In this document: in pieces, positions 1-64,000 of the stretch | How the letters are laid out: each line of letters opens with the position of its first letter | Numbering within the stretch: position 1 is the first letter of the stretch | Assembly (NCBI GenBank): GCA_017642935.1 | Contig: JAEPOK010000001.1 | Coordinates: 930,001-994,000, forward strand | DNA length: 64,000 nucleotides | Direction of reading: 5' to 3' | Origin: Hyphomicrobiales bacterium | GTDB taxonomy: Bacteria > Pseudomonadota > Alphaproteobacteria > Rhizobiales > MH13 | Program-made: the position numbers and the translations under genes | The notes under the pieces: generated by a model | Database searches by the model: none | Told to the model about the DNA's origin: nothing | What the model saw: only the letters and a program-made list of their open reading frames with translations

Positions 1-488
1 ATCATCTCGATCGTTCCACCGGCGCCGTCGACAGTTACAGGTTTGTTGATATCGATGGAATGGCGATGGAGGATAGGCGGATAAGTTGAACCGGGCGGCG
101 TTTCGAACACATAGCCAAAGGCAGCGTTGGCCCGCGCAAATGTGCGATCGTCCATGAACACCGGGATCCGCGCGCGCTGTATCAACGCGTAGGGCCGCAT
201 GTCGTCAATTCCGTGCAAATGATCGGCATGCTCATGGGTGTAGACAACGCCATCAAGGCGCGGGACCTCGGCCTCCAGCATCTGCGCGCGAAAATCCGGG
301 CCGGTGTCGATGACGCAGTAGGTGGAGCCGCCAGGACCTGTCTTCGTGAGGAGCACAGAACAGCGGCGGCGATGGTTTTTGGAATTGTTTGGATCGCAGG
401 CCCCCCACCGTTCTTCATGGGTTGTTCCCCCTACCCTGGGCACACCAGCCGACGACGCGCAGCCGAGAATGGTGAGCGTCAAAGTCAT
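1..488 (-). CDS. MBL-fold metallo-hydrolase (PhnP / RNase Z-like), C-terminus beyond the window
   Basis: The first 162 residues are visible and the frame runs open through the left edge. The N-terminus has the GCASSAGVPRVGG strand-loop typical of PhnP/RNase Z-like beta-lactamase folds. It is followed by a WGACDP segment and the metal-binding motif THEHADH (His83, His85, Asp87, His88), which would bind two metal ions, usually zinc. The exact substrate cannot be read; phosphodiesters such as cyclic nucleotides or RNA are usual for this branch. The start codon overlaps the tatD stop (ATGA), so translation is probably coupled. It is the last visible gene of a run that begins with rlpA. The start is secure because the overlap and the family N-terminus agree. 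Confidence 0.85.
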   Translation of the reverse strand, partial: MTLTLTILGCASSAGVPRVGGTTHEERWGACDPNNSKNHRRRCSVLLTKTGPGGSTYCVIDTGPDFRAQMLEAEVPRLDGVVYTHEHADHLHGIDDMRPYALIQRARIPVFMDDRTFARANAAFGYVFETPPGSTYPPILHRHSIDINKPVTVDGAGGTIEM

Positions 489-1267
489 CCAAGCGCTACC
501 TTTTTGAAAAGACGTTGAAAATTGTTTGTCGTTAGATCGGCCAGGTGAGCACGATCCATGCCGCGCACGTCGGCCAACACTTTGGCTGTGTGCGTCACAA
601 AGGCCGGTTCGTTGCGTTTCCCGCGATACGGTACTGGCGCAAGGTAAGGTGCGTCGGTTTCGACCAGCAGCCGCTCTTCGGGGATGCTTGCTGCAATGTC
701 GCGCAGTTCCTGCGCGGTTTTGAACGTCAATATACCGGAAAACGAGACAAAGGCGCCAAGCGCAACGCCGCGCCTGGCCAGATCAAGGCCGGACGAGAAA
801 CAATGCAGCACCATGGGAAAAGCGCCGTCCGTTGCGTGTGCTTCCTCAAGGATTGTTGCCATGTCTTCATCCGCCGAGCGGGCATGGATGACCAATGGCA
901 GCCCCGTGATACGTGCAGCCTTGATGTGGCGTTTTAGCCCATCTGCCTGAGCGTCGCGCGGCGCATTGTCGTAGTGATAATCGAGTCCGGCCTCGCCAAT
1001 GGCCACGACCTTGGGGTGATCGGCCAACGCAACCAAATCTTCGACTGTGATGTCGAGTTCTTCGTCGGCGTTGTGGGGGTGCGTGCCGACGGAACAGGTC
1101 ACAATGTCATAGGCCTCGGCAACGGCTTTGATCTGGTCGAACTTTTTTACCCGTGTGCAGATCGTCACCATGTGGCCGATACCAGCCTCGCGTGCGCGCT
1201 CAATGACGGCGTCGCGTTCCGGCTCAAAGTCGGGGAAATCAAGATGGCAGTGGCTATCGACCAGCAT
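485..1267 (-). CDS. tatD: TatD family metal-dependent DNase/hydrolase
   Basis: This 260-residue protein matches the usual TatD length and TIM-barrel layout. The metal ligands are visible: DSHCHLDF at residues 4-11 (HxH), GEAGLDYHYD (Glu), IHARSADED (His), LHCFSSG (His) and VETDAPYLAP (Asp). TatD enzymes are cytoplasmic Mg2+-dependent 3'-5' exonucleases linked to DNA repair and nucleic-acid turnover. The start lies 6 bases after the metG stop, and the stop overlaps the start of the MBL hydrolase, so the three genes are very likely co-transcribed. The order metG-tatD-MBL is a recurring one in alphaproteobacteria. No catalytic residue appears to be missing. Confidence 0.95.
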   Translation of the reverse strand: MLVDSHCHLDFPDFEPERDAVIERAREAGIGHMVTICTRVKKFDQIKAVAEAYDIVTCSVGTHPHNADEELDITVEDLVALADHPKVVAIGEAGLDYHYDNAPRDAQADGLKRHIKAARITGLPLVIHARSADEDMATILEEAHATDGAFPMVLHCFSSGLDLARRGVALGAFVSFSGILTFKTAQELRDIAASIPEERLLVETDAPYLAPVPYRGKRNEPAFVTHTAKVLADVRGMDRAHLADLTTNNFQRLFKKVALG

Positions 1268-1273
1268 TGGGGG

Positions 1274-2842
1274 TTAGGCCCCCTTCCCTGCTGCTGCTTG
1301 CCCAGAATCATCATCGATATAGCGCGGAAAAATTGGCGTCGGTTTCGGCAAATCTGCACCTGCTTGCAGACGGTTGTCCGCGCCAAGATGCGCGAACTGT
1401 CGGGCGCCATTTGGCACGCTAAGGGCGTCGAGCAGTTTGCCGGCGCTTTCAGGCATGACAGGTTGCACAAGAATGGCAATCTTGCGGATCGTCTCGGCTG
1501 TCACCCAAAGGACGGTCGCCATGCGCTCGGGATCGGTTTTTTTCAACGCCCAAGGCTCTTGGCTTGCGAAATAGCGATTGGCGTCGGCAACCACGGCCCA
1601 AATGGATGTCAGAACCGCGTGCAACTCCTGCTTGTCGATGGCCGTCCGGGCCTGATCAAGAAGGGCGTCCGCAGACGACAGCAAGGTCTCATCATCGCTG
1701 GTTAGTGTACCGGCTTCCGGAACTTTGCCGTCGCAGTTTTTTCCAATCATCGAGAGTGACCGCTGCGCTAAGTTCCCAAGATCGTTGGCCAAATCGGCAT
1801 TGATACGACCAACGATAGCCTCGTGACTGTAATTGCCGTCGCGTCCAAAGGGCACTTCCCGCAGGAAAAAATAGCGCACCTGGTCACGGCCATAGTGATC
1901 GACCATCGTGAAAGGATCGATCACGTTGCCCACGGACTTCGACATCTTCTCGCCCTTGTTGAACAGAAATCCGTGCCCGAACACGCGCTTGGGCAACGGG
2001 ATGCCTGCCGACATCAAAAAAGTCGGCCAATAGACGGTGTGAAACCGCACAATGTCCTTGCCAATCACATGCAAATCCGCTGGCCAATATTGCCAAAGAG
2101 GGTTCGTCTCGTCGGGAAAGCCGAGCGCGGTAATGTAATTGGTGAGCGCATCGACCCAGACATACATGACATGGGCCTCATCGCCGGGGACCTTGATCCC
2201 CCAATCGAAGGTGGTGCGTGAAATGGAGAGGTCTTTTAGCCCACCTTCAACGAATTTCATCACCTCGTTTCGGCGCTCATCCGGCCCGATGAAGGAAGGA
2301 TTGTCGGTGTAGTGCTTCATCAGGCGATCCTGGAAAGCTGACAATCGGAAGAAATAGCTTTCCTCTTCGACCCATTCGACTGGCGTACCTTGCGGTCCAA
2401 GGCGCACGCCATCATCATTGAGGCGCGTCTCGTCATCGCCGTAATAGGCTTCGTCGCGCACCGAGTACCAGCCGGCATAGCTATCTTTGTAGATGTCGCC
2501 AGCATCTTGCATGCGCTGCCAGATCGCTTGGCTAGCCGCATGATGGCGAGGTTCGGTCGTGCGGATGAAATCATCGTTGGAACAGCCAAGCGCCTCGACC
2601 ATCGCCTGGAACCGCGGTGCATTCTGGTCGGCCAACTGCGCCGGCGTCATGCCTGCCTCGCGTGCCGTTTTGTCCATTTTAAGCCCATGCTCATCGGTAC
2701 CGGTCAGGAACCGGACATCGTACCCGTCCAAGCGTTTGAAGCGGGCCAGCGCATCGGTGGCCAGCGCTTCATAAGCGTGGCCGATATGCGGGGTGCCGTT
2801 GGGATAAGAAATGGCGGTCGTGATATAATAACGATTGGACAT
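1274..2842 (-). CDS. metG: methionyl-tRNA synthetase
   Basis: This class I aminoacyl-tRNA synthetase charges tRNA-Met with methionine in the cytoplasm. The HIGH motif lies in [15 protein letters not shown] near residue 20 and the KMSKS loop in [12 protein letters not shown] near residue 305. The length of 522 residues is that of the short bacterial form, which lacks the C-terminal dimerisation/tRNA-binding domain found in E. coli MetG. The anticodon-binding helical domain fills the last 150 residues. The gene lies 44 bases after holB and 6 bases before tatD in the same direction. Confidence 0.97.
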
Positions 2843-2886
2843 AGGGCGGTGGAGGGCTTTCTGGATAGCATTCGGCGCGCAGGGAT

Positions 2887-3954
2887 TTACCCGTGGCTAT
2901 AGACCTGATCCAGCCGGTCGAAAAGCACCATGATGCGTTCCGAAATATTGAGGTTGATGGCCACATGCGTTCGGACCGCCGCTGTGTGCTCGCTCCAAAG
3001 GTCAGCAAGCGCTTTCTTTGCCCGCAAATCGGACAAGGATGGCGGTGTTGGCAGGCCGGGCGGCTCTGCCTTTCCTCGTAATCGTCGCGACAACCAGTCT
3101 TCAATAAGACCGAGCAGGAGATCGCGCGATTCCGGTGCCATCGCACCTAGTGTTCCGGCCAACATGAGCCTTTCTGACAGAGTGCGGCTTTCAGGTCGTC
3201 CTCCAGCGTCGGCGGCTAGCGCACAGAAGCTCTGGTAGGCGGCCATCGCCTCGGGATCGCGAGCTAGTGTGAGCATGTGCCCTGCCCTGCCGTCCGATAG
3301 TTCCACGAGGGTTTCTGAGATGTCGGTTTCGGAGAGTGCGCGCGCCACGCTTTGCAGGTCCGAACCATCCAATGGCCCGAAGGCCAGATGGCGGCAGCGT
3401 GACCTGATGGTCGGCAAAACTTGATTGAGGGCATGGGCGACCAGCAAAAGCACTGTCTGGTGCGATGGTTCTTCCAGCGGTTTCAAAAGCGCGTTAGCGC
3501 CTTCCACATTGAGCTCGTCAACGGCATCGATCACCAATACGCGACATCCGCCGTAGGCCGCCGTCGATTGCAACTTTTGAAGCGTGGATCGGACGGCGCC
3601 GACGGGAATGGTTTTGGGCAATTTCCTGCCGTCACTGCCGGTCTTTCGATCGATCCAATGAAGGTCGGGATGTGCGCCCTGGGTCACCAATCGTGCGTCG
3701 GGGTGGGTAACATTGACCGCCAGTGTTTCGGTGCCTTGGCGCGCCTGTTCGGCAATCAGATAGGCAGCGGCCTGCGCGGCGAAACGTGCTTTTCCGACAC
3801 CTTTTGGCCCGTGCAACAGCCAGCCGTGATGCATGCGTCCAGCTGAAAAAGCATCGATGAACGCTGCTTGGGGACCAGAATGACCGACAAGCGGCGCATT
3901 GAGCGGCAGACCAGCGGAGGATTCAGGTTCCTTGGTGACAGCTTTTCGGGCCAT
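2887..3954 (-). CDS. holB: DNA polymerase III delta-prime subunit
   Basis: This 355-residue AAA+ protein is the clamp-loader delta' subunit, which helps open and load the beta sliding clamp onto primed DNA. The P-loop region reads GPKGVGKA, in which the final Ser/Thr of a true Walker A is Ala, as expected for a subunit that does not hydrolyse ATP. The [11 protein letters not shown] segment carries the SRC motif that supplies an arginine finger to a neighbouring subunit. The start is 3 bases from the tmk stop; tmk-holB-metG is a common order. Residues 1-25 form a non-conserved leader ahead of the core. Confidence 0.94.
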
Positions 3955-3957
3955 CGG

Positions 3958-4629
3958 TCAGATCAGGCCGCGCAGGCGGAGGCTGTCGCGGATGGTCACG
4001 GCAACCGCGTTTGCTTTTCCGTTGCCGTCGATCAGGATGCAGCGATGCCGATTGGCCTCGCACAAGCGGCGAAACCCCTCTGCGACTTTATCGTGAAAGC
4101 TCTGATCTTCTTTTTCGAAACGATCGTCAGCGTCGCCTTTCGTGGATAGGCGCGCTTGCCGTCGTGTCTTGGCCACGTCCTTGGTGACATCAAGAACATA
4201 GGTGACCTCCGGCATCAGGCCATCGGTGGCAACGGCTTCCAGCTGGTCAATGGTTTCGGTCGGTAGACCACCAACATAGCCTTGGTAGATGCGGGTGGAA
4301 TCAGCAAATCGGTCACAAAGAACCACCTGATCTCGGTCCAGGGCCGGCCTGATGATGTGATCGACATGTTCGCGGCGCGCGGAGGTCAGTAAGCATGCCT
4401 CGGCAAGCGGACCTTTTTCAGCCGCGTGACCGCCTAGCAGAACTTCGCGGACAATGGCTCCGCCTGGCGAACCGCCTGGCTCCCGGGTTTCCAGGACGTC
4501 ATAGCCTTCTGCTCGTAGGGTCTCTCCAAGCATGGCAGCCTGGGTCGATTTACCGGAGCCCTCGCCACCTTCAAATGAAATGAAGAAGCCACCCTTGGGC
4601 TGCTTAGGACTGGTCTTTTTTGCTGCCAT
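3958..4629 (-). CDS. tmk: thymidylate kinase (dTMP kinase)
   Basis: The enzyme phosphorylates dTMP to dTDP, an essential step in dTTP supply. The 223-residue product has the P-loop FEGGEGSGKST at about residues 18-28, the DRFADSTRIYQGY substrate/Mg motif (DR(F/Y) signature), and a LID segment near residue 150 (KTRRQARLS). The start chosen is the ATG 4 bases after the dacA-like stop; the open frame continues upstream but that part is the antisense-like shadow of the dacA-like gene and has no family resemblance. It probably belongs to the rlpA-dac-tmk-holB-metG transcription unit. Confidence 0.95.
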   Translation of the reverse strand: MAAKKTSPKQPKGGFFISFEGGEGSGKSTQAAMLGETLRAEGYDVLETREPGGSPGGAIVREVLLGGHAAEKGPLAEACLLTSARREHVDHIIRPALDRDQVVLCDRFADSTRIYQGYVGGLPTETIDQLEAVATDGLMPEVTYVLDVTKDVAKTRRQARLSTKGDADDRFEKEDQSFHDKVAEGFRRLCEANRHRCILIDGNGKANAVAVTIRDSLRLRGLI

Positions 4630-4633
4630 CAGT

Positions 4634-5866
4634 TCAGAACGTTCCAGCAAAAGAGATTGGCGGAATCCAGCCAAGCACAAGTTCCAAAAACCCGTCACGG
4701 GCCCGTTGCACCATGGATCCCGTTTCCACTGTCGAAGCGGCAACCAGCGGTGTTTCTTGGATGATCGTGCCGTCGCGTTCGACCAAGAGGCGTCCCAACA
4801 GCTGGCCTTCAACAATGGGTGTTGGAATGGGGCTGTCATAGACCACGCGGGCACGCACCCGATCGACACCCTCTTGCGGCAACAAAAGCTCCAGTGCGCC
4901 GTTGTCGGCAGCGACCAGTCCGACCTCCCGAAATGATCCTCCATAGGTTCGTGCAAAGGCGATGGGTTCGCCGGGTTCGGCGACACGAACCGTGCGGAAA
5001 TCCTCATATGCGTAGCGGACCAGGCGGCGTGCCTCATCCACCCTGCCCTCTGGCGTATCGACGCCGGAAAGCGCAAATACAATCCTGCGTCCGTCGCGCT
5101 CAACCGAACCGACGAGGCCATACAGCGCCTCGTCGCTGTAGCCAGCAAACAGGCCGTCGGCGCCTTCGATTTGATTGTAGATCGGATTGCGGTTGCGCTG
5201 GGTGATGTTGTTCCAGGAAAACTGATCCTCGCCGAACATGGCATAAAGATCGGGGTAGGCGTCGATCAGAGCCGTTGTGACCACCACCATATCGCGCACC
5301 GTTGTGCGCATGCCGCGTTCCGGCTGCCCTGTAGCGTTGGAGAATCGGCTGTTGGTCGCGCCAAGTTCCATCGCGAGGTCTGTCATCCGCTGGGCAAAGG
5401 CCCGTTCACTACCGGCGATGCCTTCCGATAGCGCTATAGCGGCATCATTGCCGGAAATGATTGTAAGACCGCGCAAAAGATCGGCGATCGCCACATCGCT
5501 ACCCAACTCGGCGAACATTGCAGCCCGTCCGGACGGTCCGCCACCGCGGCGCCAGGCATCCTCACTGATGGTTAAAGGTGTATCGAGGCTCACCGATCCG
5601 TTCGAAATCGCCTCAAAAACGACGGCAGCGGTCAGCGTTTTGGCTATCGACGCCGGTTCAAAGGCTTCGTCGGCCAGTTGCGTGTAGAGAACTGTGCGTG
5701 AGTTTACATCATAGAGAAAGGCGCGGGGCGCGCGGCTTTCAAAGGCTTGGGCGAGTGCGCCTTCGGCAAAACTAAGACCGGCCAGAAGCATGGCCAGCGT
5801 CGCAAGGGCTGACCAACGTGCCAACGCACGAAGGCTGCGCGCTTGCGTCGCTCTTGCTTGCACCAT
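4634..5866 (-). CDS. DacA-like D-alanyl-D-alanine carboxypeptidase homologue with altered KTG motif
   Basis: This is a 410-residue exported protein of the low-molecular-weight penicillin-binding (S11) family, which normally trims the terminal D-Ala of peptidoglycan stem peptides in the periplasm. A signal peptide covers about residues 1-39 (ALA-Q cleavage). The nucleophile motif is intact as SIAK (Ser73, Lys76) and the second motif as SGN (138-140). The third motif, normally KTG, reads FAG at residues 240-242 (bases 5141-5149) inside the otherwise well-aligned segment GADGLFAGYSDEALYGLVGS. The C-terminus ends in an amphipathic stretch (ELVLGWIPPISF) like the PBP5 membrane anchor. It lies between rlpA and tmk. 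Carboxypeptidase activity is therefore doubtful; a structural or regulatory role is possible. Confidence 0.88.
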   Translation of the reverse strand: MVQARATQARSLRALARWSALATLAMLLAGLSFAEGALAQAFESRAPRAFLYDVNSRTVLYTQLADEAFEPASIAKTLTAAVVFEAISNGSVSLDTPLTISEDAWRRGGGPSGRAAMFAELGSDVAIADLLRGLTIISGNDAAIALSEGIAGSERAFAQRMTDLAMELGATNSRFSNATGQPERGMRTTVRDMVVVTTALIDAYPDLYAMFGEDQFSWNNITQRNRNPIYNQIEGADGLFAGYSDEALYGLVGSVERDGRRIVFALSGVDTPEGRVDEARRLVRYAYEDFRTVRVAEPGEPIAFARTYGGSFREVGLVAADNGALELLLPQEGVDRVRARVVYDSPIPTPIVEGQLLGRLLVERDGTIIQETPLVAASTVETGSMVQRARDGFLELVLGWIPPISFAGTF

Positions 5867-5912
5867 AGACGATTGCTCCTACGCCGTGCCGACCCGGCTG
5901 CGACAGACCGGA

Positions 5913-7388
5913 TCAACCGTTGGCGTCTGTCACATAGGCGTCGGTGTAGCCTCGGCTGGCCAGCCTGCGCAAGAGGTCGTCTTCAGCTTGGCGCGTCGGT
6001 GCAGCAGCGCGCAAGCGCACCTGCGTCAATTCACGGCCTCGCGATTGAATTGGCTGGGTAACCACCTCTCCCAGGCTCGACAATTCGCTGCGAAGGCGGG
6101 CGACATTGGCTGGATCACCAAAGATGCCAATCTGGATGAGAGCGGTTCGACCGGTCGGAGATCTTTCGGTGGGAGCGAGAGCTAAGACCGGTGCGTTCTG
6201 CGCCTCACTCAAACGGGCAATCGCTTGAGATTGCAGCGCCATGCGGCTGGCGGCATCAAGGGCATTGGCGGATGCTGCACGGTGGGCAAGCTCAATGCGC
6301 GCGGTTTGCGCCAAGGAAGATTGATTACGCTGGGTAAAACCGGTTTCCAAATCGGTCGCCATGAAGCCAATAGCGGCACTTGGGATCGGCGCATTCGGTA
6401 CAAGGCTTGCTGCAGGTTGGGATTGGGCCGGTACGAAGGCAGGCGTCACGGAAGCCTGAGACCCAGCGGGCGGCGCCAGAACCATTGGAGACCCGGCAGG
6501 CGCCACGGCTGGCGTTATCGCCGGCGCGCGCTGGACCTGTGGCTGTTGAGGCTGACCGAACAACGTGTCCAAGAATGAGGTGCGCTGCGGTACGCCCTGC
6601 TGCGGAACCGGCGTTGCGTCCGAGGTCGCCACAAAGGCGGCTTGAGCAGGCGCGGCGACCGGCGTTGGTGCAGGGACCGGCGCGCGGGCAAGCATTATGT
6701 TGGGATCGCCACCATTGATCGGCCGTCCATTGATTTCAGCCGATGCCTCCAGCCAGGCTACATCCTGGCCGTGCAGCGGTGCACGGCCTTCATATTCCAC
6801 GCGGACGCGCGCTATGCCGTCGCCGCGAAATGCCAGGACGTCTGCTGCACGCTTGGATAGGTCGATGATCCGATCATGGGCGAAAGGCCCGCGATCGTTG
6901 ACGCGGACCATAACCGAGCGATCGTTTTCTAGGTTTGTGACACGGACATAACTCGGCAAGGGCAGCGTCGGGTGCGCTGCCGACAGGGTGTATTGGTCAA
7001 AAACCTCGCCATTCGCGGTCAGCCGGCCATGAAACCCGGGTCCGTACCAAGACGCGATGCCGGTGCGGTCGTAATTGGGGTCCTCGCGTGGCGTGTAGAG
7101 CCGACCAGCAATGCGATAGGGGCGGCCAACTTGTGCCCTGCCCCCGCCGCGCGGCAAGTTGGTTTCCTGATCGGTGACCCGTGGGCTGGCCGCCACGCCA
7201 AGCGCAGCATCATTAATGCCATCGCCGCCGCCACCATCGCTGGTCGTCACAGCGTTGCAGCCGGCAAGCGTCAACGCGCAAACGCCTGATACGGCGACCG
7301 CACGACCAAAGGGCGTTCGAACAGGGAAAGCAGCTGCGTTGCGCGCAGCCGAAAAGGCGCCTGAAAGCGCCGTTAACCATTTCATCAT
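5913..7388 (-). CDS. rlpA: RlpA-type lipoprotein, septal lytic transglycosylase family, with SPOR domain
   Basis: RlpA proteins act on peptidoglycan at the division septum. The product is about 491 residues. A hydrophobic signal ends in the lipobox LTLAGC, so it should be lipid-anchored. The double-psi beta-barrel domain follows, with the family motif GIASWYGPGFHGRLTANGE and the later FAHDRIIDLSKRAA. A long Pro/Ala/Gln-rich linker then leads to a C-terminal SPOR domain beginning about ALIQIGIFGDPANV, which binds denuded glycan strands. I chose one of two adjacent ATG codons near 7385-7388 because the further 23 upstream codons do not look like protein. It heads the run rlpA-dac-tmk-holB-metG. 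Confidence 0.9.
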   Translation of the reverse strand: MMKWLTALSGAFSAARNAAAFPVRTPFGRAVAVSGVCALTLAGCNAVTTSDGGGGDGINDAALGVAASPRVTDQETNLPRGGGRAQVGRPYRIAGRLYTPREDPNYDRTGIASWYGPGFHGRLTANGEVFDQYTLSAAHPTLPLPSYVRVTNLENDRSVMVRVNDRGPFAHDRIIDLSKRAADVLAFRGDGIARVRVEYEGRAPLHGQDVAWLEASAEINGRPINGGDPNIMLARAPVPAPTPVAAPAQAAFVATSDATPVPQQGVPQRTSFLDTLFGQPQQPQVQRAPAITPAVAPAGSPMVLAPPAGSQASVTPAFVPAQSQPAASLVPNAPIPSAAIGFMATDLETGFTQRNQSSLAQTARIELAHRAASANALDAASRMALQSQAIARLSEAQNAPVLALAPTERSPTGRTALIQIGIFGDPANVARLRSELSSLGEVVTQPIQSRGRELTQVRLRAAAPTRQAEDDLLRRLASRGYTDAYVTDANG

Positions 7389-7540
7389 CACGCCATACTC
7401 GATACAAACTGGCGGCCACACCGGCAAGCACAATAAGCGGCTTGTTCGATGCGGCATACTTCACAAACAGTGAAACTCTGCTGCCAAAGTGCAGCATAAG
7501 CGTGAAGAGGATGTTAAGTCAGCGCGCTTCTACGGGCGCA

Positions 7541-9916
7541 TTACTCGCCGTAGGGGATCCAAATGTTTTTGATTTCACACGCTTTTCGCAGCCATTCGGG
7601 GCCTTCTGCCGCAGGCGCAAACCAGTCGATCGCCCGCCCATAGTCGACAAAGGTGCGCTTCAAATTGCCAGCCGATAGCGCTTCGACCTTGGTCGATAGC
7701 TCGGGCGTACCAAAGGCCCACACCGCATCGACGTCTGCGTGGCTTGCCAGAACCTCAGCCAAGTCCAGCGAGTCGCCGGTGACGATATTGAGAACGCCAC
7801 CTGGAAGATCCGACGTTTCGAGCACCGAGTAGAAATCGGTCATCGCCAGTGGATTGGCAGTGCTTGGCACCAATACCACGCGATTGCCCATGGCGATCAG
7901 GGGGGCTGCGAGGCTGATCGCGCCGAGCAAAGGCGCTTCATCGGGGCACACCACGCCGACCACGCCAACCGGTTCGTTCATTGCCAGGGCAACACCGCGC
8001 AAGGGCGGAACGTGCACTCGGCCATCATTCTTGTCGGCATAGGCCGCATAGGTGAACAGGCGATCGATGGCGGCATCAACCTCTTTTGCAGCCTTTGAGG
8101 TCGTCGTTCCAGCGACACTGGAAAAGCGCGCGGCAAACTCGTCGGCGCGCGCCGACAGGTTTTCGGCGATGTAATAGATCACTTGTGCACGGTTATGTTC
8201 AGTTGCAGCCGCCCAACCAGTTGCTTTGCGCGCCGCGGCAACGGCGTTGCGGATGTCTTTGCGATTGCCAACACCGACGTCGCCGATTACCTCCCCCTTG
8301 GGTGAAACAACGGGACGCGAATAGTTGCCATCCGGGCGCGCTTGCTTGCCGCCGATGTAGAGTTTGGCGGTGCGGTCGATGGTCGGCAGGTCAAACCCGC
8401 CCGCTTGCAGCTTGGGTTCGGGCAGACCTGTCGACGGACGCTGTTTGGCATTCTTCCAGAATTTGGGCTTCAGATATTCAAACGCCCCTTCCCGGCCCCC
8501 TTCCCGGCCAAAACCGGATTCCTTCTTGCCGCCAAAGCCGGCGGAAGCATCGAACATGTTGGTGGCGTTCACCCACACCACGCCGCTGTCGAGCTTGGCT
8601 GCCACGTTGAGCGCCAGCCCAATCGTTTCCGACCAAATGGAGGCGGCAAGGCCGTAGCGGGAATGATTGGCGAGCTGCACGGCTTCATCAGGTGTGCGGA
8701 AGGTCATCGACACGGCGACTGGGCCAAAAATTTCTTCGGTCGCAACCGTCGAGGACGTGCCGACATTGGATAGAAGCGTCGGCGGAAAATAGCTACCGGC
8801 TGTGGGAATAGAGCCAGAAGGTTGGTGCAGTGTCGCGCCTTCCTTCACGCCCTGGTCGACAAGCCTTTTGATGCGATCCAGTTGAACCGGGGCGACGATG
8901 GCGCCCATATCGATGGCTTTGTCGAGCGGGGCGCCGACCCGCAATGTCTCCATGCGACGGGTCAGCTTAGCAATGAAGGCGTCGGCAATGCCCTCATGCA
9001 GCAAGAGTCGCGATCCAGCGCAGCACACTTGGCCCTGGTTGAACCAGATGGCGTCAACGACGCCTTCCACAGCGCCATCCAAATCAGCATCGTCAAAGAC
9101 AATGAACGGTGACTTGCCACCCAGCTCCAGCGTTAGCGACTTTCCGCTTCCTGCCGTTTGTTTGCGGATGATCCGGCCGACTTCCGTAGAACCGGTGAAG
9201 GCCACTTTGTCCACATCGGGATGATCAACGAGCGCCGCGCCCGTGTCGCCCTCGCCTGTGACGATGTTGAGGACACCAGCGGGAAGACCAGCGGCTTGCG
9301 CCAGTTCGGCGATAAGCAAGGCGGTAAGCGAGGTGAATTCGGCGGGTTTCAAGACCAATGTGTTGCCGAGCGCGAGCGCCGGCGCGATTTTCCAAGCCAG
9401 CATGAGAACCGGAAAATTCCACGGGATGATCTGCCCGACGACGCCGACCGGGTCATAGTCGGGGAACTCTTTGTCCTGCAGCTGCGCCCAACCAGCATGA
9501 TGGTAGAAATGGCGTGCGGCGAGCGGCACATCAATGTCGCGCGTCTCGCGGATCGGCTTGCCATTATCCAGCGCCTCAATGACGGCGATCAGCCGGGCGT
9601 TGCGCTGGATCGAGCGGGCAAGCGCATAGAGGTGACGCGCGCGCGCATGGCCTGGCAGCGCCGCCCATTTTTTTTGTGCTTTGCGCGCAGCTTTGACCGC
9701 AGCATCCACATCGTCCGACGACCCTTGCGCAAGCTTGGCCAGATGCTCACCAGATGCCGGGGCGTGGCTGTCGAAGGTGGTCGAACCTTGGACGAATTTG
9801 CCATCGATGAAATGGCCGAAATTGGCGTCGTGCTTGGCGATCCAGGCGCGCGCATCACCATCAGCCTCAGGCGCGGGGCCGTAATCCATCGTGTCGAAAT
9901 AGTCAGCAACGCTCAT
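7541..9916 (-). CDS. aldehyde dehydrogenase with a second, truncated ALDH-like domain
   Basis: The 791-residue product is about one and a half ALDH lengths. The first unit (roughly residues 30-490) is complete: the cofactor segment IIPWNFP, the general base Glu264 in LTLELGGKSPF, and the catalytic Cys298 in NQGQVCCAGSR. The second unit (about 510-791) resembles the NAD-binding half of an ALDH but ends before any catalytic Cys, and its GSTEVG and LELGGK equivalents are replaced (AFGTPEL, FVDYG). NAD(P)-dependent oxidation of an aldehyde is expected from the first unit. The start lies 7 bases after deoC; deoC makes acetaldehyde, so oxidising that product is a reasonable role. An upstream TTG (9931) is a less likely start. 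Confidence 0.92.
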   Translation of the reverse strand: MSVADYFDTMDYGPAPEADGDARAWIAKHDANFGHFIDGKFVQGSTTFDSHAPASGEHLAKLAQGSSDDVDAAVKAARKAQKKWAALPGHARARHLYALARSIQRNARLIAVIEALDNGKPIRETRDIDVPLAARHFYHHAGWAQLQDKEFPDYDPVGVVGQIIPWNFPVLMLAWKIAPALALGNTLVLKPAEFTSLTALLIAELAQAAGLPAGVLNIVTGEGDTGAALVDHPDVDKVAFTGSTEVGRIIRKQTAGSGKSLTLELGGKSPFIVFDDADLDGAVEGVVDAIWFNQGQVCCAGSRLLLHEGIADAFIAKLTRRMETLRVGAPLDKAIDMGAIVAPVQLDRIKRLVDQGVKEGATLHQPSGSIPTAGSYFPPTLLSNVGTSSTVATEEIFGPVAVSMTFRTPDEAVQLANHSRYGLAASIWSETIGLALNVAAKLDSGVVWVNATNMFDASAGFGGKKESGFGREGGREGAFEYLKPKFWKNAKQRPSTGLPEPKLQAGGFDLPTIDRTAKLYIGGKQARPDGNYSRPVVSPKGEVIGDVGVGNRKDIRNAVAAARKATGWAAATEHNRAQVIYYIAENLSARADEFAARFSSVAGTTTSKAAKEVDAAIDRLFTYAAYADKNDGRVHVPPLRGVALAMNEPVGVVGVVCPDEAPLLGAISLAAPLIAMGNRVVLVPSTANPLAMTDFYSVLETSDLPGGVLNIVTGDSLDLAEVLASHADVDAVWAFGTPELSTKVEALSAGNLKRTFVDYGRAIDWFAPAAEGPEWLRKACEIKNIWIPYGE

Positions 9917-9923
9917 AATCGAC

Positions 9924-10931
9924 TCATCCAATCGGGTGGCGGAGGAAGGCGGAATAGGCGCCGGTCACGTGATGTTCAAGCTGACGTTCAATGTCGGCGA
10001 GCAGACTGGAGGCACCAATGCGGAAGAGATCGGGTTCGAGCCATTCCCGGCCAAGCTCTTCTTTCATCAGGAATTGATAGTTGAGCACATCTTTGGCGGT
10101 GGAGATGCCACCGGCAGGCTTGTAGCCAACCTTCAAACCGGTGCGCTCTTCATAGGCGCGGATACAGCGCAGCATGGTCAGCGATACCGCCAAGGTTGCG
10201 TTGACGCCTTCTTTGCCGGTGGACGTCTTGATGAAATCGGCGCCGGCCATCATGCAGACCAAAGAGGCGCGCGCAACGTTGCGCAGCGTTTTGATGTCGC
10301 CGGTCGCCAGGATCGCTTTCACATGGGCATCGCCACAGGCTTCGCGGTACTCCAGCATTTCGTCGTAAAGCGCCTGCCAATTGCCGGTCAGCACATGTTC
10401 GCGTGTGATGACGATGTCGATTTCCTGTGCGCCGTCGGCCACCGACTCTTTGATTTCCTGAACTTTCAAATGGTGCGGCGAGAGCCCGGCGGGAAAGCCG
10501 GTCGAGACAGCCGCGACGGGGATGCCGGTGCCCTGTAAGGCATCAACGGCCGTGGCAACAAAGCGATGATACACGCAGACCGCGCCGGTTGTGAGGTTGC
10601 GCTCGGCCATGCCCAGCGCTTCAAGCAAATCCGGTCGGACCGGCCGTGCGGCCTTGGCGCAAAGACGGCGAACCCGTCCTCCGGTGTCATCGCCGTTGAG
10701 CGTGGTGAGATCGATGCAAGTCAACGCCTTGAGGAGCCATGCAGCCTGCGCATCTTTCTTCACCGTGCGGCGTCCGGGGAGTGTCGCGACACGCCGTTCG
10801 GTTGCCGACAGATTGACGCGAACGTCCCGCACCCAGCCAAGATCGAGCGGCATCGCCTCGTTGCGAGGATGATGCGGCGCGTTATGACCAAGGTGGGCAT
10901 CTGGCGTGATGGGTGTGACATTGGATGTCAT
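9924..10931 (-). CDS. deoC: deoxyribose-phosphate aldolase
   Basis: This class I aldolase cleaves 2-deoxyribose-5-phosphate to glyceraldehyde-3-phosphate and acetaldehyde in deoxynucleoside catabolism. The Schiff-base lysine is in ADFIKTSTGKEG and the second conserved lysine in VGYKPAGGIS. At 335 residues it belongs to the long DeoC form, with about 80 extra N-terminal residues compared with E. coli. The next gene on the same strand is the aldehyde dehydrogenase, which could remove the acetaldehyde. The gene stands alone otherwise: no thymidine phosphorylase or phosphopentomutase is nearby. Confidence 0.96.
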   Translation of the reverse strand: MTSNVTPITPDAHLGHNAPHHPRNEAMPLDLGWVRDVRVNLSATERRVATLPGRRTVKKDAQAAWLLKALTCIDLTTLNGDDTGGRVRRLCAKAARPVRPDLLEALGMAERNLTTGAVCVYHRFVATAVDALQGTGIPVAAVSTGFPAGLSPHHLKVQEIKESVADGAQEIDIVITREHVLTGNWQALYDEMLEYREACGDAHVKAILATGDIKTLRNVARASLVCMMAGADFIKTSTGKEGVNATLAVSLTMLRCIRAYEERTGLKVGYKPAGGISTAKDVLNYQFLMKEELGREWLEPDLFRIGASSLLADIERQLEHHVTGAYSAFLRHPIG

Positions 10932-11062
10932 CGGTTTGACCCGCTTGTGTATGAAGCCGTGGAGGACTGGTGAGCGCCCTGCTTAGCATGCCAGATTGAT
11001 GCGGGGCCAGCACTGTGAACCTCTTGGCGTAGGCTGGATTTCGATTTTTGGAAGGTTGATGA

Positions 11063-12160
11063 ATGGAAACGCCGACATCCCTGCCGCCAGGCACTGTCTT
11101 TGCCAGTTCTGCTTGTTGCGAAGTGGGCGTCGATCCGACGGTAGGCAACGTGCCGGTTCTGACGTTTCATTGGCAAGGCAAGACGCTGGCGCCGCTGCAC
11201 CGAGCGCCATGGATCAATGATCAGTCGTTTCCAGAGGACATGCCGCCGGTCGATCGCAAGCTTTCCGGCGATTTTGTTTGCGCGCCATTTGGAAAGAGCG
11301 ATGTCGAGCCCTCCCCGCCACACGGGTGGAGCGCGAACAGCTCCTGGTCCTTAGATCGCAGTGATGAATCGGGACTGCATTTCACCTTGGAGCGCCCTAT
11401 CATGGGTGCCAAGATAACCAAACATGTGCGCCCTGCCCCCGACGCACCGCTTCTCTATCAGGTTCATGAGGTCATTGGTGGCGCTGGCGGGCTGACCTAT
11501 GCCCACCACCCGATGATGCGCATCGCGGGCGGCGCACGGTTATTCACCTCGCCCAAGCGACTTGCGGTCACACCCGATGCGCCGATTGTCGAAGGTCGTC
11601 ATGCCTTGGCCAGCGGAACAGCCATCGATGACTTTACGAAGGTCCCTGCCACCGAAGGCGGGACGATCGATGTCTCTCAGCTACCGATTTCCGACGGGGA
11701 TGAAGACTTTGTCGCGCTGGTCGAGGCCGAAGGCTCTGCGCTGGGATGGACGGCCGTCATTCACAACGCTTTTGACGACATCGTCTTCGTGTTGAAAGAC
11801 CCATCGGTGCTACCGCTCACCATGCTTTGGCATTCCAATGGTGGGCGCGAAGACGCGCCATGGAGCGGACGCCACCGTGGCGTTTTGGGGATCGAAGACG
11901 GAATCGCGGCAGGCGCGGCCGGTCACAAGGCGGCGCTTGGCGAAACTGTCTTCTCAAAGGCCGGTGTACCAACGGTGCTCGATTTGGCCGAGGGTGTGAC
12001 GCATCGCATTGCTCATGTCATAGGGGCGGTTCCGCGCCCGACGGGCTGGAAGGCGATCGAATCCATCGCCCTGGAAAGCGGGCAACTCACGATACGCGAA
12101 GCCGATGGCAGGACCGTCGACATGCCCTTTGATGCTAACTTTTTTTCTCAACGCGCATAG
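11063..12160 (+). CDS. putative galactose-mutarotase-like (aldose-epimerase fold) protein
   Basis: This 365-residue cytoplasmic protein has no signal peptide. Its C-terminal half contains LWHSNGGREDAPWSGRHRG followed by VLGIEDGIAAG, a pattern I recognise from proteins of the aldose 1-epimerase/mutarotase-like beta-sandwich superfamily. The middle segment YQVHEVIGGAGGL also suits a sugar-binding beta-sandwich. No substrate can be assigned. The start has a good ribosome site (GGAAGG, 7 bases upstream). The gene is divergent from deoC, and its 3' end overlaps the convergent CoA-transferase gene by 26 bases. It could act on a sugar fed to DeoC, but that is only inferred from position. Confidence 0.6.
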   Translation: METPTSLPPGTVFASSACCEVGVDPTVGNVPVLTFHWQGKTLAPLHRAPWINDQSFPEDMPPVDRKLSGDFVCAPFGKSDVEPSPPHGWSANSSWSLDRSDESGLHFTLERPIMGAKITKHVRPAPDAPLLYQVHEVIGGAGGLTYAHHPMMRIAGGARLFTSPKRLAVTPDAPIVEGRHALASGTAIDDFTKVPATEGGTIDVSQLPISDGDEDFVALVEAEGSALGWTAVIHNAFDDIVFVLKDPSVLPLTMLWHSNGGREDAPWSGRHRGVLGIEDGIAAGAAGHKAALGETVFSKAGVPTVLDLAEGVTHRIAHVIGAVPRPTGWKAIESIALESGQLTIREADGRTVDMPFDANFFSQRA

Positions 12161-13268
12161 GCCGCACCGGCGCTGTCTGGTCGCTTTTCAATGTGGCGTC
12201 TGAAAACTGCCAGGGACCGCGAAGACCTGGCACGCCCCCCGGCGCAATCCGCATACCGCGCGCGGCGATCTGTTGGTCCTCGAGAGCATCGCCCACGCTG
12301 TTGATCGGGCCAGCTGGAACCGTGGCGGCCTCGAAGGCGGCAAGAAGATCAGCCGAGGTTTGTGTCCGTGTCGCGTCGGTCATTCGTTCGATCAGCAGGG
12401 TTCGATTGGCGACCCGGGCGGCATTGGTCGCAAATCGCGAGTCATGGGTAAGGTCGTTCAATCCGAGCACGGCGCAACATCGCGCAAACTGGCCGTCATT
12501 ACCGACGGCAATGTTGACGTAGCCATCTTTGGTTTGGAACGTTTGGTAGGGCGCAATATTGGGGTGCGCATTGCCCAAGCCCGACGGACTGACGCCGCTT
12601 GCCAGATAGTTCATCGCTTGATTGGCGAGCAAGGCGACGGAGCAATCGAACAGCGACATATCGATGTGCTGGCCTCGGCCTGTGCGGTGGCGCTGTTCGA
12701 CGGCGGCAAGAATGCCCATGCCGCTGTAAAGCCCGGTCACCAGGTCGGAGATTGCAACACCGGTCTTTTGGGGGCCACTGTCAGCATCGCCCGTGATCGA
12801 CATAAGGCCGGACATGCCCTGAATCATGAAGTCATAGCCGGCGCGCTGCGCGTATGGTCCGGTTTGGCCAAACCCCGTGATCGAACAGTAGATCAGGCGC
12901 GGGTTTCGGGCGGCTAGTGACTCGTAATCCAGACCAAACTTCGCAAGTGTACCAACTTTGAAGTTCTCGATCAGGATGTCGGCGTCGTCGATGAGGTCAA
13001 GGACGCGCTGGCGCCCCTCTTCGGTCTTGAAGTCGGCGAAGACCGAAGTCTTGCCGCGGTTGCATGCATAATAATAGGCCGCCGAAGTGTCGCCATCGCG
13101 CTCAATGAAGGGCGGACCCCATGTGCGGGTGTCGTCGCCGCCAGGCCCCTCGACCTTGATGACATCGGCTCCAAGATCGGCGAGCGCCTGCCCTGCCCAG
13201 GGCCCGGCCAGGATGCGCGCCAGTTCGATGACTTTGAGGCCCACCAGCGGCGCGGAGTTTTGTCCCAT
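12135..13268 (-). CDS. CaiB/BaiF family (class III) CoA-transferase
   Basis: The 377-residue protein has the class III CoA-transferase pattern: GLKVIELARILAGP at the N-terminus, ALADLGADVIKVEGPGGDDTR, the NRGKTSVFADFKTEEG segment, and LIENFKVGTLAKFGLDY. These enzymes move CoA between acyl-CoA and free carboxylates as interlocked dimers. Formyl-CoA:oxalate, succinyl-CoA:malate and many other specificities exist, and the sequence does not settle which. I chose the ATG with AGGGG 7 bases upstream; another ATG lies 6 bases further out. The neighbours give no pathway context. Its end overlaps the mutarotase-like gene on the other strand. Confidence 0.93.
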   Translation of the reverse strand: MGQNSAPLVGLKVIELARILAGPWAGQALADLGADVIKVEGPGGDDTRTWGPPFIERDGDTSAAYYYACNRGKTSVFADFKTEEGRQRVLDLIDDADILIENFKVGTLAKFGLDYESLAARNPRLIYCSITGFGQTGPYAQRAGYDFMIQGMSGLMSITGDADSGPQKTGVAISDLVTGLYSGMGILAAVEQRHRTGRGQHIDMSLFDCSVALLANQAMNYLASGVSPSGLGNAHPNIAPYQTFQTKDGYVNIAVGNDGQFARCCAVLGLNDLTHDSRFATNAARVANRTLLIERMTDATRTQTSADLLAAFEAATVPAGPINSVGDALEDQQIAARGMRIAPGGVPGLRGPWQFSDATLKSDQTAPVRPMRVEKKS

Positions 13269-13323
13269 AAGCATGCCCCTATTGGTCGTGTTCGCGGTAC
13301 GACGATCGACCATTCACAAACGC

Positions 13324-13351
13324 AAAAAGCCCGCCGTTTCGGCGGGCTTTT
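13324..13351 (-). terminator. rho-independent terminator after tRNA-Ser
   Basis: A 7-bp stem GCCCGCC/GGCGGGC with a 5-base loop is flanked by A5 on one side and T4 on the other, so it could work in both directions. It begins 6 bases beyond the tRNA 3' CCA and should end the tRNA transcript before the CoA-transferase gene. Confidence 0.85.
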
Positions 13352-13356
13352 GATGA

Positions 13357-13449
13357 TGGCGGGCACGGAGGGATTCGAACCCTCGATACGGCTCAACACC
13401 GTATACTCCCTTAGCAGGGGAGCGCCTTCAGCCACTCGGCCACGTGCCC
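13357..13449 (-). tRNA. tRNA-Ser (anticodon GCU)
   Basis: The cloverleaf folds cleanly. The acceptor GGGCACG pairs with CGTGCCC, followed by discriminator G and an encoded CCA at 13357-13359. The D-arm carries TGGCCGAGTGG and the anticodon stem CTCCC/GGGAG closes the loop CTGCTAA, giving anticodon GCT at 13413-13415 (reading AGC/AGU serine codons). A long variable arm (TATACGGTGTTGAGCCGTATC) is typical of serine tRNAs, and the T-loop is GGTTCGAATCC. The length is 93 bases with CCA. Confidence 0.97.
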
Positions 13450-13460
13450 GTTCGCCGTCG

Positions 13461-13489
13461 CTTGTCAAACGGGAACGGGACTTTGTCAA
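13461..13489 (-). promoter_or_regulatory. candidate sigma-70-type promoter for tRNA-Ser
   Basis: A perfect -35 box TTGACA (13489-13484) is followed after 17 bases by GACAAG (13466-13461), a weak -10. The inferred start lies only a few bases before the mature tRNA 5' end. A second TTGACA at 13468-13463 overlaps this -10. Confidence 0.4.
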
Positions 13490-13531
13490 CCGCGCGATCG
13501 CGGCATCATTGGCCGGTGTTTGGCTGGTTGC

Positions 13532-13723
13532 CTAGATGCCACCGCAACGCTTAACGATCGCGTTGTAGTAGTAGAAATCAGGCGAGCCTGGTTCGGCGCG
13601 GACGCGCATCTCACGAGCGAACTGAAGTTCGGTCAAACGCTCTTCTTCGGCGCGGATACGCTTTTGGTTGTAATTGGCAATGGCACGTTCAACGCTGGAC
13701 GTGATGGCTTTGATCATTGGCAT
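13532..13723 (-). CDS. small charged hypothetical protein (63 residues)
   Basis: The product is a 63-residue cytoplasmic protein rich in Arg, Glu and Ala in its middle (residues 20-45, probably one helix), ending in FYYYNAIVKRCGGI. I do not recognise the family. It is judged real because a strong ribosome site (GAGGAAG) sits about 8 bases before the ATG and the composition is that of a folded helical peptide rather than a shadow frame. It stands between tRNA-Ser and the Sel1-like gene on the same strand, after a likely terminator, so it probably has its own promoter in 13724-13810. Confidence 0.65.
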   Translation of the reverse strand: MPMIKAITSSVERAIANYNQKRIRAEEERLTELQFAREMRVRAEPGSPDFYYYNAIVKRCGGI

Positions 13724-13810
13724 GGCTGTTCTTCCTCAGTTTTTGAAGTGTCCGGGGGGAGTGGACAGAACCGATATAGACTCACTCGCCCCACACTTGG
13801 AGAACCAAAA

Positions 13811-13844
13811 AAGCACCTCTGCTATGCAAATTGTGCAGAGCAGC
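13811..13844 (-). terminator. probable terminator of the Sel1-like gene
   Basis: The near-palindrome at 13819-13843 (arms CTGCT-x-TGCA and TGCA-x-AGCAG around AATTG) reads on the minus strand as a hairpin followed by AGGTGC and then T6. It lies about 35 bases after the Sel1-like stop. The spacer before the T-run is longer than ideal, so an operator is the alternative reading. Confidence 0.5.
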
Positions 13845-13877
13845 ATTAACGCCGATTCACGTTTGCGATCCGGCCTT

Positions 13878-14153
13878 TTAAGCCTTGTTGCTGGCTAGGA
13901 ATGTCCGTGCCGATTGCAGCGCCTGAGCCAGTTGCGATTTGGACAGCTCGGCAGCGATTTCTTCGCGATAGGTTTTGGCTGCCTGCTTGCCGCGCAGGCA
14001 TGCAAGGTTGAACCATTTGTGTGCCGCGACGAGATCGACGGCAACCGAGCGACCGGTCGCGTACATCATGCCGAGATCGAAGAACAGATCGCCTTCGTCG
14101 GCGCGCTGACCGAGATAGCCAGCTTCGAACTCATTGACTGCTAAACGTGCCAT
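13878..14153 (-). CDS. small Sel1-repeat-like protein
   Basis: This 91-residue protein contains one to two Sel1-like (TPR-related) repeats: FFDLGMMYATGRSVAVDLVAAHKWFNLA has the alternating Leu/Ala/Gly pattern of the family (residues 24-51), and the rest is a helical tail. Sel1 repeats mediate protein-protein contacts; no partner is evident. A good ribosome site (GGGAGG, about 8 bases upstream) supports the ATG. Small stand-alone proteins of this kind are common in Hyphomicrobiales. It is probably monocistronic. Confidence 0.8.
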   Translation of the reverse strand: MARLAVNEFEAGYLGQRADEGDLFFDLGMMYATGRSVAVDLVAAHKWFNLACLRGKQAAKTYREEIAAELSKSQLAQALQSARTFLASNKA

Positions 14154-14253
14154 TTTGTGTGCCTCCCATGTGGCTAATTGGCCGTGACGTTCCCAAAACG
14201 TCGATGAGTGGCAGTATGGCGACGCGGTTTGAATCGGTCGCTAAAATTCGAGA

Positions 14254-14370
14254 TTAATTGAAAGCAAATCAGCTCTTTAGGCTTCGCTAACGCCGCGGCA
14301 AGCAGTAACCACGCAAGCCCAGCTTTTACGGGCTTTTGTAAAGGCGCGTGCGCCCGCGCCTTTACTTTTT
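14254..14370 (+). ncRNA. candidate small RNA in the plus strand between two minus-strand genes
   Basis: A strong terminator-like hairpin (11-bp stem GTAAAGGCGCG/CGCGCCTTTAC, 14338-14365, followed by T5) points to the plus strand, where there is no gene upstream. Just before it are two more small hairpins, AAGCCC/GGGCTT (14315-14335) and GCTT..AAGC (14281-14303). A possible promoter is GCGACG (14219-14224), 17 bases, TAAAAT (14242-14247). This would give an RNA of about 117 bases. No known RNA family was recognised. Confidence 0.35.
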
Positions 14371-14383
14371 CCGGTCCAGATTT

Positions 14384-14878
14384 TTACTGCTCGTCAAGCA
14401 TGGCGAGCATTGACGAAACGTCAGTTGTCGCGACAACGCCTGGATTTTCTTCCACAATCAGTTTGGTTACGGCGCCGTTTTCGACCAACGCTGCATAACG
14501 CTTTGTGCGCATGCCAATTCCGAATGCGGTTCCGTCTAGCACCATGTCGACGGCCTTGGTGAAGGCCAGGCTTCCGTCGGCCAAAAACACGATGTCCTTT
14601 GGAGATCCGCTCTGTTGGTGCCACACCTTCATCACATGAACGTCGTTGGCAGTTAGCACAGCAATGAGATCGACACCTTTGGCTTTGAGCTCGACGGCAC
14701 GCTCAATGTAACCGGGCAGATGGTCATTGTTGCAGGTTCCGGTGAATGCACCGACCATGGCCAAAAGGAGGACTTTTTTGCCGGCGAACAGATCGCCAGT
14801 TTCAATCGCTTCATCGCCATCATGAGAAACGGCATTGAGGGTGACATTTGGCATCGATTGGCCAACGGAAAGAGGCAT
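14384..14878 (-). CDS. peroxiredoxin (Prx5/redoxin family) with altered active-site loop
   Basis: The 164-residue protein has the thioredoxin-like redoxin fold of Prx5-type thiol peroxidases, which reduce H2O2 and organic hydroperoxides. The peroxidatic Cys lies in MVGAFTGTCNNDHLPGY, and the later segments DGSLAFTKAVDM and GMRTKRYAALVENG match the family. The universal PxxxTxxC motif reads VGAFTGTC: the leading Pro is Val, while Thr and Cys remain. The start has GGAG 6 bases upstream. It is not clearly part of an operon. Confidence 0.9.
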   Translation of the reverse strand: MPLSVGQSMPNVTLNAVSHDGDEAIETGDLFAGKKVLLLAMVGAFTGTCNNDHLPGYIERAVELKAKGVDLIAVLTANDVHVMKVWHQQSGSPKDIVFLADGSLAFTKAVDMVLDGTAFGIGMRTKRYAALVENGAVTKLIVEENPGVVATTDVSSMLAMLDEQ

Positions 14879-14964
14879 GCGATTCTCCAGGTTCTTGTTT
14901 CAGCCATGCATCTAAGGCGCTCCCTGCCCTGGGCTAGAGGCAGAGTTGCGAAAAATCCGACGGC

Positions 14965-15822
14965 TCAGGGCGCGGTGGTCGGCTCGCGAGCGTAGACGCG
15001 CATCGGTCTGCCAGGTTCAATGATCGTGACGCGCGTGATTGGTGTTCGCCAGGACCATGGACCGGTCATGGTCGGAACTTCGTCAGCTTCGCTCTCGGTT
15101 CGTTGAAGAAGGCTATGGCGTCCCAAATTGTCTTCAGCAACAGCAAAGCCTGCAAGATCGTGCCAGGTTTGGGCCTGCTCGTCCTGCATCGTTCCCCCGC
15201 TGGTCAACGTGATTTGAGCGCCAGCCTGCTCCAAGATCAGCTCTGACAAGGGTCGCGTGCCCCGCGCCAGGTCACCTTGAAGGTCGAAAATCTGCGCCAA
15301 GGTCATATTCTGATCGGCGCCGGAGGATTGTGACCGGGCCGTTAGCTCAACTCTTTCAGGCAGGCAGAGCGCCGCGCACAGGCCAATCTCCAAGGACAGC
15401 CGATAGGTCATTGGCTGATCTTTGTTTTCAGGCTGCAGAACAATCGGCCAAACGGTGGGTGCGGCATACCCGATGGACGAACCGTCTCCCTCGTCGAACA
15501 AGCTTGGTGCGGGAAAATGGGCCGTCGCGGCGGCGACATTATCGCTGCGCTGCCAATCGAGATCGGGCGCCAGTCCAAAACGGCCAGGCAGACGCCAGTA
15601 AGTTTTCCAGCCCTCGTTGAGATCGATGGAGAGGAACAGGAGCTGCTCGCCCTCGCCAAGCGAGATCGCGTCAGCCAGCAGCGCCGCGGCCATAGGTGGC
15701 GCAGAAAACAGGCTGATTGTTGCGCCCTCCAGGGCGACGGAATTGCGCGTTTCGCCAAGCGCGACAACCGGAGTGGACGTCCAAGCAAAAGATGCTACCA
15801 CCGCCAATACGGCCAACTTCAT
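14965..15822 (-). CDS. exported protein with DsbD N-terminal-like domain
   Basis: The 285-residue product starts with a signal peptide (KLAVLAVVASFAW..., cleavage near VVALG). Its body resembles the periplasmic N-terminal domain of DsbD-type disulfide reductases: EGWKTYWRLPGRFGLAPDL, then GYAAPTVWPIVLQ, then GLCAALCLPERVEL with a CxxxC pair. No transmembrane or thioredoxin domains follow, so it is a stand-alone domain that may take electrons from another reductase or have a different role. I chose the ATG in front of the signal peptide; the open frame continues 39 codons upstream without a plausible signal. It is divergent from yqgE across about 118 bases. Confidence 0.8.
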   Translation of the reverse strand: MKLAVLAVVASFAWTSTPVVALGETRNSVALEGATISLFSAPPMAAALLADAISLGEGEQLLFLSIDLNEGWKTYWRLPGRFGLAPDLDWQRSDNVAAATAHFPAPSLFDEGDGSSIGYAAPTVWPIVLQPENKDQPMTYRLSLEIGLCAALCLPERVELTARSQSSGADQNMTLAQIFDLQGDLARGTRPLSELILEQAGAQITLTSGGTMQDEQAQTWHDLAGFAVAEDNLGRHSLLQRTESEADEVPTMTGPWSWRTPITRVTIIEPGRPMRVYAREPTTAP

Positions 15823-15940
15823 CGACACATCAACTTTGGGCTGGCCTTTGGCGTCAGGAGCAGCAAACATTGGCATCCAGGCGGCGCACCGGCCTTTCGC
15901 CGGCGCCCTTTCCCTTTTGCCTTCAGCGAAGCGTTTCATA

Positions 15941-16552
15941 ATGGATGAGTTTCCAAGCCTTGCCGGTCAAGCCCTGATCGCCATGCCGTCGATCGGCGAT
16001 CCGCGATTTGAGCGCACGGTCATCTATCTTTGTGTCCATGATAAGCACGGCGCCATGGGCATTGTTGTCAACCGCCCGGAGCCTGCGCAGACTGTTGGCG
16101 ACGTCCTTGGTGAGCTGGGATTGATGGATAACGATGGTCGCTCCAGCGATGACGGCGCGTCGCTTGATGAGACACTGCAATCCCGGCTGGATGCACGGGT
16201 TTTGCTCGGTGGGCCGGTGGAGAAAACCCGAGGCTTCGTGCTGCATTCGCCGGACGTTCTTGAACGCGATGGCACCGTCGCCGTTACCGACGATATTCAT
16301 CTGAGCACGAAGATGGATGTGCTGCGCGACATCAGCCTTGGCCAAGGCCCTGGCCAGTTCTTGCTGGCTCTTGGTTTTGCCAATTGGGGTGAAGGCCAGC
16401 TTGATCAAGAAATCTTGCAGAACGCCTGGCTGCATGCGCCGATGGGTGCAAAGGCGTTGTTCGAAACGCCCTCGGAACTGCACTATGCGGCGAGCCTTTC
16501 TAACCTCGGTGTGGACGTTACCAAGCTTTCGCCGGTCGCCGGTCGCGGCTAA
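15941..16552 (+). CDS. YqgE/AlgH family protein
   Basis: This 203-residue protein has the family signature throughout: SLAGQALIAMPSIGDPRFERTVIYLC, then GAMGIVVNRP, then VLLGGPVEKTRGFVLHS, then LLALGFANWGEGQLDQEI. The structure of YqgE family members is known but the biochemical function is not; in pseudomonads AlgH affects exopolysaccharide and other regulation. The start follows the family N-terminus; the frame is open for another 108 codons upstream, but those run antisense to the DsbD-like gene. The 3' end forms half of a perfect inverted repeat that likely ends transcription. Confidence 0.92.
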   Translation: MDEFPSLAGQALIAMPSIGDPRFERTVIYLCVHDKHGAMGIVVNRPEPAQTVGDVLGELGLMDNDGRSSDDGASLDETLQSRLDARVLLGGPVEKTRGFVLHSPDVLERDGTVAVTDDIHLSTKMDVLRDISLGQGPGQFLLALGFANWGEGQLDQEILQNAWLHAPMGAKALFETPSELHYAASLSNLGVDVTKLSPVAGRG

Positions 16553-16578
16553 TCGTCTTCAACCGACCGCGACCGGCG
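16537..16578. terminator. 12-bp perfect inverted repeat between convergent genes
   Basis: CGCCGGTCGCGG (16537-16548) and CCGCGACCGGCG (16567-16578) are exact inverted copies around an 18-base loop. The left arm lies in the last codons of yqgE and the right arm is just beyond the GST stop. There is only a short TTTAG tract, so it may end transcription in both directions inefficiently or protect 3' ends. Confidence 0.55.
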
Positions 16579-16592
16579 TTTAGCAAACCTGG

Positions 16593-17288
16593 TTATTTGG
16601 CGCGCTGGTTGAAGAGCACCTTTTTATCATCGTCCGACATCGGTTTGCGCCATTCTGAGCCGACCGCGAAACCTTTCTCTACGGCGGGACGCGCCATCAT
16701 TGTGTCGATCCAGCGACCGACATGGGGGAACTCGGCGATGTCCATCTGCTGGCGTTCCCAGCCGCGGGCCCAGCCAATGCAGGCCATGTCGGCAATCGTG
16801 TAGTCCCCGATGATATAGTCTTTACCGTCGAGTTGCTTGTTCAGTACGCCGTAAAGGCGATGGGTCTCGTCGGTGTAGCGTTTCTTGGCGTAGGGCAACT
16901 CTTCGGGCGCATATTGGTTGAAATGGTGGTTCTGGCCGAGCATTGGGCCAAAACCGCCCATCTGCCACATCAGCCATTCTTCGGTTTTCACGCGATCGCG
17001 CTCATCCGTCGGATAGAAGGCGCCGAACTTGCGGCCGAGATATTGCAGGATAGCGCCGGATTCGAATACCGATACCGGGTCACCGCCAGGACCTTCCGGG
17101 TCGATGATGGCAGGCATGCGATTGTTCGGTGAAAAGGCCAAAAATTCCGGCTTGAACTGATCGCCCTTGCCGATGTTGATCGGATGGACGTTGTAGGGAA
17201 TGTCCAATTCTTCCAGATAGATGGTGACTTTGAAGCCATTGGGCGTTGGCCAAAAGTAAAGGTCGATGGGCTCGGTTTGGGTCGTCAT
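16593..17288 (-). CDS. glutathione S-transferase family protein (YfcG/Ure2p-like)
   Basis: The 231-residue protein has an N-terminal thioredoxin-like GST domain, with LYFWPTPNGFKVTIYLEEL, then SPNNRMPAIIDP, then SVFESGAILQYLG (glutathione-binding Glu-Ser). A helical C-terminal domain follows (WLMWQMGGFGPMLGQ, then ADMACIGWARGW). This pattern is that of the nu-class/YfcG group, which act as disulfide-bond oxidoreductases with glutathione. I prefer the ATG with AAGGA 7 bases upstream to one 15 bases further out. It converges on yqgE. Confidence 0.92.
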   Translation of the reverse strand: MTTQTEPIDLYFWPTPNGFKVTIYLEELDIPYNVHPINIGKGDQFKPEFLAFSPNNRMPAIIDPEGPGGDPVSVFESGAILQYLGRKFGAFYPTDERDRVKTEEWLMWQMGGFGPMLGQNHHFNQYAPEELPYAKKRYTDETHRLYGVLNKQLDGKDYIIGDYTIADMACIGWARGWERQQMDIAEFPHVGRWIDTMMARPAVEKGFAVGSEWRKPMSDDDKKVLFNQRAK

Positions 17289-17511
17289 GACGCCATCCTT
17301 CATTCATTTCGGGGAGCGGCACGGACGGCAAGCATTGCGCCCGATCCATGCCAAGAGATGGCCTCAATCTATGTCCTCAGCGATGAATGAAAAGGTCATA
17401 TGCAAGCTTTGGTGCTTGTTGCTCACAAAGCTTTGATCGGCCACGCCGCGCAAGTCGGCGGATCGTAAGGATTTGCTGACCCTTTTCTTCGATTCTTGAC
17501 GCCGGTTTTAA

Positions 17512-18213
17512 ATGGGGTCCTGTCGATTGGAATTGGGTGCAGCCTTTTCTTCTCCACTCGCCTCGCCGCGCAGTCCTTCGGCTGACGCGGGGTTTGGTGC
17601 TGGGCGCGAAGCTACCGGCAACAAACCGGAGAAACCCACCCAACCCGGCGCGACGTCTTCCACCGGCGAGCCACTCTCCAAAGAGCAAGAGGCGCAGGTC
17701 CGTGAGCTGAAGAAGCGCGATGCCGAGGTCAAAGCGCACGAACAGGCGCATGCGACGGTTGGTGGAGCCTATGCCAGTGCGCCGAAATACACCTACACGC
17801 GCGGCCCTGATGGGAAGAAGTACGCCGTGGGCGGCGAGGTGCAGATCGATACCTCGCCCGAACGAACACCTGATGCCACGATCCGCAAGATGGATATCGT
17901 CATTCGCGCTGCCCTCGCTCCTGCGGAACCATCTTCTCAGGATCGCGCCGTTGCCCGGCAGGCGCAGCAGCAACGTCTGGAAGCGCAGCAACAGGTGGCG
18001 CAGCAACAAGCCAGTGAACGTAAGCCGGGCGCACCGGAAGAGGTTGAAAGCGCGGGTGCCGTAGGAATGGAGGCTGGCCTTTTGGCGCAGATCATGAGCC
18101 AGGCCGATGGGGACACATCTACGCAAGCAAACGGGTCAAGCGCAGCGAGCGCTGCCTCGGCTTATCAATCGACTGCGGGATTGGCAGCGCAGCTTTTCGG
18201 CGGCGCTAGCTAG
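17512..18213 (+). CDS. SprA-related family protein with HExxH (putative metalloprotease)
   Basis: The 233-residue protein has a low-complexity N-terminus (1-55). The conserved core follows: KKRDAEVKAHEQAHATVGG, containing HEQAH (His76-His80, a zincin HExxH), then YTYTRGPDGKKYAVGGEVQID. This is the hallmark of the SprA-related family (PF12118-like), often annotated as a putative metalloprotease of unknown target. The C-terminal third is rich in Gln/Ala, with a probable coiled helix (residues 145-170) and a Ser/Ala-rich tail. An in-frame stop directly precedes the ATG, which fixes the earliest start. Its stop overlaps the convergent DM13 gene by 8 bases. Confidence 0.8.
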   Translation: MGSCRLELGAAFSSPLASPRSPSADAGFGAGREATGNKPEKPTQPGATSSTGEPLSKEQEAQVRELKKRDAEVKAHEQAHATVGGAYASAPKYTYTRGPDGKKYAVGGEVQIDTSPERTPDATIRKMDIVIRAALAPAEPSSQDRAVARQAQQQRLEAQQQVAQQQASERKPGAPEEVESAGAVGMEAGLLAQIMSQADGDTSTQANGSSAASAASAYQSTAGLAAQLFGGAS

Positions 18214-18691
18214 GCGCTGCCAATGTGGCGACTGAGAACAGAACACTGAACTGTTCGCACCAGATGACCACCGAGCCAAACTGGCCGACATCGACATCGT
18301 CTGGGATCGTGTATGTCTGATCGCCGATATTGCCCTTCAACTGTCCCAGCGACACCCATTCGCTGGCAAGCACGGCGCCGGACGAAAACGGTGCATCGTC
18401 GGCAACCAGCCAGACCTCCAGGTCTGGGCCGTTGGTCACTTCAAACTCAGTGAACCGCATCAGGTGCGACCCGGTTGCCGTTTGCAGGAGCATGGCGTTG
18501 CCGGCACCCTGGTGCGCCCGGTCGGCGTCTTGGAAGGTGCCTTCACTGACGACTGAGACCATCAGTTCGTCCGGCAAGGCTTCTGAGACGACGTTGTCGA
18601 TCCAAAGCGGTGAGGCCAGGTACCAGAACGCGTTGCCGGCCACGAATCCAATGAGAAAGACCGGGATAGCGATGGTGAGAAATCGTTTCAT
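18206..18691 (-). CDS. DM13 domain protein, membrane-anchored or secreted
   Basis: The 161-residue product begins with one hydrophobic segment (LTIAIPVFLIGFVAGNAFWYL), either an uncleaved anchor or a signal peptide. The DM13 domain follows (about 55-155): GTFQDADRAHQGAGNAML, then MRFTEFEVTNGPDLEVWLV, then LGQLKGNIGDQTYTIPDD, then SVVIWCEQFSVLFSVA. DM13 domains are thought to be redox or electron-transfer modules with a conserved Cys, here in VIWCEQF. It lies 36 bases after gatB on the same strand and may be read through from it. Confidence 0.9.
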   Translation of the reverse strand: MKRFLTIAIPVFLIGFVAGNAFWYLASPLWIDNVVSEALPDELMVSVVSEGTFQDADRAHQGAGNAMLLQTATGSHLMRFTEFEVTNGPDLEVWLVADDAPFSSGAVLASEWVSLGQLKGNIGDQTYTIPDDVDVGQFGSVVIWCEQFSVLFSVATLAAPS

Positions 18692-18727
18692 GGTCCCGGT
18701 CCTTTTTCAGAGCTGATGGCGCGAAAC

Positions 18728-20221
18728 CTACAGCCCTAACTTCTCTCGCACAATCGCCTGAACCGCCTGCGGGTTGGCCTTGCCACCCGTCGCTTTCATC
18801 ACCTGTCCGACGAACCAACCGGCAAGGTTGGGCTTGGCCTTGGCCTGTTCCACTTTGTCGGGATTGGCGGCGATGACCTCATCCACGGCGGCCTCAATTG
18901 CACCGGTGTCTGTGACCTGTTTCATCCCACGATCTTCCACGATCTGGCGCGGGTCCCCGCCTTCGGACCAGACGATCTCGAAAACGTCTTTGGCGATTTT
19001 GCCGGAAATCACCTTTTCTCCGATGAGATCGATGATCGCGCCCAATTGTTCGGCGTTCACCGGGCTGTCGGCAATGGCGACCCCTTCTTTGTTGAGTCGG
19101 CCAAACAGTTCGTTGATCGTCCAGTTGGCGGCCAGTTTCCCATCACGCCCCTCGGCGACAGCATCAAAGAAGTCGGCTGTCTCTTTTTCGGCGACGAGCA
19201 CGGAAGCGTCGTAAGGCGTGATCCCATAGGCCTCGATGAAGCGGTTTTTCTTGTCGTCAGGCAGCTCTGGCAGGTCGGCGGCCAAGGCATCGACGAAAGC
19301 CTGGTCGAACTCCAGCGGCAGCAAGTCCGGGTCCGGGAAATAGCGGTAATCATGCGCTTCTTCCTTGGACCGCATGGATCGCGTTTCGCCTTTGACGGAG
19401 TCGAACAGCCGCGTTTCCTGATCGATCGTGCCGCCATCCTCCAGAATCGCGATCTGGCGGCGCGCTTCATATTCAATAGCTTGGACGGCAAACCGCATGG
19501 AGTTGACGTTCTTGATCTCGCACCGTGTGCCAAGAGGTTCGCCGGGACGGCGTACCGAGACATTGATATCGGCGCGCATGGAGCCTTCTTCCATATTGCC
19601 ATCGCACGTGCCGAGATAGCGCAGGATCGAGCGCAACTTAGTAAGGTAGGCCCGCGCTTCTTCGGATGAGCGGATGTCCGGCTTGGAGACAATTTCCATC
19701 AGCGCGACGCCAGACCGGTTGAGGTCGACAAAGCTCATCGTCGGGTGCTGGTCGTGCAGCGACTTACCGGCATCTTGCTCCAAATGCAGACGCTCGACGC
19801 CGACCTGGAAGGACGAGCCGCCAACAAGATCCACCGTTACGATGCCCTCACCCACAATTGGGTCGAGGAACTGCGATATCTGGTAGCCCTGCGGCAGATC
19901 TGGATAGAAATAGTTTTTGCGGTCGAACACCGAGCGCAGATTGATTTTGGCGTTGAGACCAAGGCCCGTCCGCACTGCCTGCTTCACGCACTCCTCATTG
20001 ATCACCGGCAGCATGCCGGGCATCGCGGCATCGACCAAAGAAACGTTCGAATTGGGCGCAGAGCCGAACTGCGTCGATGCGCCGGAAAACAGCTTTGAGT
20101 TGCTGGTCACCTGGGCATGAACTTCCAGGCCGATGATCAATTCCCAGTCGCCGGTGGCTCCGGGAATGAATTTAGCCGGATCAGCTTCGCGGACGACGGT
20201 GGGGGTTACATGCTCGTTCAT
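18728..20221 (-). CDS. gatB: Asp-tRNA(Asn)/Glu-tRNA(Gln) amidotransferase subunit B
   Basis: GatB is the kinase/tRNA-binding subunit of the GatCAB complex, which converts misacylated Glu-tRNA(Gln) or Asp-tRNA(Asn) to the correct species. The 497-residue length is standard. Visible motifs are [12 protein letters not shown] near residue 27, [27 protein letters not shown], and [16 protein letters not shown], plus a C-terminal YqeY-like tail ending in [14 protein letters not shown]. It is downstream of gatC and gatA on the same strand but separated from gatA by two other genes. Confidence 0.97.
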
Positions 20222-20272
20222 GACGGTCTTTCTTGTGCCGAGCGTTCAGGGGTTCGTCGGCAAGGCGTGAAG

Positions 20273-20506
20273 TTAGTTCGGTTCAGATCGGATCGCCTTG
20301 GCCCAGCGTTTTAAGGCGTAAAACCCAGCCGCGCCAATGCCAAAACAACCGGCAACGACCAAGAGTGACGCGTTGGCATCGCCCTGCCCTCGGCTGGCAT
20401 TGATGGCAACCAAAATGAGCAATAGCACCGCCGTGACGGCCATCAGAACGGCCAGAATGCCGGCGAAGACGTCCAGAAGCATGCGCGAAAGCGGCAAGGT
20501 GCTCAT
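20273..20506 (-). CDS. small membrane protein with two predicted helices
   Basis: The 77-residue protein has two hydrophobic segments, about residues 14-34 (AGILAVLMAVTAVLLLILVA) and 48-64 (LLVVAGCFGIGAAGFYAL), with a short polar loop between and a basic C-terminus. I do not recognise a named family. The ATG overlaps the stop of the upstream GNAT-chorismate mutase gene (ATGA), which strongly supports both the start and co-translation. The frame is open upstream but that part is a shadow. Its place inside the gat cluster is probably just operon sharing. Confidence 0.75.
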   Translation of the reverse strand: MSTLPLSRMLLDVFAGILAVLMAVTAVLLLILVAINASRGQGDANASLLVVAGCFGIGAAGFYALKRWAKAIRSEPN

Positions 20507-21309
20507 GCGGCTGGCTCGGGCTGAGGGCTTGCCATTTTGTCTTCTTCGCGCTCGATCGCCAAGTCGATCATGGTGCGCCACAGCGTTTCGGTTAGGTCTG
20601 GATCAAATCCCATGCCTTCAGCCTGAGCACGTGCGTTGGCCACGACCTCTTCCACCCGGTCACCGACACGCGCCGGCATCGCAAGCGCTGGCTTCAGGTC
20701 GGCGGCGCGATCGATAAACGCGAACCGCTCGGCGACCAGCGACACAAGCATCGGATCGAGCGTGTCGATACCGATGCGCACGTCGGCCATGGTTTCTGCC
20801 GCTGCGGCGTTCGGGCGGTGCAGTTGCTTGCCAAGTAGGGCCCGCGGATAGATGACACCCGGCACGCTCTCGGCGCTGCAATGCCTGTCAATGTTGAGCA
20901 GCGCATAGCCGTGCGTGCGATAAAACCGCATGGCGCCCGTCTTCTCAGCGTGGGTTGTCAGCCACGTGCAGCCAAGGCCAGAGGCCTTAACCTGAGCTTC
21001 GGCAGCTGTCAGCAACATTGCCCCGATGCCTTGGCCATGGTTGAACGGGTCGATCCAAAGGTCTTCGATTTCGCCACTGTTGGGATTGACCTTCGTCCAG
21101 CCGACGGTATCGCCAGCATGCTCGGCCAGCAAAATGCTCTCACCGGTTTCACCAACCCAGTGCGGCACAGCATCAGGCCCCGTCTCAGGCGCTTTGCCAA
21201 AACCCGGCAGGTCTTGAGCAAAGCTCAAAAACGATGCCACCCCCACTTCGATGAGGCGGGGCACATCCGCTTTGTCCGCAGGCCGTAGTGTGAGCGGGAA
21301 TATTCCCAT
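20503..21309 (-). CDS. GNAT acetyltransferase fused to a chorismate mutase domain
   Basis: The 268-residue frame contains two domains. Residues 1-165 are a GNAT acetyltransferase: LRPADKADVPRLIEVG at the start and WIDPFNHGQGIGAMLL as the acetyl-CoA-binding loop, with FYRTHGYAL near the end. Residues 174-262 look like an AroQ-type chorismate mutase: ADVRIGIDTLDPMLVSLVAER, then RVGDRVEEVVANARAQ and ETLWRTMIDLAIERE. The junction ETMADVRIGID contains a Met that would be a natural start for a free mutase. It lies 3 bases after gatA. Chorismate mutase makes prephenate for Phe/Tyr synthesis; the acetyltransferase substrate is unknown. The fusion should be checked against a sequencing error, although the frame is continuous. 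Confidence 0.82.
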   Translation of the reverse strand: MGIFPLTLRPADKADVPRLIEVGVASFLSFAQDLPGFGKAPETGPDAVPHWVGETGESILLAEHAGDTVGWTKVNPNSGEIEDLWIDPFNHGQGIGAMLLTAAEAQVKASGLGCTWLTTHAEKTGAMRFYRTHGYALLNIDRHCSAESVPGVIYPRALLGKQLHRPNAAAAETMADVRIGIDTLDPMLVSLVAERFAFIDRAADLKPALAMPARVGDRVEEVVANARAQAEGMGFDPDLTETLWRTMIDLAIEREEDKMASPQPEPAA

Positions 21310-21312
21310 GCC

Positions 21313-22791
21313 CTACCACCATCGCTTCGGCGCAAAATGCCCGGCGTGCTTTTCGATCACCGACCCAACCGTGAACAATGTCTCTTCATCGAAGGGCCGA
21401 CCAATGATCTGCAGGCCAAGCGGCAAGCCATCCTTACTGAGACCTGCAGGCACCGACATCCCTGGCAGGCCGGCCATGTTCACCGTGACGGTGAAAATGT
21501 CGTTCAGATACATTTCGATCGGCGAAGCCGTTGCCATCTCGTTGATCCCAAACGCCGCGCTTGGCGTGGTGGGGGTCAAGATCGCATCAACGCCATCGGC
21601 ATAGACTGTTTCAAAGTCCTGCTTGATCAGCGTGCGGACCCGCTGCGCCTTCTTGTAATAAGCGTCGTAATAGCCTGCCGAAAGCACATAGGTGCCGATC
21701 ATGATACGGCGCTGAACTTCCTGGCCAAACCCAGCTGCGCGCGTGTTCTCATAAAGCGCGGCGATATCCGATCCAGGTTCGCGTTTGCCATAGCGAACGC
21801 CGTCGTAGCGCGCCAAATTGGACGACGCTTCGGCGGGGGCCACGATATAGTAGGCAGGTAGCGCATATTTGGTGTGGGGCAGTGAGATATCGCGGATTTC
21901 GGCGCCTGCGTCCCGCATCCATGCGATGCCGGTCTGCCAAAGCTCTTCGATCTCATCCGGCATGCCGTCCATGCGGTATTCCTTGGGAATACCGATGACT
22001 TTGCCTTTGATCGACTCGCCGATAGCCGTCTCATAATCAGGCACAGGAAGATCAACGCTGGTCGTATCCTTGGTGTCCACCGATGCCATGCTTTTGAGCA
22101 GAATGGCTGCATCACGCACATCGCGAGTGATTGGCCCTGCTTGGTCAAGCGATGAAGCAAACGCCACGACACCCCAGCGCGAGCATCGGCCATACGTCGG
22201 TTTTACCCCGACTGTGCCGGTCAAGGCTGCCGGTTGGCGAATGGATCCGCCGGTGTCGGTGGCCGTCGCACCGGCGCAGAGCCAGGCGGCAACGGCGGCC
22301 GCTGAGCCACCGGATGATCCACCTGGGACCAGATCGGCGTTGGAGCCTGTCGATCGCCACGGGTTCACGACCGGGCCATAGGCCGATGTTTCGTTCGACG
22401 AGCCCATCGCAAACTCGTCCATGTTCAGCTTGCCGAGCATGACCGCACCATCGTCCCAAAGGTTCTGGGTGACGGTCGATTCGTAGCGCGGCTTGAAATC
22501 GTGCAGGATGCCGCTGGCAGCCTGTGTGTGAACGCCCTTGGTCGCGAACAGGTCCTTGATCCCGAGCGGAATGCCTTCCAGCGTGCCGCCCTCGCCTGCC
22601 GCGAGTTTTTCATCGCTGGCTTTGGCCATGGCGCGTGCCTGATCGGGCGTTTCAACGATGTATGCATTGAGCTTTGCGTTGGCGGTCTCAATGGCTTCCA
22701 GATAGGCATCTGTCAGCTCCAGCGCGGAAAACTGTTTCTCGCCAAGGCCTTCGCGCGCTTGTGCGATGGAAAGGGTGGTCAAATCGGACAT
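21313..22791 (-). CDS. gatA: Asp-tRNA(Asn)/Glu-tRNA(Gln) amidotransferase subunit A
   Basis: GatA is the glutaminase subunit that releases ammonia for GatB. The amidase-signature Ser-cisSer-Lys triad is visible: Lys in [13 protein letters not shown] (about residue 77), and the serine pair in [14 protein letters not shown] together with the [11 protein letters not shown] segment (about residues 150-180). The 492-residue length is standard. gatC lies 44 bases upstream and the GNAT-chorismate mutase gene 3 bases downstream, all on one strand. Confidence 0.97.
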
Positions 22792-22835
22792 TCTATCAGT
22801 CTTTTCAAAACACGATCGAGCACAGCACGACGCTG

Positions 22836-23123
22836 CTATTCGACCACACGCGGGACCATGAAGAAGCCGTCTTCGCTAGCCGGCGCATTGGCAATCACAT
22901 CATCGCTTATGCCGCCATCGGTCACAACATCGGCGCGCAGACGCATTTTTGTCGCAACAACGGAGGTCATCGGCTCAACATTTTGCGTATCGACTTCGTC
23001 GAGTTGCTCGACAAAGGCCAAAATGGTGTTGAGTTCTTCACGCATCGGCTCGATGCGGTCATCCTCAAGCCGGATGCGGGCCAGATGTGCAATGCGGCGC
23101 ACGGTGTCACTGTCTACGCTCAA
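22836..23123 (-). CDS. gatC: Asp-tRNA(Asn)/Glu-tRNA(Gln) amidotransferase subunit C
   Basis: GatC is the small subunit that wraps around and stabilises GatA-GatB. The core reads [15 protein letters not shown] and [18 protein letters not shown], with the usual C-terminus [18 protein letters not shown]. The start is TTG (residues SVDSDTV), which gives 95 residues, the family's normal length. AAGG lies 9 bases upstream of it. The open frame extends 29 codons further but that part does not resemble GatC. It heads the gatC-gatA cluster and is divergent from amn. Confidence 0.94.
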
Positions 23124-23329
23124 TGGAGTAAACCTTGGTTCGGCACGCGAGAGTTGGCTGCGTGCACAGACTGCAGGAAAATACTGGCAGGGTGATAGCG
23201 CGCGTCCCAAATGGGTTCAAGCGACGTTGAAGTGGTGATACGTCACAGGAAAGCGACCGCGCGAGGCTATCGATTCCTCGTGACAGCCTATCTTCGACAA
23301 GCAGCAGACAACGAAAAGAACAAAACCCC

Positions 23330-24817
23330 ATGCCGCATAGCCAACACTCCACCTTGCAAACCCGCGACGCCGGCGAAGCGGTCGATGCGCTCACCGAGCT
23401 ATACAATGATGAGACGGCGCGTCTGCGCGAGGCGTTCTACGAGCACATGGATGCCTTGGGCGAAAAGACCAAGAAACGGTCGGGGTATGGGAAGGTGCGG
23501 GGATTTTATCCGTTTGTACGGCTGGCAACGCAGTCTTACGCGGAAGTGGATTCGCGCCTTGCCTATGGCCATGTGACCCGCCCTGGACGCCACGAGACCA
23601 CGATCTCGCAACCGGAACTCTATCGAACCTACCTTTTGGAACAGATCGGTGCGCTGATCGAGAACCATGATGTGCCGGTCGAGGTTGGCCTGTCCGATAC
23701 TCCGATCCCGATCCATTTTGCCTTTCCCGATGGAATGGTGATCGAGGGTGATGGAACATTCGAGGACGACAGGCCGCTGCGCGACTATTTCGATGTGCCT
23801 GATCTCGGCATCACCGACGATGCGATCGTCAACGGCGTCGCGCCATCGCTCCAGAACGAGCCCTATCCGCTGGCGCTGTTCACCGCGCCGCGCACCGACT
23901 ACTCGCTTTACCGTCTCAAGCACTACACGGCGACACCGCCTGAGGCGTTTCAGAACTTCGTTCTTTACACGAACTATCAGTTCTATATCGATGAATTTAT
24001 TGAATTTTCAAAGAAGGAACTATCCAATCCTGACAGTGCCTACTCGCATTTTGTCGAGCCGGGCGGCCGGACGAGTTTTAACGTCCGCATGGGGCGTGAG
24101 CCTGAGGGCGAGGTCGCCATGCGCGTTCCGCAAATGCCCGCGTACCACCTTTGCGCCGGTGAGCATGAGGGCATCAGCATCGTCAACATCGGTGTTGGAC
24201 CATCCAACGCGAAAACGATCACCGATCACGTTGCTGTTCTGCGTTCCCATGCCTGGCTGATGCTCGGCCACTGCGCAGGCCTGCGCAATTCGCAGCGTCT
24301 TGGCGACTATGTGCTGGCCCACGGTTACGTGCGCGAAGACCATGTTCTGGACGCTGATCTGCCGCCATGGGTGCCGATACCGCCACTTGCCGAGGTGCAA
24401 GTGGCCCTTGAGCAGGCTGTCGCTGAGATCACCGATCTTTCCGGTTATGAGCTGAAACGCATCATGCGTACCGGAACCGTCGCGACAATCGACAATCGGA
24501 ACTGGGAATTGCGCGACTTTTTGGAGCCGGTCGAGCGGTTCTCGCAGTCGCGTGCCATTGCGCTGGACATGGAGTCGGCGACGATTGCGGCAAACGGGTT
24601 CCGCTTTCGCGTGCCCTACGGCACGCTTCTGTGCGTTTCCGACAAGCCCCTACATGGCGAGTTGAAGCTTCCAGGTATGGCAAGCGCGTTCTACCGCACG
24701 CAGGTCAATCAGCATTTGCAGATTGGCATTCGTGCGATGGAGCTTCTGCGATCCATGCCCAGTGAACGGCTCCATTCGCGCAAACTGCGCAGCTTCTCTG
24801 AGTCAGCGTTCCAGTAA
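23330..24817 (+). CDS. amn: AMP nucleosidase
   Basis: AMP nucleosidase hydrolyses AMP to adenine and ribose-5-phosphate, adjusting the adenylate pool and feeding purine salvage. The 495-residue product has the N-terminal regulatory domain of this family (FYPFVRLATQSYAEVDSRLA, then GRHETTISQPELYR) and a C-terminal nucleoside-phosphorylase-like catalytic domain (VNIGVGPSNAKTITDHVAVLR, then WLMLGHCAGLRNSQRLGDYVLA, then ALDMESATIAANGFRFRVPYGTLLCVSD). It heads a plus-strand run (amn-ruvX-M48-like-pyrB) and is divergent from gatC across about 206 bases, where its promoter must lie. Confidence 0.95.
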   Translation: MPHSQHSTLQTRDAGEAVDALTELYNDETARLREAFYEHMDALGEKTKKRSGYGKVRGFYPFVRLATQSYAEVDSRLAYGHVTRPGRHETTISQPELYRTYLLEQIGALIENHDVPVEVGLSDTPIPIHFAFPDGMVIEGDGTFEDDRPLRDYFDVPDLGITDDAIVNGVAPSLQNEPYPLALFTAPRTDYSLYRLKHYTATPPEAFQNFVLYTNYQFYIDEFIEFSKKELSNPDSAYSHFVEPGGRTSFNVRMGREPEGEVAMRVPQMPAYHLCAGEHEGISIVNIGVGPSNAKTITDHVAVLRSHAWLMLGHCAGLRNSQRLGDYVLAHGYVREDHVLDADLPPWVPIPPLAEVQVALEQAVAEITDLSGYELKRIMRTGTVATIDNRNWELRDFLEPVERFSQSRAIALDMESATIAANGFRFRVPYGTLLCVSDKPLHGELKLPGMASAFYRTQVNQHLQIGIRAMELLRSMPSERLHSRKLRSFSESAFQ

Positions 24818-25303
24818 GTGGCTGCACCGCAACAGTTTTTCGATGCGCAAGCCTTTGTCGATCAATCCGGTGGTTCGGGCGCGTTGCTTGGCCTTGATCC
24901 CGGAACAAAGACCATTGGCGTTGCGATAAGCGATGTTGATTGGGGCTTGGCAAGTCCGCTCACCACGATCCATCGCTCCAAGTTTCGAAACGATGTCGGC
25001 GCGCTCATCGAAATCATTGAAAAAGAAGATGTACGGGGCCTGGTCATCGGCATGCCGTTCAACATGGATGGGTCCTTGGGTCCGCGCGCCCAATCCGTGC
25101 GCGCGTTCCGTCGCGGGCTGGCCGAGCATATCGATTTGCCGATGCTGTTCTGGGATGAACGCCTGTCCAGCGAAGCTGCCGCTGACTCTTTGCGCGCCGC
25201 CGGTGTGTCCAATCGCCAACGCGAAGCAACCATTGATGCCGCGGCAGCAGCGCACATTCTATCCGATTGCTTGCCCAAACTGCGCAGCCTCACGAATCGG
25301 TAA
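24818..25303 (+). CDS. ruvX: putative pre-16S rRNA nuclease / Holliday-junction-resolvase-like YqgF
   Basis: The 161-residue protein is of the RNase H-fold YqgF/RuvX family, which processes the 5' end of 16S rRNA and was earlier described as a Holliday-junction resolvase. Motifs are LLGLDPGTKTIGVAISD (catalytic Asp, residues 24-40), VRGLVIGMPFNMDGS, LPMLFWDERLSS (Glu) and a C-terminal ATIDAAAAAHILSD (Asp). The start is GTG directly after the amn stop; no better ATG exists before the first motif. Confidence 0.93.
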   Translation: MAAPQQFFDAQAFVDQSGGSGALLGLDPGTKTIGVAISDVDWGLASPLTTIHRSKFRNDVGALIEIIEKEDVRGLVIGMPFNMDGSLGPRAQSVRAFRRGLAEHIDLPMLFWDERLSSEAAADSLRAAGVSNRQREATIDAAAAAHILSDCLPKLRSLTNR

Positions 25304-25381
25304 GCATTCCGGTTTACCCTGAGGCAGACGAGGTGCGCTTTGCGGCGCTCCCGGGGTGTAAGTGTGTACGGGATCGGAACT

Positions 25382-27550
25382 ATGAGCGGATTGTCGTTGG
25401 CCGACATGCGCCGAATAGGCGCGGAGCGCAATCAGACAGGAACGCAAGACAAACCGTCGAACGGGAGTCTGCTGTCAAAACTGCCATTCGCGCGTGGTGA
25501 CGGAACGTCGAATCCAGATGTCTCACCTGTCTCGCACCTTGCCCGTTTGGCCGGATCGAAAGGTCGATCAGGAGAGTCGCCTGAACCCGCGACGACGTCA
25601 GAGCTGGTGTCAGAGCCCGCCGCTGCCGGCGTTCTAGCCGGTGATGCTCCAACCAACTTTGCGTCGACTAGACCGTCAGCCGGCGACACGTTTTTGCGCG
25701 CCGAGGCGAGCAAACCTCTGCGTCAGATCGTGGTGCGGCATGTGGGCATTGGTGGTGTGGTCGGCGCAGCTGCCGGAATCGCGGCAACTGGCGTTCCGCT
25801 TGCCGCTCCTTTCGGTGGCGTGCTCGGCGCTGCGGCTGGAAACTATGTGGGAAAACGTTCGCAGCGCATTGCCGCCGACACCGCCAGGGCCCTGCCCCTG
25901 AAAGCCAAGCAAGCGCCGGAATTGTTCGAGGCCGTGCGGTCAGCCTGCGGTCTGGTGGAATGTTCTGAAGGATCGTTGAAAATCGCGGTCGATCAGTCTG
26001 CAGGCTTGCGTGCGACCGCAACCGGTGGCTCAAGGCGCTCCACACCAAAAGGGTATTTGGTCACGATTGGCTTTGCTGTCCTGGCAGGTCTTGCTTTGCG
26101 GCAGATCGAAGCGCTTGCGGCGCACGCTCTTGTCTGTGCCAGACGCGAGGCGGAGAACGAAACGGTTGATAATGAAACGCTTGCTCGTCTAGCTTCGCTC
26201 AAATCGTCTTTGGGCGAGCGATCAAAGCTGATCCGCCTCACCAATCTCAATGGTGTCCAAGAAACCGAGCATCAGGCCCAGCGGGCCTATGGCCAGGCTC
26301 TAGAATCCCATATGCGCGAGGCCGATCGATTGGCAGCGCGCTACGCTGGACCGCAGGTGCTTGTTGAAGCGTTGTTGGCGCAGGGCCTGCTTGCCGCCCG
26401 GTTCTGGCAGGACGGCTTAGCCGGACAATCAAGTGCTGAGTCCGTCGCGGCCTTGCGTTCGGGGTATGCTGCAGCGGAATTGGATAGTGCCTTGCATTTC
26501 ATCGCGGATCATCGCCAACCGAAGCATGACGAGGTCCGCTTTGGGCTGCCGACCATGCTGTTAGAGCGCATTGCCGGTCTCGACACGTCCTGCGCCGTTC
26601 CCGTACTGCCCGCCGAGGCGCCCGTGCTCGAAACCCTTACTGACTCTGTCCAGAAGGCGGTCACAAAGCGCATGCTTGCACCGGAAGGATCACGGGTGAG
26701 CGACTCAGCCGACCAAGATCCGGTGATACCAAAAGCCGCCAAGACCAAGACAGCCAAAGCAGCGAAAAAATCGAAGAAAAAGCCGGCAAAACCTTCGGCG
26801 GAGACAGCAAGCACATCGGCGGTGCGCTCGAAAGGTTTGTTTGGCCTGCTCTCGCGCGGCCGCGGCGGAAAAGACGTCTTGCCTGCGCTCGACCCGCATC
26901 ACCATCCGCTCTACCACGCCGATGAACTCTATAAGAATGATCCGGCCCTCGGCCTGGAAGCCTATCAAGCTCTGGTTGATGCCAACCCACGCTGGGCGTT
27001 GGCGCGGCTTCGGATGGCTGAGGCGCAAATCGAGATGGGGATTCCCGACTGCGTTGCCAACTTGATGACCTGCGCCGATCGCCTGCCGAGCGCGCTCCCG
27101 ACCATACTTGACCGACTGCAAAGTGCGCTGGCGATGGTCAGCCCGCTTGAAGAAGAACCACTGCGCCAAGCCGTTACAAAGCTGCAAAATGATGCCGCAG
27201 CCGTCGCGCAAGAGCGCGCTGAAATCGATCTTGAAAAGCTCTCCGATTGCACGCTCGACGCCCCGGATCGTGAGACGCTGTCTTCGCTCTTCAGTCACTC
27301 CCCGGGGCTGCGTGAAGTCTGGGTGCTCGGCGCACCGTGCGTCTACATGCCCGAAGTTCCCCACCATGCGATCCTAGGCCTTGCCCCACGTATGTCGGCG
27401 GAGGACGCCCATGCGCTTGCCATGGCGCTTGCCGAGCATGCCGCTGTTAGCGGCACGGTTGCCGTCCACATCGAGACCGGCACACCGCGCGGCGCACTTG
27501 GCGATACGCTGGCGACCTATCCATCGCTGTGGCGCGCCTCGCGGGGTTAG
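25382..27550 (+). CDS. large protein with a degenerate M48-like peptidase domain, function unknown
   Basis: The 722-residue product appears novel. Residues 1-110 are polar and disordered-looking. Residues 115-158 are Gly/Ala-rich and hydrophobic (GIGGVVGAAAGIAATG...), like a glycine zipper or buried hairpin. Residues 178-330 resemble an M48 peptidase: APELFEAVRSACGL, then LVTIGFAVLAGLALRQIEALAAHALVCARR, then SHMREADRLAARYAGP. The zinc motif HExxH reads HALVC (248-252) and the ExxAD third-ligand motif reads MREAD (311-315), so metal binding is unlikely. A Lys-rich linker follows (about 445-470), then a helical, possibly TPR-like, C-terminal region. I use the ATG rather than a TTG 14 codons upstream. 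It sits between ruvX and pyrB. Confidence 0.7.
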   Translation: MSGLSLADMRRIGAERNQTGTQDKPSNGSLLSKLPFARGDGTSNPDVSPVSHLARLAGSKGRSGESPEPATTSELVSEPAAAGVLAGDAPTNFASTRPSAGDTFLRAEASKPLRQIVVRHVGIGGVVGAAAGIAATGVPLAAPFGGVLGAAAGNYVGKRSQRIAADTARALPLKAKQAPELFEAVRSACGLVECSEGSLKIAVDQSAGLRATATGGSRRSTPKGYLVTIGFAVLAGLALRQIEALAAHALVCARREAENETVDNETLARLASLKSSLGERSKLIRLTNLNGVQETEHQAQRAYGQALESHMREADRLAARYAGPQVLVEALLAQGLLAARFWQDGLAGQSSAESVAALRSGYAAAELDSALHFIADHRQPKHDEVRFGLPTMLLERIAGLDTSCAVPVLPAEAPVLETLTDSVQKAVTKRMLAPEGSRVSDSADQDPVIPKAAKTKTAKAAKKSKKKPAKPSAETASTSAVRSKGLFGLLSRGRGGKDVLPALDPHHHPLYHADELYKNDPALGLEAYQALVDANPRWALARLRMAEAQIEMGIPDCVANLMTCADRLPSALPTILDRLQSALAMVSPLEEEPLRQAVTKLQNDAAAVAQERAEIDLEKLSDCTLDAPDRETLSSLFSHSPGLREVWVLGAPCVYMPEVPHHAILGLAPRMSAEDAHALAMALAEHAAVSGTVAVHIETGTPRGALGDTLATYPSLWRASRG

Positions 27551-27631
27551 CCGGCAGCTTTGGGTGGAAATCTCATCAGGTGGTCGGCAAAGCCTTGCCG
27601 CCGCCTGGTCTGGGGTCTATGACCCAGCTTT

Positions 27632-28630
27632 ATGACAGCAACCAGCAATGCCGCGCTTGACCGACCAGAAGCCCCGCGTTTCGGTCACCGCCATTTGCTC
27701 GGCATTGAAGGCCTGCAGCCCCACGACATCTCTGCGTTGCTCGATCTTTCCGAGAAGGCGATTGACGTCAGTCGCCAAGTCGAAAAGAAGCTCTCGACGC
27801 TTCGTGGCCGCACGCAAATCAACCTCTTCTTTGAAGCCTCCACCCGCACGCAATCCTCCTTCGAACTGGCGGGCAAACGCCTTGGCGCCGACGTCATGAA
27901 CATGTCCGTCGCCTCCTCATCGGTGAAGAAAGGCGAGACATTGGTGGATACCGCGGCGACGCTGAACGCCATGCGGCCTGACATCATTGTTGTTCGCCAT
28001 CATGCGGCCGGTGCGGTCCAGCTCCTAGCGCGCAAAGTCGGCTGCTCGGTGATCAACGCCGGTGACGGCGCGCACGAGCATCCCACGCAAGCGCTTCTCG
28101 ATGCTTTGACGATACGCAGGCACAAAGGATCGCTGCAGGGGCTGATCGTGGCGATTTGTGGCGACATTCTTCATTCGCGCGTGGCCCGATCCAACCTCCT
28201 CCTTCTCCACGCCATGGGTGCGCGCGTGCGGCTATGCGGACCTTCGACTTTGATGCCTGCCGAAATTGAGCGGCTTGGATGCGATGTGTATACGTCTATG
28301 CCCGACGCATTGGATGGCGCCGATGTCGTCATGATGCTGCGATTGCAGCGCGAGCGCATGCATGCCGCTCTCATCCCATCAACACGCGAGTATTTCCGTT
28401 ATTACGGCCTTGATGCGGCCAAACTGCGCTTCGCCAAGCCGGATGCCCTTGTCATGCATCCAGGGCCGATGAACCGCGGTGTCGAGATCGATCCGGAAGT
28501 CGCCGAAAGCACACAAAGCGTGATCAACGAACAGGTAGAGATGGGCGTCGCGGTGCGCATGGCGGTGCTCGATGCTCTGGCGCATCATTTGCCTGGTAGC
28601 AATCTCGATCCGTCCAGCGGGGAGCGCTAG
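27632..28630 (+). CDS. pyrB: aspartate carbamoyltransferase catalytic subunit
   Basis: PyrB joins carbamoyl phosphate and aspartate to carbamoyl aspartate, the first committed step of pyrimidine synthesis. The 332-residue protein has the carbamoyl-phosphate motif [12 protein letters not shown] near residue 70, the later [17 protein letters not shown] (HPTQ loop) and [12 protein letters not shown] for aspartate binding, with [13 protein letters not shown] near the C-terminus. The next gene encodes an inactive dihydroorotase homologue 3 bases away. In Pseudomonas-type enzymes PyrB assembles with such a PyrC' protein, so the two products probably form one dodecameric complex. Confidence 0.97.
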
Positions 28631-28633
28631 GGC

Positions 28634-29956
28634 ATGGCCGTACGCCCCACCAAGATCAGTAATGTTCGGGTCATCGATCCGTCACGCAATCTCGATGCGC
28701 AGGGCGCGATCTTGATGATCGATGGCCGGATTATAGCGGCCGGTCCAGATGCTGTTTCGACTGCTGAACCCGATGGATGCTTGTCCATTGACGGGCGTGG
28801 TGCCGTCGCCTGCCCAGGCCTGGTGGATATGCAGGTTCGGGTCGGCGAACCGGGCGCGGACCATCTGGAGACGCTGGCATCGGCCAGCCAGGCCGCTGCC
28901 GCTGGTGGCGTCACCAGCCTTGGGGTTCTGCCCGACACCGACCCGGTCATCGATGATGCGGCGCTTGTCGACTTTTTGATGCGCCGGGCACGCGACACGG
29001 CCAAAGTGCACATTCACTCGATTGCCGCCCTGACGAAGGGCCTGGCTGGCGAGGAAATGGCCGAGATCGGGCTCCTGCAAGAGGCTGGCGCCGTTGCTTT
29101 TTCCAATGGTCGCCACCCGGTCGCGAACGCTGCCATTATGCGCCACGCGCTTACCTATGCGCGCGATTTCGGTGCCTTAGTGATCCATCACCCCGAAGAC
29201 CCCGATCTGCGAGGTGCCGGCGTGATGCATGAAGGCGAAACCGCGACGCGCTATGGTCTGCCCGGCATTCCGGTGGAGGCTGAGCTTATCATGCTCGACC
29301 GTGACATTCGCTTGGCGCAACTGACCGGCGGACGATACCATGCGGCCCAGCTTTCCTGCGCAAAGAGCGTTGAAACAGTGCGTCGCGCCAAGGCCGCTGG
29401 CGTCATGATGACCGTCGGCGTGTCGGTCAATCACCTTTCCTTGAATGAGATCGACATCGGCATGTGGCGCAGCTTTTTGAAGCTTTCGCCACCGCTGCGC
29501 ACCGAAGACGATCGCCAGGCGCTGATCGAGGGCGTTGCCGACGGAACCATTGATGTCATTGTCTCTGACCATGATCCGCAGGATGTTGAACGCAAGCGCC
29601 ATCCGTTTGCCGAAGCGCATGATGGCGCCATCGGTTTGGAAACGCTTCTGCCGGCGGCGCTGCGATTGGTTCACAATGAGCATCTGAGCTTGATACAGCT
29701 GGTCGATAAGCTCTCGACTACACCGGCGCGCATACTTGGTCTCAACGCTGGCACGCTAAGACCAGGAGCACCGGCCGATGTTGTGGTGTTTGATCCCGAT
29801 GAGCCCTGGGTCCTTGATCGCCACGCCCTCTATTCGCGATCCAAGAACACGCCGTTTGAAGACGCACGCTTCTCTGGTCGCGTTAAACTCACATTCGTAG
29901 GTGGGCGGAAGATCGCCGAGCGCCGCGAGGATGGCGCGATCGATGTTGCTGCCTGA
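28634..29956 (+). CDS. pyrC': dihydroorotase-like PyrC' (probably non-catalytic partner of PyrB)
   Basis: The 440-residue protein has the overall dihydroorotase pattern (amidohydrolase barrel, with VACPGLVDMQVRVGEPG and later DVIVSDHDPQDVERK). The first metal motif, normally HxH in DMHVHLREPG, reads Gln-Val-Arg (residues 67-69, bases 28832-28840). The second His pair is also changed (RYHAAQLS), and the DHAP segment reads DHDP. It therefore lacks a complete metal centre and should not hydrolyse dihydroorotate. PyrC'-type pseudoenzymes adjacent to pyrB are known to be structural partners of aspartate carbamoyltransferase; an active dihydroorotase must be encoded elsewhere. Confidence 0.9.
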   Translation: MAVRPTKISNVRVIDPSRNLDAQGAILMIDGRIIAAGPDAVSTAEPDGCLSIDGRGAVACPGLVDMQVRVGEPGADHLETLASASQAAAAGGVTSLGVLPDTDPVIDDAALVDFLMRRARDTAKVHIHSIAALTKGLAGEEMAEIGLLQEAGAVAFSNGRHPVANAAIMRHALTYARDFGALVIHHPEDPDLRGAGVMHEGETATRYGLPGIPVEAELIMLDRDIRLAQLTGGRYHAAQLSCAKSVETVRRAKAAGVMMTVGVSVNHLSLNEIDIGMWRSFLKLSPPLRTEDDRQALIEGVADGTIDVIVSDHDPQDVERKRHPFAEAHDGAIGLETLLPAALRLVHNEHLSLIQLVDKLSTTPARILGLNAGTLRPGAPADVVVFDPDEPWVLDRHALYSRSKNTPFEDARFSGRVKLTFVGGRKIAERREDGAIDVAA

Positions 29957-30001
29957 CGCTTGAACGCGCTACCGTCTCCATCACAGTTTGAGGTCTGATC
30001 C

Positions 30002-30661
30002 ATGCCCGATCCCATCAATCTGGCGGCGTCGGCGCCGTTTTTCTTGGCGGCGTTTCTGTTCGGTTATCTGCTTGGCAGCATTCCCTTCGGCTTGCTGCTA
30101 TCCAAAGCGGCCGGCTTGGGCGATGTGCGCTCGATCGGTTCAGGAAACATTGGGGCCACCAATGTTCTTCGGACCGGACGCAAAGATGTCGCCGCAGCAA
30201 CGTTGTTGCTGGACGCGGGCAAAGGCTTCGCTGCCGTCTTGCTTGCCGCTCAATTTGGGCCTGGGACGGCAGCCTTGGCCGCCATTGGTGCGCTGGTGGG
30301 CCACTGCTATCCGATCTGGCTGAAATTCAAGGGTGGCAAGGGCGTTGCCACATTTCTCGGTGTGGTCCTTGCGCTTTCTTGGCCGCACGCATTGCTGTTC
30401 GCCGTGGTTTGGCTGGCGATGGCGTTTGCGTTTCGCTTCTCGTCGCTGGCAGCGCTGGTCGCCAGTCTGTGCGTTCCAGTGGCGGCCTTTCTGTTGCCCG
30501 AAGGCTCCTTGTTCGGAGCTGCGGCCCTGGGTGAAGTGACGGCAATCATGGTGGCGCTCGTCTGGTGGAAACACCGCGCCAACATCGCTCGGTTGATCCG
30601 AGGCGAAGAATCCAAGATCGGCGGATCCAAGTCCGAATCCAAGAGCAAGAGCGAGACCTAG
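30002..30661 (+). CDS. plsY: acyl-phosphate:glycerol-3-phosphate acyltransferase
   Basis: PlsY is an inner-membrane enzyme that transfers the acyl group of acyl-phosphate to glycerol-3-phosphate, starting phospholipid synthesis. The 219-residue protein has about five hydrophobic segments and the three conserved loops: [28 protein letters not shown] (the signature GSGNxGATN) and [14 protein letters not shown]. The hydrophilic C-terminus ([16 protein letters not shown]) is an unusual low-complexity Ser/Lys tail. It lies 45 bases after pyrC' and its stop touches the dprA start. Confidence 0.96.
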
Positions 30662-31852
30662 ATGGCCGAGGGCTGGCCGACGTTATCGGACGACCAGCGG
30701 CTCGCCTGGCTTCGCCTCATTCGAACGCCACGCATCGGGCCGGCGCTCTTTCAGGACCTTTTGAACCTTTATGGCAGTGCACAAGGCGCGATCGATGCGT
30801 TGCCCCATATGAGCGCCCGGCGTGGCGTGCGGTTTCAGCCCGCCGATGCAGACGCCATTGAGCGCGAAATGGTCGATGCTGCGAAACTCGGCGCCCGTTT
30901 TTTGGTCTGTGGGGAGCCGGGTTATCCGCCTGTTCTGACCCACACACCTCGGCCTCCACCGATACTTTGCGCGCTGATGAAGTCTGCCGAAGTTTCGGCC
31001 AAACCAACGGTGGCTTTGGTTGGCGCCCGCAACGCCTCGGCCGGTGGCCTGGCACTTGCCAAGAGGATGGCCACTGACCTCGGGAAAGCTGGCGTCACGG
31101 TGGTGTCGGGGCTGGCGCGCGGTGTTGATGCGGCGGCGCATCTGGGTTCCGTGGAGACCGGTACGCTCGCCTTCACCGCTGGTGGTCTTGCCCGCCCCTA
31201 CCCACCAGAGCACAGCGATCTCATGGCGCGCATCGCCGACACCGGCGGTGCTGTCTACTCGGAAATGCCGCTCACCTGGGTGGCGCGGGCGCAGGATTTC
31301 CCCAAACGCAACCGCCTCGTGGCCGGCTCTTCACTGGGCGTCGTGATCGTCGAAGCTGCCAAACGCTCCGGCTCTTTGATCACGGCACGGCAGGCCGGTG
31401 AGCTTGGCCGTCTTGTCATGGCGGTCCCAGGGTTTCCACTTGATCCACGCAGTGACGGGCCGAACAGCCTTATTCGCGACGGCGCGACGCTTGTGACCAA
31501 CGCTGATGATGTCTTGGAAGAAATCGGGCCACTCTTGTCGCAGCCGGCCAAGTGGGAACCGCCCAGCGTCCAATCACAGTCATCGGGCGACCAATTGCCG
31601 CTTCTGCGTGAGGATAAGGAACTGCGAGCGGAGTATGAGCCGGTTGATGCCGAAGGTCAGCAGGCCATTGAGCAGGCCATGGGGTTTTCGCCGATTACAG
31701 CGGATGTGTTGATTGAATCGACGGGTCTTCCGACGGCGCAGGTGCGCGTTTGGCTCGTGGAGAATGAACTTGTCGGCCGGATTGTTCGATCGGCCGGCGA
31801 CCGTTTTGCCTGGAGCCCTGAGAAAGCTGGCGATAATTACGCCTCGCCCTAG
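30662..31852 (+). CDS. dprA: DNA-processing protein DprA
   Basis: DprA protects incoming single-stranded DNA and loads RecA on it during transformation or recombination. The 396-residue product has an N-terminal SAM-like helical region (SDDQRLAWLRLIRTPRIGP), then the Rossmann-like core with VALVGARNASAGG, SGLARGVDAAAHLG, FPKRNRLVAGSSLGVVIVEAA and MAVPGFPLDPRSDGPNSLIRDGA. A C-terminal winged-helix-like domain covers about residues 330-396. The ATG directly follows the plsY stop (TAGATG). The neighbouring gene topA has its own upstream region. Confidence 0.95.
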   Translation: MAEGWPTLSDDQRLAWLRLIRTPRIGPALFQDLLNLYGSAQGAIDALPHMSARRGVRFQPADADAIEREMVDAAKLGARFLVCGEPGYPPVLTHTPRPPPILCALMKSAEVSAKPTVALVGARNASAGGLALAKRMATDLGKAGVTVVSGLARGVDAAAHLGSVETGTLAFTAGGLARPYPPEHSDLMARIADTGGAVYSEMPLTWVARAQDFPKRNRLVAGSSLGVVIVEAAKRSGSLITARQAGELGRLVMAVPGFPLDPRSDGPNSLIRDGATLVTNADDVLEEIGPLLSQPAKWEPPSVQSQSSGDQLPLLREDKELRAEYEPVDAEGQQAIEQAMGFSPITADVLIESTGLPTAQVRVWLVENELVGRIVRSAGDRFAWSPEKAGDNYASP

Positions 31853-31874
31853 GGATCCGTGCCAAAGTGCCAGC

Positions 31875-32180
31875 CTAGCGACAGCGGTCACGCTCGCGAA
31901 TGTCATCATTGGCCTGTTCACGCGCCATGGCGATCATGAGACCCAACACATCAAGCCGGTTTTGCTGGGCAAGGGATTCGAGTGGTTGCAGCATTTCGGC
32001 GATGTATTCGGCTACGTCATGAGACTTGGCGGTGTTGTCCATGGTTGCGGTGTCATCTTCTGTGCGCACAAGCCGTAACGGAAAAGAAAGAAGACTGGTT
32101 GTCTCCTGTTCTTCGTTTTTCTCTTGATCGCGCCCATCGTCACTGTCGTAAATGTTGGGCCTGTCGTTAGGATTTCGCAC
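31875..32180 (-). CDS. hypothetical acidic small protein
   Basis: The product is about 101 residues. The N-terminal half is highly polar and acidic (DSDDGRDQEKNEEQE), and the C-terminal half looks helical and amphipathic (VAEYIAEMLQPLESLAQQNRLD, then LGLMIAMAREQAN). No family is recognised, but similar helical C-termini occur in small uncharacterised rhizobial proteins. The start is GTG with AAAGGG 6 bases upstream; a TTG directly before it is the alternative. A plausible promoter lies 65 bases upstream. It converges on dprA. Confidence 0.65.
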   Translation of the reverse strand: MRNPNDRPNIYDSDDGRDQEKNEEQETTSLLSFPLRLVRTEDDTATMDNTAKSHDVAEYIAEMLQPLESLAQQNRLDVLGLMIAMAREQANDDIRERDRCR

Positions 32181-32183
32181 CAA

Positions 32184-32514
32184 CTACCCTTTCCTAAGCG
32201 CCCATGGGGCATTTGCGGAATTACCATTCACTGGTTGTAGTTTTCGTATTCTAACAGCTAAATATACACGTTCAAGTTGTATATCTTCACTTATAGCGAT
32301 CTCTTTTCGTTTCTTGCTCTGTCTTCGCGCACTGGCTCGGCATTAGCACTCAGTGACGGGTTGTCGACGTCCTGCTTGACGAATGCCGTTTGACAAGTGC
32401 AAGCCCCATACTCATGTTCCAGCCAATCGCGACGTCGGTTCGTCCGGCCGCCCGGCGCTATCCAACAGCGCTGAAACCATCATCTACCTTCTTGCGTGAG
32501 AGTGAAGCCACCAC
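32184..32514. other. AT-rich intergenic region before topA
   Basis: This 331-base stretch holds no gene that I can support. It is clearly more AT-rich than its surroundings between about 32220 and 32310. It contains the candidate minus-strand promoter described separately and presumably the topA promoter, for which I see no convincing -35/-10 pair. Two TTGAC motifs occur near 32377 and 32391 without a good -10 partner. Confidence 0.5.
32248..32275 (-). promoter_or_regulatory. candidate promoter of the small acidic protein gene
   Basis: On the minus strand TTGAAC (32275-32270) is followed after 16 bases by TAGAAT (32253-32248), which matches the -10 consensus at five of six positions. It would give a 5' leader of roughly 60 bases. 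Confidence 0.45.
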
Positions 32515-35118
32515 ATGGATCTCGTCATTGTGGAATCGCCTGCTAAGGCGAAAACCATCAACAAATATCTTGGGCCGAACTACAAAGTTCTGGCATCGAT
32601 GGGCCACGTGCGCGACCTGCCGTCCAAGGACGGATCGGTGGATCCGGAGGATGATTTTGCCATGCGCTGGCAAAACGATGCCGGCAAATCAAAGACGATC
32701 AACGATATCGCGCGCAGCGTGAAAGAGGCTGACCGTGTTATCCTGGCCACTGACCCTGACCGGGAAGGTGAAGCGATCTCCTGGCACGTCTTGGAAATTC
32801 TCAAAGCCAAGAAGGTTCTGAAGGACAAGCCGGTGGAACGGGTTGTGTTCAACGCCATCACCAAGAGCGCCGTGCTTGAGGCGATGGAAAACCCACGTGC
32901 GATCGATGGCCCGCTTGTCGATGCCTATCTGGCGCGGCGCGCGCTGGATTATCTGGTCGGCTTTACGCTTTCTCCCGTGCTCTGGCGCAAGCTCCCCGGT
33001 TCACGCTCGGCTGGTCGTGTCCAATCGGTTGCGCTGCGACTTGTGACGGAACGCGAAACCGAGATCGAAGCCTTCGTTCCGAAGGCCTATTGGACGATCA
33101 CTGCGCACCTCAAAAACGGTAGCAACGCGCCTTTTGAGGCGCGTCTGGCATCCTATGACGGCACCAAATACGGTCGGCACGATCTGACAGATGCCAACCT
33201 GGCTGGCTCGATCAAGAGCATGCTTGAGCAGGCCGATATCTCGGTCGCCAAGGTCGAAGCCAAGCCTGTGCGCCGCAACCCCTATGCGCCGTTCACGACG
33301 TCCACATTGCAGCAGGATGCCTCCTCGCGCCTTGGTATGTCGCCGAGCGTGACCATGCGGATTGCCCAGCGCCTCTATGAGGGCACGGAGATCAATGGCG
33401 AGACCGTTGGTCTGATCACCTATATGCGGACCGACGGTGTTCAGATGGCCCCTGAAGCCATTCGGTCGACGCGTAAGTTGATTGGCGAGAAATTTGGCGC
33501 CAAGTATCTGCCGGACTCGCCGCGTCTTTACTCCTCAAAAGCCAAGAACGCCCAGGAAGCGCACGAGGCTATTCGGCCAACCGAGCTTTCGCGCACGCCC
33601 GAGGACGTTTCGCGCTATCTGGATGCCGATCAGGCCAAGCTCTACCGCTTGATCTGGGCGCGCACGATGGCAAGCCAGATGGCGGCATCGGTCTCTGAAC
33701 GCACCAGCGTTGATTTGGTCGCCTCCCAAGGCGGTCATACCGCCGAGTTGCGCGCCAGCGGTTCGGTGATCACCTTTGATGGGTTTTTGGCCGCTTATGA
33801 CGTCGGCACCTCGTCAAAGGATGATGACGATAAGCGTCTGCCGGCGATCACCGAACGCGACAAGATTACCCATGAGACAATCGAGGCGATCGAAAAGTTC
33901 ACTGAGCCGCCCGCCCGCTTTTCCGAGGCAAGCCTGGTGAAACGGATGGAAGAGCTGGGCATCGGCCGCCCGTCCACCTACGCGGCGACCCTCGCTGTGC
34001 TTCAGGATCGCGATTACATTGAAGTCGAGAAACGGCGCATCTTTGCAAAGGACAAAGGCCGGCTTGTCACAGCGTTTTTGGAAGCCTTTTTCAAGCGCTA
34101 CGTGGAGTATGATTTCACCGCATCTCTGGAAGAGGAATTGGACAAAATCTCCGCCGGCGAGCGCGACTGGCGCGATGTTCTGCGCGCTTTCTGGACGGCC
34201 TTTTCAGCCTCTGTGGACGAGATCTCCGAACTTCGTATCACGCAGGTGATCGACGCACTCAACGATCTGCTCGGGCCGCACATTTTCCCCGATAAGGGCG
34301 ATGGATCAGACCCACGCAAATGCCCGGCCTGCGAAGATGGCCAGCTGTCACTGAAGATATCCCGCTACGGCGCCTTCATCGGTTGCTCCAACTATCCTGA
34401 GTGCAATTACACCCGCCAGTTGGCCGCCAACGACAATGATGGTGAGGCTCAGTCGGGTCCGATTGTGCTCGGCGAGGACACTGAGACCGGCGAGCAGATT
34501 ACACTGCGTGACGGTCGATTCGGCCCCTATGTACAGCTTGGCGAAGCGCCCAAGCCCAAACGCGCCAGCCTGCCCAAAGGGTGGGATCGCGGCGCTATGG
34601 ACCTTGAAAAGGCCTTGAGGCTGCTCTCCCTGCCCCGCTTGGTCGGTGCACACCCGGAATCTGGCAAGGACATTGTCGCTGGCATTGGTCGCTACGGTCC
34701 CTTCGTGCTGCACGAGGGCATGTACGCCAATCTGGACTCCGTTGATGAAGTCTTCGAGGTTGGTCTCAACCGCGCTGTCACAGTCTTGGCAGAAAAAGCC
34801 GCCGGTGGCGGTGGGCGTGGCCGTAGTGCGCCGCAGGCGCTCAAAACGCTCGGCGATCACCCCGAAGGTGGTGCAGTCACGGTGCATTCCGGCCGTTACG
34901 GGCCTTATGTGAAGCACGGCAAGATCAACGCCACGATCCCCAAGGACACCAAGCCTGAAGACGTGACGATGGAGCAAGCCATCGAGCTGATCGCCGCGCG
35001 CGCCGCCAAGGCAGGCAAAAAACCGGCGGCCAAAAAGAAAGCGCCAACCAAGAAGAAAACCACCGCCAAGAAAGCGACGGCGAAAAAGCCAGCGAAGAAA
35101 GCAGCCAGCGCGGAATGA
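32515..35118 (+). CDS. topA: DNA topoisomerase I
   Basis: TopA relaxes negative supercoils by cutting one DNA strand. The 867-residue protein begins with the TOPRIM motif (LVIVESPAKAKTINKYLG) and ILATDPDREGEAISWH (the DxD metal site), and has the active-site Tyr in GLITYMRTDG near residue 300. A Cys4 zinc module follows (CPACEDG.., CSNYPEC, about residues 602-625), then topoisomerase C-terminal repeats (GRFGPYVQLG, IGRYGPFVLH, SGRYGPYVKHG). The last 35 residues are Lys/Ala-rich (KKK and AKK repeats), a nucleic-acid-binding-like tail. Its stop overlaps the rnr start by 4 bases (ATGA). Confidence 0.97.
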   Translation: MDLVIVESPAKAKTINKYLGPNYKVLASMGHVRDLPSKDGSVDPEDDFAMRWQNDAGKSKTINDIARSVKEADRVILATDPDREGEAISWHVLEILKAKKVLKDKPVERVVFNAITKSAVLEAMENPRAIDGPLVDAYLARRALDYLVGFTLSPVLWRKLPGSRSAGRVQSVALRLVTERETEIEAFVPKAYWTITAHLKNGSNAPFEARLASYDGTKYGRHDLTDANLAGSIKSMLEQADISVAKVEAKPVRRNPYAPFTTSTLQQDASSRLGMSPSVTMRIAQRLYEGTEINGETVGLITYMRTDGVQMAPEAIRSTRKLIGEKFGAKYLPDSPRLYSSKAKNAQEAHEAIRPTELSRTPEDVSRYLDADQAKLYRLIWARTMASQMAASVSERTSVDLVASQGGHTAELRASGSVITFDGFLAAYDVGTSSKDDDDKRLPAITERDKITHETIEAIEKFTEPPARFSEASLVKRMEELGIGRPSTYAATLAVLQDRDYIEVEKRRIFAKDKGRLVTAFLEAFFKRYVEYDFTASLEEELDKISAGERDWRDVLRAFWTAFSASVDEISELRITQVIDALNDLLGPHIFPDKGDGSDPRKCPACEDGQLSLKISRYGAFIGCSNYPECNYTRQLAANDNDGEAQSGPIVLGEDTETGEQITLRDGRFGPYVQLGEAPKPKRASLPKGWDRGAMDLEKALRLLSLPRLVGAHPESGKDIVAGIGRYGPFVLHEGMYANLDSVDEVFEVGLNRAVTVLAEKAAGGGGRGRSAPQALKTLGDHPEGGAVTVHSGRYGPYVKHGKINATIPKDTKPEDVTMEQAIELIAARAAKAGKKPAAKKKAPTKKKTTAKKATAKKPAKKAASAE

Positions 35119-37454
35119 GCGGGCTCCCCTCCGACGAGGCATTGCTGGAGTTTTTGAGCAACAATCCCGGCCAAACCGGCAAGCGCGAGGTTGCACGCGC
35201 CTTCGGTATCAAAGGTGCTGACCGCATCGCCCTGAAACAGCGCCTGAAGGCGTTGAAGGATCAGGGCGTGATCACCAAAGATGGCAACAGTTTCCGCCGC
35301 GCGGACGCTTTGCCGCCAGTGTTTCCAGCCCAAGTGGTCTCGGTTGACGATGAAGGTGACTTGATCGTCGTTCCGCGCATTCAATTGGATGGCGAGCGCG
35401 ATCCGGACCAGTTTGTGCTGGTGGAAAAGAAATCCGCCCGTCGCGCGAGCTCAACCCAGTCGCCACCTGGCGTCGGTGATGTTCTGCTTGTACGGTTGAT
35501 TGACGCCGCCGATGGCGAGACGCCCGGCCGGGTCCATCTCATCAAAGCCATTGGGCGCGGCGACGTGCGCCACTATGGCGTGGTGCGTATACCCTCGCGC
35601 GGAAGCGCGTATATCGAGCCGGTTGAGCGTAAGGCCGACGTGCTTCAAGTCGACACACACGATCTTGGCGAGGCCGAAGACGGAGATTTGGTGGCAGCAA
35701 TTCGCTTGCCCGGTCGCGGACGAGGTCGATCGCCTAACGGCAAGGTGGAAGAGGTCTTTGGTCAGCTCGGCACCGAACGCGCGATTAGCCAGATTGCTGT
35801 GCTGCGCCAAGGCCTGCCCGATGTCTTCCCCCCCGATGTCCTCGCCCATGCAGAAGCCCTGGCCGCGGCGAAAAAAGGCTCGCGCGAAGATTGGCGTGAC
35901 CTGCCGCTGATCACAATCGATCCGGCTGATGCCAAGGATCACGATGATGCTGTCCATGCCGCGCCGGACGAGGACCCAAACAATGAAGGTGGGTTCGTTG
36001 TCACAGTCGCGATTGCCGATGTCGCTTACTATGTGCGCCCGCACTCCTTGATTGACCGCGAGGCGCGCTTGCGTGGCAATTCAGTTTATTTCCCCGACCG
36101 CGTCATCCCGATGTTGCCCGAACGGCTCTCGACCGATCTTTGTTCGCTGCATGAGGGTGAGGATCGCCCTGCGCTTGCCATCCGCATGGTCTTTTCCAAG
36201 GACGGAACGAAGCGCAAGCATTCGCTTCACAGGGTCTGGATCAAATTGCATGCCGGCCTTGCCTATGAAGCCGCGCAGGCTGCGATCGATGGAACCGAGC
36301 CGCCTGAAGGCATCATCCCCTGCCCGCCTGATATCGCCGAACAGGTTCTCAAGCCGCTTTGGGCGGCCTATCGCGTGATCCATCAGGCCCGCGAACGACG
36401 CGCGCCTCTGCATCTTGATCTGCCCGAGCGCAAGCTTGTGCTCGACGGTGACGGAAAGGTCACAGGTGTGCGCGTACCTGAGCGGTTGGATGCTCACAAG
36501 CTCATCGAAGAGTTTATGATCCAGGCCAATGTGGCGGCGGCTGAACTGCTCGAAGCGAAGAAAACGCCGTGTCTTTATCGCGTGCACGACGCACCGGGCG
36601 CGGCAAAGTTCGAAGGCCTGCGGGCGTTCCTAAAAAGCCTCAACATCTCGATCGCCAGCCAAAGCTCGCTGAAGCCTGCCGATTTCAACAAAATCCTGGC
36701 ACGTGCCGAGGGCGAGCCAAGCGAACAGCTGATCAATGAGATGGTGCTGCGCAGCCAGGCGCAAGCAGAGTACACCCCGGATAATATCGGCCATTTCGGG
36801 CTTAATCTGTCGCGCTACGCCCACTTTACGTCGCCGATCCGCCGCTATGCCGACTTGCTCGCGCACCGCGCGTTGCTCAAGGCTTACGGGCTGGGCGAGG
36901 ACGATGCTTTGGCGGCCGACCATGAGGTTCTTTCCCGTCTTGGCGATCATCTGTCGGGTACGGAGCGTCGGGCTATGTTGGCCGAGCGAGAAACGACCGA
37001 TCGACTGGTCGCAGCGTTTCTTGCCGACAAAGTTGGCGCACGCTTTGACGGCCGGATCACCGGCGTTGTAGGCGCCGGATTGTTTGTGCGTTTGGCGGAA
37101 ACAGGCGCCGACGGGTTTGTGCCGGTTTCTCAATTGGGCGCGGACTATTTTTCGTTCGACGAGGCCCATCAGCGGCTTGTTGGGTCAGCCACCGGGATTA
37201 CCTTTCAATTGGGCGATGCGGTTGAGGTACGCTTGGTTGAGGTGGCGCCGCTTGCCGGTGCCCTTCGCTTTGAGATGCTGAGCGAGGGTAAGAGCGGGAA
37301 ACCAGTGAGCCGTGGCGGTCGTGCCGGAAAAGGCGCCAAGGGGTCCTCCAAGGGAGCTAAGGGTGGCCGCAAGGTTCCTGGAACGGCCCGCAAGCGCAGC
37401 CAGTCACCAGCCTCCCATGCCCGCAAGGCCGTTCGCAAGGCCAAGGGCAGGTAA
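35115..37454 (+). CDS. rnr: ribonuclease R
   Basis: RNase R is a processive 3'-5' exoribonuclease that degrades structured RNA. The 779-residue protein has an N-terminal winged-helix region (residues 1-60), cold-shock-like OB domains (about 70-240), and the RNB catalytic domain with TIDPADAKDHDDAVHA (the Asp cluster). Near residues 555-575 is HFGLNLSRYAHFTSPIRRYADLLAHRAL. A C-terminal S1 domain follows (FDGRITGVVGAGLFVRL). The last 60 residues are Gly/Lys/Arg-rich, like the basic tail of E. coli RNase R. The start overlaps the topA stop, so the two are probably translationally coupled. Confidence 0.97.
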   Translation: MSGLPSDEALLEFLSNNPGQTGKREVARAFGIKGADRIALKQRLKALKDQGVITKDGNSFRRADALPPVFPAQVVSVDDEGDLIVVPRIQLDGERDPDQFVLVEKKSARRASSTQSPPGVGDVLLVRLIDAADGETPGRVHLIKAIGRGDVRHYGVVRIPSRGSAYIEPVERKADVLQVDTHDLGEAEDGDLVAAIRLPGRGRGRSPNGKVEEVFGQLGTERAISQIAVLRQGLPDVFPPDVLAHAEALAAAKKGSREDWRDLPLITIDPADAKDHDDAVHAAPDEDPNNEGGFVVTVAIADVAYYVRPHSLIDREARLRGNSVYFPDRVIPMLPERLSTDLCSLHEGEDRPALAIRMVFSKDGTKRKHSLHRVWIKLHAGLAYEAAQAAIDGTEPPEGIIPCPPDIAEQVLKPLWAAYRVIHQARERRAPLHLDLPERKLVLDGDGKVTGVRVPERLDAHKLIEEFMIQANVAAAELLEAKKTPCLYRVHDAPGAAKFEGLRAFLKSLNISIASQSSLKPADFNKILARAEGEPSEQLINEMVLRSQAQAEYTPDNIGHFGLNLSRYAHFTSPIRRYADLLAHRALLKAYGLGEDDALAADHEVLSRLGDHLSGTERRAMLAERETTDRLVAAFLADKVGARFDGRITGVVGAGLFVRLAETGADGFVPVSQLGADYFSFDEAHQRLVGSATGITFQLGDAVEVRLVEVAPLAGALRFEMLSEGKSGKPVSRGGRAGKGAKGSSKGAKGGRKVPGTARKRSQSPASHARKAVRKAKGR

Positions 37455-37456
37455 AG

Positions 37457-38137
37457 TTGGTTGGCGATGCAGGTGTCCAGCGTGCGGCGCGGCCGAGGCC
37501 AGCGGCGAGCATTCTTGCCCTCTGGCAGGATAGCAAAGGCGTGCCGCACATCTTCATGGGCCGCCGCCATGCCTCGCTCAAGTTCATGCCAGGTTTTCTG
37601 GTTTTTCCCGGAGGGCGGGTCGAACCCCGTGACCGGCTTGACGAAACAAAGGACCGCCTGACGGCAGCTTGCGCGCGCGTGCTTGATGCGGAGGTGGCAG
37701 GCATAGCTGGATCATCGTTTGCCCAAGCTGCGCTGCGCGAATGTTTGGAAGAAACCGGATTGGCACTGGCAGGCCATCTGGACGGCAGCCTCATTTACAT
37801 CGCTCGCGCCATCACACCGCCGCACCTACCTATCCGGTACGACACACGCTTCTTCCTGGCTAAGGTCAAGGCAACAGAGGTGCCACCAATGCCCACCGGT
37901 TCTGGTGATGGTGAGCTTCTGCAGCCAGGGTGGTTTGCCGCGCCTTCGTTGGCTGATCAGCCCCTGCACCATGTGACGCAGGCCGTGCTCAACCATGGGC
38001 TGCAAGAGGATGTGACCGAGCAATCGCGACTTCTCGTAGCCGACCGCCGACCCAAGCGCTGGAAGGGATTGCCACCACTGCGATCGCGGGATCTGAGAGC
38101 CGCGCAAACCAAGAACGACACGGCCACCGGCCCTTGA
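37457..38137 (+). CDS. NUDIX hydrolase, long-insert type
   Basis: The 226-residue protein has the Nudix catalytic helix AALRECLEETGLAL (REx2EExG, residues about 95-108). The leading part of the box (FPGGRVEPRD) is separated from it by a 35-residue insertion, as in the NUDT7/NUDT19-like group that acts on CoA or related pyrophosphates. The substrate cannot be told. The start is TTG directly after the rnr stop, with AGG 5 bases upstream. It is followed by rpmG after about 110 bases without a gene. Confidence 0.88.
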   Translation: MVGDAGVQRAARPRPAASILALWQDSKGVPHIFMGRRHASLKFMPGFLVFPGGRVEPRDRLDETKDRLTAACARVLDAEVAGIAGSSFAQAALRECLEETGLALAGHLDGSLIYIARAITPPHLPIRYDTRFFLAKVKATEVPPMPTGSGDGELLQPGWFAAPSLADQPLHHVTQAVLNHGLQEDVTEQSRLLVADRRPKRWKGLPPLRSRDLRAAQTKNDTATGP

Positions 38138-38248
38138 CAAAAAAGCCGTTTGGCTCGATAGCACCGCATCCTCCGACCTATGCCCATTGGTGGTCAGCGC
38201 GTCTGACGGTCGGCACCCTTTTACCGATTGACTATCGAGGCCCTTCGC

Positions 38249-38416
38249 ATGGCAAAAGCCACGACCATCAAAATCCGGCTCGTTTCGACAGCCGACACCG
38301 GCTACTATTATGTGGCCAAGAAGAATTCCCGCACCATGACCGAGAAGATGGTTGTGCGCAAATATGATCCGATCGCGCGCAAGCATGTTGAGTTCAAGGA
38401 AGCGAAGATCAAATAA
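38249..38416 (+). CDS. rpmG: 50S ribosomal protein L33
   Basis: The 55-residue protein reads [19 protein letters not shown] at the start and ends VEFKEAKIK, matching L33, a small protein of the large ribosomal subunit near the E site. It lacks the CxxC zinc pair, so it is the Cys-free (zinc-independent) form usual in alphaproteobacteria. GAGG lies 8 bases before the ATG. A strong terminator follows 26 bases after the stop. Confidence 0.97.
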
Positions 38417-38442
38417 CCGACGCGTCGACGTCGCTTGATCGC

Positions 38443-38474
38443 AGCGCGCTCTCGTTCGGGAGCGCGCTTTTTTT
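38443..38474 (+). terminator. rho-independent terminator of rpmG
   Basis: A perfect 9-bp stem AGCGCGCTC/GAGCGCGCT with an 8-base loop is followed by T7 (38468-38474). It ends the topA-rnr-nudix-rpmG run. Confidence 0.95.
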
Positions 38475-38504
38475 GGCTTTGTGTTTGGAGAAAAGACCGC
38501 GAGC

Positions 38505-38560
38505 GGCTGGTGCCGTGCTCCAGGCTTGAGGAGGCCAAAAGGTGGAGATGGGCACCAGCC
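38505..38560. other. compact nested hairpin, possible structured RNA
   Basis: GGCTGGTGCC (38505-38514) and GGCACCAGCC (38551-38560) are exact inverted copies. Inside them CTCCA/TGGAG (38518-38522, 38543-38547) and GGC/GCC pair as well, giving a 56-base rod with three nested stems. It lies in the 265-base gap between rpmG and pleD, and no gene covers it. On the minus strand it is followed by a TCTTTTCT tract, so it may form part of a pleD 3' end; otherwise it could belong to a small RNA. Confidence 0.45.
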
Positions 38561-38739
38561 ATCCCAACGTTCCGGGGTGTGCGGCGGACCCGAAACGCAA
38601 GTGGGACCCGCACGAGGCGGTAAGGAATTTAAGCCGCAAATCAGTGCTTTAGCGCAAGCGAATACGCGGTTAATGGGGCTCTGGCGCCCAGATTTGTAGG
38701 ATTAACCTTGCCTGTTGTGGTTAAAGCTGGCCGGTAAGG

Positions 38740-40104
38740 TTAAGCGGCAAGCATGACCCGGTTTCGACCGTCACGTTTGGCCTTGTAAAGCGCTTCATCG
38801 GCACGCTTCAAAATGGCTTCAGCGGTGTCTTCCGGCCCCTGAATTGTTGCAACGCCGAGCGAGATCGTGATGGTGAGTTGTTTTTGACCACCTGCAACCG
38901 GGATGGGGTCATGGTCCATGCGCGCACGCAAGCGTTCTGCAATGGCAGCCGCCGCGTCTTGATCGGAATCGGGCAAGATCAACACAAACTCTTCGCCGCC
39001 ATAGCGGCAGGCAAGGTCCGCGCCGCGTACCGATTTACGGATGCGATCGCCAAACTCGCGCAAGACTTCATCTCCCACATCATGACCGTGGGTATCGTTG
39101 ATCGATTTGAAGAAATCGATGTCAGTGAGCACCAACGACAAGGTTTTGCCACGCGATGCCGCCTGATGGGTCAAAGCCCGAAAATGGGTGTCGAAATAGC
39201 GCCGATTGTGGAGACCGGTTAGGCCATCCATGATCGCCATTTCCATCGTCTGTTCAACACTCTCGCGCAATTGGTCGGCATAAAGCTTGCGGCGCAATTG
39301 GGTCACCACACGCGCCATCAACTCGTTGGCATCGATTGGCCGGACCAGATAATCGCTAACGCCCATGTCGAGGCCGCGCAGGACTTTGGCGTCATTTTCC
39401 GGCTCGGATATGATCACGATCGGCAGAGCGCGTGTTTTCTCCAGATTCTGGAGCTGCGAGCAAAGGCGCAGGCCATCATAATCACGCAGCGACAGGCTGA
39501 CGACGATGAGGTCGTAAGCTTCGTCGGCGATATGGAAGAGCGCTGATTCTGGATCGGTGTGAACATTCACGTCAAACCGCTTGGAGAGCGTCGTCTTCAG
39601 CCGCTCATAGGAACTGGGGCGATCGTCAACCAGGAGAATTTTGCCCGTTATTGCCGAATCATCGACGGGCGCGGCGGCAGGCTGCCCCATGGCATCGCGG
39701 GTCGATGCACGCCCACGCAGTTCATCGATCAGCCGTTTCACCCGGACCAGGTTCTTCACCCGCGTCAGCAGCGCCACATCTTTGATTGGCTTGGTGAGGA
39801 AATCATCGGCGCCCGCTTCCAGGCCGGTCACGCGGTCGCTTGGCTGATCAAGCGCAGTCACCATGACGACCGGAATGTGCGCAGTCTTCGGATCGGCCTT
39901 CAAGCGACGACAGGTTTCAAAGCCATCAAGCCCCGGCATCATGACGTCGAGAATGATGATATCGCAATCAGAACTGCCGGCGATATCAAGCGCCTCGAAG
40001 CCGCTGGTGGCGGTCAGAACTTCAAAATACTCCGCCTTCAGACGGGCTTCTAGAAGTTTGACGTTGGCGACAATGTCATCGACGACGAGTACGCGCGCGG
40101 TCAT
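38740..40104 (-). CDS. pleD: PleD-type response regulator with diguanylate cyclase
   Basis: The 454-residue protein makes c-di-GMP and controls polar development in Caulobacter-like cell cycles. It has a first receiver domain (residues 1-120) with the phospho-acceptor in IIILDVMMPGLDG. A second receiver-like adaptor domain (about 155-270) lacks the Asp (LIVVSLSLRDYDG). The GGDEF domain (about 290-454) carries the active-site GGEEF (CRYGGEEFVL). An RxxD inhibitory site (RGAD) lies 5 residues before GGEEF, so feedback inhibition by c-di-GMP is expected. It follows divK by 9 bases, the order seen in many Hyphomicrobiales. Confidence 0.97.
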   Translation of the reverse strand: MTARVLVVDDIVANVKLLEARLKAEYFEVLTATSGFEALDIAGSSDCDIIILDVMMPGLDGFETCRRLKADPKTAHIPVVMVTALDQPSDRVTGLEAGADDFLTKPIKDVALLTRVKNLVRVKRLIDELRGRASTRDAMGQPAAAPVDDSAITGKILLVDDRPSSYERLKTTLSKRFDVNVHTDPESALFHIADEAYDLIVVSLSLRDYDGLRLCSQLQNLEKTRALPIVIISEPENDAKVLRGLDMGVSDYLVRPIDANELMARVVTQLRRKLYADQLRESVEQTMEMAIMDGLTGLHNRRYFDTHFRALTHQAASRGKTLSLVLTDIDFFKSINDTHGHDVGDEVLREFGDRIRKSVRGADLACRYGGEEFVLILPDSDQDAAAAIAERLRARMDHDPIPVAGGQKQLTITISLGVATIQGPEDTAEAILKRADEALYKAKRDGRNRVMLAA

Positions 40105-40113
40105 GGTAAGTCC

Positions 40114-40485
40114 TTATGCTTCGCCCACAAATGTGCGGATTGTGTCGAGAAAGCCCGACACGGAAATGGGTTTGGAGATGTAAGCTTCACAACCGCCGGA
40201 ACGGATGCGTTCTTCATCGCCCTTCATGGCAAATGCGGTGACCGCGATAACGGGAATGTGGCGAAGATCATCATCTTCCTTCAGCCAGCGCGTCACATCG
40301 AGGCCAGAAACTTCCGGCAATTGGATGTCCATTAAAATGAGATCCGGACGGTGCGTACGTGCAAGCTCCATGGCATCCATGCCATTGCCGGTTTTCACGG
40401 TGGCGTAGCCTTTGGCTTCCAGAAGGTCGCTGAACAGCTTCATGTTCAGCTCATTGTCCTCCACGATGAGGATCGTCTTGCTCAT
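40114..40485 (-). CDS. divK: single-domain response regulator DivK
   Basis: DivK is a 123-residue receiver-only protein that links DivJ/PleC kinase signals to DivL-CckA and so to CtrA. Visible residues are the acidic pair in [10 protein letters not shown], the phospho-acceptor Asp in [13 protein letters not shown], the Thr/Ala switch region [13 protein letters not shown] and Lys in AYISKPIS. The chosen ATG has GGAG 7 bases upstream; the frame continues 21 codons further without family support. pleD follows on the same strand. Confidence 0.95.
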
Positions 40486-40642
40486 TCTATTGCTCCGGAT
40501 CGGCAAACCGGCACCAGGGTTTGCCCCAAAAGCGAATCCAAGGGGCATCAGGCGCGGTTGCCTTTACGTTTGTTATGCCGTTCAAACTTGAAGAAAAAGC
40601 AAAGGTCGGCACATGAAGGCTGCTCGACCCTGGGTAAATCGG

Positions 40643-40656
40643 GTCCCAATTGGGAC
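40643..40656. promoter_or_regulatory. 14-bp perfect palindrome upstream of DUF3572-dinB
   Basis: GTCCCAATTGGGAC reads identically on both strands and ends 18 bases before the DUF3572 start, in the 189-base gap shared with divK. Its position suits an operator for a homodimeric regulator or a start-site-proximal hairpin. It does not match the alphaproteobacterial LexA pattern GTTC-N7-GTTC. Confidence 0.4.
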
Positions 40657-40674
40657 AAACAATAGGCAGCGTTA

Positions 40675-40944
40675 ATGAAGGCTGACCGCGAAACTATAGT
40701 CCTGCAGTTGCTGGTGTTTTTGGGTGGGCGCCCCGAAGATATGGAGCGATTTTTCGCGCTGTCCGGTGTTGCGCCCGCTGAACTGCGCGCGCGCGTTAGC
40801 GATTCCGGCTTTCAGGATGGGTTGTTCGACTACGTTATGGCCAATGAACCGCTGTTGCTGGCTTTTTGCGAGGAAAGCGGTCTTGAACCGGCCTCTGTCG
40901 CGCGCCAAGCGCAGGCTGGATCCGCTGGCGACCTTTGGCCGTGA
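40675..40944 (+). CDS. DUF3572 family protein
   Basis: The 89-residue cytoplasmic protein has the pattern of DUF3572: ETIVLQLLVFLGGRPEDMERFFALSG, then QDGLFDYVMANEPLLLAFCEESGL. It is all-helical in appearance and has no known activity. Its stop overlaps the GTG of dinB by 4 bases, so the two are read together. The consistent linkage suggests, but does not prove, a shared role in lesion bypass or its control. Confidence 0.88.
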   Translation: MKADRETIVLQLLVFLGGRPEDMERFFALSGVAPAELRARVSDSGFQDGLFDYVMANEPLLLAFCEESGLEPASVARQAQAGSAGDLWP

Positions 40945-42335
40945 TCACCGGCTATTGCCGTGACTGTCTCGCGCAGGCGCAGGGCAAGACACGCGCCGAC
41001 CTTCCCAAGCGCTGCCCGGCCTGTGGGTCACCGCGGATGCTTGTTCATGACGAGCTTGAAAGCCTATCCATCGCGCATATCGACTGCGATGCCTTTTTTG
41101 CGGCAGTGGAAAAGCTCGACAATCCTGATCTGCGCGACAAGCCGGTCATTGTTGGCGGCGGCCAGCGCGGCGTCGTTTCCACCTGCTGTTACATCGCCCG
41201 TATCCATGGTGTGCACTCGGCGATGCCCATGTTCACCGCCCGCAAACTCTGCCCGGATGCGGTGATCGTGAAGCCCAACATGAAACGCTATGTTGAGGTT
41301 GGCCAAGAAATTCGCCAGCACATGTTGGCGCTAACCCCGCTGGTCGAACCCTTGTCGATTGATGAGGCGTTTCTTGATCTCACCGGCACGGAACGCCTGC
41401 ATGACGGTTCGCCCGCGCTCACCCTGTTGCGTTTTGCCAAAAGCATCGAGGAGGATATCGGCGTAACCGTCTCGGTCGGCCTCTCGCACAACAAATCGAT
41501 GGCCAAGATGGCCTCCGACATGGACAAGCCGCGTGGTTTTGCGGTCATTGGCCGCGCTGAAACCCTCGACCTTCTCGCACCCATGCCGGTGCGCGCGCTT
41601 TTTGGCGTTGGCGCGGCTATGGCGCGAAGTCTTGAAAAGAAGGGTTATGCGACCCTCGCCGATCTTCAGGCTGCCGAGCCGGAACGTTTATGGCGCAGTT
41701 TCGGCGAGCATGGGGCGCGGCTGCACGACCTGGCGTCCGGCATCGATCCGCGTCCTGTTCGACCGGACCGCGAACGTAAGAGCGTTTCTTCCGAACGGAC
41801 GTTCAACGAGGACATCGTTGACCTTGATGCGCTACGGGTGATTGCGCGTGGCGCCAGCGAACGGGTTGCCAAACAATTGAAAGCCAAGCACTTCAGCGGC
41901 CGGACGGTCACGCTGAAGATCAAGACCGCGGCGTTCAAGACGCTGACGCGCTCGCACAGCTTGCCAACGCCGACGCAAAGTGCGGATCGTATTTTTCGCA
42001 CGGTCGAGCCCATGCTTCAGGGTGTGGTAGATGGCACGCGGTTTCGTCTTCTGGGCGTGGGCGTCTCGGAGCTCATGGACGCCGAGGATGCCGATGATCG
42101 CGATCTGGCTGATGCCGATGCGCAACGCCGCACCGAGGCTGAAAAGGCTATGGATTCCTTACGCGCGCGGTTCGGCGACGATGCGGTTGGTGTTGGTTTG
42201 GTGTTTGGACAGTCCGCGCCCAAGCAGGCCGATCATTCGGCTTCACGGCAGAGCAAAGACCATCACTCGACGCAGGCTGATGGGCGAAACGCTTCGAAGT
42301 CGGCAAGCACACCGCGAAGCGAGAACGATCCATAG
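40941..42335 (+). CDS. dinB: DNA polymerase IV with an N-terminal Cys4 extension
   Basis: This is a Y-family translesion polymerase. The 464-residue protein has the palm acidic residues in AHIDCDAFFAAVEK (about residues 46-58) and SIDEAFLDLTG, plus a little-finger domain from about residue 290. Unusually compared with E. coli DinB, residues 1-30 hold two CxxC pairs (Cys6/9 and Cys25/28), a probable zinc ribbon seen in alphaproteobacterial DinB. The C-terminus is long and polar (HSASRQSKDHHSTQADG). The start is GTG within the DUF3572 stop (GTGA). The last 73 bases overlap eipB on the other strand. Confidence 0.95.
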   Translation: MITGYCRDCLAQAQGKTRADLPKRCPACGSPRMLVHDELESLSIAHIDCDAFFAAVEKLDNPDLRDKPVIVGGGQRGVVSTCCYIARIHGVHSAMPMFTARKLCPDAVIVKPNMKRYVEVGQEIRQHMLALTPLVEPLSIDEAFLDLTGTERLHDGSPALTLLRFAKSIEEDIGVTVSVGLSHNKSMAKMASDMDKPRGFAVIGRAETLDLLAPMPVRALFGVGAAMARSLEKKGYATLADLQAAEPERLWRSFGEHGARLHDLASGIDPRPVRPDRERKSVSSERTFNEDIVDLDALRVIARGASERVAKQLKAKHFSGRTVTLKIKTAAFKTLTRSHSLPTPTQSADRIFRTVEPMLQGVVDGTRFRLLGVGVSELMDAEDADDRDLADADAQRRTEAEKAMDSLRARFGDDAVGVGLVFGQSAPKQADHSASRQSKDHHSTQADGRNASKSASTPRSENDP

Positions 42336-43204
42336 TCGAGGATCAATTGGTCCGACACGCCATTGGTATCCAGCGAGTAGGACACGACGAAACTTGGTCC
42401 GGAATCGGGTTCAACGGGATCGAAATAGCTCAACGTCACGGGCCAAGCGCGCGTCGGCGCAGGAAAATCACCCCAGCTTTCCGGACGATCGCCTTGATCC
42501 TCGTCGATCTGCCTATCACCATCCGCGTTGGCGCGCACAGGACCGACAACGGTTGGCGCTCCTGCCTCGCCGATGATCGCCGTGACGGGCTGGGCAAGCC
42601 CGGTTTCGTGGCTGCCATCAAAAACCGACGTGAAAACCAAATGCTCCTCGGCCAAGGCGGCGCGCATGACTGCCTCGGTCAGTTGGTTAGGAAACAGTGT
42701 CTCCGCCATGGCCGCGGTAGTTGTTTCTTCCTCAGCAAACCGGCGGATCGTCAGATTGCCTTGCGGCTCGCGCTCTGCGGCACCGGTCACCGAGATCGGT
42801 TCTTCTTCATTGGTCTCGGTGTTGGTCTGAAAGGTAAATACCTGGCCGGCGCCATCTTCAAAGGCACGGTAACTGGTCTGTGTACGGATCGTGTTGCCGC
42901 TGCGCCCCTCGATGGACAGGATCATGTCGCTGGCCATCGTCCAGCCGGTGCACCCAGCCCCGGTCACCTCAAAAATGAAGAGACCGGAGGCAAAATCGAT
43001 GCCCGAATCGCGCTCGCTGTCGATCAGCGTCAGTTCATAAACCGCGCGATGGGAAAGCAAGTCGAAACCATCCGAAGCCTCAGCGGTCGACGCCGTAAAA
43101 ACGGCAGATAGGGACAGCAGACTGCTGAACAGCAAAAAACCGTTGCGCCGCTGGCCGAAGCCACTGGACGTTCGCTCGCGCGTCTTTAGATGATAAGGCT
43201 GCAA
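42263..43204 (-). CDS. eipB: EipB/DUF1849 family cell-envelope integrity protein
   Basis: The 313-residue exported protein has a signal segment (residues 22-43, ending TAEA). Its body is that of the DUF1849 family, with SHRAVYELTLIDSE, GAGCTGWTM, VFDGSHETG and a C-terminal Cys in RPSACVE. The two Cys correspond to the conserved disulfide of Brucella EipB, a periplasmic beta-spiral protein needed for envelope integrity. The start is a TTG because no ATG exists before the signal peptide; this is uncertain. It overlaps dinB by 73 bases tail to tail. Confidence 0.9.
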   Translation of the reverse strand: MQPYHLKTRERTSSGFGQRRNGFLLFSSLLSLSAVFTASTAEASDGFDLLSHRAVYELTLIDSERDSGIDFASGLFIFEVTGAGCTGWTMASDMILSIEGRSGNTIRTQTSYRAFEDGAGQVFTFQTNTETNEEEPISVTGAAEREPQGNLTIRRFAEEETTTAAMAETLFPNQLTEAVMRAALAEEHLVFTSVFDGSHETGLAQPVTAIIGEAGAPTVVGPVRANADGDRQIDEDQGDRPESWGDFPAPTRAWPVTLSYFDPVEPDSGPSFVVSYSLDTNGVSDQLILDYGSFSLRGVLADFEAFRPSACVE

Positions 43205-43348
43205 GAGGTGGTCAGGTCCCGTGGCCGGTCAAGTTCACATCAATTTTGAGATACACGTCCCATGCGTTTCGAGCAACGATTTGCCGGTTTTGGCGTTAAT
43301 CTGGCCGGCCTTTGCGGTCCGTTTAAGACGCTGGTCTCTTAGCACCCA

Positions 43349-44110
43349 ATGCCGAACACTCCCCTTTGGTTGACCGCTCGTCCCGCGGCGCATCGCGGCC
43401 TGCACGACAGAAGCCATGGCCTTGTCGAGAACACGATACCGGCGTTTGAGGCAGCGATTGAGCGTGGCTTTGCCATCGAGTTGGATGTGCAGCCGACGGC
43501 CGATGGAGATGTGGTGGTCTTTCATGACCATACTTTGGGCCGTTTGACAGCGGAAAAAGGTGATGTGCGCGATCATACACGTGAGGCTTTGGAAGCTATC
43601 CCAGTGACCGGGTCGGGGACGACGATTCCGTCGCTCGCCAAAGTGCTGGCCCATGTGGATGGGCGAACGCCGCTGCTGGTGGAGCTCAAGAGCAATTTTG
43701 ACGGACAGTTGGGTCTTGCCGATGCAGTTGCTGGCGCGACGAACGCTTATCCCGGCCCGCTGGCTCTGATGTCGTTCGATCCAGCGCTTGTTGCCCGCCT
43801 GCGTACCCACAGGCTCGGTCGTCCGCTGGGCATTGTTTCGGCAAGCATGGGGTATGAGCATTGGGTGCATTTATCGCGATGGCAGAGTTTTGTTCAGGGC
43901 GCTTTACTGCACCGGCCAGCGCTTTGGTGCGATTTTGTATCCTACAATCACGACCATTTGCCGGCTGTCTCTCCACTGCTCGCCAAGTGGCTCGGACGCA
44001 AGGCGCTGCTGTGCTGGACCGTAAAAAACGCCGCCGCCGCCAAACGGGTCAGCCGCTATGTTGATGCCATCACCTTTGAGGGTTTCGACCCGCATGAGCT
44101 TGCGCCATGA
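43349..44110 (+). CDS. glycerophosphodiester phosphodiesterase family protein
   Basis: The 253-residue enzyme hydrolyses glycerophosphodiesters to glycerol-3-phosphate and an alcohol. The catalytic residues are visible: AHRGLHD (His), GLVENTIPAFEAAIERG, FAIELDVQPTADGDVVVFHDH (Glu, Asp, His) and LLVELKS. No signal peptide is present, so it acts in the cytoplasm on imported or recycled diesters. Its stop overlaps the next gene's start by 4 bases (ATGA), indicating coupled translation. Confidence 0.93.
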   Translation: MPNTPLWLTARPAAHRGLHDRSHGLVENTIPAFEAAIERGFAIELDVQPTADGDVVVFHDHTLGRLTAEKGDVRDHTREALEAIPVTGSGTTIPSLAKVLAHVDGRTPLLVELKSNFDGQLGLADAVAGATNAYPGPLALMSFDPALVARLRTHRLGRPLGIVSASMGYEHWVHLSRWQSFVQGALLHRPALWCDFVSYNHDHLPAVSPLLAKWLGRKALLCWTVKNAAAAKRVSRYVDAITFEGFDPHELAP

Positions 44111-45291
44111 GTGAACCGGACACCGGCCAGGACGGTGCGCGCACGCTTGAGACGGTTGAAAGCATTGGCGACATGCCCAAAGACGCTTGGGATGCGTTAG
44201 AAGGCGCCTCGCGCACCTCTGGTGTGGCGTACAACCCTTTCGTTTCTCACGCATTTTTGTCAGCCTTGGAAGATTCCGGTTCGGCGGAACCGGAAACCGG
44301 ATGGATCGGCTCGCACGTTATCCTTCGCGATTCCGACGGCATCGTCGAAGCCGCCCTACCCGCTTATTTGAAGATGCACAGCTATGGCGAATATGTCTTC
44401 GACCATGCTTGGGCCGACGCCTATGAGCGGGCCGGCGGGCGATACTATCCCAAACTGCAATCAAGCATTCCGTTCACGCCGGCCAGCGCCCCAAAACTGC
44501 TCACGCGTGGGGAAGAAACCGGCTCTCAGGCTCTGCTGGCCGAAGGTGCCAAGGCGGTCGTCGACAAGCTCGGCCTATCCTCAGCGCACATCACATTCGT
44601 CAGCGACGAGGAGGCACAGCTTCTTGAGGCGCATGATTTTCTCACCCGCCACGACCAGCAGTTCCATTGGTACAATGAAGACTATGCAGGGTTTTCAAAC
44701 TTTGAGGCGGCGTTGGCATCGCGCAAGCGCAAGCAAATTCGCAAGGAGCGCCGCGACGCGCTGGCCAATGACATCGAAATCGCGTGGATTTCCGGAAGCG
44801 ATTTAAAGGAAGAGCATTGGGACGCGTTCTTCGTTTTTTACCAGGACACCGGCGCGCGCAAATGGGGTCAACCCTATCTGACGCGTTCGTTCTTCTCGCT
44901 GATCGGCGAGCGTATGGCCGAGGACATCGTGCTGATCATGGCCAAACGCGGGGGACGGTATGTCGCCGGCGCGCTCAATTTCAAAGGTGCCGACGCGCTT
45001 TATGGGCGCAACTGGGGTTGCACGGAGCATCATCCGTTTCTGCACTTTGAGGTCTGTTATTATCAGGCCATCGACTATGCGATCGCAAACAAGCTCGACC
45101 GCGTCGAAGCCGGAGCCCAAGGTGCGCACAAGCTAGCGCGCGGGTATATTCCGGCGATCACAACGAGCATGCACTACATTCCCAATGAGAGCTTTCGCCG
45201 CGCCGTTTCGGATTATCTGGCTGGCGAGCGTGAGCAGGTGATGTTCGACGCGCAATATCTTGAACAGCGCACCCCTTTCCGCAAAGCTTGA
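44107..45291 (+). CDS. FemAB-like / GNAT superfamily protein (DUF482 type)
   Basis: The 394-residue cytoplasmic protein belongs to the peptidoglycan-bridge (FemAB)-like group of the GNAT superfamily: AYNPFVSHAFLSALEDSG near the N-terminus, then RKRKQIRKERRDALAND, FYQDTGARKWGQPYLTRSFF and AGALNFKGADALYGRNWG. The acceptor substrate is not known for this subfamily; aminoacyl or acyl transfer is expected. It overlaps the GDPD gene by 4 bases, and the HIT gene follows after 34 bases. Confidence 0.88.
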   Translation: MSEPDTGQDGARTLETVESIGDMPKDAWDALEGASRTSGVAYNPFVSHAFLSALEDSGSAEPETGWIGSHVILRDSDGIVEAALPAYLKMHSYGEYVFDHAWADAYERAGGRYYPKLQSSIPFTPASAPKLLTRGEETGSQALLAEGAKAVVDKLGLSSAHITFVSDEEAQLLEAHDFLTRHDQQFHWYNEDYAGFSNFEAALASRKRKQIRKERRDALANDIEIAWISGSDLKEEHWDAFFVFYQDTGARKWGQPYLTRSFFSLIGERMAEDIVLIMAKRGGRYVAGALNFKGADALYGRNWGCTEHHPFLHFEVCYYQAIDYAIANKLDRVEAGAQGAHKLARGYIPAITTSMHYIPNESFRRAVSDYLAGEREQVMFDAQYLEQRTPFRKA

Positions 45292-45325
45292 TCACGCCTC
45301 CAAGACTGTCGCCAAGGACCCTGCC

Positions 45326-45748
45326 ATGACTGACTATGATCCGCAGAACATCTTCGCCAAGATTTTGCAGGGGGAGATTCCAAGTCATACGATTCTGGAG
45401 AATGACCAGGTTCTGGCTATCATGGATGTCATGCCGCAGGCGGAGGGGCATGCGCTGGTGATTCCAAAGGCGCCATCACGCAACTTGCTCGACGCCGATC
45501 CAGCCACGTTGGCTGCGCTGTTCGAGGCGGTACAGAAGGTGGCGCAGGCCGCTAATCAGGCCTTTGAGGCCGACGGGATTACGATCCAGCAATTCAATGA
45601 GGCGGCCGGTGGCCAGTCGGTGTTTCACCTGCACGTGCATGTGATCCCGCGGCACACCGGCGTGCCGCTGAAGCCGCATACTGGCGAGATGGCCGACCAG
45701 GCGATGCTGGCCAGCCAGGCTGAAAAGTATCGCGCCATTCTCGGCTGA
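45326..45748 (+). CDS. HIT family nucleotide hydrolase
   Basis: The 140-residue protein has the histidine-triad motif in VFHLHVHVIPRHTG and the typical N-terminus NIFAKILQGEIPSHTILEND, then HALVIPKAPSRNLLD. HIT proteins of this HinT-like type hydrolyse purine nucleoside phosphoramidates or other nucleotide conjugates. The start with AAGGA 7 bases upstream is preferred; the open frame begins 22 codons earlier, overlapping the previous gene. Confidence 0.95.
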   Translation: MTDYDPQNIFAKILQGEIPSHTILENDQVLAIMDVMPQAEGHALVIPKAPSRNLLDADPATLAALFEAVQKVAQAANQAFEADGITIQQFNEAAGGQSVFHLHVHVIPRHTGVPLKPHTGEMADQAMLASQAEKYRAILG

Positions 45749-45760
45749 CCGGGATGATTT

Positions 45761-46117
45761 CTAGATCGTCTCTTTGATGACGGCGGTGGTCTCATCGCCG
45801 GTGTTGGGCGTGCCGCGCGGTTCAATGAGCAAGAGGTGGGCTTCGCGATCGGCGACCGGACGGTGCTTTTTGCCCTTCGGAACAACGTAGAGCTCACCAG
45901 GCCCAAGTGTGACATTGCCATCCTCGGTTTCGATCCGCACTTCGCCATCGAGAACCAGAAAGAAATCGTCGGTGTCGGGATGGTCGTGCCAGACGAACTC
46001 GCCCTGCACTTTGACCACCATGATGTCGTTGTCGTTGAACTGACCGACGATCTTTGGTGACCATTGGTCAGAAAACTGGCTGAGCTTGGCCGCCAGGTTG
46101 ATGGCTTCTGGCTTCAA
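45761..46117 (-). CDS. cupin domain protein
   Basis: The 118-residue protein is a single cupin barrel. Motif 1 is VWHDHPDTDDFFLVLDGEV (His, His, Asp/Glu positions for a metal) and motif 2 is LGPGELYVVPKGKKHRPVA. The metal and substrate are not identifiable. The start is a TTG with the strong ribosome site GGAGG 5 bases upstream; six further codons upstream would put that site inside the gene. It lies between the HIT gene and the clpA terminator. Confidence 0.88.
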   Translation of the reverse strand: MKPEAINLAAKLSQFSDQWSPKIVGQFNDNDIMVVKVQGEFVWHDHPDTDDFFLVLDGEVRIETEDGNVTLGPGELYVVPKGKKHRPVADREAHLLLIEPRGTPNTGDETTAVIKETI

Positions 46118-46133
46118 GATTTCCTCCCTAAGC

Positions 46134-46163
46134 AAAAAGGCCGGACAATTGCCCGGCCTTTTT
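46134..46163 (-). terminator. terminator of the clpS-clpA unit (bidirectional)
   Basis: An 11-bp stem AAAAAGGCCGG/CCGGCCTTTTT with an 8-base loop lies 4 bases beyond the clpA stop. It has A5 and T5 flanks and overlaps the region just upstream of the cupin start. Confidence 0.9.
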
Positions 46164-46167
46164 CCAA

Positions 46168-48627
46168 CTAAGTCTTCAACGGCACCTTGGGCACTGCGCC
46201 GCGGCCGCCGCTTGAGCCGGGCTTTTTGCGCCCAGAGGCTTTGCCCGTTGGGGCTTTGGTGGCGGTCGCCTTGGCCACCGTCTTCTTCTTCGCCGGTGCC
46301 TTGCGTTTGGCTTTGGACGGAACCGGATCGGGCTTAGGCTTCACCGGTTCGGCGACCGTTTCCAGTTTCAATCCAACGGTTTTGCCTTTCTCGTTCTGAT
46401 CGAGATCGACCCGCACCGTCCCGCCTTTGACCAAGTTTCCAAAGAGAACCTGATCAGCCAGTGGCTTCTTGATATGCTCCTGGATCACGCGTCCCAATGG
46501 CCGCGCGCCCATATGCTCATCATAGCCCTCAATGGCCAGCCATTCGCGTGCCTTGTCGGTCAGCTCGATGACCACGTTGCGATCAGAGAGCTGCGTTTCC
46601 AGCTGCAGCACGAATTTGTCGACCACACGGAAGACAACCTCTTGCGGCAAATGCCCGAACTGGATGATCGCATCCAAGCGGTTGCGGAATTCCGGCGCGA
46701 ACAGGCGGTTGATCGCCTCCATGTCCTCGCCTTCACGGCGCGCCGATTTGAAGCCAATCGCCGGTTTGGCCATGTCCTGCGCGCCCGCATTTGTGGTCAT
46801 GATGATGATCACATTGCGGAAATCGACTTCCTTACCATTGGAGTCGGTCAGCTTGCCGTGATCCATGACCTGCAAGAGCACGTTAAAGAGGTCCGGATGG
46901 GCCTTTTCGATCTCATCAAGCAGGAGCACGCAATAAGGGTGCTGGTCGACACCATCGGTCAGCAAGCCACCTTGGTCGAAGCCGACATAGCCAGGAGGCG
47001 CGCCGATCAGCCGTGAAACGGCGTGCCGCTCCATATACTCCGACATATCGAACCGCAGCAGTTCCACGCCAAGCAGATTGGCGAGTTGCTTGGCGACCTC
47101 GGTCTTGCCGACACCGGTCGGGCCGGAGAACAAATAGTTGCCAATCGGCTTTTCTGGCTCACGAAGACCCGCACGGGACAGCTTGATGGCGGCGGATAAC
47201 GCAGTGATTGCATCATCCTGACCGAAGACCACCCGACGCAGGTTGGTCTCAAGCCCTTTGATGGTTTCGGCATCGTCTTTTGTAACGTTCTTGGGTGGGA
47301 TACGCGCCATCAAAGCAATGGCGTTCTCCACTTCTTTGACACCGATGGTTTTACGGCGCCGGTTTTCGGGCACCAATTGCTGCGAGGCACCGGTCTCATC
47401 GATCACGTCGATGGCTTTGTCCGGCAGTTTGCGGTCATTGATGTAACGCGCCGACAATTCAACGGCCGTCTTGATGGCATCATGGGTGTAGCGAACCTTG
47501 TGATAGTCCTCGAAATAGGGCTTCAGGCCCTTCAGGATCTCGATGGCGTCCGGCACACTTGGCTCGGTGACATCGATCTTCTGGAATCGGCGAACGAGCG
47601 CCCGGTCCTTCTCGAAGAACTGGCGGTATTCCTTGTAGGTCGTCGAGCCAATGCAGCGCAGCGTGCCGGCGGCAAGTGCGGGTTTGAGCAGGTTCGAGGC
47701 ATCCATGGCGCCACCGGAGGTCGCGCCGGCGCCGATCACGGTGTGAATTTCATCGATGAACATGATCGCGCCGTCATAGGCTTCGATTTCCTTGACGACC
47801 TGCTTCAGACGTTCCTCGAAATCGCCGCGATAGCGCGTGCCGGCGAGCAACACGCCCATATCGAGTGAGAACACGGTCGCATCGGCGAGCACCTGTGGCA
47901 CGTCACCGTCCACGATGCGTTTGGCCAAGCCTTCGGCGATGGCCGTTTTACCAACACCTGGGTCACCAACAAGCAGCGGATTGTTCTTCTGACGACGGCA
48001 GAGCACTTGCACGGTGCGCTGAATCTCTTTGCCGCGACCGATCAGCGGATCAATCTTACCGTCCTTGGCTTTCTCGTTGAGATTGACGCAATAGGCTTCC
48101 AGCGCTTCGTTTTTCTTCGCTTCGCGACCTTCACCCTCGCCCACTTCTTCATCGGCGCCGCGCGGCGTGCGCGGTTCGCTCGCACCCGGACGCTTGGCGA
48201 TGCCGTGCGAGATGTAATTAACCGCGTCATAACGGGTCATGTCCTGCTCTTGCAGGAAGTAGGCGGCGTGGCTTTCACGTTCGGCAAAGATGGCAACCAG
48301 AACGTTGGCGCCGGTCACTTCATCACGGCCGGAAGACTGTACGTGGATCACCGCGCGTTGAATAACGCGCTGAAACCCAGCGGTTGGTTTGGCCTCTTCG
48401 CCGTTTTCGGCGGTGAGGTCGACCAGTTCGTGATCGACATAGTCGGCAACAGCATCGCGGAGCGCGGCTACGTCAACGCTGCAGGCCTGCATGACGCCGA
48501 GCGCGTCCTCATCGTCCATGAGCGCCAGAAGCAGGTGCTCCAGCGTTGCATATTCATGACTGCGCTCATTGGCGCCGGCTAAGGCGCGATGCAGGGCTTT
48601 TTCAAGACTACGGGAAAAGGTTGGCAC
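46168..48627 (-). CDS. clpA: ATP-dependent Clp protease ATP-binding subunit ClpA
   Basis: ClpA is the AAA+ unfoldase that feeds substrates, including N-degron proteins delivered by ClpS, to ClpP. The 819-residue protein has a double Clp N-domain (residues 1-145), a first AAA+ module with Walker [14 protein letters not shown], and a second with [14 protein letters not shown] ClpP-docking loop resembling IGF is present ([13 protein letters not shown]). After about residue 755 a Lys/Ala-rich extension ends in VPKVPLKT. The start is GTG. clpS lies 9 bases upstream, so the two form an operon. Confidence 0.97.
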
Positions 48628-48636
48628 AGGCGGCTC

Positions 48637-49038
48637 TCACTTTTTTTCCATAACGCATTGCAAAGGGTGCTGATTCTGTCGGGCGAAATCCATGACTTGA
48701 GTCACTTTGGTCTCCGCCACTTCGTAGGTGTAGACGCCGCATTCGCCCACACCGTTCTGATGGACATGCAGCATGATCTGGGTCGCTTCATCACGGGTCT
48801 TGCGAAAGAACCGCTCAAGCACGTGCACGACGAACTCCATCGGTGTGTAATCATCATTGAGCAGCAATACCCGGTACAGATTGGGGCGTTTGACCTTGGG
48901 TTTGGTGCGCGTGATGACGGCCGTACCGCTGCCGGTATCGTCATCATCACCCCCATCGGCGCCCTCGCTAGAAAGCGTTGTCTTTGGGATGCGGATCACG
49001 GGGGGCAGCGCGGAGTTGGTCTTGGTCAGGTCGGACAT
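48637..49038 (-). CDS. clpS: ClpS adaptor protein
   Basis: ClpS recognises N-end-rule substrates and hands them to ClpA. The 133-residue protein has a flexible acidic N-terminus ([13 protein letters not shown], residues 26-38) and the core [23 protein letters not shown], which carries the Asn-Asp pair that binds the substrate N-terminus. It ends [22 protein letters not shown]. The start is uncertain: no clear ribosome site is visible, and an ATG at 49089 in frame would add 17 residues. Confidence 0.93.
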
Positions 49039-49427
49039 GGTCGGGCTGGTCAATTGCGTCGGTTCGGCGATCACGGTCGTTAATACCATGGTGCAGTCTG
49101 ATTGGGTTGGATGGTGAAGCACAATAGCGGTGCCTTCAAGGCCAATAATCTGCCGGGCACAGCCTATTAAATATGCGCCACCTGCAAGATTTAAAGGGGC
49201 AGACGGTGGCTTGCCTGCGCGAGCGTCTTCGGCTGCAGGCAGCCAGGCGATATTCAAACGCCATGACGCGCAAAAACAGTGTGCATGAGCGACAAAAGAA
49301 AGGGCCGGTGCCATGCGGCACCAGCCCTTCTTGAGACAGTTGGAGCGCGACCGATCAAATGATCGATCAACTCTCAATATGTCGGCATCGAACCCACTCG
49401 GCGGCGGCTCAATGCGACCGCGTCAGC
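49039..49427. other. intergenic region between clpS and the phasin gene
   Basis: About 390 bases hold no supported gene. The part nearest clpS should contain its promoter, but no clear box pair is visible. A terminator for the phasin gene is described separately. The open frame that continues clpS upstream is not protein-like. Confidence 0.5.
49292..49331 (-). terminator. terminator of the phasin gene
   Basis: On the minus strand GGGC-T-GGTGCC, a 4-base loop, then GGCACC-G-GCCC is followed by TTTCTTTTGT. It lies about 97 bases beyond the phasin stop. Confidence 0.75.
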
Positions 49428-49757
49428 TTATTTGGCCACTTTGGCGAACATGCCTTCATAAGGCTTGTAGGTTTCTTTGGCGAGGTCGACGACCATTTCG
49501 TTGACTTTGGTTGCCTGGCCAACGAACGCTTCGTAAGCGGACTTCATGTAATCGGACTGCACTTCAACAGCTTTGTCGAGCGACTTGGCTGCAAGCAGGT
49601 CTTCCATGGCGGCAGAACCGGTTTCCATGGCTTTCTTGGAATAATCCTGGGTTTCCAGGGCCAGCGCCTGAACGCCTTTGGACATAGCGGCCACTGAGGC
49701 CATCGCCAAGTCCATGTTTTCTTTGCCGGTCTTCTGGATATCGTCGAAATTCGTCAT
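49428..49757 (-). CDS. phasin family protein
   Basis: The 109-residue helical, Ala-rich protein has the phasin pattern (NMDLAMASVAAMSKGVQALALE, then EDLLAAKSLDKAVEVQSDYMKSAYEAF). Phasins coat polyhydroxyalkanoate granules, although no PHA synthase is nearby. The second of two adjacent ATG codons is preferred because TAAGGA stands at better spacing from it. A near-consensus promoter lies upstream, so strong expression is likely. Confidence 0.9.
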   Translation of the reverse strand: MTNFDDIQKTGKENMDLAMASVAAMSKGVQALALETQDYSKKAMETGSAAMEDLLAAKSLDKAVEVQSDYMKSAYEAFVGQATKVNEMVVDLAKETYKPYEGMFAKVAK

Positions 49758-49825
49758 CATGTCCTTAGCTCCATAAGGTGGTTATCGTCTGAAAAGATGG
49801 GCCGCCTTTGTTTGCAGCGCACAAC

Positions 49826-49855
49826 GATATATGTGCATCGCAACATTGCTGTCAA
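49826..49855 (-). promoter_or_regulatory. candidate phasin promoter
   Basis: On the minus strand a perfect TTGACA (49855-49850) is followed after 18 bases by TATATC (49831-49826). Similar GCAGCGC(A)CAAC-type inverted segments flank it at 49814-49825 and 49865-49874, which suggests repressor binding around the promoter. Confidence 0.65.
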
Positions 49856-49864
49856 GACGAAATT

Positions 49865-49888
49865 GTTGCGCTGCACAAATTGCAATTT
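49865..49888. promoter_or_regulatory. palindromic element upstream of the phasin promoter
   Basis: The segment holds GTTGCGCTGC, one arm of the flanking inverted repeat, followed by the 12-bp perfect palindrome AAATTGCAATTT (49877-49888). It lies about 20 bases upstream of the phasin -35 box. A PhaR-type regulator is a reasonable but unproven binder. Confidence 0.4.
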
Positions 49889-50018
49889 CTGCCGTGCATT
49901 TAACCCTTCTGAAACCCTTAAATCCGTAGTTTGACCGCCAAAGCTTGGTTCAAGCGCGTTCTGCCTGGACAGAAAGCTTTGGGGGCGTACCGGCTCGCGT
50001 ATCTGAGCAGGAAAACCA

Positions 50019-51386
50019 ATGGGTGGTAGTGTGTTGCGTAGAGTATCGTTGGTGCAGGCTTGGCTTGCACTGCTTGTTGCTGTTGGCGTCATGTTCGGTT
50101 CGTTTTCCGGACCTTCTTCGGCCAACGCCAATCCCCGTTATGCGGCGCTGGTCGTTGACGCGCGCAATGGCGAGGTCCTTTTCTCCCGACATGCCAATGC
50201 GCCGCGGTTCCCGGCATCGCTGACAAAAGTGATGACGCTCTACATTCTGTTTGAAGAGCTGGAGGCTGGCCGCCTTTCGCTCGATACGCGCATGAACGTA
50301 TCAGCGCATGCCCAATCCCAACCGCCTTCCGAACTCGGATTGCGTCAGGGTCAAACGATCACTGTCCGCGATGCGATGCTCTCGCTGGTCACGAAATCGG
50401 CCAACGATGCCGCATCGGTTGTTGCTGAACATATTGGTGGCACCGAATGGAGCTTTGCCCAGCGCATGACCGAAACGGCGCGCCGCATTGGCATGAGCAA
50501 CACAACGTTCCGAAATGCCTCCGGCCTGCCCAACCGCGAACAGCGCACCACCGCCCACGACATGGTTTTGATGGGACGTGCGATCTATGAGCGCTTTCCA
50601 CAGCGCTACCAGGTCTTCTCGACCACCAGTTTCCGTTATGCTGGCCGCACCTACCGCAATCACAACCGTCTTCTTGGCACGGTGCGCGGCGTTGATGGCA
50701 TCAAAACCGGCTTCATCCGAGCGTCCGGCTTCAACCTGCTATCCTCGGTCAATGATCGTGGCCGCCACATTGTTGCTGTTGTGATGGGTGGACGCACTGG
50801 CGCGAGCCGTAACGCCCATATGCGTGACCTGATTGCTCGGCATCTGCCACAGGCATCCACCGGTCCACGTACCGCTCGCCTGCTGGTTGCGCGTGCGCAG
50901 TTCAATCCACCCTCGCCTGTGCCGCATCCAGCAGCCCTGCCTGCGGTTGCCTTTGCCGCGGCGAACGCAATGATGGCGTCGACGCCGCCGCAACCATTGC
51001 CCGCACCGCTGGCCGCCGTTGAAGTGGCGACGGTTTCCGCACCAGCTTCGGCAAGCATGGTGGCAACGCATTCCCCTGCAGCGCCAACTGCGACCGCGTC
51101 CGCGCCAGGTGGGATGCAGCTCGGCAGCGTTCCGGTGGATGGATGGACCATCCAAATCGGCGCTTTACCGAGCCAAGAGGCCGCTGTGAATATGTTGGTG
51201 CAAGCCAGGGGACGGGTGAACGATCTGACCGCGCGCACGCCCTACACGCAAAGCATTCAATCCAACGGCGCGACCCTTTGGCGTGCCAGGTTCGGCGGGT
51301 TCAACAGCCGAGACCGCGCACAGGCTGCCTGTAGCGCCTTGGAAGCGCAAAGCTTTGCTTGCCTCGCGGTCCGCCCAGACCGCTAA
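50019..51386 (+). CDS. D-alanyl-D-alanine carboxypeptidase with SPOR domain
   Basis: The 455-residue exported enzyme has a signal peptide (about 1-37, ending SANA). It has the full S11 motif set: SLTK (Ser67, Lys70), the SxN motif in LVTKSANDAAS (about 128) and KTG in GIKTGFIRASGF (about 228). It should therefore remove terminal D-Ala from peptidoglycan. A Pro/Ala-rich linker leads to a C-terminal SPOR domain (WTIQIGALPSQEAAVNML..), which targets it to septal peptidoglycan. This contrasts with the motif-defective DacA-like protein at 4634-5866. AGGA lies 6 bases before the ATG. Confidence 0.95.
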   Translation: MGGSVLRRVSLVQAWLALLVAVGVMFGSFSGPSSANANPRYAALVVDARNGEVLFSRHANAPRFPASLTKVMTLYILFEELEAGRLSLDTRMNVSAHAQSQPPSELGLRQGQTITVRDAMLSLVTKSANDAASVVAEHIGGTEWSFAQRMTETARRIGMSNTTFRNASGLPNREQRTTAHDMVLMGRAIYERFPQRYQVFSTTSFRYAGRTYRNHNRLLGTVRGVDGIKTGFIRASGFNLLSSVNDRGRHIVAVVMGGRTGASRNAHMRDLIARHLPQASTGPRTARLLVARAQFNPPSPVPHPAALPAVAFAAANAMMASTPPQPLPAPLAAVEVATVSAPASASMVATHSPAAPTATASAPGGMQLGSVPVDGWTIQIGALPSQEAAVNMLVQARGRVNDLTARTPYTQSIQSNGATLWRARFGGFNSRDRAQAACSALEAQSFACLAVRPDR

Positions 51387-51430
51387 CGGACGAGCCCACA
51401 TCTTTCTCGGCTTTTTGTGTTTTAGGAGTA

Positions 51431-52162
51431 TCAGCCGTGCAACTTCAGCAAAACTTCCTTGGCAAGATTGACCTTGGCCGCAAGGTAGGTCGATCCGCCT
51501 CTGTCGGGATGGATGTTAGCCATCAAACGCCGGTGCGCCGCACGAATGGCGTCGGCATTGGCGCCCGCCTGAAGCCCCAGGATCTCATAGGCCTCGTCTT
51601 CAGCCATGCCGCCCGTATCCGCCGCGCCGGCGCTCCGGCCACTCGACCCTTGGTCATGGTGTTCTCGCCAACCGGCAAACGTGCGGTCCAGGTACGCTTC
51701 TAACAAGCGCACGCTCTCGCCATCATCGGCCATCGCGCCAAGCGCGTTGGTGAGTTCATCGCGGGAACAGGCGTTAAGCGCCCTGCCCTTCCATGGACCG
51801 TCGATAAAGGTGCCTGCGATTTCTCCGGTTCCTTGATCGAGCTTCATTTCCAGATATTTGGTGCTGACCGTCGGACCACCGCTCGTCCGCTGCGCACCGT
51901 ACACCCCATCGACATCATCAAAGCCTTTGGGTCGCCCACGAAACATGGCGCGGTTGCGCATGGCATGGTTGGCGAGCGCAAACACATGGCTCATGGCGCC
52001 AACGCGACCTGTGAGCAGCAACAACCCCGCCAGACCGACCAGCAATGCAATGCCACCGAAGCGCGCGTGCTGGGCGATCTTGGCGGCCGGAACCCTTGTT
52101 AAGGCCCGTCCGGCGAGGAGGAACAGTGCCAAGAGGACCAGCCCAAAGATCAGATAGATCAT
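51431..52162 (-). CDS. membrane protein with C-terminal J domain
   Basis: The 243-residue protein has two N-terminal membrane segments ([15 protein letters not shown] and [15 protein letters not shown], residues 3-52) and a C-terminal J domain with the invariant HPD ([18 protein letters not shown]). The middle contains [23 protein letters not shown], similar to the TIM14/DjlC type. It should recruit DnaK to a membrane site. Its ATG overlaps the stop of the VWA gene (ATGA), so the two act together. Confidence 0.9.
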
Positions 52163-52866
52163 CGCATCTGCTCCAGCAAAAGACGCCCTTCCCGGCTTTG
52201 CGCACTCTCAAGTGCTGCGCGACCACCGGAGGCATAGCGCGCCACGGCCTGCAAGAGACGCGCTAACGTTTCGGCTGAACGTTCGTCAAACTGAAAATAA
52301 CCACCACCGGAGTTGTTGGCCATCGAGCGGAATACACTGCCAGCAAAGCGATCAGTCCCTTCGTGGAACATGAACAGCTTGCAACCGAGAAGCCCAAGTT
52401 CACCGGCCATCTGGCTGAGCGCATCGGCGTCCTCCTCGACGGCATCGCCAATATAGACCAGTGCGGGGACAGGGGCCTTGGCGATCTCCTTGCGGGCAAA
52501 GCTTAGGACGCGCCCAATTTGCGTCTGGCCGCCGAGACATCCGATGCCTTGCATCAAACGGGCCAGTGAGTTGCCGTCGGTTTGCCATCCCGAGGCGCGG
52601 CATTCATTGAAACCGCGAAAGTAGATAAGCTTCATCGCCAAGCCGTTGACCGTGTTGGCTTCCTGGAACATCGCCGATTGGATGTGCATCGCCCGGTCCC
52701 ATGTGCGTTCTCGGCTAAGCGTGGCATCAAGTGCGAACAGCAATCGACCGGATGAGCCGGGCTTCGGGGCGCTGCCAAGGGCGGCAACGAACGCATCGAC
52801 AGAACCAGTTTTGCTGGCCTTTGTCGGCTTGGTGTCAGGTTTGACGGTAGGCGTTTGTTTCGTCAT
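52159..52866 (-). CDS. VWA-like domain protein
   Basis: The 235-residue protein has a basic N-terminal leader and then a von Willebrand A-like fold: [18 protein letters not shown] (a DxTxS variant of the metal-ion-dependent adhesion motif), [18 protein letters not shown] and [15 protein letters not shown] domains make metal-dependent protein contacts. The start of the J-domain membrane protein overlaps its stop, a recurrent pairing in this bacterial group. It is divergent from panC. Confidence 0.85.
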
Positions 52867-52972
52867 GCGTCTTCATTTGGGATGCACAAGGCAGCTTGAG
52901 AAGGGTATAGGGCGGACAAACCGGCTGCGTTTCGTGGCCGCACTTGCCCTTTTCAGCACAGATTAGCCATCC

Positions 52973-53806
52973 ATGACCCTCGTTTGTCGCACCGTTTCTG
53001 ACCTTCGCGCGATTCAATCCGCGCTCAAGGCCGCTGGCAAGACCAGCGCCCTTGTACCAACAATGGGCGCGCTCCACGCTGGGCATCTAGCCCTTGTTGG
53101 CGATGCCGCGAACCGCGCTGATGCAGTAATTGCGACGATCTTTGTGAACCCCACCCAGTTCGGGCCGAACGAGGATCTCGATCGCTACCCGCGCCAGGAG
53201 GCTGACGATCTAGCAGCGCTGGAAAAAGCCGGCGTGCACGCTGTTTTCGTCCCTGACGCGCATGAGATTTACGGGCCGAACGATGCCACGCGCATCATCA
53301 TGGAAGGACCTGCGCTTGGCCTGGAAGCTGATTTCCGCCCGCATTTTTTTCACGGTGTGGCAACCGTCGTTAGTCGGTTACTTCTTGCTGCCATGTGCGA
53401 CGTGGCGGTTTTCGGCGAGAAAGACTATCAACAGTTGCTCGTAATCAAACGCATGGTCGAGGACCTCAAAATACCCGTTTCGATCCAGGCAAGCCCAACC
53501 ATCCGAGAATCCGACGGCCTCGCGCTATCCTCGCGTAATGCTTACCTTTCATCGGACGAGCGCCAACGCGCGCCAGAGCTGCACCGCGCGCTGCAGGCCT
53601 GTCGCGACAGTTTGCTGGCCGACGAAGGCGAAGAACGGGCGGTCGGAACGGCACTCGCCCACGTCAGAGCGGCAGGATTTAAGCCTGACTATTTCGCGTT
53701 GCGCGACAAGGATACCCTCGGGCCGATGACCGACCTCACAAATGCGCGGTTGTTGGCGGCGGCTTGGCTTGGGAAAACGCGCTTGATTGACAATATCGCC
53801 GTCTAG
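52973..53806 (+). CDS. panC: pantothenate synthetase
   Basis: PanC condenses pantoate with beta-alanine using ATP to make pantothenate, the vitamin B5 precursor of CoA. The 277-residue protein has the nucleotide motif VPTMGALHAGHLALV (HxGH), FVNPTQFGPNEDLDRYPR, and VAVFGEKDYQQLLVIKRMVEDL. ASPTIRESDGLALSSRNAYLS follows (about 185). No panB is adjacent. Its stop overlaps the convergent DUF1489 gene by 4 bases. Confidence 0.97.
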   Translation: MTLVCRTVSDLRAIQSALKAAGKTSALVPTMGALHAGHLALVGDAANRADAVIATIFVNPTQFGPNEDLDRYPRQEADDLAALEKAGVHAVFVPDAHEIYGPNDATRIIMEGPALGLEADFRPHFFHGVATVVSRLLLAAMCDVAVFGEKDYQQLLVIKRMVEDLKIPVSIQASPTIRESDGLALSSRNAYLSSDERQRAPELHRALQACRDSLLADEGEERAVGTALAHVRAAGFKPDYFALRDKDTLGPMTDLTNARLLAAAWLGKTRLIDNIAV

Positions 53807-54243
53807 AGCAGTCCGAGCTCAACAAGATCGCGCCGCATCGACGGCTCGATCGCCTCCGCCCCCTCGCCTGCCAAGTTTGCCAGATCGGCGGGCGCATCCT
53901 CTGGCTTGAGATAACGCCAACCCTGGAACGGTCGTCTTGGCTGCGGCCGGGTTGCGATCAAGTCCGGCTCAAGCACCAGGTGGCAACGACTGATGCCGTC
54001 GTCGTCCTTGAACGGGCGGATGTCGAGCAGCCGTTGGCGGCAGGCAATCGTGCCTTTGATCACCCAATAGAGCGATCCACCATCAAGAAGCGCGTCACGC
54101 TGCTTGGGGACCATGCGCGTGGTGTGGAGTTGCTCAACCGGGAGACCGCCGCGGCGTTTGCGCTCCAATGTCATCGCCACCCAATGCCGATGATCGTCCA
54201 ACGATTCGGCACCGACGCATAATTTCAGAAGGTGAAGGCTCAT
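53803..54243 (-). CDS. DUF1489 family protein
   Basis: The 146-residue protein has the DUF1489 pattern: SLHLLKLCVGAESLDDH at the start, then TTRMVPKQRDALLDGGSLYWVIKG, ACRQRLLDIRPF, and CHLVLEPDLIATRPQPRRPFQGWRYL. No function is known. The ATG is chosen because the family begins there; a TTG start 13 codons upstream lacks support. It is convergent with panC. Confidence 0.9.
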   Translation of the reverse strand: MSLHLLKLCVGAESLDDHRHWVAMTLERKRRGGLPVEQLHTTRMVPKQRDALLDGGSLYWVIKGTIACRQRLLDIRPFKDDDGISRCHLVLEPDLIATRPQPRRPFQGWRYLKPEDAPADLANLAGEGAEAIEPSMRRDLVELGLL

Positions 54244-54501
54244 CGCGGCATCATGCCCCGTGATATCTGCCAAACCAAGCAATACTACGCATGTGATGCG
54301 GGCGATCCACAGGTCTCAAGCTTGAATTGCAGTCCGTTTTCAACGCAACCAAACGTCTAGAACTGCACTACGTATGGAGCATCACGGATAGGCGCTACGG
54401 CCTCCGTGAAGCTAACCTAACGCCATCAGATAGGCCCTATTGCGAACAGCGGTGCCAAGGCTTGTTTGGCCAACTTTGATTTAACAGCATTACGATTTGC
54501 G

Positions 54502-54831
54502 ATGAACGACCAAACTCCTTTTGCCGCCCAAAGCACCGGTTACGGTTCGCTGAATATCAATGCGGCAGAAACCGCCAGCTATCTTAAGCTGATTGCCAAT
54601 GAGCGCAGGCTGATGATTTTATGCCTACTTGCAGCTAAGGGCGAAGCGACCGTGTCGTTTCTCTCGCAATCGATCAGCCTTGGCCAATCGGCAATGTCGC
54701 AACATCTGGCTCGTTTGCGGGCCGATAATCTCGTTGATTTCCGTAAGGACGGTCAGATGGCCTTTTATCGGATTGCCGATGAGCGGGTCGAAGAGCTGCT
54801 GCTAAAGCTGCAAGATATCTTCACCGGCTAG
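54502..54831 (+). CDS. ArsR family transcriptional regulator (BigR-like)
   Basis: The 109-residue winged-helix protein has YLKLIANERRLMILCLLAAKG and the recognition helix region GQSAMSQHLARLRADNLVDFRKDGQMAFYRI. The pattern is that of BigR/SqrR-type sulfide or persulfide sensors. The Cys that matches the first redox cysteine is present (ILCLL), but the C-terminus (LQDIFTG) lacks the second. An inverted repeat CACGGA/TCCGTG (54383-54408) lies upstream. It converges with the rhodanese gene across 10 bases. A TTG start 12 codons upstream has AAGG ahead of it and remains possible. Confidence 0.87.
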   Translation: MNDQTPFAAQSTGYGSLNINAAETASYLKLIANERRLMILCLLAAKGEATVSFLSQSISLGQSAMSQHLARLRADNLVDFRKDGQMAFYRIADERVEELLLKLQDIFTG

Positions 54832-54841
54832 TTTTTCGGGA

Positions 54842-55252
54842 TCAGCGTTGCTCGACAGGCAATCCGGCGTCAATCCAGGCTGATATTCCGCCCTTCAGGT
54901 GCGTAACCTGATCCAATCCCATCATTTTGGCTGTTTGGGCAGCGAGCGCCGATCGCCAACCGCTGGCGCAGTAGAAGACAAACTGTGCTTCTTCGGCAAA
55001 AAGCGGCTTGTGATAGGGGCTTTGCGGATCGATCCAGAATTCGAGCATGCCGCGCGGGCAATGCTTTGCGCCGGGGATGCGTCCAGTTTTCGCGAGCTCG
55101 CGGACATCGCGTACATCGATGAACCAGGATTCTTCGTTTTCCAGGAGCGTTTTAGCCGCCTCAGCTGTGATATGGCCCACGGCGGCGTCTGCTTCGGCAA
55201 CCAATTGGGCCGCCTTGCCTGGACTTGGGAGACTGTCGGTCGCGTCAGTCAT
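54842..55252 (-). CDS. rhodanese-like sulfurtransferase
   Basis: The 136-residue protein is a single rhodanese domain: SWFIDVRDVRELAKTGRIPGAKHCPRGM, then FVFYCASGWRSALAA with the active Cys in the YCASGWRS loop, and THLKGGISAWIDAGLP. It should carry a persulfide on that Cys. A 43-residue membrane protein gene lies 15 bases upstream on the same strand, and a BigR-like regulator faces it, suggesting a reactive-sulfur function. Confidence 0.92.
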   Translation of the reverse strand: MTDATDSLPSPGKAAQLVAEADAAVGHITAEAAKTLLENEESWFIDVRDVRELAKTGRIPGAKHCPRGMLEFWIDPQSPYHKPLFAEEAQFVFYCASGWRSALAAQTAKMMGLDQVTHLKGGISAWIDAGLPVEQR

Positions 55253-55267
55253 GACGCTTTGTGCAAT

Positions 55268-55399
55268 CTAGTTGGACACGACCGCAAGAGCGGTGGTCTC
55301 AAAGCCGCCAAAAAACCAGACCAAGGCTACAACGCATAAGGCGCAAGCCACTGTCCAGCGCGCAGCCGTCCAGCAAGAAACCGTATCACTATTGATCAT
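55268..55399 (-). CDS. 43-residue single-pass membrane protein upstream of the rhodanese gene
   Basis: This very short gene encodes MINSDTVSCWTAARWT followed by one hydrophobic stretch (VACALCVVALVWFFGGF, residues 17-33) and a small tail ending in VVSN. It has Cys at residues 9, 19 and 22. GAGGG lies 5 bases before its ATG, and it ends 15 bases before the rhodanese start. I infer a co-transcribed membrane partner, but no family is recognised and expression is unproven. Confidence 0.6.
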   Translation of the reverse strand: MINSDTVSCWTAARWTVACALCVVALVWFFGGFETTALAVVSN

Positions 55400-55572
55400 G
55401 AAGCCCTCACACCGCCTCGCAAACAGACTTGAAACAGCGAAGCGTGCGGCTCATTAACGAAGTGTTTACCGCACCGCAAGGTACCATTTTTGCATAGCAG
55501 CAATTCAATTGTTGATGGTGAACGCTCTTGTCGTCGTTTGCCAAAACGGATTGCCGCGTGTAGCGACTCACC

Positions 55573-56514
55573 GTGATCCGGCCAGCCACCTTTTCCGACG
55601 TCCTGCTTTTGATCTTGCTGGCAGCGATCTACGGATCCGCTTTTACCGCCATCAAGATCGCTGTGCCGGAACTTGGCCCATTTGGGCTGGTGCTTGCCCG
55701 TGTGCTGATCGGCTTTGCGGTGTTGCTACCCTATGCGCTGGCTCGCGGTTGGGTTTGGCCGTCGCGAGGGAGCAGTTGGGCGCTGCTGGCCTTCCTCTGC
55801 GCCTTCAACCTCATCATCCCGTTCTTTCTGGTCACGTGGGCGCAGCAGCACATCAATGCATCGCTGATGGCACTCCTGATGGGTGCCGGGCCTTTGTTCG
55901 GGCTATTGATGAGCCATGTCGCCACCCGTGACGACCGGCTTTCCGGCCCGAAACTCGCAGGCGTTGCGATTGGCTTTCTCGGAGTTGCGATCGTCCTTGG
56001 CGTTGATGCCTTCACAGGCCTGTCGGGCGGCAATTTCGAAGCTCGCTTGGCACAAGCCGCAGCTCTTGCGGCAAGCGCTTGTTACGCCGTCTCAGGGGTG
56101 TTTGTTCGACGGATCACAGATGTGCCACCGCATCAGCTTGCGAGCCTCGTTTTGGGCTTTGGCAGCCTGCTTCTGGTTTTGGCGACGCCGGTAATGGCGC
56201 CAGATATCGTGATGATTGTCAGTGGCTTAAGCCGCGATGCGCTGGTTGCAATGCTCTATTTGGGCGCGATCACGACCGGCGGTGCTTACATTCTGCGCTA
56301 CACGCTCATCCGCACTGTTGGCATGAGCTATTTCGGGCTCAGCATCTATCTTGTGCCAGTTTTTGGCGTGGGTATCGCTGCGCTTTGGCTATCAGAGCCC
56401 ATAACGCTCAGCCTGCTGGCTGGCCTTGGCCTGATACTGGTAGGGCTAGGCGTGGCGCGACTAAAACGACGGGCCGGAACGCCTACTGAACGCGAAGCGC
56501 CGATCCGGGAATGA
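55573..56514 (+). CDS. EamA/DMT family transporter
   Basis: The 313-residue protein has about ten hydrophobic helices in two EamA repeats (residues 8-140 and 155-300), with LLAAIYGSAFTAIKIAV at the start and the second-half GLSIYLVPVFGVGIAALWLSEPIT. Drug/metabolite transporters export small metabolites such as amino acids or nucleosides; the substrate is unknown. The start is GTG. The 3' end overlaps the convergent SH3-like gene by 32 bases. Confidence 0.93.
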   Translation: MIRPATFSDVLLLILLAAIYGSAFTAIKIAVPELGPFGLVLARVLIGFAVLLPYALARGWVWPSRGSSWALLAFLCAFNLIIPFFLVTWAQQHINASLMALLMGAGPLFGLLMSHVATRDDRLSGPKLAGVAIGFLGVAIVLGVDAFTGLSGGNFEARLAQAAALAASACYAVSGVFVRRITDVPPHQLASLVLGFGSLLLVLATPVMAPDIVMIVSGLSRDALVAMLYLGAITTGGAYILRYTLIRTVGMSYFGLSIYLVPVFGVGIAALWLSEPITLSLLAGLGLILVGLGVARLKRRAGTPTEREAPIRE

Positions 56515-56851
56515 AGCCGATTTGACCATCGGCGTTCACTTCGCACATGCGCTCGTTCAACTGGTTTTGTTGGGCACGCGGGGAACCGAACATCCATCCT
56601 TGGAAATCAAATTCTGGACGGCACCAACGCATGGCAACATCGCGCACGCCAGCTTCCACCGTTCCTGAAACGGCACTGTCCATCTCAGGGCCAGCTCGCA
56701 GAGGCTGTTCCTGCGTGGTCACGAAGCGCATGTCATAGGGATTGTCGCTGCGCTGCGCGTCCGCATTGGTCGTCGATGCGGCAACGATCGCAGCGGCAAC
56801 ACCGAGAAAGGCCATATGGGCAAGGATAAAAAGGGCAATCCGCTTGAGCAT
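56483..56851 (-). CDS. small exported SH3-like protein
   Basis: The 122-residue protein has a signal segment (residues 5-32, ending TTNADA). A short domain follows with QEQPLRAGPEMDSAVSGTVEAG and GFIPGSALRVQ at the end, similar to bacterial SH3-like domains (LRxGPxxxSxVxGxLxxG). A pair of Cys (MRWCRPEF and ERMCEVN) may form a disulfide. It may bind peptidoglycan. It overlaps eamA tail to tail. Confidence 0.75.
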   Translation of the reverse strand: MLKRIALFILAHMAFLGVAAAIVAASTTNADAQRSDNPYDMRFVTTQEQPLRAGPEMDSAVSGTVEAGVRDVAMRWCRPEFDFQGWMFGSPRAQQNQLNERMCEVNADGQIGFIPGSALRVQ

Positions 56852-57048
56852 GGGGCAAGCTATTCCATGGACAGGTCAACTAATCTGTGCGGCGCGTCAC
56901 ATATCACAGCAATCCGTTTCGAAAACATTTATCATGGGCCCGGTAAGGCCTTTTTCACCATGAAGGCGCTGGTGTTGCCGCGCTGCAACATGCCTTGTGT
57001 CGGGCCTTCGTTGAATACCGGCTAGGACCCCGACGTAGGACAGCAAAC

Positions 57049-57522
57049 ATGAGCGATTGGAACATCGAAGAGCGACCGAACCGCTTCCCCTGGCCGCCAG
57101 TGCTGTTGGTTCTTTTCATTGGTCTAGGTTTCGTGTTGCGCGCCGTCGTGCCCTTCGACGTCGCACGAACGTCATTTAGCCAGTTTGCTGGCTTCGTCCT
57201 GATTGCTTTAGCCTTGGGTCTGGATGCATGGGCGTCTTTCACATTCACCCGGGCAAAAACGACAATCCTGCCGCATCGTGGATCACAAGCGCTGGTGACG
57301 CATGGGCCCTTCGCCTATTCCCGCAACCCGATCTATGTCGGCAATTTGATGATCTTGGTCGGCGTTGGACTTTTGGCCGGATCGCTGTGGCACATCGTGC
57401 TTGCGCCAGCGCTTGCTTTCGCGATTGGCCATTTTGCGATCCGCCGCGAAGAGGCCCATCTGGCGGCACGCTTCCCGCGCGAATGGGCCGACTACACCTC
57501 GCGCGTCCGGCGCTGGTTATAG
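57049..57522 (+). CDS. isoprenylcysteine carboxyl methyltransferase-like membrane protein
   Basis: The 157-residue membrane protein has four hydrophobic helices and the ICMT/PEMT signature LVTHGPFAYSRNPIYVGNLMIL followed by FAIGHFAIRREEAHLAARFPREWADYTSRVRRW, the SAM- and substrate-binding region (RxPxY, then EE). The methyl acceptor is unknown in bacteria. AGGA lies 8 bases before the ATG. It converges with mgtE across 4 bases. Confidence 0.9.
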   Translation: MSDWNIEERPNRFPWPPVLLVLFIGLGFVLRAVVPFDVARTSFSQFAGFVLIALALGLDAWASFTFTRAKTTILPHRGSQALVTHGPFAYSRNPIYVGNLMILVGVGLLAGSLWHIVLAPALAFAIGHFAIRREEAHLAARFPREWADYTSRVRRWL

Positions 57523-57526
57523 TCGC

Positions 57527-58942
57527 TCAAATCCCGAACCATAGGGCGGCCAGACCAAGAAACGCAAAGAAGCCGACCACATCGGTTACCGTCGTGACGA
57601 ACACGCTGGAGGCAATCGCTGGATCGATCTTGAAATGGTCGAGGATGATCGGGATGAGAATACCGGCGAGCGCTGCCGCCAGCATATTGACAATCATCGC
57701 CGCGCCGATGACGAAACCAAGGCCTGCACTGCCAAACCAGACGATTGCGACCACACCCATAAGCAGCGCAAATGCACCGCCATTGACCAAGCCGACATAG
57801 GTTTCCCGCAGAACCACACGGCCCATATTGTAGGGATCGAGGCTGTGGGTAGCCAGTGCGCGCACGGCTACCGTCATGGTCTGTGTGGCCGCGTTACCAC
57901 CCATGGAGGCAACGATCGGCATCAGGATTGCGAGTGCAACCATTTGTTCAAGCGTGGCATCGAATAAGCCAATCACCAGAGATGCCAGAACGGCCGTTGC
58001 CAGGTTGACGCAAAGCCATGGCAGCCGCGAGCGGGTGATAGCGCGCACACTATCGGACACTTCTTCATCACCAACACCGGCGAGCGCGCGGATATCTTCG
58101 TCCGCCTCTTCCTGCACAACGTCGATGATATCGTCGATGGTGAGGACACCAACCAACCGGCCACCTGTATCGACAACGGCCGCAGAGGTCAGGTCGTATT
58201 TCTGGAAGGTGCGGGCGGCATCTTCCTGGTCGGTCTCGGCGCTGATTTCCTGCACCTCATCCATGATCGCCTCGATGGTGACCGGGCGTTTGGAACGCAG
58301 CATGCGATTGAGCTTGACAAAACCGAGCAGGCGATACCCCGGATCGACCACGAACAGATCGTGGAACTCTTCAGGCAGGTCGCTTGCCTCGCGCATATAG
58401 TCGATCGCCCGGCCAACCGTCCAAAAAGGTGGTACGGCAATGAAGTTGGACTGCATGCGCCGACCGGCCGATTCCTCGGGGTAATCAAGGGCCCGTTGCA
58501 GGGCGAGCCGATCCAGGGTCGGGATCGTGCGCAGGATCTCGGCTTGCGCGTTTTCAGGCAGATCTTCGAGAATGTAGACGGCATCATCGGACTCAAGCTC
58601 GACGAATCCAGCTGCGATCAGATGCAAAGGCAGAGCGTCGAGAACATCGATGCGAATCTGTTCATCGACTTCGGTCAACGCTGCGAAATCGAAATTTTCG
58701 CCGATCAACTCGATCAGCTTTGGACGTTCCTCCTCCGACAAGATCGTCAGAAGCTCGGCGACCTCCGAAACGTAGAGCTGATCGGTGAGCACGCGCAGTT
58801 CATCAGCGTTTTCCTCACCAAGTGCATTGCGTATCGATTCGACATAATCGCGCAGGAGATGATCGTCCTCAGTGCGAATCGGATCGGGCGGCGGAGCTTC
58901 CGCCCCGGGAACGGACTGTGCAGTTTCTAGCTCTGGTGCCAT
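57527..58942 (-). CDS. mgtE: magnesium transporter MgtE
   Basis: MgtE is a Mg2+-gated channel. The 471-residue protein has an N-terminal superhelical MgtE_N domain (residues 30-150), two CBS domains (about 155-275, ending VVDTGGRLVGVLTIDDIIDVVQEEADEDI), and five membrane helices with the pore motif MPIVASMGGNAATQTMTVAVRAL. Cytoplasmic Mg2+ sensing by the CBS/N domains closes the pore. It is divergent from the GlcD-like gene. Confidence 0.96.
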   Translation of the reverse strand: MAPELETAQSVPGAEAPPPDPIRTEDDHLLRDYVESIRNALGEENADELRVLTDQLYVSEVAELLTILSEEERPKLIELIGENFDFAALTEVDEQIRIDVLDALPLHLIAAGFVELESDDAVYILEDLPENAQAEILRTIPTLDRLALQRALDYPEESAGRRMQSNFIAVPPFWTVGRAIDYMREASDLPEEFHDLFVVDPGYRLLGFVKLNRMLRSKRPVTIEAIMDEVQEISAETDQEDAARTFQKYDLTSAAVVDTGGRLVGVLTIDDIIDVVQEEADEDIRALAGVGDEEVSDSVRAITRSRLPWLCVNLATAVLASLVIGLFDATLEQMVALAILMPIVASMGGNAATQTMTVAVRALATHSLDPYNMGRVVLRETYVGLVNGGAFALLMGVVAIVWFGSAGLGFVIGAAMIVNMLAAALAGILIPIILDHFKIDPAIASSVFVTTVTDVVGFFAFLGLAALWFGI

Positions 58943-59118
58943 GGGTTGGTGCCGTTCGATGACCGTTGCGGGAACGTTTGTTCAATGCCCTGCCCGGTGT
59001 TGTTACACCGCTCTACGCGCACGGCAATCAAGCGGTTGCATATTCCGCGCCAAGCTTCATAGTTTTGTGCAACCGATTGTCGGAGCATCCCGTTTCCGCC
59101 GCCAGCCGATGAGATTTC

Positions 59119-60552
59119 ATGTCCACTGCCGCGTCAACTTCAGCTGCTCCGGCAGCGATTGCCGACCGTCGTTTTTCGGCTACCACTTGGAAAACGGTGA
59201 CGGAGACCTTTGCTGAGCGATTCGGCGCGGCGTTTCAGACCGGCGATGCCATTCGTGAGCAGCATGGCCACACCACAACCTGGATCGAAAACCAACCGCC
59301 CGACGCTGTGGTGTTTGCCAGTTCAACCGACGACGTCGCGTTCGTGGTGCGGACCTGCGCCGCGCATGATGTACCGATCATACCTTTCGGCGTCGGCACG
59401 TCGTTGGAAGGCCATGTGAATGCGCCAGAAGGCGGCATTTCGATTGACCTGTCGCGGATGAACCAGGTTCTTGGCGTGAACGCCCAGGATTTCGATTGCG
59501 TTGTGCAGCCTGGCGTCACGCGCAAACAATTGAACGCCACGCTGCGCGACCAAGGGCTGTTCTTTCCCATTGATCCCGGCGCAGACGCCACACTGGGCGG
59601 CATGGCCGCCACGCGAGCCTCGGGCACCAATGCGGTGCGCTACGGTACAATGAAGAATATGATCATCTCGGTTGAAGCGGTGCTACCCAATGGCAGCATC
59701 GTTCGCACCGGTCATCGGGCGCGCAAAAGCTCTGCCGGCTATGATCTGACCGCATTGTTGATCGGTTCGGAAGGCACGCTGGGCATCATCACCGAGCTTA
59801 CTGTGCGCCTTTTCGGCATCCCCGAAGCCGTTGGCAGTGTTGCGGCTTCCTTTCGTTCAGTCGCCGAGGCCAGCGAAGCGGTGATCGCGACCATGCAATA
59901 TGGCGTGCCGGTCGCCCGGATTGAGCTGCTCGACACGCTGACGGTGCGCGCTATCAATGATTATGCGAATTTGAACTTTGATGAGGCGCCATTGCTGCTG
60001 GTTGAGTTTCACGGCTCGGAAACGGCGGTTGCCGAATACACAGACCTATTTAAGGCTATCGTTGATGATCATGGCGGGACAACAATGCCGTCGGCCAACA
60101 GTCCCGAAGAGCGCAATCGGATCTGGCAGGCCCGGCACGATGCCTATTGGGCGAGCCTCACACTGCGACCCGGCGCCAAGGGCCTATCAACCGACATTTG
60201 TGTCCCGATCTCGCAACTTGCCACCTGTATCGGCAAAGCGCAGGCCCGCGCTGAAGAAGAAGGATTCCTGGCGCCGATTGTTGGCCATGTCGGTGACGGA
60301 AACTTCCACGTTCTGCCGCTCATCGACATGGACAACGAGGATGAGGTCACGCGCGCCAAGGCTTATGTCGGATGGCTCAATGAAATGGCGATCGAGGCCG
60401 GTGGTACTTGCACCGGCGAGCACGGGATCGGCCAAGGCAAAGCGCCTTATCTGCGCCGTGAACTTGGCGAGGCGGTCGATGTCATGGGCGCGATCAAGCA
60501 AGCGCTCGATCCGCAGAACATCATGAACCCCGGCAAGATTCTGCCCCTCTAA
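59119..60552 (+). CDS. FAD-linked D-2-hydroxy-acid dehydrogenase (GlcD / D-lactate dehydrogenase type)
   Basis: The 477-residue enzyme has an N-terminal PCMH FAD-binding domain (PIIPFGVGTSLEGHVNAPEGGISIDLSRM, then DPGADATLGGMAATRASGTNAVRYGTMKN). The C-terminal FAD-oxidase domain follows, with IVGHVGDGNFHVLPL (metal-binding His pair) and GGTCTGEHGIGQGKAPYL. It likely oxidises D-lactate, D-glycolate or a similar acid to the keto acid and passes electrons to a cytochrome or quinone. It converges with the ThDP enzyme with a 4-base overlap. Confidence 0.93.
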   Translation: MSTAASTSAAPAAIADRRFSATTWKTVTETFAERFGAAFQTGDAIREQHGHTTTWIENQPPDAVVFASSTDDVAFVVRTCAAHDVPIIPFGVGTSLEGHVNAPEGGISIDLSRMNQVLGVNAQDFDCVVQPGVTRKQLNATLRDQGLFFPIDPGADATLGGMAATRASGTNAVRYGTMKNMIISVEAVLPNGSIVRTGHRARKSSAGYDLTALLIGSEGTLGIITELTVRLFGIPEAVGSVAASFRSVAEASEAVIATMQYGVPVARIELLDTLTVRAINDYANLNFDEAPLLLVEFHGSETAVAEYTDLFKAIVDDHGGTTMPSANSPEERNRIWQARHDAYWASLTLRPGAKGLSTDICVPISQLATCIGKAQARAEEEGFLAPIVGHVGDGNFHVLPLIDMDNEDEVTRAKAYVGWLNEMAIEAGGTCTGEHGIGQGKAPYLRRELGEAVDVMGAIKQALDPQNIMNPGKILPL

Positions 60553-62198
60553 CCGTCCAGCACCATGCGTGGCGAAACGGCGCGTGGGTCGATCTTGAGA
60601 TCAAGAATGGCTGGCCGCTTCGCCTGGCGCGCGGCTTGGAACGCAGCGGGGAAATCTTCGTCGCGGGTTACCGTCGCGCCATAACCACCATAGGCGTTCG
60701 CAAGCGCCGCGAAGTCCGGGTTTTTCAGATCAGTCCCTGACGGGCGGCCTGGATAGGTGCGATGCTGGTGCATGCGAATGGTGCCGTAGACACCGTTGTT
60801 CGCAACCAAGACGATGACGTTCGCACCGTACTGAACGGCCGTTCCAAACTCTTGGATCACCATTTGCAGGCAACCGTCACCGGCCAGGCAGATAACGTCA
60901 CGATCTGGCGCTTCGAGTTTGGCAGCAATCGCCGCCGGCAGTCCATAGCCCATCGAGCCGGAGGTCGGCGCAAGCTGCGTGCGCCAAGTCCGGTAGCGAT
61001 AGTAGCGATGGAGCCAGGCAGCGTAATTGCCGGCGCCATTGGTGAGGATCGCATCGTCCGAGAGCACCCTATTGAGGTGGCTGATCACACTCTCCATGCG
61101 CAAATCACCGGTCGTCGGTTGCGGTTCCTGCCAGGCCTCATAACCGCTACGACAACCTTCGACGTAGCTGGTCCTGTCAGCGGCCGGAGGAAGCGCTGCG
61201 TCGGCCAGCGCGATGGCCATCGCCGCTGGTCGGCAGGCAATCGCAACGTCGGGATGGTAGACACGGCCAAGCTCATTAGCGTCGGAATGAACATGGACGA
61301 GCGCCTGATGCGTCTTCGGTGGTTTGAGTAGCGTGTAGCCGCTGGTTGTCATCTCGCCGAGGCGTGGCCCAAGCGCGAGGATGAGATCAGCCGCATCAAT
61401 GGTTTTGGCCAACGCCGGATTGGGCGCAATACCGACATCGCCGGCATAGTTGGGGTGTTGATTGTCGAGAAAATCTTGGCAGCGAAACGACGTGCCCACC
61501 GGCACCTGGGCCTTCTCGGCAAACACAGCAAGTGCCGATGCGGCTTCGCCTGTCCAACCGCCCCCGCCGACAATCACAAACGGGCGTATTGCCTCGCTGA
61601 TTCTACGGGCGACCTCTTCAACGTCTCCGACTGACGGTTCGGCTTTCGGTAAGGTGGCAGCCGGCGGCACTCGCGGCCGCTCATGAAGCGTTGCGGACAA
61701 GATGTCCTCAGGCATCGCGAGCACGACAGGCCCGGGCCGACCGGCTTGGGCGACATGGAAGGCGCGACTGACATATTCGCCGATACGATCGACGCGATCG
61801 ACTTCTGCCACCCATTTGGCGAGCGGGCCGTACATCGCGCGGTAATCCACTTCCTGGAAGGCTTCGCGATCGCGTTGGTCGGTGGCGACCTGGCCGATGA
61901 ACAAGATCATCGGCGTGGAATCCTGGAACGCCACATGAACGCCCGACGCGGCATTGGTCGCGCCGGGTCCGCGGGTCACGAAAGCGATGCCAGGCTTACC
62001 CGTCAGCTTGCCATGGGCCTCGGCCATCATGGTGGCGCCGCCTTCCTGGCGAACAACGATGGTTTCTATCTTGGCGTCGTGAAGCGCATCGAGGGCGGCC
62101 AGATAGCTCTCGCCGGGCACACAGAACACGCGTCTGACGCCTTGGGCCGCCAGCGCATCAATGAGAACAGTTCCGCCGTGGACTGGCGCCTCAGACAT
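60549..62198 (-). CDS. thiamine diphosphate-dependent enzyme, acetolactate-synthase-like
   Basis: The 549-residue protein has the three-domain layout of the acetolactate synthase family: the conserved catalytic Glu in TIVVRQEGGATMMAEAHG, the QxxGxxxxxTRGPGATNA segment, a middle domain with PFVIVGGGGWTGEAAS, and the ThDP motif GDGCLQMVIQEFGTAVQYG...NNGVYG. Its substrate is unclear; benzoylformate-decarboxylase, oxalyl-CoA and sulfoacetaldehyde types share the fold. The start overlaps the SDR stop by 8 bases. An ATG 15 bases upstream is possible. It belongs with the SDR and ribokinase genes. Confidence 0.9.
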   Translation of the reverse strand: MSEAPVHGGTVLIDALAAQGVRRVFCVPGESYLAALDALHDAKIETIVVRQEGGATMMAEAHGKLTGKPGIAFVTRGPGATNAASGVHVAFQDSTPMILFIGQVATDQRDREAFQEVDYRAMYGPLAKWVAEVDRVDRIGEYVSRAFHVAQAGRPGPVVLAMPEDILSATLHERPRVPPAATLPKAEPSVGDVEEVARRISEAIRPFVIVGGGGWTGEAASALAVFAEKAQVPVGTSFRCQDFLDNQHPNYAGDVGIAPNPALAKTIDAADLILALGPRLGEMTTSGYTLLKPPKTHQALVHVHSDANELGRVYHPDVAIACRPAAMAIALADAALPPAADRTSYVEGCRSGYEAWQEPQPTTGDLRMESVISHLNRVLSDDAILTNGAGNYAAWLHRYYRYRTWRTQLAPTSGSMGYGLPAAIAAKLEAPDRDVICLAGDGCLQMVIQEFGTAVQYGANVIVLVANNGVYGTIRMHQHRTYPGRPSGTDLKNPDFAALANAYGGYGATVTRDEDFPAAFQAARQAKRPAILDLKIDPRAVSPRMVLDG

Positions 62199-62940
62199 TG
62201 CTCCAGCCGCCATCGATCACGTGGATCGTGCCAGTGGAATAGGCTGCTTCATCGGACGCAAGATAGACAGCCAGAGCGGCGATTTCTTCAGGTTTACCGA
62301 TCCGGCCCATTGGCTGTCGACTGATGAACGCAGCTCTGGCCGCTTCATAGCCGCCCATGGTTTCACCGAGTTTTCTGATACGATCTTCCAGCGACGGGCT
62401 TTCCACCGTGCCTGGGCAGATGGCGTGTGCACGAATGCCCTGACCGATGAAATCGGCGGCAATGGATTTCGTCATGCCGATGACGCCTGCCTTGGTCGCG
62501 CCGTAGACAAACCGATTGGGCACCGCCATCACGGATGAAGCGGCAGACGACATGTTGATGATAGTGCCGCCTCCAGTACCGATCATGTCCGGCAGGAAGG
62601 CTTTGGTGACGCGGAACATCGCTGTCATGTTGAGATCGAGCGAAAAGGCCCAGCTCTCCTCATCGCAATCGAGAATGCTTCCATGTGCGACGAAGCCTGC
62701 GCAATTGAACAACACATCCAAGGCACCGACGGCTTTCTGGGCTTCTGCGATACTGACTGGGTCTCGAACGTCGAGCACACGGGTTTCGCATCCGCCCGCG
62801 TCAAGGTCACCAAGGGCAGCTTCATTGATGTCGGTGGCAACAACGCGTGCGCCCTCTTCGGTCATCGCCAGCGCCGTTGCCTTGCCGATGCCTTGGCCGG
62901 CGGCAGTGATAAGGCAAGTTTTGCCGTCCAAACGTCCCAT
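62191..62940 (-). CDS. short-chain dehydrogenase, resembling 2-keto-3-deoxy-L-fuconate dehydrogenase
   Basis: The 249-residue SDR has the Rossmann motif TAAGQGIGKA, the NNAG equivalent FNCAGFV and the catalytic Tyr146/Lys150 in YGATK. The segments FNCAGFVAHGSILDCDEESW and ICPGTVESPSLEDRIR, and the end GTIHVIDGGWSN, are those of the 2-keto-3-deoxy-L-fuconate dehydrogenase / DHRS6 type, which oxidise hydroxy-acid intermediates of sugar degradation. The following gene overlaps it, and ribokinase lies 9 bases upstream. Confidence 0.92.
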   Translation of the reverse strand: MGRLDGKTCLITAAGQGIGKATALAMTEEGARVVATDINEAALGDLDAGGCETRVLDVRDPVSIAEAQKAVGALDVLFNCAGFVAHGSILDCDEESWAFSLDLNMTAMFRVTKAFLPDMIGTGGGTIINMSSAASSVMAVPNRFVYGATKAGVIGMTKSIAADFIGQGIRAHAICPGTVESPSLEDRIRKLGETMGGYEAARAAFISRQPMGRIGKPEEIAALAVYLASDEAAYSTGTIHVIDGGWSNV

Positions 62941-62949
62941 TCAATTGTC

Positions 62950-63882
62950 CTATGCTGAGCTCAACAGTTCATCAATTTCGGCCCGCGTGGGCATGGAGGG
63001 CGCGGTGCCTGCGCGCGTCACCGAAAGGCTTGCGGTCGCACAACCAAAGCGTACTGCCTCGACCGGTTCGCCGCCTTCAGCAATGGCAACTGCAAAGCCT
63101 CCGTTGAAGGCATCCCCTGCCCCGGTTGTTTCTACGACTGGGCCGGCGTTGAAGGCTGGAACGTGTTCGCTGACGCTTCCGTCGTCATAGAGTGCGCCCT
63201 GTTCGCCGAGCGTGATGATGGCCGCGCCAGCACCCTGGTCGCGCAGAAGCTTGGCCGCCGCACGCGCATCATCGACGGACACCACAGGGCGACCAACCAA
63301 GGCCTCGGCTTCGGATTCATTGGGTGTCACGAAGTCGCAAAGCGCCAACATGCCGTCCGGCAAGGTATCAGCCGGTGCGGGATTGAGCACGGTGCGGGCG
63401 CCACCTTCTTTGGCGATTTGAAGCGCGCGGACCGCAGCCTCCATCGGCTGTTCCAATTGCGTCACAAAAACGCTCGCGGACCCTATGAGATCGCCCCGTG
63501 CATCGATGTCCGTCGGGCTTATCGTGCGGGCTACGCCCGGCGAAACGATGATGGCGTTGTTGCCGGTGCCGGATTCCACAAAGATGTAGGCAGCGCCGGT
63601 GTAGCTGTCGGCGTGCTGGCTGATGGCCGGTTTAACGCCAGCCTCCTGCCAGGTCGCAAGCGCCATATCGGCAAATGGATCCTCGCCAAGCTTGGTGATG
63701 AAGTGCGCCGACACGTCGCCGTCGCCCGCAGCCATTGCGGCGGCGACGGCCTGATTGGAGCCTTTTCCGCCAGGGCCAAGTGCAAAGCTCTCGCCCAGGA
63801 TCGTCTCACCCATTTTTGGCTGGCGCGGCGCGCGATAGGCAGTATCGGCAACGAACACACCGAGAATAACAACATCGGCCAT
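62950..63882 (-). CDS. rbsK: ribokinase
   Basis: The 310-residue PfkB-family kinase has FALGPGGKGSNQAVAAA near the N-terminus (the GGKGxNQA sugar-binding motif) and VVETTGAGDAFNGGFAVA with the catalytic Asp near residue 250. It phosphorylates D-ribose or a related sugar at O5. The second of two adjacent ATG codons is chosen because AGGAG is 6 bases upstream of it. It follows a FucU/RbsD-like gene by 9 bases. Confidence 0.93.
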   Translation of the reverse strand: MADVVILGVFVADTAYRAPRQPKMGETILGESFALGPGGKGSNQAVAAAMAAGDGDVSAHFITKLGEDPFADMALATWQEAGVKPAISQHADSYTGAAYIFVESGTGNNAIIVSPGVARTISPTDIDARGDLIGSASVFVTQLEQPMEAAVRALQIAKEGGARTVLNPAPADTLPDGMLALCDFVTPNESEAEALVGRPVVSVDDARAAAKLLRDQGAGAAIITLGEQGALYDDGSVSEHVPAFNAGPVVETTGAGDAFNGGFAVAIAEGGEPVEAVRFGCATASLSVTRAGTAPSMPTRAEIDELLSSA

Positions 63883-63891
63883 CATGCGCTC

Positions 63892-64000
63892 CTAGGCTTC
63901 AGGTGGGATCACACCCTTGCGCAGCATAAAGCAGCCGTAGAACCGCCGCTCACCGGTTTGGATGACAGCGTAGGCCTCTTTGGCCATGTCATAAAAGGCG
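63892..64000 (-). CDS. C-terminal end of a RbsD/FucU-like sugar mutarotase (start beyond window)
   Basis: The last 35 residues are visible: they read FYDMAKEAYAVIQTGERR and then FYGCFMLRKGVIPPEA. This matches the C-terminus of FucU/RbsD proteins, which interconvert pyranose and furanose or alpha and beta anomers of fucose or ribose. Its stop overlaps the ribosome site of ribokinase. The family call rests on a short piece, so the precise branch (ribose or fucose) is open. Confidence 0.7.
   Translation of the reverse strand, partial: AFYDMAKEAYAVIQTGERRFYGCFMLRKGVIPPEA

Follow-up and report, generated by a model that had tools for sequence, protein, structure and literature searches.

The closest known counterparts of the protein treated here are PBP5 (DacA), PBP6 and DacC of the gammaproteobacteria. 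In S11 enzymes the Lys and the Thr of the third motif, KTG, hold the substrate carboxylate, and some enzymes tolerate changes in their motifs, a point that weighs against equating motif loss with loss of activity. The DacA protein encoded in the window, i.e. the whole stretch of 64,000 nucleotides that was analyzed, resembles PBP5, PBP6 and DacC in its fold, its two domains, the motifs SxxK and SxN, the C-terminal helix and the neighbouring rlpA gene. It differs from them in that KTG is replaced by FAG, and other lineages of the order Hyphomicrobiales have also lost SxxK or SxN.

Two further systems can be compared. CrbA of Caulobacter, which combines an S11 and a SPOR part and, according to passages of the articles listed below, binds Bocillin and interacts with DipM, shares the S11 family, but its architecture matches that of a second S11 protein of the window, whereas the rlpA-linked DacA possesses a PBP5_C domain and no SPOR domain. 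The inactive LytM factors DipM and EnvC belong to a family unrelated to DacA; the likeness proposed here, with a putative partner, is that of a dead hydrolase steering live ones. Statements on other systems are taken from passages of PMC7327166, PMC9712689, PMC6113214, PMC10336132, PMC9430164, PMC2605481, PMC13046382, PMC9790009, PMC11527210 and PMC4281109. In the open-licence PMC literature, no report on the loss of active-site motifs at the dacA locus was found.

The dacA locus of the window and its genus

The following features of the window are relevant.

3958..4629, minus strand: tmk, downstream of dacA, 4 bp past its stop
4634..5866, minus strand: dacA, PBP5-type S11 protein with KTG changed to FAG (translation, 410 aa; Pfam; AlphaFold2 model)
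4673..4714, minus strand: C-terminal helix, residues 385-398, candidate membrane anchor (AlphaFold2 model)
4724..4999, minus strand: PBP5_C domain, residues 290-381 (Pfam)
5141..5149, minus strand: third motif, KTG changed to FAG, residues 240-242 (codons TTT GCT GGC)
5447..5455, minus strand: second motif SxN, here SGN, residues 138-140 (translation; SGND at 138-141)
5639..5650, minus strand: first motif SxxK, here SIAK, residues 73-76 (translation)
5913..7457, minus strand: rlpA (DPBB and SPOR domains), active-site type residues retained, upstream of dacA with a gap of 46 bp
50019..51386, plus strand: second S11 protein with an FtsN/SPOR-like C-terminal part (CrbA-like), motifs intact (SLTK, SAND, KTG)

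A preliminary description of this DNA had reported a DacA-like protein between rlpA and tmk with SxxK and SxN retained and FAG in place of KTG, and a complete second S11 enzyme at 50019. Translation confirmed the three motifs, both neighbours were found as described, and the second enzyme is complete. The dacA frame is open throughout, and the region of the third motif reads GADGLFAGYSDEALYGLVGS. Pfam assigned Peptidase_S11 to residues 41-265 (170.5 bits, cut-off 27.6) and PBP5_C to residues 290-381 (47.4 bits, cut-off 21.2). The AlphaFold2 model (pLDDT 90.0, pTM 0.82) superimposes on PBP5 4k91 with a Z of 38.8 and an rmsd of 3.2 over 341 residues (37% identity), and it fits PBP5 of P. aeruginosa as well as PBP5 and PBP6 of E. 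coli over nearly the entire exported part. The catalytic-domain fold, the PBP5_C domain and the rlpA-dacA locus (with tmk in Alphaproteobacteria), by which an S11/PBP5 (DacA) protein by descent was defined, are all present; of the motifs of an active DD-carboxypeptidase, SxxK and SxN are present and KTG is not. As for the C-terminal amphipathic segment of that description, a helix at residues 385-398 is predicted as a candidate anchor, but its hydrophobic moment of 0.35 (shuffle mean 0.26) was attained by 24% of the shuffles, and an amphipathic anchor was dropped as a strong argument.

None of the four genomes of the genus that were analyzed has KTG, so that the case which would have spoken against the preliminary description, orthologues all with KTG, did not arise. 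Its Lys and Thr are missing in all of them (FAG, FAG, VAG and MAG), and position 241 is always Ala, whereas the exact sequence FAG, for which a comparison of orthologues had been suggested, is found in only two. The second FAG genome (G002, locus L005) encodes a DacA with 71% identity to that of the window. Furthermore, the Ser of SxN is gone in the three genomes other than that of the window. Two named records, Cohaesibacteraceae PL25a_bin.105 (L175, FAG) and Devosiaceae MH13 (L176, MAG), may be identical with genomes G002 and G001, respectively. The single genome analyzed of a sister genus reads LxN, and its contig stops ahead of the third motif. Because replacements of KTG are common to several genomes and the frame is open, a frameshift, which had already been denied, or a base-call error is ruled out.

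Motif decay across Hyphomicrobiales

The main point beyond the preliminary description is that, as judged from the typed orthologues, the decay of the active site arose many times in Hyphomicrobiales. A match was obtained in 394 genomes of the order, which its named relatives identify as Hyphomicrobiales; 161 loci were taken from them, mostly one per genus with the best matches first, and 160 were typed. L016, with SLTK and LAND as its first two motifs, was excluded, as its contig does not extend to KTG. The codes f and g denote families and genera internal to this analysis, and names were taken solely from named records. A decayed active site was found in 57 of the 160 typed orthologues, which belong to 34 of 124 genera and, at the family level, to 13 of 44. 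Two genera were scored as mixed; in the case of g135, the sole reason is a second, unlinked intact copy (L088). Among the decayed rows, 33 lack the Ser or the Lys of SxxK. Within the 160 rows, SxxK has lost its Ser in 20 and its Lys in 13, SxN its Ser in 41 and its Asn in 11, and KTG its Lys in 44, its Thr in 27 and its Gly in seven.

Several lineages carry signatures of their own. All eight rows of g79 and g130 (f16) read AxxK/AxN/STG. In f11, NxxK and an Ala for the Gly of KTG occur in six of six rows, together with YxN or HxN (third motif xLA or xMA). KTG is retained in g35 of f34, with SxxT in 12 of 12 rows, and the same combination occurs in the named records of Hansschlegelia, Methylopila and Chenggangzhangella. 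The signature of f13 is SxxL/IxY/MVG, and f41 mostly shows NxN plus GAG, VAG or VSG. Eight of ten named Mesorhizobium records are decayed (AVG or AIG, mostly AxN) and two are intact; Brucella reads GTG and Rhizobium sp. Root1212 FxN and VTG. The records of Bradyrhizobium, Methylobacterium and Bauldia are intact wherever the motifs are readable; in 15 named-record rows the predicted start lies within or behind SxxK, and only the remaining motifs were scored. Intact and decayed genera occur side by side within each of the families f14, f16, f23, f30, f35 and f42. An additional Rhizobiaceae-type sample of 30 genomes, tallied by eye and kept apart from the 160 typed rows, contained 28 genomes with a copy at the locus, 15 of them decayed and 13 intact. 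Two genomes of the protelomerase-bearing genus g296 read SLAK/NxN/GLG at the dacA locus. The protelomerase match (PDB 4dwp, which we take to be the enzyme of A. tumefaciens) suggests that g296 is probably Agrobacterium or a close relative.

No replacement motif is shared in place of KTG among the typed rows of the order; the replacements differ among the lineages, which rules out a novel motif substituting for KTG. Rows with the loss of a single residue (ETG, GTG, MTG, QTG or SxxT) always lack the Lys of KTG or that of SxxK, so that the loss of one of these two lysines may often be the first step of decay.

A mix-up with paralogues is ruled out by the linkage of the locus. The tmk gene lies downstream in 56 of 56 decayed versus 95 of 98 intact rows (151 of 154 in the whole order), and rlpA upstream in 54 of 57 versus 89 of 102. 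In other alphaproteobacterial orders, tmk follows at 58 of 60 loci and rlpA precedes at 49 of 57. According to the passages cited, dacA adjoins rlpA in E. coli and P. aeruginosa, too. Adjacency to rlpA is hence the ancestral gene order and provides no evidence for a new partnership of DacA and RlpA.

Of 142 genomes searched in these other orders, 60 contributed an orthologue that was typed. SxxK and KTG are intact in all 60 and SxN in 59, the remaining one reading SGGD. The difference between 34 of 124 genera in the order and 0 of 60 in the others has a Fisher P of 3e-7, or 5e-6 when the SGGD row is counted as decayed, in a test that ignores kinship. Within this sample, motif decay is confined to Hyphomicrobiales.

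The number of losses was estimated from a tree of 173 rows, in which the motif columns were blanked and which was rooted with 12 rows from other orders. Without regain, at least eight losses of any kind are required, and counted per residue the nucleophilic Ser was lost six times, the Lys of SxxK twice, the Ser of SxN 16 times and the Lys of KTG nine times. Unordered parsimony gave just seven changes, and a FastTree tree with 213 rows ten. The decayed families f1, f11, f13, f24, f34, f41 and f50 as well as part of f16 form one cluster, which may be due to long-branch attraction or to an old common start; the separation of f16 from its own intact members indicates some long-branch attraction.

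Maintenance, loss and paralogues

The decayed gene is maintained by purifying selection in the lineages in which dN/dS could be measured. Median values for dacA, tmk and rlpA were 0.28, 0.36 and 0.26 in g35 of f34, 0.25, 0.22 and 0.25 in g79 of f16, and 0.13, 0.11 and 0.18 in Mesorhizobium plus one Aquamicrobium; a single pair of f41 gave 0.06 for each of the three genes. Intact groups ranged from 0.09 to 0.53. The pairs behind these values are not independent of each other, and those of the window genus are too distant for an estimate of dS. The mean share of the top residue in domain 2 was 0.504 in decayed versus 0.509 in intact rows, and in the C-terminal tail 0.535 versus 0.481. A raised conservation of W218-I221-Q223 and the C-terminal tail in decayed rows, considered as a hint of a new interface, vanished in comparison with intact rows of the same clade.

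DacA may also be lost altogether. All ten sampled genomes of f18 and all three of f45 gave only matches at the level of S11 paralogues and no DacA of the rlpA-tmk type. The linked dacA of genome G562 (L369) reads ETG and has a change of frame between query residues 302 and 325; by its sequence it appears to be a copy on its way to loss. In view of these absences and the broken L369, some of the decay may reflect nothing more than relaxed selection.

The S11 paralogues in the window genus, its family and other decayed lineages are intact in 29 of 29 cases. The window genome has a third S11 protein, with intact motifs, on contig 2. The protein at 50019 is a candidate supplier of DD-carboxypeptidase activity. 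Additionally, four Rhizobiaceae-type genomes, G348, G557, G558 and G562, possess an extra DacA with KTG that is unlinked to rlpA or tmk (L088, L354, L359 and L356, respectively), and their linked copies are decayed (ETG or GTG). The unlinked copies look like replacements through a transferred or duplicated gene, which fits the replacement of a lost activity.

It is unlikely, though well within consideration, that selection on the old locus was merely relaxed, with S11-SPOR paralogues or a second DacA taking over and the gene decaying neutrally toward loss. The missing dacA genes of f18 and f45, the broken frame of L369, the second intact copies in four genomes and the graded series of motif losses are what such a process would leave behind. 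Neutral decay is contradicted by medians of 0.06 to 0.28 in the decayed groups, similar to those of rlpA and tmk, by lost motifs that are fixed throughout clades, and by columns of domain 2 and the C-terminal tail that are conserved as in intact rows. An enzyme that has changed its reaction or substrate, acting for instance on a different terminal D-amino acid or as endopeptidase or esterase, and works with SxxK, SGN and F-A-G or another residue is improbable. The window protein has kept nucleophile and base, and the Ala at position 241 is found in all four genomes of the genus, but the Ser of SxN is lost in its sister genomes, the nucleophile itself disappeared six times in other lineages, and the replacements have no motif in common. 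That the pattern arose from faulty assemblies or from a comparison of paralogues is very improbable and already refuted by the shared replacements: many of the sampled genomes are metagenome assemblies, but the losses recur in several genomes and in named isolate records (Mesorhizobium, Brucella, Hansschlegelia), the frames are open, and linkage to tmk holds in nearly all rows of the order.

Possible role of the decayed DacA

The window protein is quite probably a maintained pseudo-carboxypeptidase of a kind that evolved repeatedly and retains a non-catalytic job. For the window DacA, the loss of carboxypeptidase function appears to be the best reading, since without the Lys and the Thr of KTG it would not trim D-Ala-D-Ala stem peptides. 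Having kept SxxK and SGN, it may still be acylated by beta-lactams. Malhotra and Nicholas (1992, cited in PMC9430164) are said to have reported that the K213R exchange in E. coli PBP5 abolishes the carboxypeptidase activity and leaves penicillin binding in place. If penicillin binding survives in K213R, a Bocillin-positive FAG protein would not refute the loss of activity.

According to this model, the housekeeping PBP5 of the order, an exported two-domain protein encoded at the rlpA-dacA-tmk locus, would have lost its trimming activity, the one gene being disarmed separately in several lineages and then held by purifying selection. Two other proteins, the third S11 protein and the CrbA-like one with S11 and SPOR parts, would now supply the DD-carboxypeptidase activity. 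What is left to DacA would be a non-catalytic task, most likely that of a periplasmic assembly or regulatory factor in the zone of growth or division. There it may cooperate with RlpA, a lytic transglycosylase, much as amidases and transglycosylases are assisted by inactive LytM factors. The preliminary description had envisaged a putative peptidoglycan-binding scaffold or a partner of RlpA. In all 54 RlpA proteins of decayed rows, the D and R of VNDRGP, presumably the catalytic residues, are kept, and a parallel loss of the RlpA active site beside a dead dacA was not seen.

Several passages in the literature touch on such a role. In a Tn-seq study of A. tumefaciens, insertions in Atu1499 (annotated as DD-carboxypeptidase) and in Atu1500 (RlpA) were reported to be detrimental in the absence of yejABEF (PMC9790009). 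From its number beside Atu1500, Atu1499 would correspond to the dacA locus of this analysis; if it reads NxN and GLG itself, a dead DacA would have a phenotype in common with RlpA, which would bear indirectly on a control of RlpA by DacA. Other passages name E. coli DacA, like RlpA, as a possible partner of the N-terminal domain of FtsK, and describe that ftsK44 is suppressed by the loss of either DacA or RlpA; in P. aeruginosa, two class C PBPs are mentioned among the strongest binders of RlpA. LD-crosslinks are described as abundant in the wall of the order, and A. tumefaciens as lacking RodA and PBP2. Speculatively, these traits might be the reason why DacA was free to change.

Only tentatively, we suggest the wider reading that numerous parallel changes made the main PBP5 of Hyphomicrobiales a non-catalytic partner of RlpA, that the structural job of PBP5 is ancestral, and that unipolar growth rich in LD-crosslinks made its catalysis dispensable. 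If this was the case, the structural job was always present and is masked in model organisms by the enzymatic one, and a second sort of dead wall hydrolase acting as a regulator would stand beside the LytM factors. On the main reading, that of a pseudo-carboxypeptidase, genes annotated as DD-carboxypeptidase would lack this activity in most Mesorhizobium, in Brucella, in Hansschlegelia and Methylopila and probably in relatives of Agrobacterium, and phenotypes ascribed there to peptide trimming would have to be explained otherwise. Repeated inactivation in nature separates a catalytic from a non-catalytic role of PBP5, which is hard to settle in E. coli, and orthologues that are intact in one lineage and dead in another, while occupying the same locus, offer paired natural variants for testing these roles.

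Two minor observations concern the DacA protein and the neighbourhood of the locus. Residue P111 of the window DacA (5534-5536) lies in the loop behind helix 102-108, and Pro is found at this position in 91% of 34 decayed genera. In two nested clades, the intact genera have it in 44% (48 genera) and 20% (25 genera), a difference that remained in the above comparison by clade. Farther along, on the minus strand at 7541-9931, the translation shows what we take to be a protein of two halves that each resemble an aldehyde dehydrogenase; the second half apparently lacks the catalytic Cys, and a presumably deoC-like gene adjoins.

Follow-up and report, generated by a model that had tools for sequence, protein, structure and literature searches.

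Introduction

Between ruvX and pyrB of a marine Rhizobiales bacterium lies a gene for a 722-residue protein in which a first reading of the DNA had recognised the pattern of M48 metallopeptidases around an altered HExxH motif. Does this protein descend from an M48 protease and, if so, what could it do without cutting? We analysed the gene within a 64,000-nt stretch of contig JAEPOK010000001.1 (the window), together with its orthologues and with intact M48 proteins.

Results

The gene, its neighbours and its domain layout

The open reading frame at 25382..27550 on the forward strand (coding 25382-27547 plus a stop codon ending at 27550) is real and begins at the predicted ATG, a start backed by the orthologue beginnings MSGLSLA, MSGMSLA and MSRMSVA. 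The neighbours had also been named correctly: the upstream gene (24818..25303, +) matches the ruvX model TIGR00250 (E 1.1e-28) and the downstream gene (27632..28630, +) matches the pyrB model PRK00856 (E 8e-124). Past pyrB lie pyrC, plsY and dprA, and the upstream side carries an AMP nucleosidase gene and gatA.

pyrB is found downstream of the pseudo-M48 gene in all five genomes of the family-level group; in the member from the other genus (L005), a putative auxin efflux carrier-type transporter gene, assigned by eye, sits between the two (2322-3257). Elsewhere in the order, at least one genome has the arrangement ruvX, auxin efflux carrier-type transporter, pyrB, and ruvX and pyrB are separated by 50-65 bp in two. 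Because relatives have ruvX-(transporter)-pyrB, the pseudo-M48 gene appears to have been placed beside ruvX in the family-level group. An auxin efflux carrier-like gene (again by eye) was seen between ruvX and pyrB in the related genomes L094 and L110, and is missing from that position in the genus of the window.

The protein opens with a conserved motif, MSGLSLADMRRIGAERNQ (residues 1-18; 25382..25435, +). A glycine-rich hydrophobic hairpin with basic flanks (about residues 116-158; 25727..25855, +; Kyte-Doolittle maxima at 116 and 133) is likely to form two short transmembrane (TM) helices. This segment had been described as glycine-zipper-like; its hydrophobic, Gly-rich character stands, but it occupies the place of the N-terminal TM helix pair of the parent family described below, with which it is in register in the full-length hhalign alignment. 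Next come the degenerate M48 domain (residues 165-405; 25874..26596, +), assigned by hhalign and by a fold match to ZMPSTE24, and a Lys/Ala-rich variable linker (residues 430-505; 26669..26896, +) with 15-34% identity between orthologues and low pLDDT. The remainder, which had been called a helical C-terminal region, is helical in its first part, a TPR region (residues 505-612; 26894..27217, +), and ends in an alpha/beta domain (CTD; residues 613-722; 27218..27547, +). The tandem helix-turn-helix repeats at 505-612 align to TPR proteins with VIA-align Z up to 12.4, near the level that helical repeats reach by arrangement alone, and match sequence models weakly. AlphaFold confidence was modest, with a mean pLDDT of 61 for the full-length protein and 69 for the isolated M48 domain.

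The central domain matches the M48 fold

Direct scans with Pfam, NCBIfam and PADLOC yielded no model at cut-off and nothing usable: Pfam gave no M48 match to the window protein, and NCBIfam gave only a sub-threshold HtpX match (residues 160-251, E 0.014). Searching PDB sequences with the orthologue profile likewise returned no M48 protein. The profile-profile comparison suggested with the original prediction was made with hhalign, using a query of the five orthologues (residues 160-405) built without any M48 protease sequence and, as the target, a local M48 protease profile of mainly HtpX-like and periplasmic-type proteins. Residues ~175-335 aligned to M48 with P 3.5e-6 and a score of 46.6, well above the maximum of 19.5 in 300 column shuffles and the 14.7 of the reversed profile; dropping any single sequence left the score at 42 to 49. 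In this register HExxH pairs with HALVC and the Asp of ExxxD with D315.

An isolated-domain AlphaFold model built from the orthologues only was then compared by VIA-align with the chains retrieved by Foldseek. The top four were all the M48 protease ZMPSTE24 (Z 7.4-8.1 over 169-186 residues), followed by unrelated structures at Z 6.2 and below with rmsd >12, so that the predicted structure is nearest to an M48 protein. Foldseek's own ranking held no M48 protein among the top 50 for the isolated domain, and for the full-length model it placed BepA third (E 0.043) amid unrelated transporters. A Z near 8 is modest when taken alone, and it is the sequence evidence that carries the M48 claim. A chance likeness arising from a hydrophobic strand plus a helix would agree with the lack of any Pfam or NCBIfam model at cut-off, but is scarcely credible in view of the shuffle and reversal controls, the domain collinearity with intact relatives and ZMPSTE24 as the top fold match. 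Judged by profile and predicted model together, the domain shares ancestry and fold with M48, and the proposal of an M48-related pseudo-protease is supported by the hhalign match, the ZMPSTE24 match and the absent HExxH. Standard family models miss such degenerate proteins altogether.

The metal site is lost in all orthologues that cover it

The orthologue set comprises five sequences including the window protein; L002 is a 3' fragment starting inside the HExxH slot and one sequence is interrupted by Ns. The HExxH slot (residues 248-252; 26123..26137, +; placed by profile register) reads HALVC in the window protein, QNFTA in L003, HRYCL in L004 and RAFHR in L005, the representative of the other genus. 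The zinc-binding and catalytic HExxH of peptidase family M48 is thus absent from the window protein and from every orthologue covering it. In the ExxxD slot (MREAD in the window protein; residues 311-315; 26312..26326, +), the position of the third zinc ligand Glu is occupied by Met in the window protein and by Ala, Tyr, Leu (L002) and Asp in the others; the Glu is missing from all five, and only the final Asp (D315) is invariant. No orthologue covering the motif in the five genomes of the family-level group retains the metal site, and no intact HExxH surfaced among them. The original prediction had all ligands and the catalytic Glu changed: the catalytic Glu, the second His and the third-ligand Glu are indeed gone, but the first His is retained in the window protein and in one orthologue. 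Further downstream, GLPTMLLERIAGL (residues 388-400; 26543..26581, +) is what is left of the motif HPxxxxR(I/L)xxL in the M48 tail, aligned to THPxLxDRLxxL of intact relatives.

A rebuilt, non-canonical active or metal site that keeps the protein an active hydrolase could draw on His248, which the window protein keeps, and on Cys252, which it has gained in the old motif. Across the five orthologues, however, not one His or Cys is conserved in the M48 region, where the invariant positions are R254, R280, D315, D368 and R396 along with apolar or small residues. We regard such a rebuilt site as very improbable.

A widespread and mostly intact parent family

Outside its own clade, the orthologue profile best matched an intact M48 protein of the same order (L041, with HELAH; E 1.5e-11). 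Searches with L041 turned up a single architecture, in which a TM pair is followed by M48, TPR and a C-terminal domain; its carriers were several Proteobacteria and one cyanobacterial plasmid. The family is unnamed and its members are annotated just as 'M48 family metallopeptidase' (for example WP_126391039.1 from Pseudanabaena, L068-L077 and L116); we refer to it as M48-TPR-CTD. Full-length hhalign alignment of the orthologues to 12 intact members gave a probability of 99.0 and P 6.8e-18 over 539 collinear columns (residues 117-695), with a score of 149 against 27.5 for the best of 100 shuffles; a rerun with another choice of members gave P 1.1e-15. Taken separately, the M48 domain (P 6.6e-11) and the C-terminal domain (P 2.2e-5) each matched the family above shuffles, and the TM pair alone and the TPR alone did not.

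The shared order is TM pair, M48 core, HPxxxxR tail, TPR and C-terminal domain. The two sides differ in that the sampled family members, one excepted, keep HExxH and ExxxD whereas the window clade is without the metal site, and in that a Lys-rich linker in the window protein replaces a Trp-containing one. A tree placed the orthologues in one clade (97/91, 96/94); the branches around it are long, and no position inside or beside the family drew clear support. On these alignments, the window protein belongs, in degenerate form, to a larger, mostly intact and widespread family, and is predicted to be a catalytically dead version of a known but uncharacterised architecture.

Several known M48 proteins resemble parts of this architecture. 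ZMPSTE24/Ste24 and HtpX are active zinc proteases without TPR or CTD; they share the M48 fold, ZMPSTE24 being the top fold match and HtpX the nearest, sub-threshold NCBIfam protease model. BepA/YfgC likewise joins M48 to TPR, and is without a TM pair or a C-terminal alpha/beta domain. BepA itself is an active protease of the periplasm (PMC7950410, PMC8423444). It is not a close relative of the window protein.

The C-terminal domain was also compared with SseB_C (PF14581). The window protein had no match to this model, and the resemblance lies at profile level alone: the profile comparison scored 31.2 for intact relatives (shuffle maximum 16.6) and, more weakly, 25.7 for the window clade (shuffle maximum 17.5). 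As a separate observation, the intact M48-TPR protease L069 (G732:C58:5815-5997) scored 21.1 bits against PF14581, whose cut-off is 22.5; this near-match hints that some M48 proteases carry a fused SseB_C-like domain that the present model fails to pick up.

Selective constraint has moved to the non-protease half

The gene is present in all five genomes of the family-level group, which span two genera. No other orthologue was found in 41 genomes (own plus relatives) beyond this group or among 397 genomes surveyed across the order. A single-protein search of genome contigs gave no match, and an alignment search returned only MAG records of two known orthologues. We did not count the weak matches of the orthologue profile within the order (E 1e-3 to 1e-5), most of which fell on the glycine-rich segment.

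Within the genus (window protein, L003 and L004), identity is 78-83% for the N-terminal 18 residues (33-50% to the other genus), 62% for the TPR region and 50-52% for the C-terminal domain, compared with 21-29% for the pseudo-M48 core and 14-34% for the linkers. Close intact relatives (L072-L075) show the reverse order, with 63-73% in M48, 39-55% in TPR and 31-56% in the C-terminal domain; the best conserved part is thus M48 in the family and TPR/CTD in the window clade. Differences between the window gene and L003 at the three codon positions are 0.37/0.25/0.65 in TPR plus CTD, a pattern of purifying selection, and a nearly flat 0.61/0.52/0.71 in pseudo-M48. Since TPR/CTD is under purifying selection and pseudo-M48 is nearly flat, the protein as a whole is maintained, chiefly outside the protease fold. 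These comparisons indicate an inversion of the constraint, with selection now directed mostly at the half outside the protease; the pseudo-M48 domain, being barely conserved, may be passive filler.

The fast drift of the M48 domain and linkers and the flat codon positions could alternatively reflect a gene in decay, its protease useless and its frame simply not yet broken. Such a gene is hard to reconcile with the TPR region (62%) and CTD (50%) conserved across the genus with a strong third-position bias, with the N-terminal motif at about 80%, or with an open frame and locus retained in five genomes of two genera, and we find ongoing decay most improbable.

Discussion

The best explanation overall, and in our view a probable one, is that a membrane-anchored M48 protease bearing TPR and C-terminal binding domains gave rise to this dead protein, which now acts as a non-cutting scaffold or holdase. 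Its two parts differ in strength: metal-site loss and descent from the M48-TPR-CTD family are very probable, and the scaffold or holdase role is moderately likely. Two glycine-rich TM helices, flanked by basic residues on either side, would anchor the protein in the inner membrane and leave its bulk in the cytosol, a cytosolic body on an inner-membrane anchor as in HtpX. The protease fold may persist as a platform for packing. The TPR/C-terminal unit could bind client or partner proteins, thereby serving as scaffold or holdase without cutting.

Pseudoproteases elsewhere are known to act as dominant-negative-style regulators, and the window protein might pair with an active M48 protease of the same cell, HtpX for example, or sequester its substrates. 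The same genome does contain four intact M48 genes, but no intact M48-TPR-CTD paralogue was found in the group's five genomes, and hence there is no obvious partner; a regulator of this kind seems unlikely. The scaffold or holdase reading has a precedent in BepA, which is also an M48-TPR protein: in the protease-dead mutant BepA(E137Q), some of the chaperone-like action on LptD persists (PMC8423444), and the TPR of BepA makes contact with the Bam complex as well as with LptD (PMC7950410). By analogy, this supports a binding function separable from proteolysis.

A limited search of open-access papers found no prior description of comparable, catalytically dead M48 proteins. Metal-site loss here is complete, old enough to be common to two genera, and accompanied by a measurable inversion of constraint. 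The inversion would set proteolysis apart from a binding role of the TPR/C-terminal half, and the role of that half thereby becomes testable in a widespread, uncharacterised protease family. More tentatively, the dead M48 fold could be a spacer and the membrane-held TPR/SseB_C-like unit a family-specific membrane receptor or chaperone. If true, this reading would reveal the role of the non-catalytic half in many uncharacterised active M48-TPR-CTD proteases.

To judge from another protein with the M48-TPR-CTD architecture, motif degeneration is not unique to the window clade. This protein, from the same class (L056:946-3345), has GELARH in place of HExxH and is without the third-ligand Glu, and may be a second dead lineage. 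Joint and separate motif loss in L056 and the window clade could not be told apart by an AU test (p 0.15), and for this reason a single loss is proposed, by parsimony, solely within the family-level group. HExxH was intact at all 15 M48 loci inspected in a further survey of the order. A further locus of the same order (L120; G169:C2:20337-21425) has an M48-family match with an intact HEAGH and two TAA codons inside, and is apparently a truncated or broken copy.
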